Assembly: GCA_021323945.1 (NCBI GenBank)
Contig: JAJPKA010000020.1
Span: 682,001-746,000, forward strand
Source of the DNA: Pseudomonadota bacterium
GTDB lineage: Bacteria; Desulfobacterota; Binatia; Binatales; Binataceae
Length of the DNA: 64,000 nt
Direction of reading: 5' to 3'
Below are positions 1-64,000 of this stretch, piece after piece. The notes under the pieces are model-generated. The model was not told the origin of the DNA. It saw only the letters and a program-made list of their open reading frames with translations, and searched no databases. Position 1 is the stretch's first letter, and each line of letters opens with the position of its first letter. Made by a program: the position numbers and the translations under genes.

Positions 1-383
1 CCAATCTTTTCTGCGATTATATGGTAAGCGACGAAAGGAGCATGATTGGTGCCCAAACGAGCGAATAGATTCGATGGTCACGGGTTAGAAGAGAGCAAAG
101 TTGCCTATCTGCATGTCGCAGTTCCGCACCACAGATGAGACTATCCTGTTTGGGGGGTGGGAGCGCTGGATGCGATCTCCGTTTCAATTCGGCTGGGCTA
201 TTGCCGCGGGCGCCGGGGGGAGGCAACAATGCAGCGTGGCCAGGCCGGGTTGCAGACGCTGTTTAGCACGACCGTTTTTTGGAGATGCGAACAGAGTAGG
301 GCTCCGCGCTTGGCGCTGATGCTGGTATAGGAAACTAATCTAAGAGTTGAGCAACGCCACGTCGCTTCGGGAGGTGCCAGTAC
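1..383. other. Intergenic, no supported gene
   Basis: I see no convincing gene. Short open frames on both strands lack recognisable motifs and good ribosome sites. A G-rich stretch near 205-235 and a CAGGCCGGG word near 241 occur here; the latter resembles part of the hairpin at 22128-22157. The segment presumably holds the promoter for the plus-strand gene starting at 384, but no clear -35/-10 pair is visible. Confidence 0.4.
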
Positions 384-1292
384 TTGCGGATTATCTTAAT
401 AGGCCAGGCAGCATTCGCGGCTAGGGCGCTCGAGGTCATTCAAGCCCGTGGCGACCAGATTGTTCATGTGTTTGCTCCGCCCGATCCCCCCGCTGGGCGT
501 ACCGACCCGTTGAAGACGAAAGCACTGGAGATGGGGCTGCCCTTGAGCCAGCCTCCAAATTTTCGGTCAGATGCGGTCTATGAGCAGATCAAGCGTCTCG
601 ATGCCGACCTGACAGTCATGGCGTTCGTGACCATGATCGTGCCGGAACGGATCCTGTATGCTCCGCGCTATCACTCGATCTGCTTCCATCCCTCATTGTT
701 GCCGCGTCATCGAGGTGGTAGCGCGATAGCCTGGACCTTGATCCAAGGCGATCAGGAAACTGGGGTGACCTGGTTCTGGCCCGACAAAGGGATCGATACG
801 GGCCCGATCCTGGTCCAGCGGCGGGCACCTATCGGGCCCAATGATACAACTGGTTCATTGTACTTCAACACACTTTTCCCTCTGGGAATCGAGACCCTGC
901 GAGATGCACTGGCCCTGATTGAGAGCGGTAATCCGCCGCGCATAGCGCAAGACGAGAGCCTTGCCACTTATGAGCCGATTTGTCGTGATGAGCACGCACG
1001 GGTCGATTTCACGAAAAGCGGATCTGAGGTGCACAACCTCATTCGAGGTTGTGACCCTCAGCCGGGAGCTTATGCGTTTTTTGGGAGCCGTCGGCTGCGC
1101 CTGTACGAGCCCCGTATCGCTGAACCAGCGCCGGGTAGCCCGGGCACGATCATTTCGGTCGACGCCAGCGGAATGAAGATCGCGCTTCGCGGCGCGAGCG
1201 TTGTGATCCACCGGGTGCGATTAGAACCAGCACGTGACAAGGTTGTTCCGACCGAGTTGCGCGACCTCCGGCCAGGAGCTGTCCTTGAGTAG
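384..1292 (+). CDS. Formyltransferase-domain protein, ALDH1L/10-formyl-THF hydrolase-like
   Basis: A 302-residue stand-alone protein of the methionyl-tRNA formyltransferase superfamily. The N-terminal Rossmann half carries the folate-site signature HPSLLPRHRGG at residues 102-112, and a C-terminal Fmt-C-like half follows. The run FWPDKGIDTGPILVQ resembles the N-terminal hydrolase domain of 10-formyltetrahydrofolate dehydrogenase (ALDH1L) more than true Fmt. His102 and Asp138 are 36 residues apart, as in that family. The Asn found two residues before the His in Fmt is Cys100 here, so initiator-tRNA formylation is unlikely. Inferred role: moving or hydrolysing a formyl group from 10-formyl-THF. 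It starts at TTG with a strong GGAGGTG about 8 nt upstream. It ends 36 bp from a convergent SDR gene. Confidence 0.8.
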   Translation: MRIILIGQAAFAARALEVIQARGDQIVHVFAPPDPPAGRTDPLKTKALEMGLPLSQPPNFRSDAVYEQIKRLDADLTVMAFVTMIVPERILYAPRYHSICFHPSLLPRHRGGSAIAWTLIQGDQETGVTWFWPDKGIDTGPILVQRRAPIGPNDTTGSLYFNTLFPLGIETLRDALALIESGNPPRIAQDESLATYEPICRDEHARVDFTKSGSEVHNLIRGCDPQPGAYAFFGSRRLRLYEPRIAEPAPGSPGTIISVDASGMKIALRGASVVIHRVRLEPARDKVVPTELRDLRPGAVLE

Positions 1293-1328
1293 CCTCGTGT
1301 CTAACTAGCAGCCAGAGTAGGATCGAAA

Positions 1329-2111
1329 TCACAAAGGATGTCCCATCAGGCCGGTATGCGCGGTTACACCGCCGTCCACGACCACTGCGCTGCCGGTCAT
1401 GAAGGAGGCATCGTCCGAGGCCAGGAACAAAACGACCTTCGCGATTTCCTCAGGCCTGCCAAGCCGACCCATTGGGTGGCATTCTTCGGCACGGCGCCGG
1501 GCTCGTTGCGGATCGCGGGATCGTGCGATCAAGCCGTTTAGAACGGCTGGTGTCGCGATCACACCCGGGCAGACAGCATTGACCCGGATGTTCTTGCGAG
1601 CATATTCAATTGCGGCCGCCCGCGTCAGATTGATAACCCCGGCTTTGGCTGCATTGTAGGCGCCCGCCCCATAGTCGCCACCGAGACCGGAGATGGAGGC
1701 GGTATTGACAATGACGCCGCCTCCCTGAGCCACCATTTGTGGCAGGGCGAAGCGCATTCCATAGAAAACGCCCGAGAGTGTGACCGAGAGGGTTTTTTGC
1801 CAGCCGTCTATCGGCGTTTCACCGATCGGACCGAAAGTTGAGGCAAACGCATTGTTAAATAGCACATCGAGGCGGCGAAAATGATCGACCGCGCTCTTGA
1901 TGAGATTCTCCACATCCGCAGGATTGCCCACGTCGGCCTGGTGGAATATTGCGGCCGCTCCAATCTCGCTGGCGACCCGATTACCAGCGCGATCGTCGAT
2001 GTCGGCGATAATGACCCGTGCACCTTCGGCAGCAAACAGCTTAGCCGTGGCCTCGCCTATCCCGGAGCCTCCGCCTGTGACAATCGCTATCTTGGCGTCA
2101 AGTTTTCCCAT
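1329..2111 (-). CDS. SDR family NAD(P)-dependent oxidoreductase
   Basis: A classical short-chain dehydrogenase/reductase of 260 residues, probably cytosolic and using NAD(P)(H) on a hydroxyl or keto substrate. The cofactor glycine motif TGGGSGIG is at 12-19. The NNAG motif reads NNAF at 86-89. The catalytic set Ser139, Tyr152 and Lys156 (YNAAK) is complete. An acidic IADIDD after the second strand favours NAD over NADP. The length is typical. ATG start with an AAAGG-like ribosome site about 10 nt upstream. It lies divergent from the quinone-reductase-like gene at 2287, and the pair may share a control region at 2112-2286. The substrate cannot be told from sequence. Confidence 0.92.
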   Translation of the reverse strand: MGKLDAKIAIVTGGGSGIGEATAKLFAAEGARVIIADIDDRAGNRVASEIGAAAIFHQADVGNPADVENLIKSAVDHFRRLDVLFNNAFASTFGPIGETPIDGWQKTLSVTLSGVFYGMRFALPQMVAQGGGVIVNTASISGLGGDYGAGAYNAAKAGVINLTRAAAIEYARKNIRVNAVCPGVIATPAVLNGLIARSRDPQRARRRAEECHPMGRLGRPEEIAKVVLFLASDDASFMTGSAVVVDGGVTAHTGLMGHPL

Positions 2112-2286
2112 TTTGCTTTCAAACCTTTCGTTGACTATTTCCTATGAGCGAGGTTGTGGGTCGTAAAGCCCTCGCAGAACTGCAAGCTTTCCGGATCTTA
2201 CGGTCGCTTGCCACACTTTTATATCGCGATTGAAAAGTTGTCGCACCATTTTGGATAATTCACCGGCGCTGAAAGAGGACTCTTCA

Positions 2287-3255
2287 ATGAAAGCGATTCA
2301 GTTCGATCGGATCGGTGGTCCGGAGGTGATGTATTACACCGATGTTCCCAGGCCCGAGGTGCGACCTGGAACCGTACTGATCCGCAATCAGGCCATCGCA
2401 GTGAACTTCGGCGACTTGTTCTTCACCCGTAACGAGTACCTGGTTAAGCCGCGGCTTCCCGATACACCTGGCATGGAAGCAGCGGGCGTAATTGACGCTG
2501 TCGCACCTGACGTGAGCCATCTCAAACCCGGCACCAGGGTGGCTTATATCGGCATGGGTTCCTACGCTGAATACACTTTGATTAAGGCAGGCCGCGTAAT
2601 GGTTTTGCCTGAATATCTTTCATTCGAGGAGGGCGCAGCGTTCCCGATCGCAGTCCTGACCGCCTGGCACACTCTTCACACCTGCCATCATTTAACACCC
2701 GGCCAGACGGTAATTGTTCATTCGGCTGCTGGCGGAGTTGGAATTGCTGCGGTACAGATTGCCAAAGCTTACGGTGCACGGGTCTTCGGCACCGTCTCGA
2801 AGGACAGCAAAAAATCTATCGTTCGTGATTTCGGAGCCGACGAAGTTATCAATTATGAGACCGACGATTTTGCCGCGACGGCGCTGCGGCTCACCGACGG
2901 GCGCGGAGTCGATTTGATTCTTGACGCGGTCGGCAAGCCGACCTTCGAAAAGGGACTGAGCTGCCTGGCACCTTTTGGTCACCTGGTGCTGTATGGCCGA
3001 GCAGGCGGCGCTCCCGAGCGACTCGATCCTCTTCGACTGTTCAGCAAGGGACTCAAGGTGAGCGGTTTTGCAGTACCAATGGTTTACAGCATGAGTGAAA
3101 TCCATCAACGGGCGGTCGCCGACGTGTTCCGCCTTTCGCGCGAGGGAAAACTCCGAATCCCTGTCGGGAAAAAGTTCCCATTGTCAGAGGCCGCCGAGGC
3201 ACATCGTTACCTGCTCTCGCGCGAATCCACTGGCAAGCTCTTGTTGATCCCGTGA
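2287..3255 (+). CDS. Quinone oxidoreductase-like MDR protein
   Basis: A zinc-independent medium-chain dehydrogenase/reductase of the QOR type, 322 residues. A GroES-like domain fills roughly 1-125. The Rossmann domain carries AAGGVG at residues 147-152, inside the typical VHSAAGGVG stretch. There is no structural-zinc cysteine set, as expected for QOR. The likely activity is NADPH-dependent reduction of quinones or enones. The frame is open back to 2230, but ATG at 2287 has AGAGGA 7 nt upstream and begins with MKAIQF, as family members do. It is divergent from the SDR gene. The substrate is unknown. Confidence 0.9.
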   Translation: MKAIQFDRIGGPEVMYYTDVPRPEVRPGTVLIRNQAIAVNFGDLFFTRNEYLVKPRLPDTPGMEAAGVIDAVAPDVSHLKPGTRVAYIGMGSYAEYTLIKAGRVMVLPEYLSFEEGAAFPIAVLTAWHTLHTCHHLTPGQTVIVHSAAGGVGIAAVQIAKAYGARVFGTVSKDSKKSIVRDFGADEVINYETDDFAATALRLTDGRGVDLILDAVGKPTFEKGLSCLAPFGHLVLYGRAGGAPERLDPLRLFSKGLKVSGFAVPMVYSMSEIHQRAVADVFRLSREGKLRIPVGKKFPLSEAAEAHRYLLSRESTGKLLLIP

Positions 3256-3564
3256 ACCATTGGCAGGACATTGAGTTTGCTCCTTACCGCCACTCACGCT
3301 TCCCAATTCGAACTGACCGTCTGCATTCCCAGATGATTTGGCGATCGGGTCAGCATGGCGGTTGATAACTTAATTTCTGATTTCTGACTAACTGTTAAAC
3401 CTGATTTTTCCAGCTCTGGGCTTTTGCAAATCAACTTGCAGGCCAGTTGAGCGCGTGACAGGCGGCCCCCGGTTTTCGTACGATCGTCAAGCGGATCGGG
3501 CCTGTGATGTTCGAGTCCAAGGAGGGGTGAGCGACTCATATTCCCGGACGGAGGAGCTGACGCA
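3256..3564. other. Intergenic between QOR-like and SnoaL-like genes
   Basis: About 309 bp with no supported gene; minus-strand open frames here are shadows. An AT-rich patch lies near 3362-3412. The segment ends in a very good ribosome site, GGAGGAG, about 8 nt before the ATG at 3565. It probably contains the promoter of the plus-strand catabolic block 3565-6350, though I cannot place -35/-10 boxes with confidence. Confidence 0.4.
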
Positions 3565-3960
3565 ATGAGCACAAGCGAAAACAAAAAGCTGGTACAGGAA
3601 GCCTTTGCGGCTTGGGCGCGAGGTGACGGCAACGCGGTATTCAATCTACTCGCGGACGACGTACGTTGGACGGTCATAGGAAGCACCCCCGTGTCGCGGA
3701 CCTATCTGAGTAAGCGCGAGTTCTTCGATGGAGCGGTAAAACCGCTGAGCGAGAAGATCTCGGGCGCCATTCAGCCCACTGTCCGCGAGGTTTACGCGGA
3801 TGGTGACAGCGTGATCGTGCAATGGGACGGGCGCGCCACGGGCAAGAATGGCACTTTGTACAATCAGACCTACTGCTGGGTGATGCGGTTGCAGGGGGGA
3901 AAAGTACGCGAGGGCACTGCCTACCTGGATACCGAATTGATTTCGCAACTGTGGAAATGA
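3565..3960 (+). CDS. SnoaL-like/NTF2-fold protein
   Basis: A 131-residue NTF2-fold protein of the SnoaL-like type. The N-terminal helix pattern NKKLVQEAFAAWARGDGNAV leads into a cone-forming beta sheet with DDVRWTVIG, and the pattern VQWDGRATGKNG follows later. Such proteins include ketosteroid isomerase-like enzymes and small-molecule hydrolases, so the fold does not fix a reaction. GGAGGAG precedes the ATG by about 8 nt. It sits 36 bp upstream of an amidohydrolase on the same strand, which suggests a shared transcript and a shared catabolic pathway. It is likely cytosolic, as no signal peptide is visible. Confidence 0.82.
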   Translation: MSTSENKKLVQEAFAAWARGDGNAVFNLLADDVRWTVIGSTPVSRTYLSKREFFDGAVKPLSEKISGAIQPTVREVYADGDSVIVQWDGRATGKNGTLYNQTYCWVMRLQGGKVREGTAYLDTELISQLWK

Positions 3961-3996
3961 GGCAACGGTTTTCAACCAGGCCCTCGGAGAACGCTT

Positions 3997-5436
3997 ATGT
4001 CGAACAACCAATCCTTGCGCGCTAACGAACTGCGTGCCCGACTGAACCACCCGGTAATCGATTCCGATGGTCATTGGGTGGAGTTCGGACCGCAGCTAAC
4101 TGACTACCTGAAGCGAGTCGGTGGGAGTAGGGCTCTTGAAGGCTTCAAGTCAAGACCGACGGAAGTCTGGCATCTCACGATTCCCTTGGCAGAAAGACGC
4201 GAACGCCGCCTCGACCAACCGGTCTGGTGGGGAACACCGACGCGCAATACGCTCGACCGTGCCACTGCGATGCTGCCGCGGCTGCTTTACCAGCGGCTTG
4301 ACGAGCTGGGTTTCGATTTTGTCGTCCTGTATCCCTCCGCTGGCTTGCGCACGCCCTTTATTGCCGACGCGGAACTGCGTCAGCTTACCTGTCGGGCTTT
4401 CAACACATTTTCGGCCGAGCTTTTTGCTGAATACAAGGATCGGCTTACGCCGGCAGCGGTTATTCCGATGCATACTCCTCGGGAGGCAATCGAAGAGCTT
4501 GAATACGCGGTTCGGGAGCTCGGACTGAAGGTCGCCATGATGGCGAGTCTGATCCGACGGCCGATCCGTTCGAGCCGGCCCAATCCGCGCTACAACGAGT
4601 GGTTGGACGTGCTGGCTCTGGACAGTGAATTTGATTACGACCCGGTATGGAGGAAATGCGTGGAACTGGGTATCGCCCCGACCTTTCATTCGGTTTCCAA
4701 GGGAGTTGGCACGCGGGTGTCACCCTCCAACGCTGTCTACAATCATATCGGGCATTTTGGGGTTGCCGGCGAAGCAGTCTGCAAAGCGCTGTTTTTGGGT
4801 GGAGTGACTCGGCGCTTTCCCAATTTGCAGTTTGCCTTTCTGGAAGGGGGAGTAGGATGGGCGTGTATGCTCTATAGTGACCTGATCGGGCACTGGAAGA
4901 AGCGCAACCCACTCGCGCTCGCCGAGATTGATCCGGCTAACCTCGACCGCGAGGGGCTGATCAGGCTGTTCCAGCAATATGGCACGAAAGGGGCCGCAGA
5001 GCACGCAGACTACTTGCGTGACGAGCCGCGCGAACCATCTCCCCGAACCGCTGACCCTGATATATCGCTCGACGACTTCGCCGCATGCGGAATTGAGCAT
5101 CCCGAAGATATCCGCGAGCTGTTCGTGCCCCATTTTTACTTTGGTTGTGAAGCCGACGATCCTGTCAATGCCTGGGCTTTTTATCCCAACGTGAACCCTT
5201 TCGCTGCGCGCCTCCGGGCAGTGTTCGGCTCTGATATCGGCCATTTCGATGTGCCGGACATGACTCAGGTGCTGCCGGAAGCCTACGAGCTGGTGGAACA
5301 AGAGCTGATTGATGAAGCCGACTTTAGAGATTTCGTATTCACCAACCCCATTCGTCTCTGGGCGGGAAGCAACAGGGAATTTTTTCGTGGAACAGCGATC
5401 GAGGTCGAGGCAGCGAAGGTTTTGAACAGTGTCTAA
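3997..5436 (+). CDS. Amidohydrolase family protein (Amidohydro_2 type)
   Basis: A metal-dependent TIM-barrel hydrolase of 479 residues, related to the amidohydrolase-2/ACMS decarboxylase group. The first-strand metal motif reads D24-G-H26. Later pieces include a His-containing strand FHSVSKG, the glycine-rich LEGGVGWA after strand six, and FGSDIGHFD, where SD supplies the expected barrel-end metal Asp. Members cleave or decarboxylate aromatic and related acids. It lies between the SnoaL-like and crotonase genes on one strand, with 95 bp to the latter. The three may act in one degradation route. The substrate is not inferable from sequence. Confidence 0.87.
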   Translation: MSNNQSLRANELRARLNHPVIDSDGHWVEFGPQLTDYLKRVGGSRALEGFKSRPTEVWHLTIPLAERRERRLDQPVWWGTPTRNTLDRATAMLPRLLYQRLDELGFDFVVLYPSAGLRTPFIADAELRQLTCRAFNTFSAELFAEYKDRLTPAAVIPMHTPREAIEELEYAVRELGLKVAMMASLIRRPIRSSRPNPRYNEWLDVLALDSEFDYDPVWRKCVELGIAPTFHSVSKGVGTRVSPSNAVYNHIGHFGVAGEAVCKALFLGGVTRRFPNLQFAFLEGGVGWACMLYSDLIGHWKKRNPLALAEIDPANLDREGLIRLFQQYGTKGAAEHADYLRDEPREPSPRTADPDISLDDFAACGIEHPEDIRELFVPHFYFGCEADDPVNAWAFYPNVNPFAARLRAVFGSDIGHFDVPDMTQVLPEAYELVEQELIDEADFRDFVFTNPIRLWAGSNREFFRGTAIEVEAAKVLNSV

Positions 5437-5531
5437 GGACGAAGCGACGTTTCCCTGCCTCAGCCTGCGAACGATCGTAGCTACTGCGCCCGGTAATCGG
5501 ACGACTGCAGCTCCGTAGTGGAGAAGACATC

Positions 5532-6350
5532 GTGGCTTTCACTCATCTGTTGGTGGAAAAGATCGATCGGATCGGTCGAATTACGCTCAACCGGCCGCGT
5601 TACCGCAACGCCCAATCGACCATTTTGTTGCAAGAGCTTGATCAGGCCTTCGAACAAGCGGCCGCCGATGACGATATCAAGGTTGTGATTCTGGCCGGCG
5701 CTGGCGAACATTTTTCGGCTGGGCACGATCTTGGCACCCCCGAGGAGCGCGAGAATCCCGAAAGCTATCTCAACACGAAAGGTTTGAAGAACAGGCACAT
5801 AGGCTCGTGGCGGTTATTTTTGGACAACACCCTTCGCTGGCGCGACCTACCCAAACCAACTATCGCGCAAGTTCAGGGCTACTGCATTTTTGGCGGCTAC
5901 ATGTTTGCCTCGGCGATGGATCTGATTGTGGCCTCTGAAGATGCCAAGTTTCTTCCCTCGCTTACCCAGTACTTCTCCGCACCGTGGGATATCGGGATCC
6001 GCAAGGCCAAGGAAATTCTGTTCCAGAGCAGATTTATCGAGGCGCCGGAAGCGTTCAAACTCGGCCTGGTAAATCTGGTGGTACCGCGTGCCGAGCTCGA
6101 GAATGAAACACTCAAGCTGGCCAATCAGATCGCGGAAACCGACGCATTTACGTTGCGCATGATGAAGTTTGCTATCAACCTGGCGCAGGACGAAATGGGT
6201 TTTCGGAACGCCGTACGAAACGCCCATTCACATCATTTTCTCACTCGTGTCCAGGAGTACAGTCAGCGCGATGCGGGTGCAGCGACTCCACCAAAGCGCT
6301 TGCCGGGAGTTGAGCAAGCTTTGAGAAAAAGCCGAGCCACCAGTAGATGA
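5532..6350 (+). CDS. Crotonase-fold protein lacking both catalytic Glu
   Basis: An enoyl-CoA hydratase/isomerase superfamily protein of 272 residues. The first oxyanion-hole segment GEHFSAGHDL is at about 58-67 and the second, GYCIFGGYMF, at about 116-125, so CoA-thioester binding looks intact. When aligned to rat crotonase, the Glu144 position is Met124 and the Glu164 position falls at Ser143/Leu144. Ordinary hydration chemistry is therefore doubtful. It could be an isomerase, hydrolase or ligand-binding relative. GTG start with GGAG about 8-9 nt upstream. It closes the plus-strand block with the amidohydrolase and SnoaL-like genes and is convergent with the amidase. Confidence 0.85.
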   Translation: MAFTHLLVEKIDRIGRITLNRPRYRNAQSTILLQELDQAFEQAAADDDIKVVILAGAGEHFSAGHDLGTPEERENPESYLNTKGLKNRHIGSWRLFLDNTLRWRDLPKPTIAQVQGYCIFGGYMFASAMDLIVASEDAKFLPSLTQYFSAPWDIGIRKAKEILFQSRFIEAPEAFKLGLVNLVVPRAELENETLKLANQIAETDAFTLRMMKFAINLAQDEMGFRNAVRNAHSHHFLTRVQEYSQRDAGAATPPKRLPGVEQALRKSRATSR

Positions 6351-6380
6351 GAGGCCGGCCCTCCGGTCCAATGTCTGGTT

Positions 6381-7778
6381 CTATCCCGGGGGCCGCTGCA
6401 TGTGCCACTCGGTGGCGCGCTGGTACGCTGCGCCAGTGCGAATCAAGATGGCTTCAGCGAACAGACCGCCAACCAGCTGCAGGCTCGGAGGCGGCCCACT
6501 TTCAGCTGGGCCGCACGGCAGTGAGAGAGTTGGATTGCGACTCAGGTTGAACGGGGCCGTGAATGTGAGCAGCGGGTTGGGCTCCTTGAGCAATCTGCCG
6601 TCAGACGGGATCGCGTCGTTGGGCAGAGCAATCGAAGGCATCGTCGGACAAGCGATGACGTCGACCTGCTGAAATAGTTGTTGCAATCGGTTAGCGAAAC
6701 GCTCACGCACCATGTGAGCATTCGCGTAATCCTGGCCGCGAATCGACGCGCCGAGTTCCAGAAATGAACGAAACCCGGGCCCATAATCGTCTGCCCTCGA
6801 GGGGTATGTGGTAGCGTGTGCGGCGGCGGCTTCGGATGCACACAGCATTGTCCACGCACTTAGACATGGTTCCACGTCTGGAACCTCAACCTTGAGTATG
6901 CGTGCTCCGACCCGTTCGAGAGCGCTAATCGCTTTACCGACAGCTGTCGCAACAGGATCGGAGGCTCGCCCCACGTATCTCTCGTCAAATCCGACGCGAA
7001 GTCCATCAGCCCCTGCTTCTATCGCGGTTGCGTAGTCATCCACCGGTGCGTGGTTTGAAGTATCATCAAGTTCATCACGTCCCGCGATTACCCCAAGGAC
7101 CAGGGCGGCATCGCCGACGCTACGCGTCATGGGGCCGATATGGTCCAGCGATTCGCCCAAAGGAAAAACTCCGTGGCGACTCACGCGCCCCCAGGTAGGC
7201 TTGAGGCCGACGATGCCATTTGCCGCGGCCGGAAACCGAATCGAGCCGCCCGTGTCGGTGCCGATGGCGGCAAAGCAGAGGCCCGCGGCGATGGCAACGC
7301 CCGACCCGCTGGAGGAGGCTCCGGGCCAAAGCTCGCGATTCCAGGGATTTCGTGGACCGGGAATTTCTGGATGATACCAACCCATCGCGAATTCCGTCAG
7401 ATGCAGTTTGCCTAATAACACCGCACCAGCGGCGTCTAAGCGATCGATGATCGTGGCATTTGAATCGGGCCGCCAATTGCGCAGAAGCTTGCTTGCGCAA
7501 GTCGTTGGAACCCCCTTGGTCCAGCACAAATCCTTCACTGCGACTGGAACGCCATGAAGCGGCCCGCGCCAGTTCCCTGCGGCGATTTCCTTGTCAGCAG
7601 TTGCGGCTTGACGCAGAGCCGAATCCTCCAACACGGTTAGGTAGGCGCGCAAGGTGGGATTTAGTTCACGGATACGATCGAGCATCGCGTGGGTAACCTC
7701 AACCGAAGTGACTTCACGCTTGCGCAACCGCGTTGAAAGTTCGACCAAAGAAAGAAACGCTAGTGTCGAGATTGCCAT
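6381..7778 (-). CDS. Amidase signature family enzyme (GatA-like)
   Basis: A 465-residue amidase signature hydrolase acting on a carboxamide. The Ser-cisSer-Lys triad elements are visible: Lys in VAVKDL, the serine-rich GASSSGSG loop, and the nucleophile Ser in GTDTGGSIRFPA. No gatB or gatC lies nearby, so it is probably a stand-alone catabolic amidase, not the tRNA-dependent amidotransferase subunit. The frame is open to 7868, but the ATG at 7778 follows a GGGGAGAG site and its N-terminus fits the family. It is convergent with the crotonase gene. The substrate is unknown. Confidence 0.9.
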   Translation of the reverse strand: MAISTLAFLSLVELSTRLRKREVTSVEVTHAMLDRIRELNPTLRAYLTVLEDSALRQAATADKEIAAGNWRGPLHGVPVAVKDLCWTKGVPTTCASKLLRNWRPDSNATIIDRLDAAGAVLLGKLHLTEFAMGWYHPEIPGPRNPWNRELWPGASSSGSGVAIAAGLCFAAIGTDTGGSIRFPAAANGIVGLKPTWGRVSRHGVFPLGESLDHIGPMTRSVGDAALVLGVIAGRDELDDTSNHAPVDDYATAIEAGADGLRVGFDERYVGRASDPVATAVGKAISALERVGARILKVEVPDVEPCLSAWTMLCASEAAAAHATTYPSRADDYGPGFRSFLELGASIRGQDYANAHMVRERFANRLQQLFQQVDVIACPTMPSIALPNDAIPSDGRLLKEPNPLLTFTAPFNLSRNPTLSLPCGPAESGPPPSLQLVGGLFAEAILIRTGAAYQRATEWHMQRPPG

Positions 7779-8197
7779 GAATCTCTCCCCGCTGCCTCTT
7801 TGCTCACTAACGAATCGAATGCAACTTCTCCAGCGACTTCTATAACAATAAGGCCGTCGAGTCTGCACGAGATCGTTGCCATCATATTTCCCAGATCTGC
7901 GGTGTCGGTCGAATTCGAAGCGTGGAAGCGTGGTAACTATCGCTTACCTGTTGAATCTGGTACTGGAAATCATCGGGCAGCGAACAACCTTGCGCGCCGG
8001 CAATCGATGGAAGGCGGAGGATTGCAGCCGGTCGAACCTGAGGCCGGGGGCATCTTTGCGGTTCTGTTCCCAGCTAGTTGCGTCCTGAGTTCGCACGGTC
8101 CGATTGCCTCAACACAAGCCACGCAAATAGGTTTTCGCGCCGCTTCAACGAACCGAACGCTTCTTATGCGAGCCGTCAAAAGCAGCCCAACGATACA
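7779..8197. other. Intergenic upstream of amidase
   Basis: About 419 bp between the amidase start and the end of the VWA-FHA gene, both on the minus strand. Overlapping open frames on the plus strand have no family resemblance and poor ribosome sites, so I treat them as noise. The right part could terminate the VWA-FHA transcript and the left part could hold the amidase promoter. No clear hairpin with a U run is visible. Confidence 0.4.
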
Positions 8198-9937
8198 CTA
8201 AAAGCGGAGGATGAAGCGGATGTCACCGAAGCGCACCTCGCTGCCGTTACTGACCACGGCGGAACCCTGAACAGGGTTGTTGTTCACATAGCTACCATTA
8301 GTCGAGTTGAGGTCCGTCAACACAAATGAACCGTCGCGGCGTACCAGTCGCGCGTGCGACCGCGAAACACTGGGATGAGGTATGACGATGTCGTTGTCTT
8401 CGCCGCGACCCAGCGAAACTTCTGACTTAAGCAGCGTGTACTCTGCGGGTATGGGGTCAACGGGTTCAATGGCAGTAAGCCGAGCCTCGCTGGGTACGGA
8501 TGGATTGCCGGGGCTGGGCGATCGTGTAGGAGGTGCCTGAATCCGCGACCCTATGCGAGCACCCTGAGCCAGGACTTGGCGCGCCGCCGCTGCGACATCA
8601 GGCTGAGGCGTGCGGCTCTGAGCGTCAACTATTGCCTGCAGTTCATCACGGGAAACCCCGAACCGAACCCTCGACAATCCCAGGAGCCCGAGGACTGCGA
8701 GTAATGGTACCGCACCGTTCCACCAGCTGAACGATAGCTGCACCAATTCGTTTCCAGACTCGCTACCAGTTTCCGGGATATTAATTGCGGCGCCACCCAC
8801 GCCCTTGACCTGATAGGAAGTTTCAGCCTCACTGCTTTGGCCATTGTAGCTGACCCGCAATTCCACCGTGCGGTTAGTGCCGTCCTGAATCGGCCTCGGG
8901 GTCAAGTACGTCAACGAATATTGGGTTGCGATGGAATGGCCGATCTCGCGCACCAGTTCAGGGAAGCGGTTCTCTTCGGTGACAATGTTGTACAGGCGCC
9001 CGCGAGTGGCTTGGACGATCTGCTGATATTGCGGCGCGATGAATGGTGGTGGCGCGACCGCGTAGAGTGTCAACCCATTCTTACTGAGCTTGGATGCGAC
9101 CGATGCCCCGGTCTCTTCGGTTACATCGGCGTTGGGGTCGGGATGATGGAGCCGATAAGCAGCATCGCCGGTCCGGTCTGGTCCATCGCCAGCAACATGC
9201 GGCGGTGCATCGGTAATCATGATGATGATTCCCTGGGCATCCGGTCGAAAGGGCAGGGTGGCTGCGTAACTGAGAGCATCCAGCGGATCCTCAGGAATAT
9301 CACCCCCGCCGCCTGCGTGGAGGGTGCCGACCCAATCCGTAAACTGCTGCACGTCAGCCGTCAGTGTTTTGCGGTAGGGGCAATTGCAGTCCGGATAGGC
9401 GGAAACCACGTAATCTTCGAACGTAACCAATCCCAACCGATAATCGCGATGGTTCTGTGCGAGGTCTTGGGCGAAATTGATCATGTTTTGTTTGACCGCG
9501 TCGATATAGGGCTGCATCGACTCGGTGATATCCAGTACAAAGACAATATCGACTGGACGGCCCTGACCGACCCCTCGAAAATAGAGAATTTTTGCCGGCT
9601 TTCCGTCCTCGAAGACCTGAACGTCGTCCTTGGTTAAATTACCTACAGGTTGACCATCCTGATCAGTCAGTCCGAAATCGAGTTGCACGGCCCCGTCCGA
9701 GTCAAAGTGCGCCAGACCCGGATTACCGAGCGCGACCTGAAGTGAAGCTGCGGCCACAGGAGCGAAAATCGACGTGGCCGCGACCGCGAATAGAGCGACG
9801 CCCGCCCAGCGTCCGAAAGCGGATAAAAATACAGACAGAGCACGCGTTGTTAGGCGCTGAGAGATGCCTGGGCGAACCGATCGGTCGACGACGGATCGCG
9901 CAGCGCGAGATTTCGGACGCCTCAACACTTGAAACAT
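8198..9937 (-). CDS. Membrane VWA-FHA protein
   Basis: A 579-residue protein combining three regions. A hydrophobic segment at about 42-66 looks like a signal anchor or signal peptide. A von Willebrand A domain covers about 128-340, with a MIDAS-type D136-T138-S140 (DITES). A second hydrophobic segment at about 404-422 is followed by a Pro/Ala-rich linker, then a C-terminal FHA domain at about 505-579 with GRGEDND, SRSHAR and NSTNGSYVN. FHA domains bind phosphothreonine peptides. The predicted topology puts the VWA outside the cytosol and the FHA inside, so it could carry a signal or assembly cue across the membrane. That topology is inference. It stands apart from the MoxR cluster at 23.6-31.6 kb. 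Confidence 0.87.
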   Translation of the reverse strand: MFQVLRRPKSRAARSVVDRSVRPGISQRLTTRALSVFLSAFGRWAGVALFAVAATSIFAPVAAASLQVALGNPGLAHFDSDGAVQLDFGLTDQDGQPVGNLTKDDVQVFEDGKPAKILYFRGVGQGRPVDIVFVLDITESMQPYIDAVKQNMINFAQDLAQNHRDYRLGLVTFEDYVVSAYPDCNCPYRKTLTADVQQFTDWVGTLHAGGGGDIPEDPLDALSYAATLPFRPDAQGIIIMITDAPPHVAGDGPDRTGDAAYRLHHPDPNADVTEETGASVASKLSKNGLTLYAVAPPPFIAPQYQQIVQATRGRLYNIVTEENRFPELVREIGHSIATQYSLTYLTPRPIQDGTNRTVELRVSYNGQSSEAETSYQVKGVGGAAINIPETGSESGNELVQLSFSWWNGAVPLLAVLGLLGLSRVRFGVSRDELQAIVDAQSRTPQPDVAAAARQVLAQGARIGSRIQAPPTRSPSPGNPSVPSEARLTAIEPVDPIPAEYTLLKSEVSLGRGEDNDIVIPHPSVSRSHARLVRRDGSFVLTDLNSTNGSYVNNNPVQGSAVVSNGSEVRFGDIRFILRF

Positions 9938-10361
9938 CCAGTACCACCAATTCTCCGGAGCCCACCCACGACAATCAAGAGTTGGTGACGCGGGTTGGTG
10001 GGAGTCGTTGACGGAAAAGGCTCGTGGGCGGTAACCACGCCAGCGCAGGCCGGGCTGCCGCCCGATGCTTGCCTTAGCATCCTCATTACGCTATGCCAAA
10101 GCGCTGGTTTCAAATCGCCTCCGACGAACGATGACTGGCCGCTGGCGGTCCAAAACTGCCGCGGGGGGTGAGTTTTACCGTACTTTCTGGTATCGATCTG
10201 GGCAATATGATGCTCGCGAACCTGCAAGAGCTGCCTCGCGAAGCGGGAACCTGAGCTGGTCCTGCATTCGGGGTGCTGAATATGGAGACCAACATTAGCT
10301 TCGATTCACCCAAGAAAAAATCGGCATTTTCACTCCGCGCAGCAGGAGCGTCGACAGTTCT
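9938..10361. other. Divergent intergenic region
   Basis: About 424 bp between the divergent VWA-FHA gene (minus) and the EmrA-like gene (plus), so promoters for both are expected here. The word CAGGCCGGGCTGCCGCCCG near 10045-10063 can form a small GGGC/GCCC hairpin and resembles the larger hairpin at 22128-22157. Open frames in the segment have no recognisable motif. I see no tRNA or riboswitch. Confidence 0.4.
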
Positions 10362-11522
10362 ATGAGACCAATAGCGCGCACAATCCTGCTGGCTCTCGTC
10401 GTCGTCGTCATCCTAGCGGCAATCTACCCGGCATACCGGTACTACCAGTATTTCGAGAATCACGTTTCGACTGACGATGCTTACGTTGACGGCTCGGTCT
10501 CACTGGTTTCGTCGCGAGTACCGGGCACTGTCAACAAGCTGTACGTGATGGACAATTGGACCGTCAAAGCCGGCGACCTGCTGTTGACCCTGGATCCGCG
10601 CGACTATGAAGTCCGGGTTGCCCAAGCTCAGGCACAACTGGAGCGAGCGAAACAATCGGTTGATGAACTCTATGCGCAACTGGAGGCTGCGCAGGCCGGC
10701 GTCAATCTTGCGGCCTCTCAGTTGCGTGAGACGCAACTCGATTATAATCGGGCCAAGGCGCTCCGTGAGCAAAATGTCGTTTCGGCCCAATATTTTGACC
10801 AGGCGACAACCGCACTTCGCGTAGCGGTGGCGGATGAGGCTCTGGCGCAACATCAACTTCAGCAGGCGCGGGCGGCTCTGGGGGGAGACATCGTCGATCA
10901 TGCAAGGTATGACCGGCCGATCGTGCAGCAGGCGGAGGCGATGCTACAAGCTGCTAAGTTGGACCTGAGCTACACTGAGATCCGTTCGCCGATTGATGGG
11001 ATAATCACTCGCAAGAGCGTTCACGTCGGTAATCGGATTCAGCCCGGAGAACCGCTCATGGCGATCGTGCCGGTCGATCGGCTTTACGTGACCGCCAATT
11101 TCAAGGAGACACAGCTTACTGATGTGCGAGTAGGGCAGCCGGCGGATATCAGGGCGGACATCTATCCCAACTTCGTTTATCGCGGTCATGTTGATTCGAT
11201 CAGCGTTGGCACCGGTGCCGCCTTTGCCCTTTTACCGCCGGAGAACGCGACCGGGAACTGGGTCAAAGTGGTGCAGCGCGTTCCCGTAAAGGTGGTGCTT
11301 AATGAACCTCCACCGCCAGATAAGCTGTTGCGTATGGGGTTATCGGTCGAGGTGACCATCGATATTTCCGATAAACGCGGCCCGCTCCTTTCCTCAACCC
11401 TCCAGCAGGTTTATCAGAAGCGGCAGGAGATACCCTGGGTTATGCCTGACAACCTCCAGTATCAACCGCAGCAATCAAACGTGAATCGTGGTATCGGTCA
11501 GTCAGCAGTACGCCCGCAGTAA
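10362..11522 (+). CDS. HlyD/EmrA-family membrane fusion protein
   Basis: A periplasmic adaptor of 386 residues anchored by one N-terminal transmembrane helix at about 7-24. The signature VSTDDAYVDG follows, as in EmrA/HlyD proteins that work with MFS or ABC pumps. A first lipoyl half-motif ends in LLTLDPRDYEV. An Ala/Gln-rich alpha-helical coiled-coil hairpin spans about 85-190. The second lipoyl and beta-barrel parts contain RSPIDGIITRKSVHVGN and TANFKETQL. No pump gene is adjacent: the next gene is an APH-like kinase 61 bp downstream. It may pair with a pump elsewhere. A GGAG lies rather far (about 13 nt) upstream of the ATG. Confidence 0.9.
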   Translation: MRPIARTILLALVVVVILAAIYPAYRYYQYFENHVSTDDAYVDGSVSLVSSRVPGTVNKLYVMDNWTVKAGDLLLTLDPRDYEVRVAQAQAQLERAKQSVDELYAQLEAAQAGVNLAASQLRETQLDYNRAKALREQNVVSAQYFDQATTALRVAVADEALAQHQLQQARAALGGDIVDHARYDRPIVQQAEAMLQAAKLDLSYTEIRSPIDGIITRKSVHVGNRIQPGEPLMAIVPVDRLYVTANFKETQLTDVRVGQPADIRADIYPNFVYRGHVDSISVGTGAAFALLPPENATGNWVKVVQRVPVKVVLNEPPPPDKLLRMGLSVEVTIDISDKRGPLLSSTLQQVYQKRQEIPWVMPDNLQYQPQQSNVNRGIGQSAVRPQ

Positions 11523-11583
11523 GTAGCTGCGGCCCGCTGAATCAGTGATTCTCGAGGCGTCAACAGACAATTAAGCTACCAAC

Positions 11584-12666
11584 ATGTCAGACGGTCTGCC
11601 CCTGAGTTCTCATATCGAAAGCATTCAGGCTCGTCTGGCTGCTTATCTCGGGACGCGGATCGCCTATTTTCGCATGCTGGCAAGCGGCTGGGAGACAACC
11701 GTCTACGAGTTTGCGTTGGAAACTAGGTCGCATCGCTGCGCAGACTTGCCGGTTCACATGCCATTGGTGCTTCGATGTTACCAGGAGCCGCGAGCGGCGA
11801 TGAAGGGAGGCCGCGAGGCTGGCGTGATGCGTTTATTGGCTGCCAGCAACTATCCGATACCACGGGTTTTCCTGTTTGAAGAAAATTGCGAACCACTGGA
11901 CTCGCCTTTTCTTATCATGGAACGAGTCTCAGGCAGCCCTTTGTTTTCAAACCGTCCTTTCCTGCGTGCCTTTAAGACCTTTTCCATGGGATTTGTGGCC
12001 TTTGTGCGTGCGCAAGCGCAGCTGCATTCGCTCGGTACCGACGGTCAAATCGCGCCGGTCAACGTTCCTAGGGCCTATACGAGCAGCAACGCCCCGGCTG
12101 AGCTGCCTTTGCTCGAACGGCTGTTTCGGATCATCGAGCGGCGAATCGAGGAAGCCCCATTACCGGGTCTGAAAGAAGCCTTGATCGCTCTGAGGACACG
12201 GGCTCCACGCTACAGTCCCGCGTGTTCGACGATCGTCCACATGGATTATCATCCCCAAAACGTGATGGTTAGCGGGCCCAGAGTGAGAGGGGTACTGGAC
12301 TGGGTGAATGCGGATTTTGGCGATCGTTACCTGTGCGCAGCGACGACCGCCGTGATCCTCTCCACGTCTGCGATGGACCGACCGCGTTGGATGAGGGAAA
12401 ATGCAGTCGGAAACGCTTTGCGCAAGCTGTTCGCATCCCTTTACCTGCCGCTCTATCACGCGGCGCGGCCGATCGAGATTGAGCGATTTCGTTTCGCGCA
12501 GGGAGTGGCAGCTCTGCTGCGCCTGTCGATGTTCGGGATGATGCGTTCGCGGGGCCCGCAATCGGTCGGCTTTCGCCCAGCTGCGATCGAAAATGTCACG
12601 CCTTCGGTGCTGCGTCTCTTATCGCGCTACGCCAGTAGGAAAACTGGCGTGCCGGTCGCGATCTGA
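11584..12666 (+). CDS. Phosphotransferase family (APH-like) kinase
   Basis: A 360-residue protein with the aminoglycoside/choline kinase fold. The catalytic loop reads H219-M-D221-Y-H-P-Q-N226 and the metal-binding Asp is D239 in VLDWVNADFGD. A weak nucleotide loop, SGWETTVYEF, is near 34-43. Family members phosphorylate small hydroxylated molecules or sugars. Nothing shows antibiotic resistance. It follows the EmrA-like adaptor by 61 bp on the same strand and may be co-transcribed. ATG start; no strong ribosome site. The substrate is unknown. Confidence 0.85.
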   Translation: MSDGLPLSSHIESIQARLAAYLGTRIAYFRMLASGWETTVYEFALETRSHRCADLPVHMPLVLRCYQEPRAAMKGGREAGVMRLLAASNYPIPRVFLFEENCEPLDSPFLIMERVSGSPLFSNRPFLRAFKTFSMGFVAFVRAQAQLHSLGTDGQIAPVNVPRAYTSSNAPAELPLLERLFRIIERRIEEAPLPGLKEALIALRTRAPRYSPACSTIVHMDYHPQNVMVSGPRVRGVLDWVNADFGDRYLCAATTAVILSTSAMDRPRWMRENAVGNALRKLFASLYLPLYHAARPIEIERFRFAQGVAALLRLSMFGMMRSRGPQSVGFRPAAIENVTPSVLRLLSRYASRKTGVPVAI

Positions 12667-13045
12667 GGTCAGATTTGCTTGAGTTTATCTGGGAGTTTTG
12701 ATCACTTAGGCCCCTCTTCAATCAACGTGACCTAGCATTAGAGCGCTTGACGCGCAGGATGAGTTCGACAGTTTCCCAATCGAGTTCAGCTGGCTCGTGG
12801 TTCTTATCGTAGCTGAAGGAGCGGATTTTCTGCTGATCCATCACTGAATGCAGTGTAGACCGCAGCCTGCTTGGAGCGCTGCCGCTTTCATGCGCCTTTC
12901 AGGCTCAGCCACCAACACGCTGTCGACTCGGACAGGGCAATCGACGGTCGGCCCCCTGCAAGCGGCTGCGGCCGGGACACCAGCAGATACCGGATTCTGT
13001 CAAAGCGAACTCTGGGCAGTTCGTCTCCGGTGAATCGACACGTTG
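12667..13045. other. Intergenic between convergent kinase gene and purA
   Basis: About 379 bp between two convergent genes. No hairpin with a U run is obvious. A 39-codon minus-strand reading frame (12722-12841) looks protein-like but lacks a ribosome site and is listed separately. Longer plus-strand frames here show no motifs. Confidence 0.35.
12722..12841 (-). CDS. Possible small ORF downstream of purA
   Basis: A 39-residue minus-strand frame starting MDQQKIRSFSYDKNHEPAE and ending in a basic tail. Its composition, mixed charged residues with a hydrophobic WETVELILRVK helix-like stretch, is more protein-like than random. There is no Shine-Dalgarno sequence before the ATG. It lies 204 bp past the purA stop on the same strand. 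It could be a small protein, a decayed gene end, or chance. No family recognised. Confidence 0.2.
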   Translation of the reverse strand: MDQQKIRSFSYDKNHEPAELDWETVELILRVKRSNARSR

Positions 13046-14377
13046 CTAACCGTTAGTGACTGCAATGTTGTTGGAATTATCGCTTCCGTCGTGAAAAGGA
13101 TTGTCAACCACTATGGTAGCTTCGCGCGAGGCGCCCACGCCGACCATCGCCAATCCCACGCCGCAAAGTTCTTGGAGACGCTGGAGATAACGCCGGGCAT
13201 TCACCGGCAGATCGCTCAACGAGCGTGCGCTGCTAATAGACTCGCTCCAGCCTGGCAACGATTCGTAAACAGGCTTGACCTTGCCCAACAGGTGAGAGTC
13301 TGGGACCTGGTCCAGAGTCCGTCCGCGGATCTGGTAGGCAACGCAAATTTTTACCGGGTCGAGCCCCGTAAGCACGTCCAACTTGGTCAGCGCTATTCGC
13401 CACATACCGTTCAAACGAACTGCGTGACGAGTTAACACGGCATCGAACCATCCGATCCGTCGAGGGCGGCCGGTTGCGCTGCCGAATTCGTTGCCTTCCT
13501 CGCGCATCATATCGGCGAGCCGGCCGCTGATCTCGGTCGGAAACGGGCCACCACCGACGCGAGTTGCGTAGGCTTTGCTGATTCCGAGGACGCCGTCGAG
13601 GGAGTTGGGCGCTATCCCGCAACCGCTGAAAACTGCGCTCACTCCGCAATTCGAAGATGTGACGAATGGGTAAGTCCCGTGGTCAATATCGAGCATTATG
13701 CCGTGGGCTCCTTCGAACAGCACCCGTTTTCCGCTCGCGATGGCTTCCTGGAGGAACCTCGACGTATCGCAGACGTAGCGCAACAAACGACTGCGCACGG
13801 CTCGCATCTGGCTGACGAGCGGCGCAGCCGCGACGGGCTTCGCCTTTAAGACAGTTTTTAAATACGCGTTTTTGTCGCGAATGTTGCGCTGCAATTTCTG
13901 GGCAAATGCGTCAAAATCGGCCAGATCATCGAACCGCAGTCCAACTCGTGCCATCTTGTCTTCATATGCGGGCCCAATCCCGAAGCCGGTTGTCCCGATG
14001 GCGCTCTTGCCCAGCCGCGCTTCACGGGCGCGATCGATAGCGCGATGATAGGGCATAACCATGTGTGCTTCGCTACTCAACTTCAGTAGCTCGTCATCCT
14101 TTAGATGGCCGCGCCGCTTCAGCTCGGTAATCTCATCGAGCAAAGCGATCGGGTCAACCACCGTGCCATTGGCAATCACACAGATCTTGCCCTGATAAAG
14201 GGCACCAGCGGGCACTAACCGCAAAACAAATCTTTCGCCGTTAACGACCAGAGTATGCGCAGCGTTGTTACCGCCCTGAAAACGGACCACTATGTCCGCA
14301 TCGGCGGCCAGCAGGTCGACGATCTTGCCCTTGCCTTCGTCTCCCCATTGCGAACCTACGACTGCGAGGGTCTTCAT
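13046..14377 (-). CDS. purA: Adenylosuccinate synthetase
   Basis: GTP-dependent adenylosuccinate synthetase, the committed step from IMP to AMP; cytosolic. From the ATG at 14377 it is 443 residues, close to the usual 430. Key residues are present: GDEGKGK at 12-18 with catalytic Asp13, NNAAHT with His41, GTTGFGIGPAYEDK, and SSNCGVS further on. An in-frame TTG at 14389 would add four residues; the ATG fits the family N-terminus (MKTLAVVGSQWGDEG). Neither has a clear ribosome site. It lies 73 bp downstream of serA on the same strand, so it may be read from the same transcript as the serine genes. Confidence 0.96.
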   Translation of the reverse strand: MKTLAVVGSQWGDEGKGKIVDLLAADADIVVRFQGGNNAAHTLVVNGERFVLRLVPAGALYQGKICVIANGTVVDPIALLDEITELKRRGHLKDDELLKLSSEAHMVMPYHRAIDRAREARLGKSAIGTTGFGIGPAYEDKMARVGLRFDDLADFDAFAQKLQRNIRDKNAYLKTVLKAKPVAAAPLVSQMRAVRSRLLRYVCDTSRFLQEAIASGKRVLFEGAHGIMLDIDHGTYPFVTSSNCGVSAVFSGCGIAPNSLDGVLGISKAYATRVGGGPFPTEISGRLADMMREEGNEFGSATGRPRRIGWFDAVLTRHAVRLNGMWRIALTKLDVLTGLDPVKICVAYQIRGRTLDQVPDSHLLGKVKPVYESLPGWSESISSARSLSDLPVNARRYLQRLQELCGVGLAMVGVGASREATIVVDNPFHDGSDNSNNIAVTNG

Positions 14378-14450
14378 ATCGAGCTGCAAACGGTGTGAGG
14401 TGGCCGAAAGTAGGCTGGTAGATCCCTGCGGTTTCCAGGTTCCCGTGACT

Positions 14451-16046
14451 TCATAATTTGATCAGCATTGCCGACGTGATAGCGGGGATGGTCTTGAGGC
14501 TCTCCAGCACCTGGGTCGGGACCGGGCCGTCGACTTCCACCAAACTGAGAGCGGTTCCACCGATCCGATCGCGCCCCAGTTCCAGGCCAGCGATATTTAT
14601 TCCCGCTTGTCCGAGCAGAGTGCCAACTGCACCCACCACGCCCGGCACGTCGCGATTGTGCAGCATAAGAAAATAACCTTCGGGACTCGCCTCAATTGGG
14701 TATCCGTCAATTCGAATTAAACGCAGCGCACGGTTGCCGACGACCGAACCCGCAACCTCGTGAGTATCGCGGGCGGTTCGGACTGTGAGCGTTAGCACAT
14801 TGATATAGTCAGCAGTTTCACGCGAGCGCGTTTCCGCCACATTGATTCCTCGTTCGCGTGCGATGTACGGAGCATTGACAAGATTGAACTGCTGGTCGAG
14901 ATACCCGCTGAGCAGGCCCTTAAGAGCTGAAGCGATGATGGGTTCCGACTTTAAGCCTGCCGCCTCGCCGGCGAAACCAACTGCGATTTGGGTCGGAGGA
15001 TCCTCGATTAATTGCGAGACCAACCGCCCCAGCTTTTCTGCCAATCGCATATGAGGTCCAAGGGTTTCGAGTTCCTTGGGGCCGAGCGCCGGAATATTAA
15101 CCGAGTGACGAATCGTGCCCTCTGTGAGGAACTCGATGATCTGATTGGCGATATCGATGCCGACCTGTACCTGGGCCTCATCGGTGGCCGCACCGAGATG
15201 AGGCGTCGCGATCACGTTATCCAGCGTCAGCAATGGATGATTTGGGGGCGGTGGCTCATCGACAAACACGTCAAGAGCCGCACCTGCAATCCGCCCCGTC
15301 TTGAGCGCGGTATAGAGCGCGTCCTCGTCGATGATGCCACCGCGTGCACAATTAATCACCCGTGCGCCCGGTTTCATCATCGCGAAGGCTGAGGCGCCAA
15401 TTAGACCGCGGGTTTCATCGGTCAACGGTGTATGAACCGTAATGAAATCGGAGCGACGGAACAGCTCCTCGAGGCTGACCATTTGGACGCCAATGCGGGC
15501 TGCGGCATCGCTCGTTAAAATCGGATCGAATCCGATCACCTTCATCTTGAGGCCGAGCGCGCGGTCGGCGACAATCCGGCCAATGTTGCCCAACCCGATA
15601 ACGCCCAAGGTTTTGTTAAAGACCTCGCTTCCGGTGAACCTGCTGCGCTCCCACTTGCCCGCCCGGGTTGCAGCGTCGGCTGCGGGGATGTGCCGAGCCA
15701 TCGCCAGCATCATCGCAATAGTGTGCTCAGCGGTCGTGACACTATTACCTAGCGGGCTATTCATTACCACGATTCCGCGGCGGGTAGCCGCGTCGAGGTC
15801 GATGTTGTCAACCCCTACGCCGGCCCGGCCGATTACTTTGAGGGAAGACGCACGCTCGATAACTTCGCGTGTCACCTTGGTTGAACTGCGGATTAGCAGC
15901 GCATCATAGGGCGCAATGAGTTCCGCAAGTTCGCCTGGTCTAAGGCCTGTGTGGATATCACATTGAATGCGTGGGTCACGCTTGAGGATCTCGATGCCCT
16001 CTGGTGCCAGCGAATCACTTAAGAGAACCCGGAACTGCGCTGGCAT
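14451..16046 (-). CDS. serA: D-3-phosphoglycerate dehydrogenase
   Basis: The first enzyme of serine synthesis, oxidising 3-phosphoglycerate with NAD. At 531 residues it is the long form. It has a substrate-binding domain, a Rossmann domain with GLGNIG, the catalytic-region motifs NCARGGIIDEDAL and ATPHLGAAT, an ASB-type intervening domain, and a C-terminal ACT domain (LMLHNRDVPGVVGAVGTLL). The ACT domain implies allosteric serine inhibition, as in related enzymes. The start lies 5 bp after the stop of the class V aminotransferase upstream, so the two are almost certainly one operon. purA follows by 73 bp. Confidence 0.96.
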   Translation of the reverse strand: MPAQFRVLLSDSLAPEGIEILKRDPRIQCDIHTGLRPGELAELIAPYDALLIRSSTKVTREVIERASSLKVIGRAGVGVDNIDLDAATRRGIVVMNSPLGNSVTTAEHTIAMMLAMARHIPAADAATRAGKWERSRFTGSEVFNKTLGVIGLGNIGRIVADRALGLKMKVIGFDPILTSDAAARIGVQMVSLEELFRRSDFITVHTPLTDETRGLIGASAFAMMKPGARVINCARGGIIDEDALYTALKTGRIAGAALDVFVDEPPPPNHPLLTLDNVIATPHLGAATDEAQVQVGIDIANQIIEFLTEGTIRHSVNIPALGPKELETLGPHMRLAEKLGRLVSQLIEDPPTQIAVGFAGEAAGLKSEPIIASALKGLLSGYLDQQFNLVNAPYIARERGINVAETRSRETADYINVLTLTVRTARDTHEVAGSVVGNRALRLIRIDGYPIEASPEGYFLMLHNRDVPGVVGAVGTLLGQAGINIAGLELGRDRIGGTALSLVEVDGPVPTQVLESLKTIPAITSAMLIKL

Positions 16047-16051
16047 CGTGC

Positions 16052-17203
16052 TTAGATACCCTGACTAATTCGTCTTTGAACCGCTGCTACGCCAGCGCCG
16101 CACTCAAAGGCGTACCCGACACGGCCCAGTGCGATCTCGAGTGCGCTGACCGCCGTTAGCATGTCAAATGGGGAGAGATGCCCCATATGGCCGATGCGGA
16201 TTAATCGGCCCTTCATCCGATCCTGTCCGCCCTGAACCCAAACACCCAATTCGTCACGCATGTAGCGCACGATTTGGCCGCTATCGATATTTTTGGGCGC
16301 GAGGATTGCGGTCAGACCCGGTGCAGGATTTTCTGGCAGGATCTCGAGCCCAAGTGCTTGAGCCGCAGCGCGGGTTGCTTCGGCCATCAATAGCAGTCGG
16401 GCAAAAACCCGCGGCAGGGTCTCAGCGTGGATCAGTTCGAGTGCCTTGTGCAATCCAAACACGAGCGACACTGCTGGCGTATAAGCGGTCGTGTGCTCGT
16501 CGCGTTGGGATTTCAATTCGCGCAGCAGGTCAAAATAAAAGCGTCGACCCCGGCATTTACTTGCTTGCGCCAGCGCCCGCTCCGAGAGAGCGACCATTGC
16601 CAATCCGGGTGGCAGCATTAGCGCTTTTTGGCTCCCGGTGACCAGCGCATCCACCCCCCAAACGTCCATCTTTTGCTCGAAAACGCCGACTGACGTGATC
16701 CCGTCAACCACCAGAATCACGTCGTGCCGCCTCGTTACTTCACCGATCTCGGCGATCGGATGAAGTGCGCCGGTCGAAGTCTCACTGGCTTGCACAAACA
16801 CCGCCTTGGCTTGCGGATTGGCGGTTAGGGCGTCTTCGACCTGCTCTGCGCGGACACTGCGGCCCCATTCGACTCGAACCTGATGCGCTGTTGCCCCGTG
16901 AGCTCTGATAAGTTGGCCCCAGCGTTCGCCGAACTTCCCGCCGTCGACGTAGACCGCGTGCTCATCCGGGCTCAGCAGGTTGGCGACAACGGCTTCCATT
17001 GCACCGGTACCGCTCGATGCCAGCAGGATGACTTCCTGTCGAGTACCGAACAGGGGTTGCAGTTGCTGCCGGACCGAGTCGAGCACTGCGGCGAAATGCG
17101 GGGTGCGGTGGTGGATCACCGGCCGCGCCATCTCCAGCAGAACCTCGGGCGGAACTGGTGCAGGTCCCGGCGTAAACAAATAGGGATGACGATTTCTCTT
17201 CAC
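16052..17203 (-). CDS. Class V aminotransferase, probable serine-pathway transaminase
   Basis: A PLP-dependent aminotransferase of 383 residues in the alanine-glyoxylate/serine-pyruvate/phosphoserine group. The PLP lysine is Lys193 in TGSQKALMLPPG, preceded by the VDGITSVG strand with the cofactor Asp. The N-terminal FTPGPAPVPPEV is typical. Its placement 5 bp before serA suggests it acts as phosphoserine aminotransferase, as found for similar pairs in archaea and deltaproteobacteria; a glyoxylate role is possible. GTG start with only a weak AGGCC upstream. A strong hairpin with eight U ends 21 nt before this start (see 17225-17264), which suggests regulated read-through. Confidence 0.88.
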   Translation of the reverse strand: MKRNRHPYLFTPGPAPVPPEVLLEMARPVIHHRTPHFAAVLDSVRQQLQPLFGTRQEVILLASSGTGAMEAVVANLLSPDEHAVYVDGGKFGERWGQLIRAHGATAHQVRVEWGRSVRAEQVEDALTANPQAKAVFVQASETSTGALHPIAEIGEVTRRHDVILVVDGITSVGVFEQKMDVWGVDALVTGSQKALMLPPGLAMVALSERALAQASKCRGRRFYFDLLRELKSQRDEHTTAYTPAVSLVFGLHKALELIHAETLPRVFARLLLMAEATRAAAQALGLEILPENPAPGLTAILAPKNIDSGQIVRYMRDELGVWVQGGQDRMKGRLIRIGHMGHLSPFDMLTAVSALEIALGRVGYAFECGAGVAAVQRRISQGI

Positions 17204-17224
17204 GAAAGGCCTGGTATCACAGTC

Positions 17225-17264
17225 AAAAAAAAGCCTGGTGCCGGCATATTGCCGGGCGCCAGAC
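17225..17264 (-). terminator. Leader terminator/attenuator before the aminotransferase-serA operon
   Basis: On the minus strand, an inverted repeat at 17233-17264 (arms GCCGGCACCAGGC and GTCTGGCGCCCGGC around a five-base loop, small internal mismatch) is followed directly by eight U at 17232-17225. That is the form of an intrinsic terminator. No minus-strand gene ends here: the nearest, arsC, stops about 400 bp away beyond plus-strand rpmB. The structure sits in the 5' leader of the gene starting at 17203. The word ACCAGGC recurs just downstream and, as GACCAGGC, upstream near 17381, which could allow alternative pairing. Attenuation is inference. Confidence 0.65.
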
Positions 17265-17426
17265 CACTATGCATTGTCGAGAGGCCCAAGACCAGCTAGC
17301 CATAGTCATTATCGGAGCCATTGTTGTCAGTCAAGCTGGTAGGGGGCCTTTAACCGCCATCTAATGCTGGCTAATTTGAAGCCTGGTCTGTAGCATTTCT
17401 CGAAGCTAGCGAGGAAAAACAAAATA

Positions 17427-17615
17427 ATGAGGCACTGTTCGATTTGCGGCAAGCGTCCGTCCGTTGGCAACAATGTGAGTCATGCGAACAACAAGACCAA
17501 ACGGCGCTGGAAGCCCAACCTGCAGGAAGTGCGAGCTGCCACCGGCGGCGGCATCAAACGGATGCTGGTGTGCACCCGATGTATCAGGAGTGGACGCATT
17601 CAGAAACGCGCCTAA
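17427..17615 (+). CDS. rpmB: 50S ribosomal protein L28
   Basis: Large-subunit ribosomal protein L28, 62 residues, typical length. The N-terminus [20 protein letters not shown] and the later KRRWKPNLQ match the family. Two CxxC pairs, CSIC near residue 4 and CTRC near residue 51, mark the zinc-binding four-cysteine form of L28. The ribosome site is a GAGG about 12 nt before the ATG. It is divergent from the aminotransferase-serA operon and convergent with the ArsC-like gene. It stands alone, without rpmG. Confidence 0.96.
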
Positions 17616-17642
17616 ACTATCTCGCCAGTAATCGAGTCTCGG

Positions 17643-17667
17643 ACCGTCAAGGGCTCACTTTGACGGT
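17643..17667. terminator. Hairpin between convergent rpmB and ArsC-like genes
   Basis: A perfect 8-bp inverted repeat, ACCGTCAA and TTGACGGT, with a nine-base loop lies between the rpmB stop and the ArsC-like stop and touches the latter. On the plus strand it is followed after some bases by CTTTT, on the minus side by no U run. It could serve both convergent transcripts, but it is not a strong intrinsic terminator. Confidence 0.4.
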
Positions 17668-18017
17668 TAGAACAGCTTTTCAAGCAAGTTCGCAGGACGT
17701 GCGATAATGGCCCGGTTACCACGAATTACGATCGGGCGCTGCATCAGTTCCGGGTGCTCGAGCAAGAGGGAAATAACGGCTTCTTTATTGGTATAATCGG
17801 CTGGATTTAACTTGAGCTCCTCGAAGCGCTTGTCTTTTCGCACCAAATCTCCGACGGGACTCTCGAGCATGCTGATGATTCGTTCGAGATCTTCGAACGA
17901 CGGAGGAGTTTTGAGGTATTCGATTGTCTCAAATGGCACGCCGCGCTCGCTCAGCAAGGCCAGAGCGCCACGCGAATGACTGCAGGCCGGGTTATGATAA
18001 AGCGTTATACGGTCCAT
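17667..18017 (-). CDS. ArsC-family (glutaredoxin-type) reductase-like protein
   Basis: A 116-residue thioredoxin-fold protein of the ArsC/Spx/YffB group. The N-terminus MDRITLYHNPACSHSRG carries Cys12 in a CxxS motif, and the LMQRPIVIRG segment holds the conserved Arg of glutaredoxin-dependent arsenate reductases. The frame is open to 18128, but the ATG at 18017 has GAGGAG 8 nt upstream. No arsB, acr3 or arsR is nearby, so an arsenic role rests on family resemblance alone. It is divergent from the secreted-protein gene at 18062 with a 44-bp gap. Confidence 0.85.
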   Translation of the reverse strand: MDRITLYHNPACSHSRGALALLSERGVPFETIEYLKTPPSFEDLERIISMLESPVGDLVRKDKRFEELKLNPADYTNKEAVISLLLEHPELMQRPIVIRGNRAIIARPANLLEKLF

Positions 18018-18061
18018 CTCCGCTACTCCTCGCGAATTCATATGATTGTTCAGGATAGAGC

Positions 18062-18760
18062 ATGACGCACCGTTCTGCGAGTTTAAGCAGCCCCAAATTA
18101 CGCGGTTTGGCTCAGTCCAAGCCTTCAAGGTTCGCGATTCTAACCATGATCGTGGTCATGGGTGTAGTCGGATTGGGCGCGGTCGGGGCAGGTGCGGCCA
18201 GCGTTAGTGGGGTCCTGACCAGCTATCAAAGTCCCACACCAATCGCCAGCCGCGATCTGCATTTCCAGAATGTCATCACGGGTGACGTATACCTATCGCC
18301 CACGCACTCTGACGGCTCATTCCGGGCCAGTCTGCCTCCCGGCAAATATCAGCTACGGACTGAGTCCGGTGCAATACTGGTGAAAACGATAGTTGTGGAC
18401 CGGGCTGACATCGACCTAGGACACATCAGTGAACTCGCGCCGTTTGCGCCAGCGCGCTTGTGGCAGGCGCAGACGATTGCGCCGAGTCATCTGACCTCTC
18501 CCGCGCCTTCTACTGCATATGTGAAAACCTCAGATACTACGCCATTGCCGGCTACTGCTGGAGCTATGCCCAAGCCCACCTTCGATTGGACCAAGCCTCC
18601 GCCCGAGACTGTGGCCACACAAGGTCCGAACAGCGTCACGGGAATAGCCACCGCTCCCTTGCCGGCCTCGCATTTGCCATCCGCCGCCCCCGCGTTCGCC
18701 GGGGGCGCCAGAGTGCCGTACTCGACAAGCCCAGCGGCTGGCGGGCAGGCGTCTCCTTAG
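18062..18760 (+). CDS. Hypothetical secreted/membrane-anchored protein
   Basis: A 232-residue protein with an N-terminal hydrophobic segment at about 24-45, probably an uncleaved anchor or signal peptide ending AGAA. A small beta-rich domain at about 46-120 (GVLTSYQSPTPIASRDLHF and a PPGKYQL turn) resembles carboxypeptidase-regulatory or prealbumin-like folds. The C-terminal half is rich in Pro, Ala, Ser and Thr and looks disordered. AGGA lies 6 nt before the ATG. The stop overlaps that of the convergent CoA-transferase by 3 bp. No specific function can be given. Confidence 0.65.
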   Translation: MTHRSASLSSPKLRGLAQSKPSRFAILTMIVVMGVVGLGAVGAGAASVSGVLTSYQSPTPIASRDLHFQNVITGDVYLSPTHSDGSFRASLPPGKYQLRTESGAILVKTIVVDRADIDLGHISELAPFAPARLWQAQTIAPSHLTSPAPSTAYVKTSDTTPLPATAGAMPKPTFDWTKPPPETVATQGPNSVTGIATAPLPASHLPSAAPAFAGGARVPYSTSPAAGGQASP

Positions 18761-20022
18761 ACCTTGGCCAGTGTATCGTCCATGATGAGCCGGTCGATTT
18801 TCGTGCTGTCCAATCCTAGGCGTAAGAGCACTTCGCGAGTGTGTTCGCCTAATTCGGGGGCGCCAGATTTGAACCTGGTCAGAGGCTTAGCGCCGTCAGT
18901 CGCGACTGAAGCGGGAAAATTGAGGGGTCGGCCGGCGGCTGGGCTGTCGATGGACTGAAAGGTACCCCTGGCTACGAAATGTGGATCAGCGAGATTTTCC
19001 TCAGGTGTTCTAACACTTGCCCACAATAGTCCTTTGGCTTGCGCCTTGTGAAACAGCTCCTCGGAGGTCATTGATGCGGCGAGGCGGTCGACCAGTTCGT
19101 TCAGATGGGAATGAGCGGCCGAAGGAGACCGCTCGCACAACTGCTTGTACTCCTCTGAATGCAGATCGTGCTCGATTCCAGCCTCGGTGAGCATCTCGCC
19201 GATAACACGCGCCTCGTGCCGGCTCCAAAACATGAAGGCCTTGACGTAGCGGCCGTCCGCGGTGCGCCGAAGCCATGGACGGGTCGGATGCTCGGCAGCG
19301 TGACGTCCGGTCTGTCTTTGGACCACCGCGCGATTATAGATATAGCTTGGAATAGCAACCTCGGTGCAGTTGCTGACAGTTTCGTGGATCGAAAGGTCGA
19401 TCAGGTCTCCCGTTCCGGTAATCTCTCGAAAATGGAGTGCAGCAAGGATGGCAAGAACCGCGTGCGCGCCGGCAATATGGCAGGCTTGCCACATCGCCGG
19501 TGCAATCGGAGGCGTATCGTACTTACCATCTGGACTCGGGTCGTAGCCGCACGACGCCATGACGCCACCCATGGCCAGCTGAGTTAAATCAGTCATTTTG
19601 AGATCGCGATACGGACCAGTGAGGCCAAAAGGAGTGAGCGTGCAGACGATCAGTCCAGGATTAACCGACCGCATCGCGCGGTAGAGCTTCAATCGTCGGT
19701 CGATCACCGACGCTTCGCCGGAATCGACAATCACGTCAACCAGGCTGGCAAGGCGCTCTCGCACTTCAGCAACTTGCGGCTGCTCGAAATCAAGCCTCAA
19801 GCTTTTTTTGCCCAGGTTGTAGCGGGCGAAATGGAGACTCTGCGTGCGGCCGGCGCGAGACAGAAATGGACCTATGCGGCGAGACTCAGCGCCACCGCGT
19901 CCTTCAATCTTGATCACCTCAGCCCCGAGCATCGCAAGCAGCAGTGCCGCAAATTCGCCGCGTTCGTCCCCGGTCTCCAGTATGACGAACTTTTCAAGTG
20001 CCTCGCTTAACGGTGCTTCCAT
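18757..20022 (-). CDS. Class III CoA-transferase, active-site Asp replaced
   Basis: A CaiB/BaiF-type CoA-transferase of 421 residues. The interlocked-dimer family features are clear: LLLAMLGAEVIKIE, the R/N-G-K-K-S-L-R-LDF strand, and PFGLTGPYRD. The catalytic Asp of the family, which forms the aspartyl-CoA anhydride, aligns with Cys181 in APAMWQACHIAGAHAV, so this chain is probably inactive alone. The ATG at 20022 lies 2 nt after the stop of the active homologue upstream, and coupling suggests a heteromer. A TTG at 20037 is a weaker start. Its donor and acceptor are unknown. Confidence 0.88.
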   Translation of the reverse strand: MEAPLSEALEKFVILETGDERGEFAALLLAMLGAEVIKIEGRGGAESRRIGPFLSRAGRTQSLHFARYNLGKKSLRLDFEQPQVAEVRERLASLVDVIVDSGEASVIDRRLKLYRAMRSVNPGLIVCTLTPFGLTGPYRDLKMTDLTQLAMGGVMASCGYDPSPDGKYDTPPIAPAMWQACHIAGAHAVLAILAALHFREITGTGDLIDLSIHETVSNCTEVAIPSYIYNRAVVQRQTGRHAAEHPTRPWLRRTADGRYVKAFMFWSRHEARVIGEMLTEAGIEHDLHSEEYKQLCERSPSAAHSHLNELVDRLAASMTSEELFHKAQAKGLLWASVRTPEENLADPHFVARGTFQSIDSPAAGRPLNFPASVATDGAKPLTRFKSGAPELGEHTREVLLRLGLDSTKIDRLIMDDTLAKV

Positions 20023-20024
20023 GT

Positions 20025-21284
20025 TTAGATCACCCAATCCTCCCTGAGAGCGGCGATTTCCTGGGGTGTGAGGCCGAGTATCTCTCGGTAGACATAATCA
20101 TTGTCTTCGCCCAGAAGTGGCGCGGCGCGCCCTGGCGGACCGCCGACGCTGAGCGGTGTACTTTCGGTTTTGGCAGGGAATTCCTCGACGGGCCAGGTTC
20201 CAATTTCGCTTTGAGGAAGAGGCGTGAAATAACCGCGGCTCTTAAGTTGTGGATCGCGCTCACATCGGTCGGCCGCGTTTTGTACCGCTGCCGCAGGAAT
20301 GCCGCGGCGTTGCAATTGTTCCATCAACTCGTAGCGATCGTGAACTTTGGTGAATTCAGAGAGGAGCCGCTCCAATTCATCTTCCTGGGCTTTGCGATCC
20401 GCCGCTCGAGCAAAGCGGGACGAACGTGCCCAGGCGGGCGAACCCATCAGCTCCACCAATTGTGCCCACTGCTCGTCGTTTTGTACTGATATCGCAATCC
20501 ACTCGTCATTGCCGCGGCATCGAAAAGCTCCATGAGGCGCCCAATCGGTAAATGGCATCCGGTTGCCGTAGCGTTCGGTGGGTTTGCTCGTTGCTTGCGC
20601 CTGTAAGATAGCTGTTCCCGACAGCATAAGACCTGTCTCGGTCTGGGACAGATCGATATAACAACCCTGGCCGGTTCGCCGGCGATTCATTAGTGCAGCG
20701 AGTACCAAGATGGCACCGAAATAGCCTGTCGAATGGTCGAGATACGAATAGCCCCAACCAGCAGGAGGCATCGGCTCTGGCAATCCGGACATGTGGGTCA
20801 AGCCCGAGAGTGCTTGTGCGGTGGGGCCTACGCTTCTATATGCATTGTAAGTTCCGGATTTGCCCATTCCGGTTATCTGCAAGTAAATCAGCCCGGGATT
20901 GATCTGTTTCAGTTCGGAATATCCGAGTCCCCATTTTTCCATCTGGTCAGGGCTGTAGTTTTCGCAGAGGACCGCGGCTTTCGCGATCAGACGTTTGAAC
21001 AGATCGCGACCCTGGGGAAGACTCATGTTTAATGTGATGCCGTACTTTCCGGCATTGAGATTGTTGAATAGACCACTGCGATTAACGCTGTCGGGGGCAC
21101 CCCCGGGAACGCTCGGACGAAGCATTCTAAGCAAATCGAGAGCGCGTTGGTCGTGCCATTCAACGCGGATGACCTCCGCGCCCATCGAAGCAAGCATCCT
21201 GGTTGCATTGGGACCCGCTACGATCTTGGTGAGGTCGATCACGCGAATCCCTTCCAAAGGGAACGGTCTATTTCGTTGTTCCAC
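20025..21284 (-). CDS. Class III CoA-transferase (CaiB/BaiF)
   Basis: A family III CoA-transferase of 419 residues that moves CoA between organic acids. It has VIDLTKIVAGPNATRMLASMGAEVIRVE at the N-terminus, NMSLPQGRDLFKRLI, and the active-site Asp183 in YSYLDHSTGYFGA, followed by the usual Ala-Leu-rich helix and TGQGCYIDLSQTE. The GTG start has AGGG 8 nt upstream. It is the first gene of a tight pair with the Asp-less homologue, as in heteromeric enzymes such as benzylsuccinate CoA-transferase. Nitroreductase and VOC genes lie upstream on the same strand and may belong to the same pathway. Confidence 0.92.
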   Translation of the reverse strand: MEQRNRPFPLEGIRVIDLTKIVAGPNATRMLASMGAEVIRVEWHDQRALDLLRMLRPSVPGGAPDSVNRSGLFNNLNAGKYGITLNMSLPQGRDLFKRLIAKAAVLCENYSPDQMEKWGLGYSELKQINPGLIYLQITGMGKSGTYNAYRSVGPTAQALSGLTHMSGLPEPMPPAGWGYSYLDHSTGYFGAILVLAALMNRRRTGQGCYIDLSQTETGLMLSGTAILQAQATSKPTERYGNRMPFTDWAPHGAFRCRGNDEWIAISVQNDEQWAQLVELMGSPAWARSSRFARAADRKAQEDELERLLSEFTKVHDRYELMEQLQRRGIPAAAVQNAADRCERDPQLKSRGYFTPLPQSEIGTWPVEEFPAKTESTPLSVGGPPGRAAPLLGEDNDYVYREILGLTPQEIAALREDWVI

Positions 21285-21407
21285 GACTATTGCCCTAGAC
21301 GGAGTTGCAAGGTACGCAGCGTCGAACGAGTCGCTTGGTCGACCGACTCGAGCTTCGTTCTCTGGTCAGACTCACGCTGGAGAGCGCGACCGTCTCGCCC
21401 CGATTTT

Positions 21408-22100
21408 TTAGCTGTCATTTGCCCGGTACGGCCACGGATTTCCGTAGCGGTCCAGGCAAGCGACGTCAGTCACCGGTTTGCGCCGAACCCGGTAATGATG
21501 CCCTTGTGGATAGCCGATAGGCATTAGCGCGTAAGTTAGAACGTCCGGCGGAAGGTTGAGAATCTCTCGCACTTCTTCTTCGAAGAATGCATGAATCGTG
21601 GTTAGGACGGTGCCGAGGCCGAAGGCGCGGCAGGCCAGGATTACATTCTGGATGGCCGGATAGATACTTGATCCCGCAATCCGTGCCGTATTGCTCATGC
21701 GCGATTTAACGTCCGGGGGCAGATTGGATGCGCTGGTCCAAAGTGACGCCTTCAGGCACGGTACCAGCAGCACGGGCACGTCTCCCATGTGCTCGAACAA
21801 ATGGGTAACCGCCTTCATGAACCGCTCGTACCGACCTTCGTCCATATGTGCTGGGCGAGGAGCACCCGCATACAGCTGCATTAGGATGGATGAGGCCTTG
21901 CGATAGACGTCGCCAAGCCGCCGACGAATTTCCGGGTCCTTGACGACGATGAAGACCCAGGACTGAGCATTGCTGCCGGAGGGTGCACGGATAGCGGCAT
22001 CGAGGATCTTGGTAATAATCTCGTCCGGCACTGGGTCGGAACGAAACCGCCGGATCGAGCCGGCACTGTACATGACTTCAAAAAGATCGGTCTCAGGCAT
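21408..22100 (-). CDS. Nitroreductase family FMN protein
   Basis: A 230-residue member of the nitroreductase-like FMN fold, likely a flavin- and NAD(P)H-dependent reductase or a dehalogenase/BluB-type relative. The FMN-binding N-terminus SAGSIRRFRSDPVPDEIITKIL and APSGSNAQSWVFIVVKD are typical. The C-terminal GLGTVLTTIHAFFEEEVREILNLP and IPIGYPQG-like AYALMPIGYPQG stretch completes the core. The gene lies between the VOC gene and the CoA-transferase pair on one strand. Its leader holds a long hairpin at 22128-22157. The true substrate is unknown. Confidence 0.9.
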   Translation of the reverse strand: MPETDLFEVMYSAGSIRRFRSDPVPDEIITKILDAAIRAPSGSNAQSWVFIVVKDPEIRRRLGDVYRKASSILMQLYAGAPRPAHMDEGRYERFMKAVTHLFEHMGDVPVLLVPCLKASLWTSASNLPPDVKSRMSNTARIAGSSIYPAIQNVILACRAFGLGTVLTTIHAFFEEEVREILNLPPDVLTYALMPIGYPQGHHYRVRRKPVTDVACLDRYGNPWPYRANDS

Positions 22101-22127
22101 TGGTAGATTCCTCTGATTCCCGACCAG

Positions 22128-22157
22128 GCCGGGCTACGCCGACTGGCGAAGCCCGGC
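22128..22157. repeat. REP-like palindrome upstream of nitroreductase gene
   Basis: A near-perfect 30-base inverted repeat: GCCGGGCT then A, CGCC, loop GACT, GGCG, A, AGCCCGGC. The stem is 8 bp plus 4 bp with a single A-A mismatch. It has no U run on either side, so it is not a classical terminator. It lies 27 nt upstream of the nitroreductase start and 44 nt past the VOC stop. Similar GGCCGGG words occur near 241 and 10049. It could be a dispersed extragenic palindrome or an mRNA hairpin. Confidence 0.55.
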
Positions 22158-22201
22158 GAGCATGATCCAGCCGAACCAAATTCGTTACTGGAGAGGTGGC
22201 T

Positions 22202-22756
22202 TCAGAGCGAATTTGCCTGCGGCCGACCCATCAGCTTCTCCCGAACCCTGCGGGCATCTTCTGGATTGCTGACCATCGGACCGGGCTGCTCGCGATGCTT
22301 CATAATCTTGTCGTCCTCGTTGAAGGCACGGACAGTGGTACAGAATTCCAGCAGAAGGCCGTTAGGATCGTTAAAGTAAATCGAGCGGCACCATTCGTGA
22401 TCGACTACCGGAGTCACATCAACCCCGTGCCTGAGCAACTCTTCGCGTTTTTGCTCGAGCTCCTCGACAGAATTGCAGTTGAAGGCGAAATGGTAGAAGG
22501 CGGGCGGCAGGTTCTGAGCGCTGTTTATGTCAGTCTTGAACTCTGCGGGAATGCCGGGGACTTTCTCGGGGCACATAAATGCCACTAGCGTTCCGTCACC
22601 CGTATCCATGAAAGCGTGTTTGATGCGACCGCCGCCGGGTGGTTCGAGAATGTCGCACCAAGCGACCTGCCAACCGAGCACCCTGGTGTAAAAATCAATC
22701 GTTCGATCTATATCCAAAGTGGCCAAACCGAGGTGATGAACTCCTTTGCGCTCCAT
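22202..22756 (-). CDS. VOC/glyoxalase-fold protein
   Basis: A 184-residue vicinal-oxygen-chelate protein with paired beta-alpha-beta-beta-beta modules. The first module begins GVHHLGLATLDIDRTIDFYTRVLGW with a metal-ligand His at 7 or 8. The second includes YHFAFNC, with a second His, and ends FNDPNGLLLEFC, where Glu is the usual third ligand. The family covers extradiol dioxygenases, glyoxalase I and resistance proteins, so metal use is likely but the reaction is open. It is the first of a minus-strand run with the nitroreductase and CoA-transferase genes. Confidence 0.87.
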   Translation of the reverse strand: MERKGVHHLGLATLDIDRTIDFYTRVLGWQVAWCDILEPPGGGRIKHAFMDTGDGTLVAFMCPEKVPGIPAEFKTDINSAQNLPPAFYHFAFNCNSVEELEQKREELLRHGVDVTPVVDHEWCRSIYFNDPNGLLLEFCTTVRAFNEDDKIMKHREQPGPMVSNPEDARRVREKLMGRPQANSL

Positions 22757-23275
22757 GTTAGCTCATGTTCCTCCGTAGAAGCTCGTTGCAGAACGTTGCC
22801 AGCTCTATCACCAACTGGCGCGAACGGGCAAGGGAGGGGTCTGAAAGTGGGGTCAACAACCCGATTATCCCTATTCGCTTTAATCGCACGTAGTTGCGCA
22901 CGAGTGGCAGCGAAAGCTAATATTTAAGTGTTCGGAGTATAAACTGGACGCATGCAGCCGCGCAGATGGCGAAAGTAGCCGATAGTGGCTGAGGATAGAT
23001 TTCCTTGAGTATACGAGCGAATTGAATAAAACTTAATCCAAAGCCGTCGAAACGGTTGATTTTGACCATAATCGGTACTCTCGCGACGTGCGCTGAGCAA
23101 GCGCGTTCACAACGCCGAATAGGTCAGTAGTGAAGGTGACTATCGCCTTACATATCCAGGCAGAGCACTGAAGCGCCGACCGTGGTCGCGTCATCGGTGC
23201 TTCCTATTCATAAAAGCGATTATTAATGTGTAAATAGCTTCGTTTGTGATTTAGCTTGAGAAATAAGGACGATTA
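22757..23275. other. Divergent intergenic region, AT-rich near 23200
   Basis: About 519 bp between the divergent VOC gene and the excisionase-like gene. The last 80 bp before 23276 are clearly AT-richer than the surroundings, which fits a promoter for the plus-strand gene, but no box pair is certain. AAGGA precedes its ATG by about 7 nt. I see no att-like direct repeats, tRNA or hairpin terminator. Confidence 0.4.
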
Positions 23276-23488
23276 ATGATGTTGTCTGACGCGAAAGTTC
23301 TCACTGTTAGTGAGCTCTCGGAGTACCTCCGGGTTCATCGTTCCACAATCTATCGCCTCTTGAAAAAGGGCCAGCTGCCAGGTTTTAAGATTGGCAGTGA
23401 CTGGCGCTTTAATGTTGAGGCGATCGATCAGTGGCGAATGCAGCAGGGTGCAGCGCAGCTCGAGGAGCTGCGACACAGCAGTAATTGA
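23276..23488 (+). CDS. Excisionase-family helix-turn-helix protein
   Basis: A 70-residue DNA-binding protein of the MerR-like excisionase (DNA-binding domain, excisionase family) type. The winged HTH reads LTVSELSEYLRVHRSTIYRLLKKGQLPGFKIGSDWRFN and is followed by a short helix, IDQWRMQQ. In phages such proteins direct excision, but many stand-alone chromosomal copies are small regulators. There is no integrase, recombinase or phage gene around, so a regulator role is likelier. AAGGA lies about 7 nt before the ATG; a second ATG follows directly. It is convergent with the VWA cluster. Confidence 0.85.
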   Translation: MMLSDAKVLTVSELSEYLRVHRSTIYRLLKKGQLPGFKIGSDWRFNVEAIDQWRMQQGAAQLEELRHSSN

Positions 23489-23625
23489 AGCGCCACTAGC
23501 CGGCGCACGCCACTGCTAGCATAAGCGAAAGAGCCGACCTGCGGCTCGGGCCAGAGAGGACTGGCGTGTAGCGCGGGTACGGAATCGTGTGGCCAAGTGC
23601 GGAGAATGTAGTGGGCTCCAGTTTG

Positions 23626-26220
23626 TTAGGCCCCCAGATGGCGGCGGTGGATGAGAATTGCCAGCAGAAAAATCATAGTAGTTAGGGGCAGTAGTATCCG
23701 GTCAATCGACTCATAGCTTACGATTGTTGCACCGGAGCGACGCACGATCGCAGAGGGCGGTGCATCAAACTGCCCGCCGGTGCCAGCTGCAATCGTCCGC
23801 AGCAGCGATTCGTTAGCTCCGTGAAGCTTAAGTTCGGCCGCGTCTACAGCCTCCGGACCCTTGGAAGCTATTTCACGCTGTACCAGAACTCGCTCGGTGT
23901 CGCCGGCCTTTATAAGTAGCGCAAGGTGGTATTTGCCCCGCCGCAACGGTGCCGATTCGCCACGGTAAGTGGTGGTGTCGATCTGACTCATCGCCACGTC
24001 GTCGTTAAGCCCAAGCCCCGTAATGCGGCAGAAGAGGTTGCTTACCGGAAATCGATCGGCTTTTTGGGCCTCGAGCTGCACCGAACCGTCATTGGCTTCC
24101 CTGACTCGGAGAGTGAATGGTCCCGAATCACCTTCTCGGGCGACCCAGCTGACCAGTTGCGACCAGAACTGAGCGTAGCGACGCCAGCGGATCCAGCCAA
24201 GAGAGCCCAACGAATCAGGATCGGCTGAGAAAACTGCACTGCGCCCAAGCTCATATTGCCAAGTGGCCAACAGGGGTGCGCTACGCCGCCCTTTGTGGAT
24301 TAGGAGTGGCACCTCTGCTCCGTCCTTGGCTTGGGTCATAGCGAAAAAATCCAACGGAGGAATCTCCCGTGGGCTAATGCCGTTGAGAATGGCGCTGGGG
24401 TTGCCCAACTCGATCTGAGAGCGCTCGTGCCACTTGAAATTCTCCGCCTCATGGGTCAGATGAACGAGGAGCTGAGGCAGTTTGGTAATATCCTCGACCC
24501 GGTAGAACACTCCGCCGGTTACGCGAGCGAAATCCTGCAATAGGCGCAAGTTCTCAAGATCGGGACCGATCCGGATAGTCGAGACCGGGATTCCATCCTT
24601 GGCATAGTCCGCCATCTCCTGATCATGATCGTGGTACTGCCGGTTGGTATCGCCATCTGTCAGCAGGATGACTTCTCGCACCGCGATACCGCTTTGGTCG
24701 ATTTCGCGCTCTGCGATTTCAAGAGCCTCTTTGAAATCAGTTCCCCCTCCGGGTTCGAGTCGTTCCACCCGGGCGGTTAGTTCCTGCCGTTGTTCTGCCA
24801 AGGGACGCAAATGGCCGAGGACGTAGGGCTCAGAATCAAACGCAATCACGCCCGCGTAGTCGGTATCATCCAGCTGGTTAAGGAGCGTGACGGCGGCCTG
24901 TTTGGCGTAACGTATCCGCTCACCATCTCTCACGGCTGGATAACGGGAGTTGTAACTCATCGAATTCGAGCGGTCGATCAGCAGATACACGGCGATAGGT
25001 TCGCGTGAGGGCGGAGGTGGTTGCGGCTGAAACGTTATCGGAAGAATCTTTTCGAGCGTGGTGCCCTGAAAGCGGGAGTCGCGCAAGGTATCGCCCGTAA
25101 CTATCAAGCCCCCTCCGAAGTCAGCTACATACCGTCTTAATGCCAACTGAGTGGAGTCGTCCAATGCCTCTGAGCCGGTATTGGCGATTATGACTGCCTG
25201 GTAGGCCAAATAGTCCTCGGGACGCATCGATAGACCATGCGGAGGGGCGGTCCGTACGTCGTAATTTCGGGTTTGCAAAGCTCTGATGAGGCTATCGGGC
25301 GGGTTGGAGCAGATCACCAAGACCCGCGGTGGCTCAATCACCGAAAGTGCCGTTTCGGCGATTGGATTTACCACGACGGACGGTGGTGAGACTCCGAGAT
25401 CGACCCGCAGCAGATAGGCCCCGGGACGACTGGCCCGATAGGGTAGCATCAGGCGGTTAAGCCCTGGTGCCAAGGATACCTGCTGTGCACCTACTGGTGT
25501 CCCATCATTCGATAGGCGAATCTGGCCGTTGACCGGCGCTCTCGCTTCGTTCTCGATATCCAAATGAACCGCAAAGGAAGTCTCCGCCCGAACCGTCGAA
25601 GGCGCCTGGAAAGAGGTAATTGCAACTCTGGGAATCGCTGAAGGAGGCGGGCTGGCAGTGAAAATGCGCACGCCCGCCTGACTCATAGCTGGCAGCTCAT
25701 CAAGCACTTCCCCCTGGGTTTGGTTGCCGTCGGTCAGGAGAACCAGGCGTTTTTCGGCGCTCTCGGGAAAGATTCCAAGGGCAGTTGTAAGTGCGCCGGC
25801 CAGGTCGGTTCCGTTTGGATCAACCTTGGTCAAGCTGGTGGTAATTGGTAAACGTGGATCCTGTAACGCCGTTAGTAAGCTTGCGTCCCGGCCGAATCCT
25901 ACTACGGCGATTTCGTCGTCATAACCCAGGTGATGACGAAGTTCTGACGCACGATGCTGCATCCACATAGCTTGGTCTGGCGCAATCGAGCGTGACTGGT
26001 CGACTGCGATCACCACCGCCATGCGGCGGGCCACTGTTCTCACTGGAACCCGTAAACCAGCCAACATCAGCACAAGAAGGATGAAGGCTATTAGGCGCAG
26101 ACCAGCAGAAATGACAGCTGCCAGCAGTTTTTCGCTTCCTCGGACCACCGCAAGAACTGCCGGTGCCACGATCAGTACAGAGGCGAGCAAAAGGCATAAA
26201 GCTATAGGCCGCTCAAACAT
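23626..26220 (-). CDS. Membrane protein with two VWA domains and a GATase1-like core
   Basis: An 864-residue envelope protein. Two transmembrane helices near the N-terminus are followed by VWA-1 with intact MIDAS (VDQSRS, then TDG). A beta-sandwich comes next, then a class I glutamine-amidotransferase-like fold without an obvious nucleophile (RVLVICSNPPDS to DFGGGLIVTGD). VWA-2 also has intact MIDAS (IDRSNSMSYNS, GGGTDF, LTDGDT). A C-terminal helix, ILLPLTTMIFLLAILI, ends the protein. The bulk is probably periplasmic. The ATG at 26220 overlaps the BatA-like gene by 8 bp, so they are translationally coupled. It is the last gene of the MoxR cluster. A metal-dependent binding role is inferred. 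Confidence 0.87.
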   Translation of the reverse strand: MFERPIALCLLLASVLIVAPAVLAVVRGSEKLLAAVISAGLRLIAFILLVLMLAGLRVPVRTVARRMAVVIAVDQSRSIAPDQAMWMQHRASELRHHLGYDDEIAVVGFGRDASLLTALQDPRLPITTSLTKVDPNGTDLAGALTTALGIFPESAEKRLVLLTDGNQTQGEVLDELPAMSQAGVRIFTASPPPSAIPRVAITSFQAPSTVRAETSFAVHLDIENEARAPVNGQIRLSNDGTPVGAQQVSLAPGLNRLMLPYRASRPGAYLLRVDLGVSPPSVVVNPIAETALSVIEPPRVLVICSNPPDSLIRALQTRNYDVRTAPPHGLSMRPEDYLAYQAVIIANTGSEALDDSTQLALRRYVADFGGGLIVTGDTLRDSRFQGTTLEKILPITFQPQPPPPSREPIAVYLLIDRSNSMSYNSRYPAVRDGERIRYAKQAAVTLLNQLDDTDYAGVIAFDSEPYVLGHLRPLAEQRQELTARVERLEPGGGTDFKEALEIAEREIDQSGIAVREVILLTDGDTNRQYHDHDQEMADYAKDGIPVSTIRIGPDLENLRLLQDFARVTGGVFYRVEDITKLPQLLVHLTHEAENFKWHERSQIELGNPSAILNGISPREIPPLDFFAMTQAKDGAEVPLLIHKGRRSAPLLATWQYELGRSAVFSADPDSLGSLGWIRWRRYAQFWSQLVSWVAREGDSGPFTLRVREANDGSVQLEAQKADRFPVSNLFCRITGLGLNDDVAMSQIDTTTYRGESAPLRRGKYHLALLIKAGDTERVLVQREIASKGPEAVDAAELKLHGANESLLRTIAAGTGGQFDAPPSAIVRRSGATIVSYESIDRILLPLTTMIFLLAILIHRRHLGA

Positions 26221-28093
26221 GAGGTGTACCCCAGTAAATCGCACGCCGGGTGATGAACGCAGATTCGGCCAGCACCAAAAACGCCGCCAGTGCTATAAGT
26301 GCGAGACCTACAGGTCTGGGAAAGATTTCGACGTGGGGCGGCGGCAAGCTGTGGTTAACGGCTTTCCGGTCAAGTGGGGCGGCTAGGGAAGAAAGATCAG
26401 ATTCGGCGACATCGTAGTAATTTGCATAAACTTCAGTTGCCCGGTTGGGCCCTCGGATGGCGTAATGACCGACCTCGAGCGGGCGGAAGCGCACGCGTCC
26501 CCATTGGTCAGGTTGCAACTGCCTAATGGAGTTGTCAGGCGAGATTAATTTAGCGGGTGCGAAAGTGCTGATCGTTACGAAGCTGCCAGTCGATACTACC
26601 TTTATGTCTTCTGGCGCAGTTACTTGCTTCAGAGTGTCAATTGTCAGGACCAAGGCGTCGAGTCTATCGGGATCGAGCAACAGATGATCTCGGACATCGA
26701 AGGCGAGTACCCCTACCCTGCCGTCGAGCTGCCGGCCCACCGCTGCCACAGGAAACGAATCATGCCCGTCAAGGGGTGCACCAGTGGCCAGAGCATCCAT
26801 CCATCCCGGCAGCGATAAAATCCTTGAGGGGCCAAGCAGCGTTGGTGTTGTCAGCGGGCCAGTATCCTGCCGCGACTCCAGCTCGACCGCCGCGACACTG
26901 CCCGGCACATTCGCTACCGGGGTGCGATGCGAACCCTTTAATAGTGGCTCGGGAAACACAAACAGTCGCGCCGCGGCATTTATTCCGGATGGGTTGCAGT
27001 CGTGCAAGATTGCCAGCGCGTATCGCCGTTTGGCAGCGCCGCTAGATTTGTACTGGGCTGGATCAAGCGCGGTTACGACGAAATTGGGATTAATTGCCAC
27101 CGCGATACGTGCCAGGTCATCTCGTGCATCAGGGTCGGGCGACAAGACCAGTACATTGGCCTGCGCAGTCGACGGCGCAGTGGCAAAGCGTTCGTTATCC
27201 ATTATCAGTGCGTCGTGCGTGGCGATGCGGGCATGTAGCAGGCCGCCTTCGGTCAATGGTCTGAAGCCGACGATTGCTTGCGCGCGAGGTTCGATAATCA
27301 ATGATGTGTGGTCAAACTGCCGACCGTTAAGATCTAACTCCAGTTGGCATTGGGCAGGGCGGCTCGAGAAATTTCGCAAAACGCAATGCCCCCCACTGCT
27401 ACGCGGCACCCCCGGATCCAAGCCCGCAATCGCCACGTTGTCGACCGGTTTGCCGACCTGGTGCAATTTCACCACTCCACGCGGGCTTGTTTGCGACACT
27501 ACGTCTTCTGCTGGTCGGCGGTCGGCAAAAATGTCAATTGCCGCCGCTCCATGGGCATCTATCAAAGCGGCCCGCAAGGCGGAGGGTCTCGGTGCAATCG
27601 CCTGTGCCTGCAGCTTGTCAAGCGCTGCTAACGCCGGTCTGGGGTCCCTTGAGGGCGCCGCCAAGATGTTGGCTTCCAGTCCGTATCCGATAACCGTGAA
27701 TTCGTCGCCCGCCGGAGCGCTGGTGATAAGGTGCCGCGCCAGCGCGCGGGCCTCTTCCAAACGCGAAACCCTGCCGTCGAGTGCCCCCATACCGGCACCC
27801 AGGTCAAAGACGAGGGCATGGAGCTGATGGCGCCCCACCGGCCTACGCCCCGCCACATAAAACCCGGCAGCTGCAAGGGTGATGGCGCTCAGGGCCAACA
27901 GTTCCAACCAAAAAAGCAAATCAAGCTTCAGAATCCGGCTCTTGACGACTGGGGCGGGGAGCTGTTCGAACAACATTAAACTGGAAACATTGATAATCGG
28001 GCGCGCGCGCGAGCGTAGATAAATCGCTATGAGGGCGACGACACTGAATCCGAGCAGCAGACCATCTGGACTGAAAAAGCCCACTTCAGGCAA
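26213..28093 (-). CDS. BatA-like membrane protein with degenerate VWA
   Basis: A 626-residue protein whose N-terminus (helix at about 8-24, then SSLMLFEQLP, then a second helix near 58-80) matches the BatA aerotolerance-regulator N-terminal region. The VWA-like domain that follows has DLGAGM where the MIDAS DxSxS should be, so metal binding is probably lost. A long periplasmic beta-rich region follows, and a C-terminal helix (PVGLALIALAAFLVLAESAFI) anchors it. It overlaps DUF58 upstream and the double-VWA gene downstream by 8 bp each. Likely a scaffold partner in the MoxR system. Confidence 0.82.
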   Translation of the reverse strand: MPEVGFFSPDGLLLGFSVVALIAIYLRSRARPIINVSSLMLFEQLPAPVVKSRILKLDLLFWLELLALSAITLAAAGFYVAGRRPVGRHQLHALVFDLGAGMGALDGRVSRLEEARALARHLITSAPAGDEFTVIGYGLEANILAAPSRDPRPALAALDKLQAQAIAPRPSALRAALIDAHGAAAIDIFADRRPAEDVVSQTSPRGVVKLHQVGKPVDNVAIAGLDPGVPRSSGGHCVLRNFSSRPAQCQLELDLNGRQFDHTSLIIEPRAQAIVGFRPLTEGGLLHARIATHDALIMDNERFATAPSTAQANVLVLSPDPDARDDLARIAVAINPNFVVTALDPAQYKSSGAAKRRYALAILHDCNPSGINAAARLFVFPEPLLKGSHRTPVANVPGSVAAVELESRQDTGPLTTPTLLGPSRILSLPGWMDALATGAPLDGHDSFPVAAVGRQLDGRVGVLAFDVRDHLLLDPDRLDALVLTIDTLKQVTAPEDIKVVSTGSFVTISTFAPAKLISPDNSIRQLQPDQWGRVRFRPLEVGHYAIRGPNRATEVYANYYDVAESDLSSLAAPLDRKAVNHSLPPPHVEIFPRPVGLALIALAAFLVLAESAFITRRAIYWGTPHV

Positions 28094-28991
28094 TCACCCC
28101 CAACCTTGGGAATTCCCGGCGCATGATTGCATCCAGATTGGAGGCGCCGAAGGCGCGGCTGTAGACAATTCCGTGACGCTCGCAAAAGTTGGCAAGTCGC
28201 GCCGAATGTTCTTCAATCCGTTGCCTGCACAGAGCCGATTGTTGAGCACCAAAGACCACTTCGCGGAGCTCGCCGGTCTCACAGTCGCGCACCCGATAAG
28301 CTCCGGGTGGGTAAAAGCCCGTGTATTCGCGGTCACCCACGATGTGAATCACCTTCACTTCGTGCCGAGCCGTAAGTAACTGAGTTAAGGCGTCTTCATA
28401 GTCAGCGGGACTGACCAGGAAATCCGAGATCGCCACCACGATGCCAGGATGGTGCCGGGTGCGGAGCAAGTCTGCGACTGCCATCGATAGCTGGGTGTCC
28501 CCTTGGCATTTTAGACCGCTGACGAATTGCCGAAAGGCGAAGAACGATTCGCGCCGCTGGTAGGACGGAGTGGTTAGCCATCGAGACTTCTCTGCGCTTC
28601 CACCGAAGGCAGCTAGGCGCACTGAATCATTTTCTCCCATTGCGATATACGCCAGAGCAGTTCCCAGGATCACGGCCAGTCCGAACTTATCGTCAGACTC
28701 GGGGACCGCCATTGATGCACTCGTATCGAGCATTATCGTCAGCTCGACCTGTCGTTCTGCTCGAAAGGTGCGAACCGTCAGGTCTTCGAGGCGGGCAAAG
28801 GTATTCCAATCCAAAAAGCGCAAATCATCTCCCGCAGAATAGTCGCGAAAATCTTCGGGTTCGAGGCCAGGCCCCAACACGCGGCCGACGGTTCGGCGTC
28901 CGGTGCGGATGGTGCGCGCCCGCTTGATGCCAAGGGTTAAGGCGTCGAGCCGCTGGAGAAAATCTGGGTCAAAAGCGCGAGCTATCAGCAT
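28086..28991 (-). CDS. DUF58 domain protein
   Basis: A 301-residue DUF58 protein, the usual partner of MoxR ATPases. The DUF58 core shows GRVLGPGLEPEDFRDYSAGDDLRFLDWNTFARLEDLTVRTF, followed by a VWA-like fold with IMLDTSASM. The role in the pathway is thought to be a substrate or co-factor of MoxR-driven assembly, but it is not defined in any detail. It is 11 bp downstream of moxR and overlaps the BatA-like gene by 8 bp, so the three are coupled. No signal peptide is visible, so it is probably cytosolic or peripheral. Confidence 0.92.
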   Translation of the reverse strand: MLIARAFDPDFLQRLDALTLGIKRARTIRTGRRTVGRVLGPGLEPEDFRDYSAGDDLRFLDWNTFARLEDLTVRTFRAERQVELTIMLDTSASMAVPESDDKFGLAVILGTALAYIAMGENDSVRLAAFGGSAEKSRWLTTPSYQRRESFFAFRQFVSGLKCQGDTQLSMAVADLLRTRHHPGIVVAISDFLVSPADYEDALTQLLTARHEVKVIHIVGDREYTGFYPPGAYRVRDCETGELREVVFGAQQSALCRQRIEEHSARLANFCERHGIVYSRAFGASNLDAIMRREFPRLGVIA

Positions 28992-29002
28992 CGAGCCAGC
29001 TG

Positions 29003-30091
29003 TCAGACGCGGGTGGGGCGCACCGCTTTAATTACCTGTTCCACAATGGTGGCAGCATCGACGTTGTCGGAATGTGCTGCGTAATTCAGCATTATACGAT
29101 GTTCCAGTGCAGCTGGCGCGAATTGTTCGATGTCCTCGTAGGCAATGTTCGCGCGGCCATCAAGCAGCGCGCGCACCTTTGCACCCATGATCAAGGCCAA
29201 AGCACCCCGGGGGCTTGCACCGAAACTGACGTAACGGTTAACGACGTCGACTTTCACCGGTGAGCGCTGCTCGCCTATGATTCGCGGGTTGTCGGGTTGC
29301 GTTGCGCGTACGATGCGCGCCGCGTATTGCTCGACGGCCGGCGCGACAATGACTTCGCGGACCAGCCGTTTTAATGCTTCGATGCGTTCAGCCGCTTCGT
29401 CAGGCGCAAAAACCGGAGTTACACCGGCCTCTTCCGGGCCGGTTGTCGCATTGATGATCTTAACCAGTTCATCCTCACCCGGGTAACCGAGGCGGACTTT
29501 GAACATGAAGCGATCGAGCTGCGCTTCGGGCAAGGGATAGGTGCCTTCCATTTCGATTGGATTGAGCGTCGCCATCACGAAATACGGCGGGGGTAGGGGG
29601 TAAGTTGTACCGCCGGCGGTTACCTGCAATTCAGCCATTGCTTCGAGCAGGGCAGACTGGGTTTTTGGCGTTGCCCGATTGATTTCGTCGCCCAGCAGTA
29701 TATGGCAAAAAATCGGACCTGGTTGAAAGCTGAATTCACGGCGGCCGTCACTTCCGGAAATGATGACGCGGGTTCCTGTAATATCAGCCGGCATCAGGTC
29801 TACAGTGAACTGGATCCGGTTGAAGCTCAAATTTAAAACCAGACCGAGCGTCTTTACTAAGGTGGTCTTGCCCGTGCCCGGTACGCCCTCAATCAGTACG
29901 TGTCCGCCGGCAAACAGGGCACTCAGCAGCTCCTCCACGGCGCGTTCGTGCCCGACTATTACTTTATGAATTTCGCTTTGGGCCCGGCGAAAGATTCGGG
30001 CAAAATCGCCGATGCTCAGACGTTCTGCAGGCGTTGCCCCGCTCTCGCTTTCGTTATGCACTGCGTCTGCTCCTGTCGGCGTTAGTTGCAT
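29003..30091 (-). CDS. MoxR-family AAA+ ATPase
   Basis: A 362-residue MoxR-type AAA+ chaperone-like ATPase. Walker A is GVPGTGKT at 69-76, Walker B is LLGDEIN near 131-137, sensor 1 sits in ATLNPIEMEGTYPLPEAQLDRF, and the C-terminal lid is present (SPRGALALI). MoxR proteins use ATP to mature or insert metal into partner complexes, often with VWA proteins such as those downstream. ATG start at 30091. It lies 11 bp before DUF58 and 94 bp after the 455-residue membrane protein. A 25-residue N-terminal tail precedes the core. Confidence 0.95.
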   Translation of the reverse strand: MQLTPTGADAVHNESESGATPAERLSIGDFARIFRRAQSEIHKVIVGHERAVEELLSALFAGGHVLIEGVPGTGKTTLVKTLGLVLNLSFNRIQFTVDLMPADITGTRVIISGSDGRREFSFQPGPIFCHILLGDEINRATPKTQSALLEAMAELQVTAGGTTYPLPPPYFVMATLNPIEMEGTYPLPEAQLDRFMFKVRLGYPGEDELVKIINATTGPEEAGVTPVFAPDEAAERIEALKRLVREVIVAPAVEQYAARIVRATQPDNPRIIGEQRSPVKVDVVNRYVSFGASPRGALALIMGAKVRALLDGRANIAYEDIEQFAPAALEHRIMLNYAAHSDNVDAATIVEQVIKAVRPTRV

Positions 30092-30185
30092 AACTCGTCG
30101 CGTTGATTGCTGCTCGACTCAGTTACTGCCGTTCAAGTTGAGTGTTACCCTCGGCGAGCACCTCGCTCGCTGCCGCCTGCCATTC

Positions 30186-31553
30186 TTATCGCTCGAAAAC
30201 GCGCTTGATCGTCATCTGATCACCCGGGGGGACCGAAGCGCGAGCAATCGGCTCATCAGCGGATTGCTGTTCGTTGAGTGGAACTCGGACTTTGGGTGGA
30301 ATGTAGGCTGGAGCACCCGCAGTTGAGCTTTCGTCCGACGGCTGGGCATCTATAGTTATCTTAAAAGTATCGGTTCCCATTGGCTGTGATGCGGGTGGAC
30401 CGAAAAGGTGCTCCGGATCGGCGCCGGAGCCGTGACTAACCCCATCGCCGGCACCTGTTGCGCTCGATTCCGGCGAGCCGACATCGCTCGAGCTGGCCTG
30501 CCCCGACTGGGCGTTCGGTATGCCGCTCAACCCTGCGCCGCCCTGGGCGAGCTGACCAACAGCTGGGCTCGGGGTCGGGCCTGTCCCGCCGTCCGAGCCG
30601 GATTTCGCGACACCCTTATCGTCGCCGTCGCTTTCGTTTTGATCAGGAATCGGCGGGTGCCGGTATGGGGGGTTGAGACTCGACATTCCATCTTTGTCGG
30701 TCAGTCTGAGCTCGAGCGGCGGCTTATGCTGCTGTCCGGTAAGCTTCTCTTGCAGATTGCTAGCGAAACGACGAGCCTGATTGAGCCAGTGCGAGACTGA
30801 ACTATTGTCAGCTTGGTCGTTCTTGGCAGAGGCGAGTTTGTTTGCCAGTTTTCTCATAGTCGTCTCATCTGCGTAGATTTCGGCGTTGGGCTCGAGGGCC
30901 GGATCCGCCGGTCGGATATCGAGGTTGCCCAGTTCGGCAATGACCTGGTTGGGGCGGTTTGGCATCCGGCGAACTCCTACTGCCAGACGAGTGACTCTTA
31001 ACAGGAGCAGGGCGACGAGGCATGAACCTGCTAACGCGAGAATGGATCGCGAGAACCAACGTGGCTCAATTTTGATTGGCTCGAATTCATTGCGCCGATC
31101 GTAAGTGTCTTCCACCAGGAACTGTCCGAATTCCGAATTGCGCCGTGCATCCCCGAGCGAAAGCACAGTCATCAGCCGGCCCTTTAAGCCAGCGCGCTCG
31201 TCAGCCAGTGACGCCGCTTTGATCGGGCTGACACTGGAACGCACAGCGACGCGGGTGACGCGTACGATGCTGATAAGAGCCATTAAGGTGATGAGAAGCG
31301 CGGTGAGGAGGAAAGCAAGAGGACTCATCAAGGCCGCTGCTGCCAGTACCAGGGTAGCTGCGAGGATAATTATCGCGAGGCTCGAAAATGCGAAATACTG
31401 TGCAGCGAGCGAGTTAATTCGAGCCCTGATCGCCCTAAGCTGGAACAGGATCAACCAAAGCTTTTGCTCATGCGCTTGTTGTGGCACGGAAAATACAACA
31501 GCTGGGGATTTCTTCGACAATAGTTCAAGCAATCGGACATGCGCAACGATCAA
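30186..31553 (-). CDS. Hypothetical membrane protein of the MoxR cluster
   Basis: A 455-residue protein that I do not recognise as a named family. Two adjacent helices fall at about 54-96, a third (ILALAGSCLVALLLL) at about 171-185. A conserved-looking cytosolic piece, SLADERAGLKGRLMTVLSLGD, lies between helices two and three. The C-terminal 200 residues are rich in Gly, Ser, Pro, Asn and Asp and look disordered. It loosely recalls DUF4175-like proteins found near MoxR clusters. The start is TTG with GGAG 4 nt upstream. It lies 48 bp after the barrel gene and 94 bp before moxR on the same strand. Confidence 0.75.
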   Translation of the reverse strand: MIVAHVRLLELLSKKSPAVVFSVPQQAHEQKLWLILFQLRAIRARINSLAAQYFAFSSLAIIILAATLVLAAAALMSPLAFLLTALLITLMALISIVRVTRVAVRSSVSPIKAASLADERAGLKGRLMTVLSLGDARRNSEFGQFLVEDTYDRRNEFEPIKIEPRWFSRSILALAGSCLVALLLLRVTRLAVGVRRMPNRPNQVIAELGNLDIRPADPALEPNAEIYADETTMRKLANKLASAKNDQADNSSVSHWLNQARRFASNLQEKLTGQQHKPPLELRLTDKDGMSSLNPPYRHPPIPDQNESDGDDKGVAKSGSDGGTGPTPSPAVGQLAQGGAGLSGIPNAQSGQASSSDVGSPESSATGAGDGVSHGSGADPEHLFGPPASQPMGTDTFKITIDAQPSDESSTAGAPAYIPPKVRVPLNEQQSADEPIARASVPPGDQMTIKRVFER

Positions 31554-31601
31554 ATCGCTCCATGTGTCCCCCTCATCAGCCCGCGTCCCGTAGAAGACAT
31601 C

Positions 31602-32426
31602 CTATCGGAGCAGCCGGCCAACCTCGAAATCCCATCCAAGGATTGCTTTAACGAACACGCCGTTGCTGGCATGGGTCAGACCCCATCCCAGCCCCACATT
31701 TATTTCCATTTGGGGCAAGAAAAAGAAATTGAGAGTTGGGACAAGAAATTGCTGCTGTCGTTGAATCCTGGGCAGATGCATTATTGGACCCATGTCGCCG
31801 TAATACTCGAGCGCCGGTGCCACCCACGGTAGCAGCTTGTAACTGACGAGCCCTGAAGGTGCGAAAGTCATTCCCTGATGGGTTCCAGGACCACGAAAGG
31901 GCTTTTCAAACGTTAAGTCGGCTATCAGCAAGAGCCCGCCGATTGAGGTCTCGGCAATAGGGCGCAATTCCAGGGTCAAGGGTTGCTCCTCGGCTGCGCG
32001 CCGCATGTAGTCCAGCTCGACGTTGCCACCTAATTTGATAGGCCAGTGGTCGGTTGCCGCAACGCCAAAGTGGCACTTCGTGCGTGCCCCCGCGTATTCG
32101 TACTCGCCGTTGCTCAGTTTGCCAGTGGCAAGGTATTGGCCAATTTCGATATGCGGTGTCAACCCATAAGTAGCTTCCAAGGTTTCGTGGACCTGATAGG
32201 GGCCGAGTTGCGCGTGAGCCTCGGCTCCGGTTGCACTGAGCACGCTGTTCGAATGGAGTTCCAAGCTCAGGATGCCGGGTGGGGTTGTTTCGGTTGGATA
32301 GATCTGGATCTCGTAAAAATCAATCGCGCGTGCCGGGGTCACCGCAAGAAACAGGGCCACAACGGTGAGGGTTGCGCGTGTGAATCCCTCAACCGCTCGA
32401 TGGATCGCCGCGCGTGATGGTTGCAC
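31602..32426 (-). CDS. Predicted outer-membrane beta-barrel or periplasmic protein
   Basis: A 274-residue protein with a signal peptide (helix TLTVVALFLAV, cleavage near TPARA-IDF at about 34). The mature part has alternating hydrophobic/polar strands and aromatic girdles (YEIQIYPTE, WVAPALEYYGDMG, LNFFFLPQ) and ends in an amphipathic strand with FEVGRLLR, which is compatible with an outer-membrane barrel. There is no homologue I can name. It starts 12 bp after nth and ends 48 bp before the membrane-protein gene, so it is likely part of the MoxR operon. The barrel call is inference from strand pattern. Confidence 0.7.
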   Translation of the reverse strand: MQPSRAAIHRAVEGFTRATLTVVALFLAVTPARAIDFYEIQIYPTETTPPGILSLELHSNSVLSATGAEAHAQLGPYQVHETLEATYGLTPHIEIGQYLATGKLSNGEYEYAGARTKCHFGVAATDHWPIKLGGNVELDYMRRAAEEQPLTLELRPIAETSIGGLLLIADLTFEKPFRGPGTHQGMTFAPSGLVSYKLLPWVAPALEYYGDMGPIMHLPRIQRQQQFLVPTLNFFFLPQMEINVGLGWGLTHASNGVFVKAILGWDFEVGRLLR

Positions 32427-32438
32427 CAGCCTCTGAGC

Positions 32439-33266
32439 CTAGCGACAACGAACCACACCGATTCGTGGGCACAAATGGTTGATTGGACAGCGCGAGCACC
32501 AAGGCGAAACCGGTTGGCAGAGCGTTTGCCCGAATGCGACCAGGAGCGAATTATATTCGATCCAGTAACGACGAGGCAGCACCTCGCGCAGAGCTTGTTC
32601 GCTCTCGCTGGGACTTCTGGTATGGACCAGGCCCCAGCGGTTCGAGATCCGATGGACGTGGGTGTCTACGCAAATCCCTGGTTTGCCGAACGCCTGGGTA
32701 ATGACGAGGTTGGCGGTCTTGCGCCCGACACCCTTCAGCGACAGCAGATCCTCAATGCGCTCCGGGACCCTGCCACCGAACCGTTCGATCAGTTCGTGAC
32801 AGATCTGGTGGATCACACGTGCCTTGGTGCGATAAAAGCCGACCGGATAAATCAGGCACTCGATTTCGGCAGGAGTTAGTTCAAGCATCCGTGAGGGTGT
32901 GTCAGCCCGCTCAAAGAGCCGCGGTGCCGCCACAGCAGTTGCTTCATCTCTCGTTCGAAGGCTCAAAATGCATCCGATAAGGGTTAGGAAGGGATCGCGC
33001 TTCTCCACCGCCATCAGGGTTAGCACAGGCGCGTTCCATTGCGGCGCCGCGTTTCGCAAAATCCGCAAGACCCGCGCAACGGTTTGCCGGGTTACCGGCC
33101 TGGCCACTGGCTGAACCGAGGGTGCCGTGCCTCGTTTAGCTGTAAGAATGGCCGGCGCTCTAGTAACCACTGAGGGGACGGGCTTTTTCGGCGAATCAAC
33201 CTTACGTCTGCCGCTCCCGCCGAGTCGGTTGCGGCCGGGCGTCTTTGCGAAGGACATTGCCGCCAT
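32439..33266 (-). CDS. nth: Endonuclease III with N-terminal extension
   Basis: A base-excision repair DNA glycosylase/AP lyase for oxidised pyrimidines, 275 residues. The HhH motif carries catalytic Lys183 (LKGVGRKTANLV) and Asp201 (CVDTHVHR). The [4Fe-4S] cysteines Cys250, Cys257, Cys260 and Cys266 have the exact C-x6-C-x2-C-x5-C spacing. About 60 N-terminal residues, basic and Pro-rich, exceed the usual length of about 211. An internal ATG three codons in is an alternative start. No Shine-Dalgarno precedes either. It is the first gene of the minus-strand run leading into the MoxR cluster. Confidence 0.93.
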   Translation of the reverse strand: MAAMSFAKTPGRNRLGGSGRRKVDSPKKPVPSVVTRAPAILTAKRGTAPSVQPVARPVTRQTVARVLRILRNAAPQWNAPVLTLMAVEKRDPFLTLIGCILSLRTRDEATAVAAPRLFERADTPSRMLELTPAEIECLIYPVGFYRTKARVIHQICHELIERFGGRVPERIEDLLSLKGVGRKTANLVITQAFGKPGICVDTHVHRISNRWGLVHTRSPSESEQALREVLPRRYWIEYNSLLVAFGQTLCQPVSPWCSRCPINHLCPRIGVVRCR

Positions 33267-33940
33267 TGTTACCGTTTAGGAGGTGCAAAAGAAGCTAACA
33301 CTTTGGTCGGCAGATCGCCGTAACAGGTCGTGCGCCTTGGTAGAAGGCTCGAGGGAGCGTTTGAGGGAACTCAGCAGTTCGAATCGGGCTGCTCGCATTG
33401 TTACTCATAACCAGTGCGCAGCATACCGTCCACTGCACTCAATTTAGAGCAATCTGTCGAGAAGCGGTTTGATAACTTCAGCATGCTTTCCTTCGGACAC
33501 CGGAATTTTCGGAATTCGCCAGCGCATCAAAGCTTCTTTAATCATTTCAGTCAACGTCGCCCGCACCTTATTTCGGCGCGACCACGTGAGCTAGCCTGGC
33601 GCATCATTCAGGGCCCGACGCAACTGATTGGACGGCTGCTGTTTGCTGATGAATTTCGGCGTTTGCGGACACCCATGAAAGAGTTCTCGCTTGCGAGTAG
33701 CACATCGGAAGCTGGACAATCCGTCAGATGCGCCAATCCAATAGGTTGAGCTGATCTCTTGGCCCGCAACACTGGCCTCTCGATCCGGTCGCAACGCTTC
33801 GCCTTAGACCAGCGTTTGGTTTTGATTCCAGCTCCGAAGCCGCCCGGACCGTGGCGAGATGAGACACAGGCCGCTAGGATTCCTTTACGTCCTCGGGTAC
33901 GCAAGGCTCGCGCTCTGCTACTGGTAACCCGCTAGCCCGA
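33267..33940. other. Divergent intergenic region upstream of nth and the antiporter
   Basis: About 674 bp, the largest non-coding gap here. Promoters for nth (minus) and the antiporter (plus) should lie in it. A plus-strand frame at 33414-33749 and a minus-strand frame at 33608-33904 have atypical composition and no motifs. An AGGAGGTG lies at 33277-33284 but has no start codon at a suitable distance. A TTCGAATC near 33379 recalls a tRNA T-loop but is not one. Confidence 0.4.
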
Positions 33941-35443
33941 TTGGAATTGACAATCCTTCATATGGAGCTATTACGACCTGGTCCACTGCCTCTGCTTCTT
34001 GTAATTATTGGCGCCCTCATGATTACAGGTGCGATGCTGAGCTCGCCCTCTCAGCGCGCTGGTGTACCCGCCGTCCTGGGTTTTCTTGCTCTGGGGCTCA
34101 TTGGTGGCGGCCTCGGACTGAGGGAATCGCTCTTCCACAGCTATAGCTCATACTTCAATCTCGGTACGGTCGGGCTTGTGCTGATTCTGTTCGACGGAGG
34201 TCTCAACACCCCCACGACATTGCTTAATCGCGGTTTGCTCCCAGCGTCGCTTTTGGCGACCGTTGGAGTCATCTCAAGCTCGGCGTTGTGCGCGATCTGC
34301 GGCTGGATGCTGGGCCTTCCGTGGAAGCAGGCTTTCTTACTGGGTGCTATCGTCGCACCGACGGATGCAGCGGCGGTGTTTCCTATACTGCGCGGCAGCG
34401 GACTACAGCTGAAGAGACGGATCGCGATGACTTTGGAACTTGAAGCAGGTCTGAACGATCCCGTCGCAGTAGCTCTCACAATCTCGCTTTCGCAGGCACT
34501 GGCGTTTCGGCGGCCGTTTAGCCTTGCGGCTGCAACAGCTATCCCGGTGGCGCTGATGCTCGGTGCGCTAATCGGGATATTGGTGGGCTATAGTGGGCGG
34601 CTGTTGCTGCAGCAAGCCCGTCTGTTTGCGGGCGGGCTGTATCCAATCATGACCATCGCGTTGGCCCTATTGGCCTTTGGCCTGGCGGCCTTGCTGCAGG
34701 GCAGCGGTTTCCTTGCCGTGTACGTCGCTTCGCTCGTTCTCGGCAACAGCCGGCTGCCTTACCATGCCGGGATCCTGCGGGTTCACGACGCAACTGCATG
34801 GCTGTCGCAGATCGGTCTGTATTTGATGTTAGGCTCCCTTCCGAATCCATCGGAACTGCTCGCGGTTGCCCCGGCCGGGATTGCGGTTGCCTTATTCCTG
34901 GCTTTGGTGGCGCGCCCTATCAGCGTGGCGCTCTGTTTGTTACCGCTTCGCTATCCCATGAGCGAAATTTTCTATATCGGATGGGTCGGCCTAAGGGGTG
35001 CAATTCCTATAGTACTAGCCACCTACCCAGTGTTGATCGGCGCACCTGGCGCACTGAGCATGTTCAAGGTCGTTTTTTTTATCGTGTTGGTCAGCACTCT
35101 AATCCCGGGAGCGACCGTCCGCTGGTTGACCGCCATCCTGGGACTTCAAACCGACGAGCGGCCGGCTCCTCCGGCCGTCCTGGAGCTTGTCTCGACCCGG
35201 GTGCTGACCGGGGCCGAAATCGCATCATTCACAATTGATCAGTCCTCAGCCGCCTGTGGGGCGCGAATCAGCGATCTCCCCTTGCCGCAGGAGTCGACCC
35301 TGATCCTGCTTATACGCGATAGTGAACTCATCCCACCCCGGGGCACGACCGAGTTGCGAAAAGACGACCATGTGTATGTGCTATGCCGTCCTGAGGAGAA
35401 ACCTCTCGTTCATTTGATCTTCGGCCATCCTGAAGAGGATTAG
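33941..35443 (+). CDS. CPA1-type K+/H+ antiporter
   Basis: An inner-membrane antiporter of 500 residues similar to NhaP2/CvrA. About 12 hydrophobic segments lie in the first 390 residues, with LGAIVAPTDAAAVFPILR and the ion-site ND in LEAGLNDPVAVAL, as in cation/proton antiporters. A C-terminal TrkA-C-like (RCK-C) regulatory domain covers about 415-500. It exchanges K+ (or Na+) for H+ and controls pH and osmotic balance. The frame opens with TTG; ATG at 33962 is the likelier start, but neither has a good ribosome site. It is convergent with the CrtC-like gene. Confidence 0.92.
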   Translation: MELTILHMELLRPGPLPLLLVIIGALMITGAMLSSPSQRAGVPAVLGFLALGLIGGGLGLRESLFHSYSSYFNLGTVGLVLILFDGGLNTPTTLLNRGLLPASLLATVGVISSSALCAICGWMLGLPWKQAFLLGAIVAPTDAAAVFPILRGSGLQLKRRIAMTLELEAGLNDPVAVALTISLSQALAFRRPFSLAAATAIPVALMLGALIGILVGYSGRLLLQQARLFAGGLYPIMTIALALLAFGLAALLQGSGFLAVYVASLVLGNSRLPYHAGILRVHDATAWLSQIGLYLMLGSLPNPSELLAVAPAGIAVALFLALVARPISVALCLLPLRYPMSEIFYIGWVGLRGAIPIVLATYPVLIGAPGALSMFKVVFFIVLVSTLIPGATVRWLTAILGLQTDERPAPPAVLELVSTRVLTGAEIASFTIDQSSAACGARISDLPLPQESTLILLIRDSELIPPRGTTELRKDDHVYVLCRPEEKPLVHLIFGHPEED

Positions 35444-35480
35444 AAAACAACGGCCCGGGCCGGCGCCGCCATCTATCGGT

Positions 35481-36596
35481 TCAGAAGGTAGGCAGATGCT
35501 GAACTTCCTTGTATTTATAGTAGCCAGGGCCAACTCCGTACTCCATGATTCCGTAGCCAATCTCGTTGCCGCAGCGCCATTCGATCAAGTGATCGCTCAG
35601 GGTGCTCGCTTCCGCCAAGACCCGCGGGTCGTTTAAATCCCACACGTCATACTCGCAGTAATATGGCCCTTTGTCATCGCCATGGTACCATCCCCTGTAG
35701 CCACCGTAACAACCGCCTTTGAGATGCCATCGGGGTGGCAACGTCACGAACGAGAGCTCGCGTTTCTCTCCGTTGCGGAAAAGGAGGCGAATATAACCTC
35801 CAGTGAGCGTCTGGACTGGACCCCGGCTATCCCACTGAAACTCCTGCTCAGTGTTGGCAAGACGCCAACCGGGATCGCTCTCCGTGCCGAACGGGAAAAC
35901 TCGCTCGCCACTCAAATAGCTGTATTTGCCCGGTCCGCGTTCGACGAAGCGCCAGTGAAAAGCATGGTCGCGAAACTGTGCCACCGACCAGCTGAACAGA
36001 AACGGTGCGAACACCGTGCGGGCCGTATCGCTGGTATCAGTGCGCAAAGGACGCCGCGTACCCCACGAGCGGTCGCGGTGAGCCCACCAGTGGCTCTCCT
36101 CGAGCAAGATAGTTTTGCCGCCGACTTCCAGGGTGCCGGAAGCGCGGCCAACCTGATCAAAGCGCGAGATATCCTGCACCACCCGGCCACTGCTCTCGCG
36201 GTAGTCGTGTTCTTCTTCGTGCGGGTTCATCGTGGCCGTCCATTCCAGATCCAGCCGGAGGGTTGAGGGATTGTCGTGCAGCCTGAATCGAAACCGTTTC
36301 AGCCCTTCGAGCACTTCGACCTCAAGCGGACCGATTTTTACCTCGTCAATAGCTGGTCGCAGGCGGCGGGACGCTCGAAAGTTATACTGCTTGCCTCGAT
36401 ACCAGACCGTGGCGAAGCCATCCTGCACGTTTTTGTTAGGATACTGGCCCACGCCGAAACCAATGATCGTATCCTGGTCTCGTACGTTGTAAATGCTGAC
36501 GTAGATGCGCTCCGTCCACTCAGGATTGTCCGTGTGCACATGGTCCATGGTCTTGGGTAGTTGGTGGCACATCAGTTCGTCCCATTTGGTCAGCAT
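35481..36596 (-). CDS. AttH/CrtC-like lipocalin-fold protein
   Basis: A 371-residue protein with two beta-rich halves, resembling hydroxyneurosporene dehydratase/AttH-type (CrtC-like, DUF7064/7065) proteins. The motif HWWAHRDRSWGTR near 168-180 is the most telling. Such proteins act on long isoprenoid or lipid substrates, or remain uncharacterised; no carotenoid gene is adjacent here. No signal peptide. It is divergent from gcvPA and convergent with the antiporter, with only 37 bp to the latter. The reaction is not known. Confidence 0.7.
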   Translation of the reverse strand: MLTKWDELMCHQLPKTMDHVHTDNPEWTERIYVSIYNVRDQDTIIGFGVGQYPNKNVQDGFATVWYRGKQYNFRASRRLRPAIDEVKIGPLEVEVLEGLKRFRFRLHDNPSTLRLDLEWTATMNPHEEEHDYRESSGRVVQDISRFDQVGRASGTLEVGGKTILLEESHWWAHRDRSWGTRRPLRTDTSDTARTVFAPFLFSWSVAQFRDHAFHWRFVERGPGKYSYLSGERVFPFGTESDPGWRLANTEQEFQWDSRGPVQTLTGGYIRLLFRNGEKRELSFVTLPPRWHLKGGCYGGYRGWYHGDDKGPYYCEYDVWDLNDPRVLAEASTLSDHLIEWRCGNEIGYGIMEYGVGPGYYKYKEVQHLPTF

Positions 36597-36807
36597 GACT
36601 ATCTCCCGTATCCCTACCTGTCATTGACTTTTAATAGCTGAGCCAGTCCCGTCGCCTTTCCCATTGGCATTCGGTCAGCCTAAGCGACCCTCATTCTGGC
36701 CCTCGCTGGAGCCTGTCCGTATGCTCTTGGCCCGCGGTCGAAGTCGTAGCTACTTTCGTGGTTGCGATCAATCGCGGAGAATACAGACAGCTGGAGATGC
36801 GGGGTCG
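36597..36807. other. Divergent leader of gcvPA and the CrtC-like gene
   Basis: About 211 bp. I looked for a glycine riboswitch upstream of gcvPA and did not see its conserved words (no GGAGAG...GCACCGAAGG pattern). An upstream in-frame extension of gcvPA to 36664 is open but not family-like. GGAG lies about 11 nt before the chosen ATG at 36808. Confidence 0.4.
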
Positions 36808-38172
36808 ATGAGATTCATTCCTCATACCCAAGCTGATACGGCAGCGATGCTTGAGGCACTGGGCATCGCCAGCACAGATGAGTTGATTGCTCACGTACCG
36901 TCAGGCTTGCGTGCCAAGGCTACCATCAATCTCCCGCGCGGCCTGCCCGAATGGGAAGTCACGAGAGTCTTGTCAGCCCTGGCAGCACGCAATCATGGTG
37001 CGAGCGAATTCGCCAGTTTTCTTGGTGGCGGCTGCTATCGCCATTACGTGCCGGCGGGCGTGCGGGCCATCACTGGGCGTGCCGAGTTTGCAACTGCCTA
37101 TACACCTTATCAGCCGGAGGCCAGTCAAGGCACCACCCAGGCCATATTCGAATTTCAGACCCTAATCGCCCAGCTCACAGGTTTGGATGTAGCTAATGCG
37201 AGCATGTATGACGGCGCATCTGCCAGCGCGGAAGCCGTCTTGATGGCACGGCGTCTTATGCCCCGGCGTAAGCGGGTGGTACTGGCCCGCAGCCTTTGGG
37301 CTGACTATCGCTCGACGATTCGCACTTACGTGGGGGCGCAGCCTGAACTCGAGCTGGTCGAACTTCCATTTGAATCGGCCAGCGGAACTGCGAACCTTGA
37401 TGTCCTTGCGCCCCTGATTGACGAGCGGCTTGTGTGCGTGGTCATCGGCTACCCCAATGCCTTTGGGGTGATCGAACCGCTCGATCGAATCGTCCAAATG
37501 GTGCATCGCGTGGGCGCTCTGGTAATTGCGGTAACGGCCGAGGCCTTGGCGCTCGCTCTGCTGAAATCCCCTGGCGAAAGTGGAGCCGACCTTGCCGTGG
37601 GCGAGGCTCAGAGCTTCGGGATTGCACCTCAGTTCGGCGGGCCCGGCCTCGGTTTTATGGCGACAAGATTCGCCTACATCCGCCAAATGCCCGGTCGTCT
37701 GGTGGGGGAAACCGTCGACAGCCGTGGCCAGCGTGCTTACTGTCTTACCCTCGCGACTCGTGAACAGCACATTCGCCGGGAACGGGCGACTTCGAACATT
37801 TGCACCAACCATTCGTTGTGCGCACTGGCGGCCACAGTGTACCTGACGTTGATGGGGAGGCGGGGCTTGCGCAAGCTGGCGGCTTGCAATGTCGAATTGG
37901 CTCACTTGACCGCCGAAAAGCTTGGCAGTGCAGGCATTCGGCGGCGCTTTAACGGACCTTTCTTTAACGAATTCGTCGTCTCGGCGCCGGATCCGCCAAA
38001 GCTTCTTGCCCGCGCTGAACAGCATGGCGTCATTGCGGGGATCGCAATGGCAGGGAGTTATCCGGAATTGCACGACGGGTTATTAATCTGCGTGACAGAA
38101 CTCAATCCCGCTTCGGAAATAGAGTTATTGTGCGCGGCGCTTGCGGGGGCAGCTGATGACAACGACGGATAA
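36808..38172 (+). CDS. gcvPA: Glycine decarboxylase P-protein subunit 1
   Basis: The N-terminal half of the split P-protein of the glycine cleavage system, 454 residues, typical. It shows MRFIPHTQADTAAMLEALG, FLGGGCYRHYVPAGVRAI, YTPYQPEASQGTTQAIFEFQTL and NICTNHSLCALAA. With subunit 2 it decarboxylates glycine and loads the aminomethyl group onto the H protein. The frame opens upstream at 36664, but ATG at 36808 fits the family N-terminus. The stop overlaps gcvPB by 17 bp. No gcvT, gcvH or lpd lies in the window. Confidence 0.95.
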   Translation: MRFIPHTQADTAAMLEALGIASTDELIAHVPSGLRAKATINLPRGLPEWEVTRVLSALAARNHGASEFASFLGGGCYRHYVPAGVRAITGRAEFATAYTPYQPEASQGTTQAIFEFQTLIAQLTGLDVANASMYDGASASAEAVLMARRLMPRRKRVVLARSLWADYRSTIRTYVGAQPELELVELPFESASGTANLDVLAPLIDERLVCVVIGYPNAFGVIEPLDRIVQMVHRVGALVIAVTAEALALALLKSPGESGADLAVGEAQSFGIAPQFGGPGLGFMATRFAYIRQMPGRLVGETVDSRGQRAYCLTLATREQHIRRERATSNICTNHSLCALAATVYLTLMGRRGLRKLAACNVELAHLTAEKLGSAGIRRRFNGPFFNEFVVSAPDPPKLLARAEQHGVIAGIAMAGSYPELHDGLLICVTELNPASEIELLCAALAGAADDNDG

Positions 38173-39700
38173 GATCGCTGGCGATCCCGGCATCGATATG
38201 CCAGCAACTGCGAATGACAATCAGGCCCGCCCTTCAGGTGTGCGGCTGATCTTTGAGGAAACGTCGCCCGGGCGGATGGGCGCCGACCTGGCGGACAGCG
38301 ACGAGAGCGAGCGTCGCGCATGTGAACTGCTAGGCCAAGAGCATTGTCGAGCAGACATTGAAGATTTCCCGGAACTAAGTGAACCGCAGGTCCTCCGGCA
38401 CTTCCTGCGGCTTTCGCAAATGAATTTTGGTCAGGCCTTGCAGTTCTACCCTCTCGGCTCATGCACGATGAAATACAATCCGCCCATCAATGATGAACTA
38501 GCGAATCTCTCAGGGTTTGCCGCTCTCCATCCGCTGACCCCAGCCCCCTTGGCGCAAGGCGCTTTCGAACTGATGGTGAGACTCGAGCGGGCCCTGGCCG
38601 AAATCACTGGAATGGACGCGGTCTCACTGCAGCCAGCGGCTGGCGCTCAGGGTGAACTGGCCGGATTACTAATAGTGCGCGCCGCACACCGCAAACAAAA
38701 CAGGATCTGCCACAAGGTCCTCATTCCGGACACAGCCCACGGCACTAATCCCGCCAGCTGCACCTTAGCAGGTTATCGCGCGGTCGTCGCCAAATCAAAC
38801 CGGCGTGGTTACCTGTCGGCGAGTGAAATTCGCCAGCGGCTTGACGATGACGTAGCCGCCCTGATGGTTACGAATCCCAATACCCTCGGAATTTTCGAGC
38901 CAGAAATAGAGGAAATTGCCTATTTGCTGCACCAACGGGGCGCAATGCTCTATCTCGATGGTGCCAATATGAATGCTCTGCTGGGCATAGCCAAGCCTGG
39001 CGACATGGGGGCCGACATTGTGCAGCTCAACCTGCACAAAACTTTCTCAACGCCGCATGGCGGCGGTGGCCCGGGAGCGGGACCGCTTGCGGTCAAGCAG
39101 CATCTTGAGCCGTTTCTGCCGGTGCCGCGGATCTGTCAAGAAGGAGGAATCTGGCGGTTCACATACGATCGGCCGGACTCGATCGGACGCTTGCGCTCAT
39201 TTTATGGCAACTTCGGCATGCTCGTCCGCGCTTATGCATATATTCTGGCCCTTGGTTCCGACGGACTTGAGAGCGTCAGCCGTAATGCGATTTTAAGCGC
39301 CAATTACGTTCGCAAGCGACTCGAAGACAGATTCCCGAGCGCCTCACCGGAACCGTCCATGCACGAGTGTGTTCTGACGCACGATCTTGAAACCCGAGTA
39401 CAGGTCAGTACGCTGGACCTGGCTAAACGTTTGCTTGATTTCGGGATGCATCCGCCAACAATCTATTTCCCGCTGGTGGTGCACGGCGCGCTTATGATCG
39501 AGCCCACCGAGACCGAAAGCCGAGAGACCTTGGATTATTTCATAGATGTGATGCGACAAATTTATGAGGAAGCTGTCAACCGCCCTGAGATTGTCAAGAC
39601 CGCGCCGCATCAGTTACCGCTGGGCCGAGTGGACGAAGTGCGAGCCGCTCGCCACCCTATTTTGCGCTGGAAAAAAAGCTCGGCGGAGCTGGACCACTGA
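38156..39700 (+). CDS. gcvPB: Glycine decarboxylase P-protein subunit 2
   Basis: The PLP-bearing half of the split P-protein, 514 residues. The PLP Lys is Lys295 in LNLHKTFSTPHGGGGPG, and IPDTAHGTNPAS, YPLGSCTMKYNP and NFGMLVRAYAYI match the family. About 25 extra N-terminal residues precede the usual RLIFE start. The ATG at 38156 has GGGG upstream and overlaps the gcvPA stop by 17 bp, so the subunits are translationally coupled. It is convergent with the RND transporter. The reaction is that of the glycine cleavage system with gcvPA. Confidence 0.95.
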   Translation: MTTTDKIAGDPGIDMPATANDNQARPSGVRLIFEETSPGRMGADLADSDESERRACELLGQEHCRADIEDFPELSEPQVLRHFLRLSQMNFGQALQFYPLGSCTMKYNPPINDELANLSGFAALHPLTPAPLAQGAFELMVRLERALAEITGMDAVSLQPAAGAQGELAGLLIVRAAHRKQNRICHKVLIPDTAHGTNPASCTLAGYRAVVAKSNRRGYLSASEIRQRLDDDVAALMVTNPNTLGIFEPEIEEIAYLLHQRGAMLYLDGANMNALLGIAKPGDMGADIVQLNLHKTFSTPHGGGGPGAGPLAVKQHLEPFLPVPRICQEGGIWRFTYDRPDSIGRLRSFYGNFGMLVRAYAYILALGSDGLESVSRNAILSANYVRKRLEDRFPSASPEPSMHECVLTHDLETRVQVSTLDLAKRLLDFGMHPPTIYFPLVVHGALMIEPTETESRETLDYFIDVMRQIYEEAVNRPEIVKTAPHQLPLGRVDEVRAARHPILRWKKSSAELDH

Positions 39701-39742
39701 CGGCGACGTGCTCTGCAATTTGACTTTTCGTCGGCCGGCGGC

Positions 39743-42700
39743 TTAGGAAGGAGCGCGGGACGATTGCGGCCTTGCTCTGTGTTCAACGCCAAACAGGTAG
39801 AGTCCCCCGGCGAGTGGGGTCGCGAAGATTATAGCTGCAGCCAAACCACCAATCACCGCAATAGCCAATGGCTGTTGGGCGCGGGCGCCGGCACCCAATG
39901 CGAGCGCCAGCGGGAATAGTCCGGCGGCTGTTGCCACGCTGGTCATCAGGATCGGGCGCAGGCGGATCTGTGCACCTTCCATCACGGCGAGCCGAGGCTC
40001 CTGGCCGCGTGCAACCTCATTTTGGGCATGGTCGAGCAGCAGAATGCCATTTTTCGCGGTAATCCCCGCTACCATGATGATGCCCATAAACGAGGATATG
40101 TTGAGCGTCACCCCAGCAAGTTCGAGCGCAACAAAGCTGCCAGCCAGACAGGATAGGGCACTCAACAGCACTGCGAGCGCCGGCGCTATCTGGCCGAATT
40201 CCCAGATTACCACCAGGAACATCGCAACCACGCTGACCAACAACACGACTTCCAGCTCGTGAAAGGCCTTTTGCTGGTCAGCGTAAAGGCCCGCGTACTC
40301 CAACGTCACTCCCGGAGGAAGCGCGAGCGAGCGAACGCTCGTCTGAACGCGCCTGATTGCGGTCCCCAGATCGACTCCATCAACTCGAGCGGTGACGCGC
40401 ACTACCGGCCGTAACCGTTCACGAGTCAACTCAGCAGTTTCACCCAGCCAACGCAGCTTGGCTACGGCGGAAAGCGGCACCTGGCCGCCATCGGGAGTTT
40501 TCAACGCAACTTCGGGTAAGAGCTCGAGTTGCTCGCGGTAATCAGCCGGGTACCGGACGCGTACTGGGTAAAGACGGTCACCAACCAGAAGCTGCGTGGC
40601 TACTGTGCCCTCGACGACAGCGCGCAGCACCGCACGGATTTGCTCGGTGTCCAGCCCGTAGCGCTGAGCGGCGGTTTCGTCAACTTCGACTTCTTCTTCA
40701 GGGTTGCTTAATACGATTCCGTTTTTTACATCGACCACGCCGGCGATCTGGCTGATTCGGCTTGCAATCTGACGGGCGATTGCCTCGATGGTTGTCTGAT
40801 CGCTGCCGAACACGTTGACGACAATCGGCTCGGGGATGCCGGAGAGGTCACCGAGCAGGTCCTGCAGCACTTGCGAGAACTCAATTTGAACGCCCGGGAC
40901 GTCTGCCAAAATGCGTTCGCGTACGGAGTCGATTATCTGCTCGATATTGCGGCTTCGGCGGCTGGTTAGGCGTACCGAGAAATCTCCTCGGTTTGATTCG
41001 GTCAAGAAGAAACCCAACTGTGTACCGGTGCGTCGGGAAAATGCCACTACTTCGGGCGTAGCCCTGAGTATGTTTTCGATGCGTCCGAGGAGCGACTGAG
41101 TGTCCTTTAAGGTGCTCTCAGGTGGAGTGACGTAGTCCAGGATGAAAGCCCCTTCGTCCAAGGTTGGGAAGTAATCGGTTCCGATCGTTCGATAGAGTCC
41201 CAGTGCAATCAGCAGTAGACCACCAGCCAAGGCTAACGCCAGACCGGGAAATCGCACACAGGGGCTCAGTATCGCCAGATGAATTCGTTGCACCCCAAGG
41301 AAGAGATGCCCTGGACGCCGTGAGGGCCGACGCCATCGTCCGGCCAGCAATTCGAGCGTCGGATTGAAATACAGGGCCAGAAGCAGAGACGTTGACAGGC
41401 CCGCCCCCATAGTCAATGCGAGAGCACGGAAAAAGACGCCTGTGAGGCCCGAAAGCAAAATCAACGGCGCGAACACCACGATGACGGTGGCGGTCGATGC
41501 GATTAGTGGCCGCTTCAATTCTCGCAGCGCTACCGCCACGCTCTGCGCCCCGCGCGCGCCTCGCTCATGCGAACGGTGGATGGCCTCGAGCATCACGATG
41601 GCATCGTCGATAAATAAACCGATTCCTGCCGCGAGACCGCCCAGACTCATCATGTTGAAAGTTCCGCCCGAAGCCTTAATTGGAATGAAGGTTAGCGCAA
41701 TGGTGCAGGGGACCGTCAGGCCAGCGGCCAGGGCACTGATTCCGCTCCGGGTGAAGAGGAAGACGACCGCTACCGACAAGATGAGGCCAAGCGCAATTGC
41801 GTCGCGGACGCTGCGGAACGACTCAGCAACCAACAATGCTTGGTCGTAGGAGAACGTGAATTGCACGTCGGGATAACGTCGGCGAAACTGCTCGATGATT
41901 CGGTGGGTCTCGGCCGAAATCGCTACGGTGTCACCACCGGTCTGCTCGGAAACGCTAACCAGGACGGCGGGCCCGTTTTCGCACGCCGTCCGAATGTAGT
42001 CCTCAACGACACCCAGCTTGACCTGGGCGATGTCTCGCAAGTAAATGGGTTGCCCGTCAACTCTGGCGATAGAGAGCGCGGCGAGTTGGTCAGCATCGTG
42101 AACATCAGCACTGACTATCGTCAGCAGCATCCGGTGCTTGTCCAGCACGCGGCCCGCAGACTCGATAACGTTGGCGTTGGCCAGGCCATTTATGACGTCA
42201 GTGGCGGTCAGACGATGCTGGAGCATTTTCGCAGGGTCCAACCAGACATTGAATTGGCGGTACTTGGCACCCACTGCTTCAACGCGGTAGACGCCGTTTA
42301 TCCTGTGAAGGGTTGGAATCAGATCGTATTGGGCGATGTCAGTCAGTTCGGGCAAGCTGCGCTGGTGCGAACTGAGACTGATGTCCACGATGGGAAAGGT
42401 AGCCGTCGTGAGCAGTCGCGAACGTACTTTGGTCCGCGGCGGCAGCGTTCCGGTGACCTCGGTGATCGCGTTGTTGAGCAGCTGGAAACTGGCCACCGGG
42501 TCTGCGTTCTCCGCAAAGGTTACATCTATCTCAGAACTGCCACGAGTCGTGGTTGATCGTACATGGGTTACGTTCATCGCACCGTAGGCCGCCTCTTCCA
42601 GAGGTCGGGTAACGGCGACAAGCATCTGAGCAGTTGGCAGGTCGCCGCTGTCGGCCAGAATAATGGCACGGTGGAACTCGATTTGAGGAAAAACCGCACT

Positions 42701-42784
42701 GGGGATCGAGCGGGCTGCTAGCAACCCCAGAATCGATCCGGCAATAACCCCACAAAGAGTCAGTAGCGAAGTGCCACGCTTCAT
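39743..42784 (-). CDS. RND efflux transporter, HAE-like
   Basis: An inner-membrane RND pump of 1013 residues, 12 transmembrane segments expected. The N-terminus is an RND helix followed by SAVFPQIEFHRAIILA. TM4 carries the adjacent acidic pair in GLFIDDAIVMLE, and TM10 has the conserved Lys in GITAKNGILLLD. The pair of Asp fits drug (HAE) pumps better than heavy-metal (HME) ones. The porter-domain motif order is normal. It overlaps the adaptor by 4 bp (ATGA-type) and follows TolC and adaptor in one operon, so tripartite export is likely. Substrates are unknown. Confidence 0.93.
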   Translation of the reverse strand: MKRGTSLLTLCGVIAGSILGLLAARSIPSAVFPQIEFHRAIILADSGDLPTAQMLVAVTRPLEEAAYGAMNVTHVRSTTTRGSSEIDVTFAENADPVASFQLLNNAITEVTGTLPPRTKVRSRLLTTATFPIVDISLSSHQRSLPELTDIAQYDLIPTLHRINGVYRVEAVGAKYRQFNVWLDPAKMLQHRLTATDVINGLANANVIESAGRVLDKHRMLLTIVSADVHDADQLAALSIARVDGQPIYLRDIAQVKLGVVEDYIRTACENGPAVLVSVSEQTGGDTVAISAETHRIIEQFRRRYPDVQFTFSYDQALLVAESFRSVRDAIALGLILSVAVVFLFTRSGISALAAGLTVPCTIALTFIPIKASGGTFNMMSLGGLAAGIGLFIDDAIVMLEAIHRSHERGARGAQSVAVALRELKRPLIASTATVIVVFAPLILLSGLTGVFFRALALTMGAGLSTSLLLALYFNPTLELLAGRWRRPSRRPGHLFLGVQRIHLAILSPCVRFPGLALALAGGLLLIALGLYRTIGTDYFPTLDEGAFILDYVTPPESTLKDTQSLLGRIENILRATPEVVAFSRRTGTQLGFFLTESNRGDFSVRLTSRRSRNIEQIIDSVRERILADVPGVQIEFSQVLQDLLGDLSGIPEPIVVNVFGSDQTTIEAIARQIASRISQIAGVVDVKNGIVLSNPEEEVEVDETAAQRYGLDTEQIRAVLRAVVEGTVATQLLVGDRLYPVRVRYPADYREQLELLPEVALKTPDGGQVPLSAVAKLRWLGETAELTRERLRPVVRVTARVDGVDLGTAIRRVQTSVRSLALPPGVTLEYAGLYADQQKAFHELEVVLLVSVVAMFLVVIWEFGQIAPALAVLLSALSCLAGSFVALELAGVTLNISSFMGIIMVAGITAKNGILLLDHAQNEVARGQEPRLAVMEGAQIRLRPILMTSVATAAGLFPLALALGAGARAQQPLAIAVIGGLAAAIIFATPLAGGLYLFGVEHRARPQSSRAPS

Positions 42785-43809
42785 TCGGCACTCATTGGGC
42801 GGGCAGGCGAGTTGGACAGGTTAACCACAGTCACTTTTAGGCCGTCGGATAGAGCATAGCCACCCGAGGTGATGACTATTTGTCCGAGCCCGACTCCCGA
42901 AGTGATCTGGACCTCGGATTCAGTCCGGATGCCGGTCGTTACGATCCGTCGATGCGCCCGGCCATCGTTGCCGGCGACGAAGACGTAATAGCTGTCATTT
43001 GCAGCGTCTTCAAAGAGAGCCGCTGCGGGAATAACCAGCGCCGCGGGGACCGATCTGAGCGTCACCGACGCCTCGACTGGTGCCCCCGCTTCTTCGATTC
43101 GTTTCGTACTGGTGAACTCAATTCGCGCATCTGAAGTGGCTCCGGATTGGTTGAAGGAGGGCGACAGACCGGCGACTCGGCCGGGAAAAGCCATGCCTGG
43201 GTGGAGCGGCGAACTCACCCGCGCTGCCATTCCGGGCCGGATCTCGCCGACGACGTCCACGGGTACCGCCACCTCTACGAAAATGCTGCGCGGATCAATC
43301 AGATCTGCCAACTGATCCAACTCTGCAACCAGCTGCCCCGGACTAACTATGCGCTGTGCCACGATCGCGTCCTCAGGCACAGCCACTGGAATGCCGGAGC
43401 CAGGGATGTAGCCCTTGACCGAGTGCGCAAGCGCAGAGGCTTCGGCAGGATCGATCTGACGAACGACTGCTAGTCCGTTTTCGGCAGCTTCAACTTCTCG
43501 GCTCAGTATATGGGCGACAACTTCACCTTGACGGACGCGGTCGCCCGTTAAAATGTTCAGTCCGATTACGCGTCCGGCAGCGGGCGACCTGAGCAATATG
43601 TGGCGCCGGGCGACTGTCTGACCGAGCAGCCGAACTTCCGCGCGCATCGGCTTGATAGCTACGTGAGCGCCGGTCACCGTCATGTTGATGGTCGCAGGTT
43701 CCGTCAGATCCTCGGTAGAGGGTGTTGCATGGCATCCAGTGATTGCCGAACAGGTGAAGGTCAGAAGTCCCACCAATCCAAAACTCCCGACCAGGGTGCG
43801 CCAGTTCAT
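42781..43809 (-). CDS. RND periplasmic adaptor, probable lipoprotein
   Basis: A membrane-fusion protein of 342 residues with a lipoprotein-type N-terminus: a hydrophobic stretch then the lipobox ITGC with Cys26. The lipoyl half-motif GRVIGLNILTGDRVRQGEVVA, a short hairpin region, and the beta-barrel/membrane-proximal parts (RVSSPLHPGMAFPGRVAGL, VTVVNLS) follow. It links the RND pump to the TolC-like channel. It overlaps TolC upstream and the pump downstream by 4 bp each, so all three are coupled. Confidence 0.9.
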   Translation of the reverse strand: MNWRTLVGSFGLVGLLTFTCSAITGCHATPSTEDLTEPATINMTVTGAHVAIKPMRAEVRLLGQTVARRHILLRSPAAGRVIGLNILTGDRVRQGEVVAHILSREVEAAENGLAVVRQIDPAEASALAHSVKGYIPGSGIPVAVPEDAIVAQRIVSPGQLVAELDQLADLIDPRSIFVEVAVPVDVVGEIRPGMAARVSSPLHPGMAFPGRVAGLSPSFNQSGATSDARIEFTSTKRIEEAGAPVEASVTLRSVPAALVIPAAALFEDAANDSYYVFVAGNDGRAHRRIVTTGIRTESEVQITSGVGLGQIVITSGGYALSDGLKVTVVNLSNSPARPMSAE

Positions 43810-45068
43810 TGGCTCAGTCCCAGAAGCAAGCGTACCTGGGCAGCGGCTGCGCGAGCGTTGAATTCCTGTTCGAAGCGCATAAGCCGCAGATTCTCAGCCT
43901 GTTGGTACGCATTGGTCACTTCCAGCATGGTGGCGCTCCCGCCGCCCAGAAAACGTGTCCAGAACAGCGCGAACGAGTCGGTGGCCCTCTTTTGTGAACG
44001 ACGCAAAATCGCCAGCTCTTCCAGTGCACTCTGGTAGCGCAACCTTGAGGCCGCGAGATCGTGTCTGACTTGCAGCTCGACCTGTCGCTGCTGCGCAGCC
44101 GCCGCGTGCTCGGTCGCCAGGGCCTGATCGATATGACTCCGAACAAGTCCACCCTGAAAAATCGGCACCGAGACCAGGCCATCGTAAGAGGCGCCGAAAT
44201 GGTGACCAAAAGTTTTGGGCGGGTATACTCCCTGCCATCCAGTGGTCAGCGCCAGATTAAGATTGGGATAACGCTCAGCACGCGCAGCCTGGACGCCAAG
44301 TTGCGCCGCGCGGAGCTGGCGCACGGCAGCTTGATAAGCGGGGTTTTGCGAGATGTCATCGCCTTGAGGCGGAGCCAGTATCGTTGACTCAGTAACGGTG
44401 AGGTTGGGGTTGCCAAAATCTCCGATCATCGAGCCCAATAAGAGCGATGCTTGCTCCCGCGCTTGGCGGGTGTTTGCCAGTGATAGCTCGGTTGCGTCAC
44501 GGGTTACGCGCAGTGTCAGCACGTCGTTGGCGATCGCGCGGCCATTGCGCTGCAGTGTCTCGATAATTTGCACATATTTCGATAGTCGAATCAGACTGGA
44601 ACTGAGTTCTCTCTCCGTTTCTGTCTGGCGGAGCAAATCGAAGTAGGCGACGCTGGTGTCGAAGATTATCTGCGCTTGCGCCGCTTTCAGCCCGAAGGCG
44701 GCTGCTTGCGCCGAGTAGCGCGCCGCCCGCAGCTGCGCAAGGCGCCGGCCACCGTCAAAGGCAGTGTAGGTCAGCGCCAACTGTGCCTGTGTGAGACCGC
44801 CGTTGCTTATGGTCTTGTCGTAACCAGAAGGTTGGTAGTATTCGCCATTGCCGGAAATTGACGGCAACAACGGCGCCAGCGCTTCCTCGACTCGACCTTT
44901 ATTCAATTCTTCCTGTGCCGCCGCGGATTGAAGTGCAGGAGCGATCCTCAAGGCTCGGGCAATCGCCTCCTGTAACGTGATAGGAGTCGCCGCGCTTACG
45001 CCGCAGAACGTGACGACGCACAACAAAGAGCATGTCGCGGCCACAAGCCAGTCCGCTGGGCGTAACAT
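43806..45068 (-). CDS. TolC-family outer-membrane efflux protein
   Basis: An outer-membrane factor of 420 residues. A signal peptide (LVAATCSLLCVVTFCGVSA) is followed by TPITLQEAIARALRIAPALQSA, the usual TolC N-terminal repeat start, and two OEP repeats of long helices and strands. Typical segments include QAQLALTYTAFDGGRRLAQL and a second SVPIFQGGLVRSHIDQA. It is the first gene of the tripartite export operon and overlaps the adaptor by 4 bp. A 185-bp gap to the divergent gene at 45254 should contain the promoter. Confidence 0.92.
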   Translation of the reverse strand: MLRPADWLVAATCSLLCVVTFCGVSAATPITLQEAIARALRIAPALQSAAAQEELNKGRVEEALAPLLPSISGNGEYYQPSGYDKTISNGGLTQAQLALTYTAFDGGRRLAQLRAARYSAQAAAFGLKAAQAQIIFDTSVAYFDLLRQTETERELSSSLIRLSKYVQIIETLQRNGRAIANDVLTLRVTRDATELSLANTRQAREQASLLLGSMIGDFGNPNLTVTESTILAPPQGDDISQNPAYQAAVRQLRAAQLGVQAARAERYPNLNLALTTGWQGVYPPKTFGHHFGASYDGLVSVPIFQGGLVRSHIDQALATEHAAAAQQRQVELQVRHDLAASRLRYQSALEELAILRRSQKRATDSFALFWTRFLGGGSATMLEVTNAYQQAENLRLMRFEQEFNARAAAAQVRLLLGLSQ

Positions 45069-45253
45069 GCGACGATCATAACAAGCGGATTTACCGCGCC
45101 CTAATTAACAAACGTTTAGGTTTTGAACCGGCAAGCAGGTGATCGTGGTCTCGGTCCTGACACAAGGCGACGATCGCGCTGGTCACGATTCATCGCGACA
45201 CTGATTGCTTTAAACGCGAAGAACTCCATAGCCTAGTGCGGAGGAGGGCCAAG

Positions 45254-46060
45254 GTGTTACAGGAAGCGCTCGATTTCGAGACCGAGAGCGAAGAGCTGCT
45301 GATGCTGTTGGAGAGCTTTAGTCGACAGGATTGGCAGCGACAGACACAATTCAAGCACTGGACCGCCAACGACGTGATCGCCCACCTCCATTTCTTTAAT
45401 TACGCGGCAGATTTAGCGCTATCGAACAGCGACGCGCTCGCCCGGCTGATGAGTGAATTGAATGCCGCAACCAAGCAAGGCGTTCCGCATCTGGTTTTCA
45501 CCCGTGCCAAGCTGGGAGGATTAAAGGATCGCGAACTGCTGAAGCAGTGGCGCGACTTCTATCGTGAAATGGCGCAGCGATTTTTGGTAGCCGATCCGAA
45601 AAAACGCGTGCCCTGGGCCGGTCCCTCGATGAGCGTTCGCTCAAGCATAACTGCCCGACTGATGGAAACCTGGGCTCACGGCCAGGCGCTCTACGATCTT
45701 ATGGGAGAAACTCGCCGGGAGAACGACAGAATTCGGAGCATCGTAGTGCTGGGAATCAATACTTTCGCCTGGACCTTCGCGAATCGGCAGCTGCCAGTGC
45801 CGACATCCGTGCCTTATGTGCGGTTAGTCGCCCCGTCCGGGGCAATTTGGCAGTGGGGAAACCGGGACCCAACCAACTGCGTGGAAGGGACCGCAGTCGA
45901 CTTTTGCCGCGTTGTAACACAGGTACGGAATGTTTCAGACACGGGACTGAAAGTCGTTGGAGCAACCGCGACCGCCTGGATGGCGATCGCGCAATGTTTT
46001 GCCGGGCCCCCGCAGGATCCGCCGTTGCCGGGAACTCGGTTCACTCAGCATCGGCGGTAA
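45254..46060 (+). CDS. TIGR03084-like DinB-fold metal-binding protein
   Basis: A 268-residue protein resembling the TIGR03084 / maleylpyruvate isomerase N-terminal (DinB-like four-helix) family. His residues that could bind metal occur in WTANDVIAHLHFF and in METWAHGQALYD, the usual third ligand. A C-terminal domain follows. GTG at 45254 is preferred: the GGAGGAGGG ribosome site lies 5 nt upstream, and it would sit inside the coding region if the GTG at 45236 were used. Many relatives act with mycothiol in actinobacteria, but the thiol here is unknown. It is divergent from tolC and convergent with the histidine kinase. Confidence 0.78.
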   Translation: MLQEALDFETESEELLMLLESFSRQDWQRQTQFKHWTANDVIAHLHFFNYAADLALSNSDALARLMSELNAATKQGVPHLVFTRAKLGGLKDRELLKQWRDFYREMAQRFLVADPKKRVPWAGPSMSVRSSITARLMETWAHGQALYDLMGETRRENDRIRSIVVLGINTFAWTFANRQLPVPTSVPYVRLVAPSGAIWQWGNRDPTNCVEGTAVDFCRVVTQVRNVSDTGLKVVGATATAWMAIAQCFAGPPQDPPLPGTRFTQHRR

Positions 46061-46095
46061 AGCAGTGGCCTGATCATGGTCCCCCACGCAATCGT

Positions 46096-47448
46096 CTAAC
46101 CTGGCGCTTGCGTGGTTGGTAGATACATCGTGAATTCAGCGCCGCCGCCGGTCCGATTCTGAACGGTTAACTGTCCACCATGGAGTTCGACGATTTCCCG
46201 CGAGAGACTAAGGCCGAGACCCTTTCCCGGCTTGCTGCGGCCACTGCGGCCGCGAAAGAAACGATCGAAGAGAAAGGGCAGCTCCTGCTCGTCCACGCCT
46301 GGGCCCCAATCGGCAATACGGAGCGTAACTTGGTTATTTTCAACCTGCAGAGTCACTTCTATCTTGCTCGCTTCCGGACTGAACTTGACCGCATTGTCAA
46401 GCAAATTGATCAGGACGCGTCTAAGGTGATCAGGATTTCCCGAGACGTTTGCAACCATTGACAGGTCGCTTTCGATGCTCAGCCTCTTCGATGCGGCTAA
46501 GGGTTCCATTGCCTCGAGCACTTCCTTGGTCAGCTCCGACAGCTCCACGATTTGACGGCCCGATATGAGCTCCTGGTCAAGACGCGTTAGAGCGAGCAGT
46601 TCGTCGGCCAGGGCGCCGATCGCGGTTGCATCACGCAAAGCCGCATTCAGCGCCCGTTGATACTCGGTGGCGCTTCGCTTATGGCGTAGGGCCACCTCTA
46701 TTCCGGTCCTAAGCACGGTCAGCGGGGTCCGCAACTCATGTGCAGCGTCGGCGACAAACCGCCTCTCGGCCAACGATGCCCGCTCCACTCGGCCCAAAAG
46801 ACTATTGATTTCGCGAACGAGTTTCGCCAGTTCATCCTCAAGCGGTGGTACCGGGAGTCGATGAGCCAGATCGGTCGGTTTGATTCCTGCCAACCCCTTG
46901 GTCACTGTCACTAGTGGCGCGAGAGTGCGGCCCGCGAGCCAATAGCCGAAGCAAGTGCTGCTAAGTAAGAGAGCTGGGATGACGATTAAAAGAATTGTTC
47001 CCAGCCGCCTGACCGACTCTCGGATCTCGTGAGCATCCACGCCATCGGCGAGATACGCACGCGTGTTGTTCAGCCACAATGGAGCAATCGCGTAGCGGAA
47101 AATATCACGCCGGCCATCGATCATCAGTGGCTGTCCGGGATTTTGGTCCAGTTGAGGCAGGTCCGCATCACGTGCGCCAGCGTCAGCCACTAACCGATGG
47201 TCCACAACTACGCAAACGCGCCGCTTTGGTCCCAGGTCGCGCTCTTCGCTGAGTCGGTCAACCAGAGGACCGATATCGCCGTTGCGAGCAATCGTCGCGG
47301 CCGCGGTATCAGCCTCCTCGCGCAAGGCCGCATCGAGCTGGGTCCATTGCTGGCGTTGGAAGAGCAGAAAAACGGAAAGACCTGCGCCAACTAGCAACAG
47401 TGACAACACGCCAGCCCAGTAAATGGTCAGCCTTAACCGAACGCTCAT
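46096..47448 (-). CDS. Sensor histidine kinase
   Basis: An inner-membrane HisKA-type kinase of 450 residues. TM1 is at about 8-30 (IYWAGVLSLLLVGAGLSVFLLF) and TM2 near 148-170, with a periplasmic sensor domain between. HAMP follows, then HisKA with phospho-acceptor His237 (AHELRTPLTVL), and HATPase_c with N, D and G boxes (LINLLDNAVKFS, ADWGPGVDE, GKGLGLS). The gene overlaps the regulator by 4 bp. The ligand is unknown. Its neighbour across the intervening gene is the tripartite efflux operon, which could be a target. Confidence 0.93.
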   Translation of the reverse strand: MSVRLRLTIYWAGVLSLLLVGAGLSVFLLFQRQQWTQLDAALREEADTAAATIARNGDIGPLVDRLSEERDLGPKRRVCVVVDHRLVADAGARDADLPQLDQNPGQPLMIDGRRDIFRYAIAPLWLNNTRAYLADGVDAHEIRESVRRLGTILLIVIPALLLSSTCFGYWLAGRTLAPLVTVTKGLAGIKPTDLAHRLPVPPLEDELAKLVREINSLLGRVERASLAERRFVADAAHELRTPLTVLRTGIEVALRHKRSATEYQRALNAALRDATAIGALADELLALTRLDQELISGRQIVELSELTKEVLEAMEPLAASKRLSIESDLSMVANVSGNPDHLRRVLINLLDNAVKFSPEASKIEVTLQVENNQVTLRIADWGPGVDEQELPFLFDRFFRGRSGRSKPGKGLGLSLSREIVELHGGQLTVQNRTGGGAEFTMYLPTTQAPG

Positions 47449-48122
47449 CGAGCTTTGCGCATGGAGTAACCGATGCCGCGAACGGTTGCGATCAGCAAAG
47501 CATCATTGTCTTCGATTTTACGTCGCAACCGATTGACAAAAACTTCAATCAGATTGGAAAGGTCATTGTAGGACGGTCCCCACAGCACTTCGGTGATCAT
47601 GGAGCGAGTGACCGTTTGACCGGCATTGCGCATCAATAATTCAAGCAAAAGTGTCTCCTTGGGTGAAAGGTTAATTTCTTCACCCTGTCGGCGGACCCGC
47701 CTGGTGCTGGTGTCGAGTTCGATATCGGAAACCTTCAAAACCGTCTGAAACGTGCTTCGACGTCGCGTTAGTGCCCGGATGCGCGCGACCAATTCAGCAA
47801 AAGCGAAAGGTTTGACCAGATAGTCATCAGCCCCGGATTCGAGACCTGTCACCCGGTCATCGACCGAGCCGCGGGCCGTCAGAATCAGTACCGGAGTAGT
47901 GTTGCCGGCGGCGCGAAATTCACGAAGCCATGTAATGCCATCTTTACCTGGTAGCCGCAGGTCCAGCACCATTGCATCGAAATCAGCCTGCGCCAGAACC
48001 TCCGCGGCTGCTTCCGCGCTACCGACGCTGCGAACCCTGAAGTGTTCCTCGCTCAATCCGCGGCTAATGCTCTCGCGCAAATCGACTTCATCTTCGACGA
48101 GCAGGAGATACGGCGGCTTCAT
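47445..48122 (-). CDS. OmpR-family response regulator
   Basis: A DNA-binding regulator of about 225 residues from the ATG at 48122. The receiver domain has LLLVEDE and phospho-acceptor Asp54 (MVLDLRLPGKDG), with the K/T switch region in LILTARGS and VKPFAFAEL. The Trans_reg_C winged HTH ends in EVFVNRLRRKIED. A GTG at 48161 with GAGG 5 nt upstream would add 13 residues, and either is possible. It is coupled to the kinase by a 4-bp overlap and follows the DUF3565 fusion gene. Confidence 0.93.
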   Translation of the reverse strand: MKPPYLLLVEDEVDLRESISRGLSEEHFRVRSVGSAEAAAEVLAQADFDAMVLDLRLPGKDGITWLREFRAAGNTTPVLILTARGSVDDRVTGLESGADDYLVKPFAFAELVARIRALTRRRSTFQTVLKVSDIELDTSTRRVRRQGEEINLSPKETLLLELLMRNAGQTVTRSMITEVLWGPSYNDLSNLIEVFVNRLRRKIEDNDALLIATVRGIGYSMRKAR

Positions 48123-48180
48123 AGTCAAAACCGGCTGGGTATCGAGCCATCCCAGCGCCACAGAAACCTCGATCGAACTC

Positions 48181-48789
48181 TCAGGGTGTTGAAATCGCCT
48201 TGAGCTGACAGATCAATTCGTGTCGGTCGGCGATAGCCCAGGCCGATTTCAGTTTATGGCCACCGACGGTAAAGGTATCGAACAGTACACAGGAGAAGTG
48301 GCCGCCGGCAGGCTCGATGCCGAAGATTTTAGCGCGATGCGTACCGGTGCAATTGACGCGTGCCACGACACGATTGTCTTCGGCCAACATCCATTCCACT
48401 TGATAATGAAGGTCGGGAAATGCCGTGCGAATCTGCTCAACGTAATCCCTAAAGGCCGCATGCCCTTGTGCCACGAAGCCGGTCCAACCGCGAAACCGGA
48501 AGTCACTGGCGAGTAATTCCGAGACCTGGTTCAGCTGCCGCTGGTTCCATAGCTCATCGTAGTAACGTCGCACAAGTGAACGGTTCTCATGCAGGTAGTC
48601 GGGTTCACGATCACATTTGCTGCATTCCAATTCGGCACCGAGCTGCTGCCGCCGTCCCTGTTCCGAAATCACCCAGGGCCGCAGCTGGAATGGTGGCTGG
48701 TGGCGGACGTGTTGCTGGTGGTTGCAGCTGAGTTCGGCGACCCAATCGCCGAACTCGTCTTGGTGAAAGCCGACTATCCGCTGCTTCAT
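48181..48789 (-). CDS. DUF3565-SnoaL-like fusion protein
   Basis: A 202-residue fusion. Residues 1-60 match DUF3565 closely (IVGFHQDEFGDWVAELSCNH, a QHVRHQPP segment, RPWV, ending ECSKCD, a Cys pair that may bind metal). Residues 70-200 form a SnoaL-like/NTF2 polyketide-cyclase fold (LVRRYYDELWNQRQL, TAFPDLHYQVEWMLAEDNRVVARV). DUF3565 is usually a small stand-alone protein, so the fusion is notable. It lies upstream of the two-component genes on the same strand. Function unknown. Confidence 0.8.
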   Translation of the reverse strand: MKQRIVGFHQDEFGDWVAELSCNHQQHVRHQPPFQLRPWVISEQGRRQQLGAELECSKCDREPDYLHENRSLVRRYYDELWNQRQLNQVSELLASDFRFRGWTGFVAQGHAAFRDYVEQIRTAFPDLHYQVEWMLAEDNRVVARVNCTGTHRAKIFGIEPAGGHFSCVLFDTFTVGGHKLKSAWAIADRHELICQLKAISTP

Positions 48790-49335
48790 CGCGCCATCAT
48801 GCTATGCGACTGATTAAGCTCTAACACATCCGAGGGTAGTCCGTTTGTCTCGTGATTAAACTAAGCTCCTGTGAACGAAGCATTCTCGGCGATCAGTCGT
48901 TTTGGCCGGGAGCTCGGCAAAAGGGCTTGAACTCGCGGACAATTCCTTCGTAAGGGTCAGCTTCCAAATATTGCATGAGCAAGAGTCCGGCAAATAGTCA
49001 TTCCGGCCCGCTCTTGCATCTCCAATTGGATTTAAAGCTCTGCAACGGTTCCTGCCTCCTAGCCTGCCAGCCTTTGTTGAACGATCGATGATGCAGCTGG
49101 CGCCACAATTGTTGGAGCTCTGAGGGTAAAAACACCCGATTGTGTCGGACGATTACTACAGAGGTGGCGGCGGGACAAGCGTACTTTCTTTTTTTATACC
49201 TCTGCCTGGCAACGCTTAATACCTGGTCGTTCGTGGCGAGAGTGCATCGCGTCTTTTTGGAGCAAGGGGCGAATGAATCAATTGTCGCGAAAACCCGCAT
49301 CCGCTTCGTCGGTTAATAATCCCCCGAAAACGATC
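48790..49335. other. Intergenic upstream of DUF3565 fusion gene
   Basis: About 546 bp with no supported gene. A minus-strand frame at 48998-49300 has an odd composition and no recognisable motif. The region separates the end of the envelope cluster (Kdo/heptose kinase at 49336) from the DUF3565 gene, both minus strand. I see no hairpin with a U run. Confidence 0.4.
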
Positions 49336-50112
49336 CTAGCCTGTGCCGCCTGGCACGATCCGGTCGGCAGTGAGTAACTGCAGCATCCTGGAATCCAGAT
49401 AGCTGCCATAGGGGTCGAGCTTAAGCGCCGAGCGTCGTAGGCGAGCCAGGTTTCGGGTGCGCAGCCGCGCTGGCAGTGGCGTCTCAAAAAGGCGAGCCCT
49501 GTCAAGGTCAAGAATGATGACAGCGAAATCGTCATGCAACGGCGTGACGAACAGGTTGTGAAGGTTCAAATCGGCATGGAACAAACCCTCCTTATGCATT
49601 GTATCAATCGCTTTTCGCGCTTGTTCGACCACGTAGGCGCGCGTTAGATAGTCGTCATCGGTGGTCAAAAATTGCCACAGCGTCATACCCCGCAAAGCAC
49701 GCGTCAGGAAAACACTTCGATACAGAATAGGCCCTACGCGTTCAACAATCGCCCCGATTGGTTCGGCGACGGGGATTCCCCGGCGCTTGGCATTTGCGGT
49801 CACTTGCAATTCGCGCACTGGTCGGGCGTGGGTGCCGACGTATAAATCTTTTAGCACGATACGCACGAGGCCGCCCCGCCGCCCTATCCTCGCATACAAG
49901 GCGGTGCCGTCCTCGAGCCGAAGGGGGACACCGCTTAACCGATTGCCGCTGCCGGGGCACGAACGAAGATTGCTCACCGAGCTAATGATCGCGGTCGCTC
50001 GGGAAGCGAGGTCGCGGCGCAGATAAATTAGGCGGTGGCCGAGCTCGAGTCTCTGGAAATCAGCCGGCAAGCCTGTGAGTGGACGCCAGACCGGACGCAA
50101 GGGGGACTCCAT
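49336..50112 (-). CDS. Kdo/heptose-type LPS core kinase (KdkA/WaaP-like)
   Basis: A 258-residue protein kinase-fold enzyme of the lipopolysaccharide kinase group. The catalytic loop reads H169-A-D171-L-N-L-H-N176 and the metal Asp is in LDLDRAR (192-194), as in KdkA. The RIVLKDL strand holds the lysine. It most likely phosphorylates Kdo or heptose in the core. Its place after waaA, lpxK and the Trm112-like gene supports that. ATG start, 21 bp after the Trm112-like stop. It is the last gene of the cluster. Confidence 0.88.
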   Translation of the reverse strand: MESPLRPVWRPLTGLPADFQRLELGHRLIYLRRDLASRATAIISSVSNLRSCPGSGNRLSGVPLRLEDGTALYARIGRRGGLVRIVLKDLYVGTHARPVRELQVTANAKRRGIPVAEPIGAIVERVGPILYRSVFLTRALRGMTLWQFLTTDDDYLTRAYVVEQARKAIDTMHKEGLFHADLNLHNLFVTPLHDDFAVIILDLDRARLFETPLPARLRTRNLARLRRSALKLDPYGSYLDSRMLQLLTADRIVPGGTG

Positions 50113-50133
50113 CAGAATTATGCAAACGTCAAA

Positions 50134-50304
50134 TCAGCTGATGCTCTCGGCTTCATCGATCAGCATAATGGGAATATCATCTCTGATCGGATAACGCAGT
50201 TTGCAGGCCTCGCAGGTAAGCCCATCCTCTCTTTCCGTCAGACGAAGCGCACCCTTACACTTCGGGCATGCAAGTATGTCAAGCAAATCCTGACTCAGTG
50301 CCAT
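50134..50304 (-). CDS. Trm112-family protein
   Basis: A 56-residue protein with the two Cys pairs of the Trm112/YcaR zinc-knuckle-like family: LLDILACPKCKGAL and LTCEACKLRYPIRDDIPIML. Its position after lpxK is the standard bacterial arrangement (ycaR follows lpxK in E. coli). The role in bacteria is unclear; eukaryotic Trm112 activates methyltransferases. The frame is open a few codons further, but ATG at 50304 is typical. It overlaps lpxK by 26 bp. Confidence 0.9.
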   Translation of the reverse strand: MALSQDLLDILACPKCKGALRLTEREDGLTCEACKLRYPIRDDIPIMLIDEAESIS

Positions 50305-51418
50305 TGATGCTTCTTCCTCCAATTTTCGTGTTATGGTCGAAAGTCAAACCGACGCGCCTGATGCGCTCGATGACTAAAGCCAGCAATTGCGTCTCATCCT
50401 GAGGTTCCATTACGACCTGTAGATGCAGGGCAAAGAGAGGAAACCGGGGCGTGGTCATGTGTTCAAGCTTTACCAGGTCTTTCTCGGTGGTGATGACCAT
50501 TTCGGCAGCCTTGGCGAGCGTCTCGATGTGCTTCCAGTCTCGCGGTTTATATTCATAGTGGTCAGGGAAATCGAGAGTGGCTACCACCCTCGCTCCAAGC
50601 GCATCGAGCATCGCACGGAAGCTGCGGGGATTGGCAACGCCGCTGACCGCGGCGACGCGTCGACCTTCAACCGTCAGGGGCATTTGCCGCCAGGTGCCCT
50701 TATCAGAAGATGTCAAGGACGCTGGTTCCAGTCTCGCCCGAAGAGTGAGCTTGTCGCGTCCTATCTCGCGCTCGATAGGGTGCGAGCTGCTCAGCCCCCA
50801 AGTATGGACGAAGATGATGGCATCGGCGCGCTTAAGGGCCGATCGCGGTTCGCGCAGTGGACCTGCGGGCAATAGCCAGCCATTGCCCAACCCAGAGCTC
50901 TGGCTGACCAGCACCAAATCGCAAACTCGTTGAAGCCTAAGATGCTGAAAGCCATCGTCGAGAACGGCGACCTCGGCCAGCCGATTCAGTGCCAGTAGTT
51001 TGATAGCATCAATGCGCCGGGGTGCGATCGCAACCGGACCATCGAACCACTTTGCCATCATAACTGGCTCATCACCCGCTTGCCGGGGTGTTAGGATTAT
51101 TTGCCCGCGGTCTGAAACCAGACGGGCAGTGCGCGCACGTCCGCCGTAGCCGCGACTGACAATACCCGCGCCAAGTCCACGCTCCCTCAAGCGGAGCGCG
51201 AGAAACAGAGCAAACGGCGTTTTACCATTGCCTCCGACAGTTAGATTGCCGACGCTAACTACCGGTAAGCGCGGAACCTGAGAATAGCGTCGCCACCAGG
51301 CCGCTCTCGCTTTGAGGAGGCCCGCATAAACCAATGCGAGCGGCGCCATCACTATGGGGTGCAGACGCTTTCCGTGCCACGAAGCGCGGAACTTTAACGC
51401 CTTGGCAGGAGAGTGCAT
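50279..51418 (-). CDS. lpxK: Tetraacyldisaccharide 4'-kinase
   Basis: Inner-membrane lipid A 4'-kinase of 379 residues, phosphorylating the 4' position of the tetraacyldisaccharide. The P-loop VGGNGKT is near 61-67 within the family motif SVGNLTVGGNGKTP. Later segments, including VLDDGFQHLRLQRVCDLVLV and VVATLDFPDHYEY, match LpxK. An N-terminal hydrophobic helix (MAPLALVYAGLL) tethers it. The ATG at 51418 overlaps waaA by 25 bp and the stop overlaps the Trm112-like gene by 26 bp. Confidence 0.95.
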   Translation of the reverse strand: MHSPAKALKFRASWHGKRLHPIVMAPLALVYAGLLKARAAWWRRYSQVPRLPVVSVGNLTVGGNGKTPFALFLALRLRERGLGAGIVSRGYGGRARTARLVSDRGQIILTPRQAGDEPVMMAKWFDGPVAIAPRRIDAIKLLALNRLAEVAVLDDGFQHLRLQRVCDLVLVSQSSGLGNGWLLPAGPLREPRSALKRADAIIFVHTWGLSSSHPIEREIGRDKLTLRARLEPASLTSSDKGTWRQMPLTVEGRRVAAVSGVANPRSFRAMLDALGARVVATLDFPDHYEYKPRDWKHIETLAKAAEMVITTEKDLVKLEHMTTPRFPLFALHLQVVMEPQDETQLLALVIERIRRVGLTFDHNTKIGGRSINGTESGFA

Positions 51419-52752
51419 AGATGGCGCGCCACGATTTCGCTGTTCCCTGCTAATTGCTGCAGCACAGAACGCGCTCGCTGACCGGCCATGGTCCTTCGCT
51501 CAGGATCTGTGAGCCATTGCGCGGCGGCGTGCGCGAGCTCCCGAGCGTCGCGAACAACGCTCCCCGCTCCCGCTGCAATGAGCATATCGCCAAGCTGACG
51601 ATGATTTTCATAATAGGGTCCGAATAAAACCGGAACCGATCTGGCAGCAGGTTCGGCCAAACTCTGACCACCGCGCCCCGGTCTCAAACTGCCACCGACG
51701 AACGCAACCGTAGCCAATCGATAAAATGAGGCCAGCTCCCCCATGGTATCCAAAAGAAGCACCCGAGGATCGACTCGAGCACCTTCGTTGTGGTGAGTTG
51801 CCGATTCACGAACCCCTTCCCGCTTCGCTGGCGCTCTGGTGGCTCGCGGCTGGCTAGCTCGCAGAAAGCCGAAACCAGCGTTGGACAGGGTGCGTACAAG
51901 CTGGTCGACTCTTTGAAGATGACGCGGGGCCAGGACGAGTCCCAAAGAAGGAAAGCTTTCAAGCAGGGAACGATAAGCTGTCAGCACCACCTCTTCTTCT
52001 CCGGGAGCAGTGGAACCGGCTATCAGGAGCGGTCGGCCTAGGGCGAAATCCGCTATCACCGCGCGCACGGGCTCCGATTCCTCGGGAAGCTGGTACTTGA
52101 CGTTTCCGGTGACCGCGATCCGCTCAGGGTGAGCTCCTAGTTTGATAAATCGCTCAGCGTCGCCGGTGGTTTGCGCAAGAATCAGATGGGCTCTGCTTAA
52201 GCCGTTTGCGATCAGCGGCTGGACCAGGCGATAGCGCTTCATCGAGCGGCACGAGAGACGGGCGTTGATTAGGGCCAGTTTTGTGCCGCCCGCGGCACTC
52301 TGGAGCAGAAAGTTTGGCCAGAGCTCTGTTTCGGTAATAAGGAGCAAGGCGGGCCGGATATGCTTCAGAAAGCTGTGCACAGTCCGCGGATGATCAAGTG
52401 GCGCGAGTTCGGCTGCGCGATTTAACCGCTGACGTGCCGCGTCGCGACCCGCCGACGTCATCGTGGTTATAATGAATTCCAGATCATTGCGCTCGCTCGC
52501 GAGATGCTCGACCACCGGCCGCACCCCCTCAATCTCCCCGACCGAAGCCGCATGCACCCAGACGGGCAACTTCGAGTGATCCAAAGCGCGACCGTGTGCG
52601 AATCCTCTGCCCAACCGCTGCCGCCGACTCTCTCGATCATCTGCCAAGGCAGCCAATGCGAAGGGGAGTGCAGGATACCAAAGGAGGTTGTAAAGGCGAA
52701 CTAACAATTCACCCAACACATTAATCACCAGGATGCGAGTCAGAGCCGGCAA
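51394..52752 (-). CDS. waaA: Kdo transferase
   Basis: 3-deoxy-D-manno-octulosonic-acid transferase (KdtA) of 452 residues. N-terminal hydrophobic anchor (LGELLVRLYNLLWYPALPFALAALA), catalytic GEIEGVRPVV with VHAASVGEIEG, and the donor-binding C-terminal half with LAPRHLQRVDQL and GGSLRPGRGGQSLAEPAA. It transfers one or more Kdo residues to the tetraacyldisaccharide. A 145-bp gap separates it from the hybrid histidine kinase upstream. It overlaps lpxK by 25 bp. Confidence 0.95.
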   Translation of the reverse strand: MPALTRILVINVLGELLVRLYNLLWYPALPFALAALADDRESRRQRLGRGFAHGRALDHSKLPVWVHAASVGEIEGVRPVVEHLASERNDLEFIITTMTSAGRDAARQRLNRAAELAPLDHPRTVHSFLKHIRPALLLITETELWPNFLLQSAAGGTKLALINARLSCRSMKRYRLVQPLIANGLSRAHLILAQTTGDAERFIKLGAHPERIAVTGNVKYQLPEESEPVRAVIADFALGRPLLIAGSTAPGEEEVVLTAYRSLLESFPSLGLVLAPRHLQRVDQLVRTLSNAGFGFLRASQPRATRAPAKREGVRESATHHNEGARVDPRVLLLDTMGELASFYRLATVAFVGGSLRPGRGGQSLAEPAARSVPVLFGPYYENHRQLGDMLIAAGAGSVVRDARELAHAAAQWLTDPERRTMAGQRARSVLQQLAGNSEIVARHLCTLLPRR

Positions 52753-52897
52753 TCTGCCATTTCAGTCATCAGTCGATCCGGAGCCTAATTCTCCAAAGGA
52801 CTAGCAGGGGCAGGAGATGCGGTCTGTAGCTTTGTCGTCCTGGCGCTTTTTTGACTTTCGGCTAACGCGCGAACCATGGTCCTACCGGCAGATGGAT

Positions 52898-54682
52898 TTA
52901 GGTTTCTTCGGAGGCGCCGGCAATTTCATTCCGTATTGATTCTGACAAAACGCCCGCTAGTTCTGCCAGATCGATTGGCTTGGAAAGAATTCCCCGCAGT
53001 GGCAGATCGGGTGGAATCTCGCCTTCCGCCAGGGCGCCCCAACCCGTCACGATGTAGAAATTCAGCTTAGGATCAATTTGCAGGGCGCTTCGCGCAACTG
53101 TCCAACCGTTCATTTCAGGCATTGCCAGATCACACAGGACGATATCGTATTTGGCGGAGGCAATTTTCTTCAAAGCCTCGGCCCCTGATTGCGCTGTGTC
53201 GGCGTAGTGGCCCTGCAGCAGCAGCACCTGTTTCAAAGCCTCGAGACTTTGTAAGTCGTCATCGATAAGCAGCAAGCGGCTGGACAGCCTTGCTCTAGCA
53301 TCGGCGCGGTTCCCGCTCTGATGCGGAGAAGCCTTGGGAAATTCGAGTTTGAAGATCGCGCCTCCATTACTTCCGTTTGAGGCAGCTATTGTGCCACCGA
53401 GCGCTTCCACAATGTTCTTTGCGATCGATAGGCCCAAGCCAGTCCCTCCCGGTCCCTTCGTGGTGAAAAAAGGGTCAAATATCCGTTGAAGATCTTGGGT
53501 GGCAATCCCTGGTCCGGTGTCCGCCACGGTGACCACGACCGTATTATTGCGACTGGTCGCTGCAACCGTGATTTCGCCGCCGTCAGGAATTGCTTCGTAC
53601 GCATTAAGCAAAAGGTTGAGAAAAACTTGCCGCAACTCCGACGCAGAGCCGTTCACCCGGGGCAGTGTTTCAGGAATCTGGGACCGTATCTTGATACGGA
53701 TACTGTCCAGAGACGATCTTCCTTCCGTGGTCATCCTAACCAGTTCGATAACTTCGGTTATCACTTCGGAGATTTGAGTCGATTCCTTTTTGTGATGAAT
53801 GCGCGTGCGCCCTAACTCTCGAACCCGAGCAACCGTCAGCGCCGCGTCCTCTACTGCATGCTGGATGGTCCGAAGTGCGGCCTCGTGTTTGGCGGTTACG
53901 TTGTCGTCGGTCACGAGTGACTGTAGTCGGAGTCTGATTACATTGAGCGAATTGGCCAAATCGTGAGCTATTCCCGATGCGAGTTGCCCAGCTACCCTGA
54001 GCCGTTCCTGGTTGACCAAAAGCTCGCGGCTTCTGAGCGCTTCCTCTTCCGCCAGCCTTCGGGCCCGATGCAGCCGGCGCTCGAGTGCTGTCGAGAACAA
54101 ACCAATAGCCGCAGCAATCAAGATTCCGAGCCATTGATATGGATCGGATTGAGCCGAGGGGAGGCGGGAGCTCGCGATCGCGAAGGCGCCTAGGGCAACG
54201 ACTGAAAGCAACCCTTGAGCCCGTTCGCCCCACGATAGAAACGGACCGGTCCCCGCGAGGAACAGCATCAGGGCCACGACCAGCGGCTCAGTATTGCGGG
54301 TGATGATTGCCAGCTCGGTGGAACTTAGGATCAAGATGGTGCTAAAAGAAAAAGCGACTTTTTTCCAGTGCCGCTTGAGCCAGGGTCCGACCCGCAACGT
54401 CATCAACACCGCAGCGAGATACAACCCAATGTTGACCGCATGGAGGAGCAGCGGCCTGCGGTCTCCCAGCCATAAGGAACGCCAATCGAACCAGAGATAA
54501 GCCAGCTCGTAGATAAGCGTCAGCAAGGAGCCGGCGCCGACCAGGCGAGCTGCCCATTTTGATTCGTCTGCTGATCGGGCAATTCCGGTTGGCGTCTGGC
54601 GCACCATTTGGCGTGGAGCGAGCGATGCCGCGGCAGAGCTGCCCGATGTTACCGGCGGCTGAACGGAATTGATGTCTGCCAC
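52898..54682 (-). CDS. Hybrid sensor histidine kinase
   Basis: A 594-residue kinase with a membrane region of about 5-6 helices (residues 47-200), HisKA with His240 (ASGIAHDLANSLNVI), HATPase_c (LNLLLNAYEAI, DTGPGI, GTGLGLSI), and a C-terminal receiver domain (LLLIDDD, VLCDLAMPEMNG). There is no separate output domain, so signal goes to a partner regulator elsewhere. It sits between lpxB and waaA, where msbA is often found. A 15-bp inverted repeat lies upstream at 54722-54765. Envelope-stress sensing is inference. Confidence 0.9.
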   Translation of the reverse strand: MADINSVQPPVTSGSSAAASLAPRQMVRQTPTGIARSADESKWAARLVGAGSLLTLIYELAYLWFDWRSLWLGDRRPLLLHAVNIGLYLAAVLMTLRVGPWLKRHWKKVAFSFSTILILSSTELAIITRNTEPLVVALMLFLAGTGPFLSWGERAQGLLSVVALGAFAIASSRLPSAQSDPYQWLGILIAAAIGLFSTALERRLHRARRLAEEEALRSRELLVNQERLRVAGQLASGIAHDLANSLNVIRLRLQSLVTDDNVTAKHEAALRTIQHAVEDAALTVARVRELGRTRIHHKKESTQISEVITEVIELVRMTTEGRSSLDSIRIKIRSQIPETLPRVNGSASELRQVFLNLLLNAYEAIPDGGEITVAATSRNNTVVVTVADTGPGIATQDLQRIFDPFFTTKGPGGTGLGLSIAKNIVEALGGTIAASNGSNGGAIFKLEFPKASPHQSGNRADARARLSSRLLLIDDDLQSLEALKQVLLLQGHYADTAQSGAEALKKIASAKYDIVLCDLAMPEMNGWTVARSALQIDPKLNFYIVTGWGALAEGEIPPDLPLRGILSKPIDLAELAGVLSESIRNEIAGASEET

Positions 54683-54721
54683 CAGGAGATTTCCCCCGAA
54701 TTTTCTCCCTGTCTATCATCG

Positions 54722-54765
54722 CTCGCAGACAATTAGTAGAGGTAAAAATAACTAATTGTTGCGAG
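54722..54765. promoter_or_regulatory. Near-perfect inverted repeat upstream of the hybrid kinase
   Basis: CTCGCAGACAATTAGT at 54722-54737 and ACTAATTGTTGCGAG at 54751-54765 form a 15-bp inverted repeat with a single bulged G and a 13-base AT-rich spacer. It starts 39 bp upstream of the kinase ATG and ends about 115 bp past the lpxB stop. No U run follows, so it is not a plain terminator. It could be an operator for a dimeric regulator or an mRNA hairpin in the kinase leader. No second copy was seen in the window. Confidence 0.6.
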
Positions 54766-54879
54766 TAATTTACCGTGAAGTTGCTTCGAGCAACTGAATC
54801 GGGTAGCTGCGTCAGAGGTCGCGCGGATGGCCGCGAGCAGGAGCATGATCGGTCGGCTGCTCAGCCATACCACCGCACT

Positions 54880-56112
54880 CTAGCGGCAGATCTCCAACGC
54901 CATTGCAGCGACACGGTCCGCGGCTTTTGGTGAACCGAGCAGCTGCCGCAACGATTTGAGAGCTTCGGCGACTTCGGTGCGGCGCGGTTCGGTGAGCATC
55001 GGTTCGGCCGCACGCACCAAGGCGGTGGCGTTCACTTGCCGCTGCAGTAACTCGGGGACCAATTGGCGTCCGGCAAGGAGGTTGGGCATGCCAATATGAT
55101 TTACTCCTCTTATCAGCAGACGGCCCAGTACATATGTAATTGCCGAGACTCGATAGACAATTACCATCGGACAGCCGAGCAGCGCTGTTTCGAGGGTCGC
55201 CGTCCCGGAGGTTACCAGCGCCAATTCGCTGGCGGCAATGATACTGTAAGTATCTCCGGCAATAATTCGGACGTTCTCCAATTCCTTGCGAGTGATGGCA
55301 GCCTCCAGATCGGCGGGCCGCAGCGTTGGCGCCAATGGGATGACTGGTACGAGATTGTGGTCGGCGCACAAAGTTCGAGCGGCTTCGAGCAACGGCCTCA
55401 GCAAATAGCGGATCTCTCCACGACGACTGCCGGGCAAGATTGCCAGTAGCCGTGTACCCGGAGCAAATCCATGCCGCTCGAGTGTTTCAGCGCGACCCTG
55501 AGCGGGAACAGCGCGGTCAAGCAAAGGATGCCCGACGAAGCTCACCTTTCCGCCAGCTTGGGCATAGAGCTCGGCCTCGAATGGGAACACTACCGCCATC
55601 CGAGTGCTCCGTCTGACCAGCTTCCGTATGCGGTGACGACGCCAAGCCCATACCTGCGGCAGGATGTAGTAGAGCACAGGAACGCCTGCTCGATGCGCGA
55701 TACCGGCCAGGATCAAATTGAATTCGGCGAAGTCGATCAAAATGACCAGGGACGGCGGTGAGCGATGAAGCTCCGTTCGCAATCTTAGCAAGACCCGGAA
55801 TGTGCGCCAGAAGGTAGAACCGAGTTCTGCGACTCCGAGGCCAGTAATTTCTTCAATGTTGGCGATTGGTCGAACTCCCGCGGCGCGCATCTGCGGTCCT
55901 GCAACGCCAAAAAGTTCACAATCCGGATCGCGAGCCCGAAGTTGGAGAGCTAAATCGCTGCCGTGAAGATCGCCCGACGCCTCTCCCGCGACGATCATGA
56001 TGCGGCGGGGTGGCCCTGTCGGCGTTGGCTTGACGCCGGACTCAGGTACCACCCGACAAGGTGGCAGGGCAGCTCGTTGCTTGGAAATCTCCGGCACAGT
56101 ACGACAACTCAA
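54880..56112 (-). CDS. lpxB: Lipid-A-disaccharide synthase
   Basis: LpxB condenses UDP-2,3-diacylglucosamine with lipid X. 410 residues from TTG at 56112, with GAAGG 9 nt upstream, right after the Gfo/Idh stop (which it follows by 12 bp). The GT-B motifs MIVAGEASGDLHGSDLAL, YYILPQVWAWRRHRIRKL and FVGHPLLDRAV are clear. The TTG gives about 28 residues more than usual before the first strand; the internal ATG at 55998 would cut into the first strand and has no ribosome site. The alternative start should be tested. Confidence 0.94.
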   Translation of the reverse strand: MSCRTVPEISKQRAALPPCRVVPESGVKPTPTGPPRRIMIVAGEASGDLHGSDLALQLRARDPDCELFGVAGPQMRAAGVRPIANIEEITGLGVAELGSTFWRTFRVLLRLRTELHRSPPSLVILIDFAEFNLILAGIAHRAGVPVLYYILPQVWAWRRHRIRKLVRRSTRMAVVFPFEAELYAQAGGKVSFVGHPLLDRAVPAQGRAETLERHGFAPGTRLLAILPGSRRGEIRYLLRPLLEAARTLCADHNLVPVIPLAPTLRPADLEAAITRKELENVRIIAGDTYSIIAASELALVTSGTATLETALLGCPMVIVYRVSAITYVLGRLLIRGVNHIGMPNLLAGRQLVPELLQRQVNATALVRAAEPMLTEPRRTEVAEALKSLRQLLGSPKAADRVAAMALEICR

Positions 56113-56124
56113 AAAGCGAGACCT

Positions 56125-57090
56125 TCAAGTGGATGAACTATCCGGCGCCGGTGATGCTTTTCGTATCGCCTCCGCAATTCGCTCACTGACTTCCATAACG
56201 CGCAGCCCGGCGGCGGCGTCGGCTTCGGGAGGATGGCGGGTTCGCACACAATTGACGAACGCTTCGATTTCGTCGCGTAAGGGATCGCCTTCAGCGATCT
56301 CGATTCGCTCGGCTGAGATCACCGGATAAGTGGCCCCCGGAGGGGCTGGAGTTTTCCGATAGATCTGTGTCCGCCGCGCTTCATAATCCACCGAGATGTA
56401 TGCATCGGGCTGGAAAAATCGGATCTTTCGTTCACGGCGAGGGGCTACCCGACTCGTGTTCAAGTTCGCGATAAGGCTATCAGCGAAGCGGATTCGGGCG
56501 TTGGCCACGTCGATCCGGTCGGTCAAAACGGCGACGCCTACGGCCTCGAGCGAGCTGACGGCGGCGGAGGTAAGGCTCAGGATTACATCGAGATCGTGAA
56601 CCATCAAATCGAGCACGACGTCAACATCCGTGCCGCGTTCGGTGAACGGCGCAAGCCTGTGGCATTCAATAAATCGAGGCTGATTCACCAACTGGCGCAA
56701 GCGGACAATTGCCGGGTTGAACCGCTCCAGATGTCCGACTTGCAGTATTCGGTGGCCATTATTGGCGATCGCGGACAGCTGTCGCGCTTCAGCCAGGGTT
56801 GCTGCCATTGGTTTTTCGATCAGTACGTCAATTCCGGCACGCAGTAGGTCGCTGGCAACTGTATAATGCGCCAGACTCGGAACTGCGACGCTGGCGAGAT
56901 CGACCTTGCCCACCAACTGACGGTAATCCTCAAGCGCGACCGCGCCGGTCTGCGCCGCCACGTCGCGGGCGCGCTGCGCATCGAGGTCCGCTACGTAGCA
57001 AAGCTTAACCCCGGGCAAGCTTGCATATTTGCGTGCATGTAGAGAGCCGAGCCGGCCCACCCCAACCACTGCCGCTCGCAGCTCATTCAT
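56125..57090 (-). CDS. Gfo/Idh/MocA-family oxidoreductase of the lipid A cluster
   Basis: A 321-residue NAD(P)-dependent sugar oxidoreductase. The Rossmann loop is GVGRLGSLHARKY from residue 10, and EKP at 92-94 marks the family. The C-terminal beta-sheet domain is present. Its place between lpxI and lpxB suggests it acts on a UDP-sugar of the lipid A path. GnnA, which oxidises UDP-GlcNAc at C3 for GlcN3N lipid A, belongs to this family, but a GnnB aminotransferase is not adjacent. The frame is open further, but ATG at 57090 starts the fold. It overlaps lpxI by 8 bp. Confidence 0.88.
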   Translation of the reverse strand: MNELRAAVVGVGRLGSLHARKYASLPGVKLCYVADLDAQRARDVAAQTGAVALEDYRQLVGKVDLASVAVPSLAHYTVASDLLRAGIDVLIEKPMAATLAEARQLSAIANNGHRILQVGHLERFNPAIVRLRQLVNQPRFIECHRLAPFTERGTDVDVVLDLMVHDLDVILSLTSAAVSSLEAVGVAVLTDRIDVANARIRFADSLIANLNTSRVAPRRERKIRFFQPDAYISVDYEARRTQIYRKTPAPPGATYPVISAERIEIAEGDPLRDEIEAFVNCVRTRHPPEADAAAGLRVMEVSERIAEAIRKASPAPDSSST

Positions 57091-57886
57091 ATCCGTACAC
57101 GCTGATGCCGCAGGCGCGCGCACGATCCAATGTCGACTCGCGCTGCAAAAGCATGGCCGTTCCCGCCTCAACCCCAAGCACCGCGGCCTTGATGTCACGG
57201 AGCAGATCGATCGTGTCGGGTCCGACTGCTGGTCGATCGAAACGCAAATCCTGAGAAGGCTTGGCCGCCTTCGCGACCACCAGCCCCGGCCCGCAAAGAC
57301 TCGCCCCACGCTGCAGCGTAGCGTCGGTTCCCTCAGCGGCCTCGACCGCAGCTACGATGCCATCGCGTACTGCAACGGTCTGACCCACATCGAATGCACC
57401 AAGGGCGCGCGCGATCTCGAACGCGAGGCGCAGGTCCTGCATTTGGGCCGGGCTCGGCTGTGGCCCGGCGAGCAAACCGGGTTCGGCCAAAATCCCCTTC
57501 AGCATTGGCACCGGATCTATGACTTTGATTCCCTCGGATTCAAGTTCGGTGGCAACGCCGCGCAGCACGGCATCGTCACTGAAGCGTGGAAGCCGGGCCA
57601 GCATCATTAGAGCCCGCCCGTCGGGTGCAAAATTTCCCCGCAGCCGTGCCCGTGAGATTCCGCCCGCCATCACCGCCTGCTCGACCCCAGCCGCTTTGAA
57701 CAGCTCGATGATGCGCTGCAATTCTCCAACATTAACCCAGCGCACCACATCAGAAAGCTGGGTGATGTCAGGCTGAGTTTCGCCAATATGAGCTACTGCA
57801 ATAATGCGGAATCCCAGCCGACGCGCCATCGTGGCAACCTCAAGCGGGAAGATGCCGTTCCCAGCGATTAATCCCAGAGTTGTCAT
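57083..57886 (-). CDS. lpxI: UDP-2,3-diacylglucosamine pyrophosphatase
   Basis: LpxI (DUF1009) of 267 residues cuts UDP-2,3-diacylglucosamine to lipid X and UMP, replacing LpxH. The N-terminus GLIAGNGIFPLEVATMAR and the later VGPDTIDLLRDIKAAVLGVEAGTAMLL match the family. It lies between lpxA and the Gfo/Idh gene. The 109-bp gap to lpxA is empty. The stop overlaps the Gfo/Idh ATG by 8 bp. Peripheral inner-membrane action is expected from the family. Confidence 0.93.
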   Translation of the reverse strand: MTTLGLIAGNGIFPLEVATMARRLGFRIIAVAHIGETQPDITQLSDVVRWVNVGELQRIIELFKAAGVEQAVMAGGISRARLRGNFAPDGRALMMLARLPRFSDDAVLRGVATELESEGIKVIDPVPMLKGILAEPGLLAGPQPSPAQMQDLRLAFEIARALGAFDVGQTVAVRDGIVAAVEAAEGTDATLQRGASLCGPGLVVAKAAKPSQDLRFDRPAVGPDTIDLLRDIKAAVLGVEAGTAMLLQRESTLDRARACGISVYGYE

Positions 57887-57995
57887 TGTTCAGTGCGGAT
57901 TAAGTCGGAGCAGGATCGGTCTGAGAGTACAAATCGCCCACGTTTTGCGCCGAGCGCATCCCTAACAAAGTCTGGGTATGGACGAGGCGAAATGC

Positions 57996-58784
57996 TCATT
58001 CCCGATCGCGCCCGACCACCCCGCGCTCAGACTTCAGAATGAAGTCGAGCAGCCGCCGAACTTCAGCTCGATGGCCATGCTCCTCCATGATTTGCTTGAT
58101 GGCTTCGTCGCGAAGTAGTTTGCCGTAGAACAGGGTTCGAAAAGCGCTCTTAATGGCGGCAATGGTATCCGGGTCAAAACCCCGCCGTTCCAATCCTGTG
58201 GTGTTTACGCCGACCAGACGAGCACGGTCGCCGGCGACCATGGCATAAGGCGGCACGTCCTGCGAAATCTTCGAGCCAGCGGCGATAAACGCGTGCGCGC
58301 CTATGCGACTGAACTGGTGGACGCCGCACATGCCAGCTGTAACGACCCACTCCTCGATGACACAATGACCGGCGATCTCAGTTGAGTTGGCGATAATCGC
58401 ATGATCGCCGATCTGGCAGTCGTGGGCGATATGGGTATAGTTCATCAGCAGCACGTGGTTGCCGATGCGTGTCACCATCCCTCCGCCGGCAGTCCCGCGA
58501 TGAATGGTAGTGAACTCACGAATCCGATTGTAGTTGCCGATTTCAAGGCGCGAAGGTTCGCCGCGGTATTTCAAATCCTGAGGCTCCGCACCGACCGAGG
58601 CAAATTGGAAGATGCGATTGCCTGCGCCAATGGTAGTGTCACCCTCGATGACGGCGTAGGGGCCCACGACCGTCTCGGGTCCAATTCGCACGCGAGCACC
58701 AATGACAGCGCCGGCACCAACCTCAACGGTCGAGTCGAGTTCCGCGCGCGGGTCAATTACGGCCGACGGGTGAATCCGGCTTAT
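57996..58784 (-). CDS. lpxA: UDP-GlcNAc acyltransferase, ATA start inferred
   Basis: LpxA adds the first acyl chain to UDP-GlcNAc. From the ATA at 58784 it is 262 residues, the same length as the E. coli enzyme. The left-handed beta-helix begins at [10 protein letters not shown] and is followed by hexapeptide repeats. The catalytic His is His121 in [15 protein letters not shown] at 58691 would drop 31 residues, including the first repeats. Between the in-frame TGA upstream and that GTG there is no ATG, GTG, TTG or CTG. The ATA overlaps the fabZ stop (ATAA) and has GAGGAG 8 nt upstream. An ATT 9 nt later is a weaker candidate. A sequencing error is possible. Confidence 0.86.
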
Positions 58785-59230
58785 GGGAGTTGCTCCTCGA
58801 CTTCCATCGCTGACAATTCAGCTTCGGCGGCGAGTTCACCTTCGACGCGTGCTTCGGCGTGCATCTTCCACAGCGGATAGTGATGTTTGGCGACCCGCAC
58901 TTCCATTCTGATTTGATCGCCCGGTATTACTCGGCGCCGAAAGCGGACCTTGTCGAGCCCAGTCAGCATGAACAAGCTACGACGCTCGCCGATGATACTA
59001 AGTGCCAGGATTGCAGCCGATTGCGCCAAGGCTTCGAGGATCAGGACGCCGGGCATAATCGGCAGACCTGGAAAATGGCCCGTGAAGAAGGGCTCATTGA
59101 TAGTAACGTTTTTGAGAGTGACGGTGCGGTCACCCTCTAGCTCGACCACGCGATCCACAAGCAGAAAAGGGTAGCGATGCGGCAGCAGCTTCAGAAAGCG
59201 GTCAAGTGCATCGGGTTTTGCTTCGGGCAA
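58781..59230 (-). CDS. fabZ: 3-hydroxyacyl-ACP dehydratase
   Basis: FabZ dehydrates 3-hydroxyacyl-ACP, 149 residues. His52 in [13 protein letters not shown] and Glu66 in LILEALAQ match E. coli His54/Glu68; [12 protein letters not shown] is the usual N-terminus. The frame stays open into skp, but TTG at 59230 has AGGAG 7 nt upstream. The stop TAA overlaps the lpxA ATA. Sits between skp and lpxA, but without the usual lpxD. It supplies unsaturated intermediates for fatty-acid synthesis and shares the 3-hydroxyacyl-ACP pool with LpxA. Confidence 0.94.
58793..58798 (-). promoter_or_regulatory. Ribosome binding site for lpxA (decides ATA start)
   Basis: GAGGAG on the minus strand, inside the last codons of fabZ, ends 8 nt before the ATA at 58784. 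This is an ideal Shine-Dalgarno spacing. The next in-frame candidate ATT is 17 nt away. The arrangement mimics the ATGA-type coupling common in this window, with ATAA in its place. Confidence 0.65.
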
Positions 59231-59240
59231 GACCAAACTC

Positions 59241-59855
59241 CTACTTGAGAATTGTGGACCGCCCGCGCGCTGCTGGAGTCGCTTCTTCGGTCGTCGTACC
59301 GAATTTGCCAGCATCACGTTCAGCTTCCTCGCCGAGCGAGCCGGGCCGCACATTCATGGCATCGTAAGCACGAATCACCTGGTCGGTGATATCAGTAGCG
59401 GGAAGCGCCCACAGCAGTGTGCCCTTCTCCATTACCATTGTGTAGCCGTTCTTGGCTCCAATTTCCCGGACTACGGCAGCCAAGTCCCGCACGATGGCGC
59501 CGGTCACCTGGTTATCTTTTTCCTGTAACTCATCGCGCGAGTTCTTGTAGTCATCCTGGAAGCGCCGCAGCTTCTTTTCGTAATCATCCTCAAGGTTCTG
59601 GCGCTGCTCGGGTTGCATCAAGGCGCCCTTTTGCTCCAACTCGCGCTTAAGCCGTTCGACCTCATTCTGTTCGCCCTCGAGTTGCGCCTGTAGACGTTGG
59701 ATCCGGCCGCGAAACTGGGTCTTGGCTTCCCTACCCGCCCGGCACTCGTTGAGTGCGCGCTGGATATCAACAAAGGCGAGCCTGACGTCTGCGTGCGCAA
59801 CGGCGGTCGCTGCCATTCCTAACACCAGCGTGGCGATGGTCACCCGATACCTCAT
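59241..59855 (-). CDS. skp: Periplasmic chaperone, OmpH/Skp family
   Basis: A 204-residue Skp-like chaperone that holds outer-membrane proteins on the way to BamA. A signal peptide ([16 protein letters not shown]) is followed by [14 protein letters not shown], the family start. A long charged coiled-coil ([37 protein letters not shown]) forms the tentacles. The last 40 residues are an extended, Ala/Gly/Thr-rich tail. It lies 222 bp after bamA and 10 bp before fabZ. Confidence 0.92.
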
Positions 59856-60077
59856 ATTTGCTGTTTTGAGCCTCCCGTGACGCCTTCTTCACGAGCTGGG
59901 TTCATGTGGCGGATTAAATCCGAACGGCATGACCCACCACATGCAGCATTAGAATTGCTCTGACCCTGCCCTTAAATCAGCCGATGATGACTTAAAACTT
60001 TGGCCGATCTTGGAATCCGTAGCAACCACACTCTACTTTTGTCATTGTTCGTCACTCGCGGGCACGTGCAAGCTCGA

Positions 60078-62459
60078 CTAAAGCGGCGTCCCCGCCCCGA
60101 AATCGAAGACCGCCGATTGGTCGTTGGGTCGCGGATTGAGCGGAAATGCGAGATCGACGGCAATGGGTCCGAAGGGAGAACGCCAACGGATGCCGAATCC
60201 CACCGCCGACTGCAGATCGGATAAGGAATACGACTGATGCAGGAAAAACGAATTGCCGGCATCGACAAAGGCCGCGCCGCGGATGCCAAGCGATTGCAGA
60301 ATCGGGAAGGTGACTTCACCGCTAAGCAGCAACTCCTGGCTCCCGCCGACCTGTTCAATAGCTTGTGGCTGGCCTTCGGGATTGAAAATGGTGACCTGCG
60401 GACCAAGCGAATAAATCTGATAACCACGCACGTCACCACCGCCCCCTAGACCACCCGGGAAGAAGCGTTCATACAGAGGCAGCTCGCTGCCATTATGACC
60501 GCCCAGGCTGGTGCCGATTCCGTAAGTGACGCCCGGCGAAAACACCCATTCACCCCACCGCGGACTGCGCAAGAAGGAGAAGAAGAATCGTGAATGGAAC
60601 ACGCCCTTGACGAAGGAGGTCCCGCCTAGTCCTGCCAGTTCCAGATTAAGGTTCATCACTGAGCCGCTGCGTGGATCTTGCGGATTATCCACCGTAAAGC
60701 GCCGGATGCTCGGCATAATCTCCGAGACTTGCGTGTATCCTTTATAGCGAAGGATGTCGAAGGTGGTGAAGGGTGCCAGCCCCGTGATTCCGACGCTCTC
60801 GAACTGATAGCCCAACCCCAAAGTGATGTCTTCGAGCGAAAACGGGCCTAGTTTCTTGAACCCTAACTCCGCCAGGGGGTAGCCCGTATTGATCTGAAAG
60901 CCGGTGTTGGTCTGGTTGAACGAGTACAGGAACAATTCATCGTAAAACGCCGACAAACTGACGGATAACGGCATATCCAGAAACCAAGGCTCGGTGTAGT
61001 TGATGTTGAGATTTCGATAAAGAAAACCGAGCTGTGCGGCGGCAGAAGCGGACTCACCGCCCCCAAACAAGTTAGTATTGCTAATTATAAAGTTGCCGAA
61101 GACGGACGAATAGCTGTCGTATCCGCCACCCACCTGTAACGAGGCAGTGTTAGCTTCCTGCACCGCAATATCAAGATCGATCTTATCCGGGGTGGGGCCC
61201 GGTTCGGTCGATATGCGCGTGTTGGAGAAATAACCAAGGGCGTCGAGGCGCTGTTTGGATTTCTGGATCTTCTGGGCGGAATACGGTTCCTGTTCCTGAA
61301 TCTCCAGTTCACGCCTGATGACCTTATCCGAGGTCTTTGTGTTCCCGCTGATATTAATGCGATCAACCAGGACCTCGCTGCCCGGATTGATATTGTAATC
61401 GACTTCAACCTGATGCGCGGCCGGATCGACCGAGGTTCGCGGATCAACGTTGACGTACGCGTATCCGCGGTTGGAGTAAAAATCCGAGAGTGTTAAGACG
61501 TCGTGCTGCATCGTTGTACTGCTGAACGGTTGCCCGGCCTTGAGCGTCAGCAGGCGCTGCAGCTGAGCTTTGGGCACCTTGAGGTCGCCGGTGACGTCGA
61601 CCGCGCTGACCCGATAGCGTGGACCTTCGCTTAGATCGAAGGTGACGATGATCGAATTGCCACGGCGCGTGAGCGTCGGATAAGAGACGTGAGCATTGAG
61701 ATAACCGGCCGCATAGTAGTAGGCGGTCAGGTGGTCAACATCGTCCTGCAGCTTTTTCTGATCTAGGATCCCGCTGCCAGTTATCCAACTTACTATCGAA
61801 TGAGGCCTGGTTTGGATCGCAGCGGCCAATAGCCGGCTGCTGAAATGGTGGTTGCCAACAAAGCGCACCGCCGAGATTCGCACTTGTGGTCCTTCTTTCA
61901 CGTCGAACACCAAAAGCACCGTATTGTTCGGTTCCTGCACGGTCCGTGATGTAACCCGGGCGTCGAGGTAGCCTTTGGCCTGGTAGACTTCGGCTATGTT
62001 GCGAGCCGTGGTTTTGACGCGGACCCGATCGAGCAGAGAACCGGAGTGTAGCGCCATCGCGTTGACGATCTGTTCATCGCTCGGGCTGATTTTGGTCATG
62101 CCGCTGAAGCGAATCTCCCTGACCAGAGGTTCTTCATTAACCAAATACGTCAGGACGATGCCGTTGGGCTCACGTTTGACATAGGCGTTGACTCGGGTAA
62201 AAAAACCCATGCGATAAATTGATTTGACGTCGGCGTCGACAGTGGCCGGGTTTAGAGGCTGGCCGACTTCAGAGGATATGTGCACCCGGATAGCATCGGT
62301 TTCGACTCGCTGGTTACCGACAATTTTGATCTGCGAAATTGTCTGAGGGGACTGGGCCCAAGCCTTGGCTAGTGATAAAAATAGAGCCAAAAAAAGCCCA
62401 ATCTTGTACAAGGAGCGGATACTCCGCCGACGCGTGATAAGCTTCGCCACCGTCACCAA
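60078..62459 (-). CDS. bamA: Outer membrane protein assembly factor BamA
   Basis: The central BAM-complex Omp85 protein, 793 residues. A signal peptide (IGLFLALFLSLAKAWA) precedes five POTRA domains over about 38-385 (repeating patterns such as ISQIKIVGNQRVETDAIR and DRINISGNTKTSDKVIRRELEI). The Omp85 barrel covers about 430-793, with the lid-loop motif VRGYQ in GGGGDVRGYQ and a C-terminal strand GAGTPL. It folds barrel proteins into the outer membrane. The start is TTG at 62459 or a GTG 1 or 3 codons later; no ribosome site is clear. It follows lolD with a 153-bp gap. Confidence 0.95.
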   Translation of the reverse strand: MVTVAKLITRRRSIRSLYKIGLFLALFLSLAKAWAQSPQTISQIKIVGNQRVETDAIRVHISSEVGQPLNPATVDADVKSIYRMGFFTRVNAYVKREPNGIVLTYLVNEEPLVREIRFSGMTKISPSDEQIVNAMALHSGSLLDRVRVKTTARNIAEVYQAKGYLDARVTSRTVQEPNNTVLLVFDVKEGPQVRISAVRFVGNHHFSSRLLAAAIQTRPHSIVSWITGSGILDQKKLQDDVDHLTAYYYAAGYLNAHVSYPTLTRRGNSIIVTFDLSEGPRYRVSAVDVTGDLKVPKAQLQRLLTLKAGQPFSSTTMQHDVLTLSDFYSNRGYAYVNVDPRTSVDPAAHQVEVDYNINPGSEVLVDRINISGNTKTSDKVIRRELEIQEQEPYSAQKIQKSKQRLDALGYFSNTRISTEPGPTPDKIDLDIAVQEANTASLQVGGGYDSYSSVFGNFIISNTNLFGGGESASAAAQLGFLYRNLNINYTEPWFLDMPLSVSLSAFYDELFLYSFNQTNTGFQINTGYPLAELGFKKLGPFSLEDITLGLGYQFESVGITGLAPFTTFDILRYKGYTQVSEIMPSIRRFTVDNPQDPRSGSVMNLNLELAGLGGTSFVKGVFHSRFFFSFLRSPRWGEWVFSPGVTYGIGTSLGGHNGSELPLYERFFPGGLGGGGDVRGYQIYSLGPQVTIFNPEGQPQAIEQVGGSQELLLSGEVTFPILQSLGIRGAAFVDAGNSFFLHQSYSLSDLQSAVGFGIRWRSPFGPIAVDLAFPLNPRPNDQSAVFDFGAGTPL

Positions 62460-62612
62460 TCATCAAGGCAGCGAACAAGCTAGCCAATCACCATTCGGAA
62501 GTAAACTAACCTACCGATAAAAAACCAATAGTTATCGCGAGCCGATCGGGCAGTCGGTGATCAAGCCAGCCGTCGTCCACAAACCGTGGCTCATCCGCCT
62601 CGGGGCGGACGC

Positions 62613-63353
62613 TCATGCCCGAATTGCGCCTGTCTCGTCCCATAATTTGCCTTGGTGCAGGCGTAGCGTGCGTCCCATGCTGCGTGACAGCCGTTCATTG
62701 TGAGTTGCCACGATCAATGTGATACCGAGTTCGCGGTTGAGTCGGTGAAAGAGCGCATGCACTTCGTCGGCGGTCTGCGGGTCGAGATTGCCCGTCGGCT
62801 CGTCGGCGAGTACCAGGGAAGGCCTCAGCACCACGGCGCGTGCAACCGCCACGCGTTGCTGTTCTCCCCCGGAAAGCTCGGCGGGGCGGCGATGGAGCTT
62901 GTCGCCGAGCCCCACTAAAGCCAACATTTCCGCCGCTCGGGCCCGCGCCTCCCGATCGGGTAACCGCGCGATCAGAGCGGGCATCATCGTGTTTTCCAGG
63001 GCGCTAAAATCTGCCAGCAGATAGTGAAACTGAAAGATGAAGCCGAGTCGGGAGTTACGGAATTCAGCCAATCGCCGTTCGTCCATCGCGAACAGGTTCT
63101 CGCCCTCAAAGTAGACATTTCCGGCGGTGGGTGGCTCCAGGCTGCCCAGAACGTGGAGCAGAGTGGATTTACCCACTCCCGACTGGCCCACGATTGCCAC
63201 CTCTTCGCCCACTCCAACCTCGAGATCAAGTTTGCGCAGCACCCAGATCTCGCGACCTGCGTCGATGAATTTCTTGTCGATCGAGGCCGCCTGGAGCAAT
63301 TGGGGAGTGCGGCTGCTCGCCGCGCGTTGCAGCGGCAATGCTTCGTTACTCAT
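62613..63353 (-). CDS. lolD: Lipoprotein-release ABC transporter ATP-binding protein
   Basis: LolD-type ATPase of 246 residues. Walker [10 protein letters not shown] is at 56-64, the ABC signature is [14 protein letters not shown], Walker B is [12 protein letters not shown], and the H-loop is in VATHNERL. With LolC/E it extracts lipoproteins from the inner membrane to LolA. The frame is open to 63410, but ATG at 63353 is typical and overlaps the LolC/E stop by 8 bp. A short GC hairpin lies right after the stop. Confidence 0.92.
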
Positions 63354-64000
63354 AGCGAATAATTTCCACTGGTCGGAGCGCACGCGCCTGCCAAGCCGGG
63401 TAAATCGCACCGCAGAGGCACAAAATTATCGCCGCTGCGGCAACGGCGACGAAGTTAACTGCATAGAGTCGCACTGGTACGACACTGACCATGAAAAGAT
63501 CGGGCGGGAGATGAATCAGATGATACTTACCGATCAAAAAGGCGACGATGAAGCCCGCAGTTACACCGGTTATTGTGCCGCCCAGCCCCAGTATTGCGCC
63601 TTCACATAAAAAGATGGCCGCGATCGAGCCGGCGCGGGCGCCCATCGTACGTAAAATCGCGATCTCCTTGCGCCGTTCCATCACGATCATCACGAGCGTC
63701 GCGACGATATTGAAGGCGGCGACTAGCACTATCAACAACAGTACGAGAAAGTACGTCGATTTCTCGAGCTTAAGCGCGGAAAACAGCGGCGCATCGGTCT
63801 CCGTCCAGTCGCTGACGCGATATCGGCCCCCGGCTACTGCGGCGATTTTGCGCGCAATCGCCGGTGCGTCAAACAGATTGTGCACGCGGACCTCCAGGCC
63901 GGTCTCGAGCTGGGGGTCATCGGCTAAAAGGGTCGTGCTATTTTTCAACGCCACAAACATCAAAGATGAATCGTACTCATACATCCCTGAATGGAACAGG
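63346..64000 (-). CDS. LolC/LolE-family permease, C-terminal part
   Basis: The C-terminal 217 or so residues of a lipoprotein-release permease; the reading frame continues beyond the window edge, so the N-terminus is missing from view. The FHSGMYEYDSS stretch lies at the cut edge. Three transmembrane helices (FLVLLLIVLVAAFNIVATLVMIVM, FLCEGAILGLGGTITGVTAGFIVAFLI, and a last one ending [20 protein letters not shown]) match the FtsX/MacB_PCD-type permeases LolC and LolE. It works with LolD, which it overlaps by 8 bp. Which of LolC or LolE it is cannot be decided here. Confidence 0.9.
   Translation of the reverse strand, partial: LFHSGMYEYDSSLMFVALKNSTTLLADDPQLETGLEVRVHNLFDAPAIARKIAAVAGGRYRVSDWTETDAPLFSALKLEKSTYFLVLLLIVLVAAFNIVATLVMIVMERRKEIAILRTMGARAGSIAAIFLCEGAILGLGGTITGVTAGFIVAFLIGKYHLIHLPPDLFMVSVVPVRLYAVNFVAVAAAAIILCLCGAIYPAWQARALRPVEIIRYE

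Follow-up and report, generated by a model that had tools for sequence, protein, structure and literature searches.

A conserved hairpin and U8 tract as a putative, aptamer-less attenuator ahead of the aminotransferase-serA-purA operon of Binataceae

The stretch of DNA analysed here, hereafter the window, comprises 64,000 nucleotides from a member of the family Binataceae (class Binatia). On its minus strand, an operon of a class-V aminotransferase gene, serA and purA is preceded by a short leader with a promoter, a hairpin and a run of eight U. Throughout the text, G denotes genomes, L loci or leaders, f1 to f17 families and g genera, with f1 being the Binataceae.

16052 to 17203, minus strand: class-V aminotransferase (PF00266), operon gene 1, GTG start
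14451 to 16046, minus strand: serA, phosphoglycerate dehydrogenase (TIGR01327 over cut-off)
13046 to 14389, minus strand: purA, adenylosuccinate synthase
17427 to 17615, plus strand: rpmB, ribosomal protein L28, divergent neighbour
17667 to 18128, minus strand: arsC-like gene, upstream
17329 to 17334, minus strand: -35 element TTGACT (TTGAC upstream of the terminator in 31 of 31 element-bearing leaders)
17306 to 17311, minus strand: -10 element TAATGA, with a 17 nt spacer from the -35
17273 to 17301, minus strand: 5' leader segment, weakly conserved and with no identifiable aptamer in the information profile
17266 to 17272, minus strand: conserved 5' flank of the terminator, GCATAGT (consensus CAUCGGGG just ahead of UCUGG)
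17232 to 17265, minus strand: putative terminator hairpin, lower stem GGUCUGG/CCAGGCU, upper stem variable
17225 to 17232, minus strand: U8 tract (eight T then G in 31 of 31 leaders, T8G being the search pattern used)

The hairpin, GGTCTGGCGCCCGGCAATATGCCGGCACCAGGC, starts at 17265 on the minus strand and, together with its tail, has a folding energy of -22.2 kcal/mol. Between the last base of the U-tract (17232-17225) and the GTG at 17203 lie 21 nt, exactly as the original prediction had described it. A GC-rich hairpin running directly into a U-tract is the hallmark of an intrinsic terminator, and this arrangement at 17265-17225 would by default end transcription at about 17225. Seven runs of at least seven T occur on the two strands of the window, and only one of them, in the serA-operon leader, adjoins a hairpin at least as stable as -11 kcal/mol. 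In 100 dinucleotide shuffles, the mean number of hairpin-T sites is 0.34 at -11 kcal/mol and 0.01 at -20 kcal/mol. Canonical intrinsic terminators seem to be rare in these 64 kb, with one convincing hairpin-U terminator at the chosen criteria (T>=7, -11 kcal/mol). A simple terminator scanner made no call at the serA-operon leader, an internal loop in the stem being the probable reason. The fold of the entire 17204-17426 interval is not unusual either (z -0.65), as its 17302-17426 part precedes the predicted transcription start.

This start is placed by a conserved promoter. The TTGAC box stands 96-108 nt ahead of the T8 in all 31 leaders, and most of them have a TA-rich -10 element 17 nt past the TTGAC hexamer. 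Transcription in the window is accordingly predicted to begin at 17299-17301, upstream of 17225, a point on which the idea of attenuation had been made to depend. The first codon follows the U8 after only 21 nt, which leaves no room for a second promoter, and the operon mRNA must therefore presumably cross the terminator.

The arsC-like gene (17667-18128) is on the same strand, and the hairpin might be read as its gene-end terminator. This is highly improbable, as the gene lies 400 nt away, the oppositely oriented rpmB and the promoter stand in between, and, judged by eye, the upstream sequence differs among relatives while the hairpin stays with the operon. By and large, the earlier statement that no upstream minus-strand gene needs the terminator holds; the arsC-like gene, whose end is at 17667, has by eye a hairpin without a U-tract after its stop. 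This hairpin is a perfect CCGTCAA/TTGACGG hairpin at 17630-17667 of the minus strand, directly past the arsC-like stop and between arsC (minus) and rpmB (plus).

Comparison of leaders within the family offers a greater level of detail about the element. The aminotransferase gene is present in 39 of the 41 family genomes (E<=1e-100), which gave 39 leaders for comparison; the two uncounted genomes hold no more than a gene fragment (G040) or a brief match at the edge of a contig (G010). Hairpin and T8G occupy the same position in 31 of the 39 leaders, spread over 12 genera. Eight leaders (L018-L023, L045 and L046, from genera g3, g4, g8, g14 and g16), some of them early-branching, are without the element, and in one of these (L022) nothing was found on either strand. 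In the 31-row alignment of the hairpin 94.5% of the cells are paired, and double-sided changes occur in 5 of 13 pairs, all of them in the upper stem. Of five covariation measures, four exceed every one of 500 shuffles or every one except a single shuffle; the fifth, which covers further pair types, is not above the shuffles (70 of 500). Aligning the leaders of relatives, as had been suggested, thus brought out compensatory changes in the hairpin, and the proposed architecture of attenuation is borne out by the conservation, the covariation and the promoter upstream.

Across the 31 leaders, the CUGG:CCAG lower stem scarcely changes. Genus-weighted information is concentrated in the promoter, some seven bases ahead of the hairpin (consensus UCGGGG immediately before UCUGG), the hairpin itself and the U8; the 5' segment and the sequence past the U-tract carry little. 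Among the leaders, the CTGG-to-U8 distance ranges between 28 and 32, which argues against the fixed half-sites of a DNA operator, and this candidate was rejected.

A covariance model of the leader finds 31 loci at E<=2.6e-9 in 148 genomes of the class, all of them in the Binataceae and at the serA operon. The next-best match in these genomes (1.9e-5) covers the terminator part only, indicating that the element is single-copy and confined to this locus. The eight element-less family leaders reach at best an E of 1.8 with this model (L018, at the expected place). At 1364-1444 of L018, a GC-rich hairpin followed by TTTGTTC stands at the expected site and may be a decayed copy. A second collection of 80 loci yielded two matches at E<1e-10, L191 and L192, both apparently from the window's family, L192 having the score of G039 and probably being the same genome; the next match is at 0.011. 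The pattern CTGG-N-CCAGGCTTTTTT is matched in 23 of the 41 family genomes, in 21 of them at the serA operon, and off the operon at three places (G008, G009 and G014). Neither pattern nor model searches gave a convincing copy of the element elsewhere in the genomes.

A strong promoter, a stable hairpin, a U8 tail, a single copy and conservation within one clade would also suit a transcript of ~75 nt that ends in U8 and acts in trans as a small RNA, with the operon living off leakage. We regard this as quite improbable, since the conservation is limited to the terminator and no conserved unpaired seed is present upstream of it.

The word ACCAGGC, repeated around the hairpin, had been thought capable of forming alternative structures. 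In the window it occurs on the minus strand at 17387-17381, 17239-17233 and 17215-17209, the first copy being upstream of the promoter and another being found only in the window. Among the other 30 leaders it occurs once in 18 and is absent from 12, and in the stretch examined the recurring copy is that of the terminator arm only. The repeats are incidental.

Two of the kinds of attenuation that the original prediction had listed fared less well than attenuation itself. A scan with Rfam 15 gave no match to a T-box or any other cis-regulator at the window leader, in keeping with the earlier failure to recognise a riboswitch or T-box there, and a known riboswitch thereby drops out. Leader translation is not supported: the family leaders share no conserved ORF, and the Ser/Trp-rich ORF at the start site in the window (MASWSWAS...) is not conserved. 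Two leaders (L009 and L033) contain no ORF of 5 or more codons, and the ORFs found elsewhere are unlike each other.

A new, compact metabolite riboswitch would be a further option. Its aptamer would consist of the 5' segment, a P1-like hairpin and the GCAU-GGGGUCUGGCG strand, with a closing helix GGGACG/CGNUCC that excludes the terminator. Both strands of this helix are locally conserved, and many leaders of genera g5, g6, g9, g10, g13, g15 and g17 allow it to be drawn. However, the helix, which was drawn by eye, displays no covariation and pairs at 68.0%, compared with 68.7% for shuffled partners. In most leaders, the arm gains nothing from its own 5' segment over a foreign one, and generic sequestering of the 5' arm of the terminator (ensemble pairing of 0.63 vs 0.585 in shuffles) does not rise above the shuffles. 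As the 5' segment also carries little information, we consider such a riboswitch unlikely. A long helix near 17350-17275 was rejected as well, its 5' arm being located in or upstream of the promoter. Across the family leaders, no conserved pair of mutually exclusive terminator and antiterminator helices and no upstream aptamer was found. With the 5'-end helix, the sequestering of the arm and the leader peptide all failing as switches, what is left is recognition of the hairpin and its flank, or a fixed damper.

The sister families provide a context that was absent from the original prediction: at this very place, most of them carry a ZTP riboswitch (pfl, RF01750). The riboswitch scores over the Rfam cut-off in 63 of the 148 class genomes and, by position, precedes this operon in 58 of the 96 leaders fetched from other families; a separate Rfam scan of fetched loci recovered four of these aptamers. 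Of these 58 ZTP-bearing leaders, 49 have a T-run with a hairpin at least as stable as -10 kcal/mol, and a terminator resembling that of the window, CCAGGC/UCAGGC-U, is the usual ending. No ZTP aptamer over the cut-off occurs in the 41 genomes of Binataceae or in the 16 genomes of f5. The two Binataceae genomes listed in that scan score 24.6 and 26.6 bits, under the cut-off of 39, and the window leader does not attain the gathering score of the Rfam covariance model. With a profile of the 5' half of the ZTP riboswitch (ACUGGCG and the P2 hairpin), none of the family leaders has a match at its terminator; the whole-aptamer profile finds nothing convincing in these leaders.

The window leader resembles the ZTP riboswitch in operon and position, in a terminator that comes right after a promoter-proximal leader, and, less distinctly, in a stem base that combines CUGG with (C/U)CAGG and a U-tract. 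It differs in that window and family are devoid of the ACUGGCG...GGGAG...CGCCUGGGC aptamer in Rfam and profile searches, and in that only ~35 nt of leader precede the window's terminator. Terminators of the ZTP type read, for example, GCCUGGGCCUC...GAGGUCCAGGC-U, and those of the window's family GUCUGGCG...CACCAGGC-U8; against the ZTP 3' part with its stem base CCUGG/CCAGG, they present a similar 3' arm at weak scores. A profile of the ZTP 3' part, one row of which (L105) includes a piece of coding sequence, places the Binataceae terminators first in family DNA, weakly (best E 0.0034) and mostly through the 3' arm and U-tract only. Across the second collection of 80 loci, 60 hairpin-T6 sites were counted, and the stem-base words CTGG/CAGG[CT] occur at none of them; these loci include members of the window's family (L191-L197), the terminators of L191 and L192 having been skipped as repeats.

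A second aptamer-less version of the leader is seen in f5. On inspection by eye, a CCUGG hairpin is retained in nearly all of the 16 f5 leaders, in most cases together with a T-run, at ~35-40 nt from the promoter. The GCCUGG-type leaders without a ZTP aptamer are L027, L029, L054, L058, L060, L064, L072, L076, L081 and L085, and further ones are L097, L103, L104, L106 and L109.

Trees of the aminotransferase and SerA place the Binataceae among ZTP-bearing families, with f2, f16 and f17, all of which have the ZTP riboswitch, on the other side; the trees are quick ones with several open forks, and f2, f16 and f17 were set as outgroup in one of them. A clade of Binataceae and f5, which would need one aptamer loss, is neither established nor rejected by the tree (p 0.43). 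The simplest account of these data would be a ZTP ancestor whose aptamer was lost in the Binataceae, the terminator being kept or rebuilt. We are less sure that the Binataceae terminator descends from the ZTP terminator. A late gain unrelated to the latter is possible, because 8 of the 39 family leaders, including early-branching ones, are without the element.

Attenuation is the best reading of the available sequences, and the leader is in our view a real, conserved and lineage-specific attenuator; the terminator and its conservation are evident from the sequences, with termination, readthrough and signal as the predicted components. More specifically, we give a probability of about 0.55 to a transcription attenuator of the aminotransferase-serA-purA operon that has lost its aptamer and whose readthrough is set via the conserved 5' strand and flank. 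Polymerase would start near 17300, traverse ~35 nt of poorly conserved leader and meet the hairpin and U8, so that the operon would be expressed only through readthrough of this terminator. In the ZTP riboswitch, the ON state is one in which the terminator is blocked (PMC10085676; PMC2864571). An ancestral ZTP riboswitch in the same position would likewise have blocked such a terminator when ON. In the Binataceae, the terminator with its fixed CUGG:CCAG lower stem would have been kept or rebuilt while the aptamer disappeared, and readthrough would most likely be set while the 3' arm has yet to emerge, by something that acts on the conserved 5' strand and its flank (CAUCGGGGUCUGGCG). Our leading guess is that this agent targets the hairpin itself, and we conjecture either a protein acting in trans or a hairpin-bound ligand. 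The signal is probably tied to the supply of serine, one-carbon units or purines.

In a tentative version of this history, the terminator of the ZTP riboswitch has been rewired, with a new regulator reading the hairpin itself in the Binataceae and perhaps, separately, over the aptamer-less GCCUGG terminator of f5. A rather less likely alternative to regulated readthrough is a constitutive damper, a leftover of the ZTP riboswitch that senses nothing and has a fixed low readthrough. Such a damper would agree with the failure to find an aptamer, an antiterminator or a leader peptide in the leaders and with the complete loss of the element from 8 of 39 family leaders. On the other hand, 12 genera preserve the lower stem and flank in sequence to a degree that pairing does not demand, and a strong fixed terminator ahead of a biosynthetic operon would be costly.

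Attenuation with readthrough set at the hairpin finds partial parallels in known systems. Antiterminator sites of the LicT/SacY type are controlled by a protein and overlap terminators. The window similarly has RNA of constrained sequence in or beside the terminator and no metabolite aptamer, but its leader displayed no alternative hairpin in our tests, and a binding protein is hypothetical. The serC RNA element of alpha-proteobacteria (RF00517) is a short leader before serC-serA for which no ligand was found and a protein is suspected (PMC1273637). It shares with the window a small leader directly past the promoter and a last hairpin near the start of a phosphoserine-aminotransferase/serA operon (PMC1273637); its final hairpin, however, covers the ribosome-binding site, whereas that of the window would be a transcription terminator. 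The window leader has no Rfam match to RF00517. Among the papers listed on ZTP riboswitches and terminators, Binatota, riboswitches of Binatia, and serC and pfl, taken largely from outside the subscription journals and including passages from PMC1273637, PMC7266159, PMC2864571 and PMC10085676, we found no report of the element.

One bacterial class thus presents, ahead of the same operon, a full riboswitch, an aptamer-less attenuator or neither, which makes this a traceable case. If the hairpin answers to a factor, it would be an expression platform that has outlived its aptamer; if it answers to none, riboswitch decay would be in progress.

Two further observations concern the ZTP riboswitches of the other families. 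In f9, the aptamer is present at the serA operon, and a hairpin with T-run went undetected in six of six leaders (L048, L050, L051, L053, L061 and L125); the output may therefore not be termination in this family. In other families, the ZTP riboswitch also adjoins glyA (SHMT), as in L290 (G030:C2:22003-22093) and L160 (G089:C11:51379-51462), and these two copies belong to the 63 genomes counted above.
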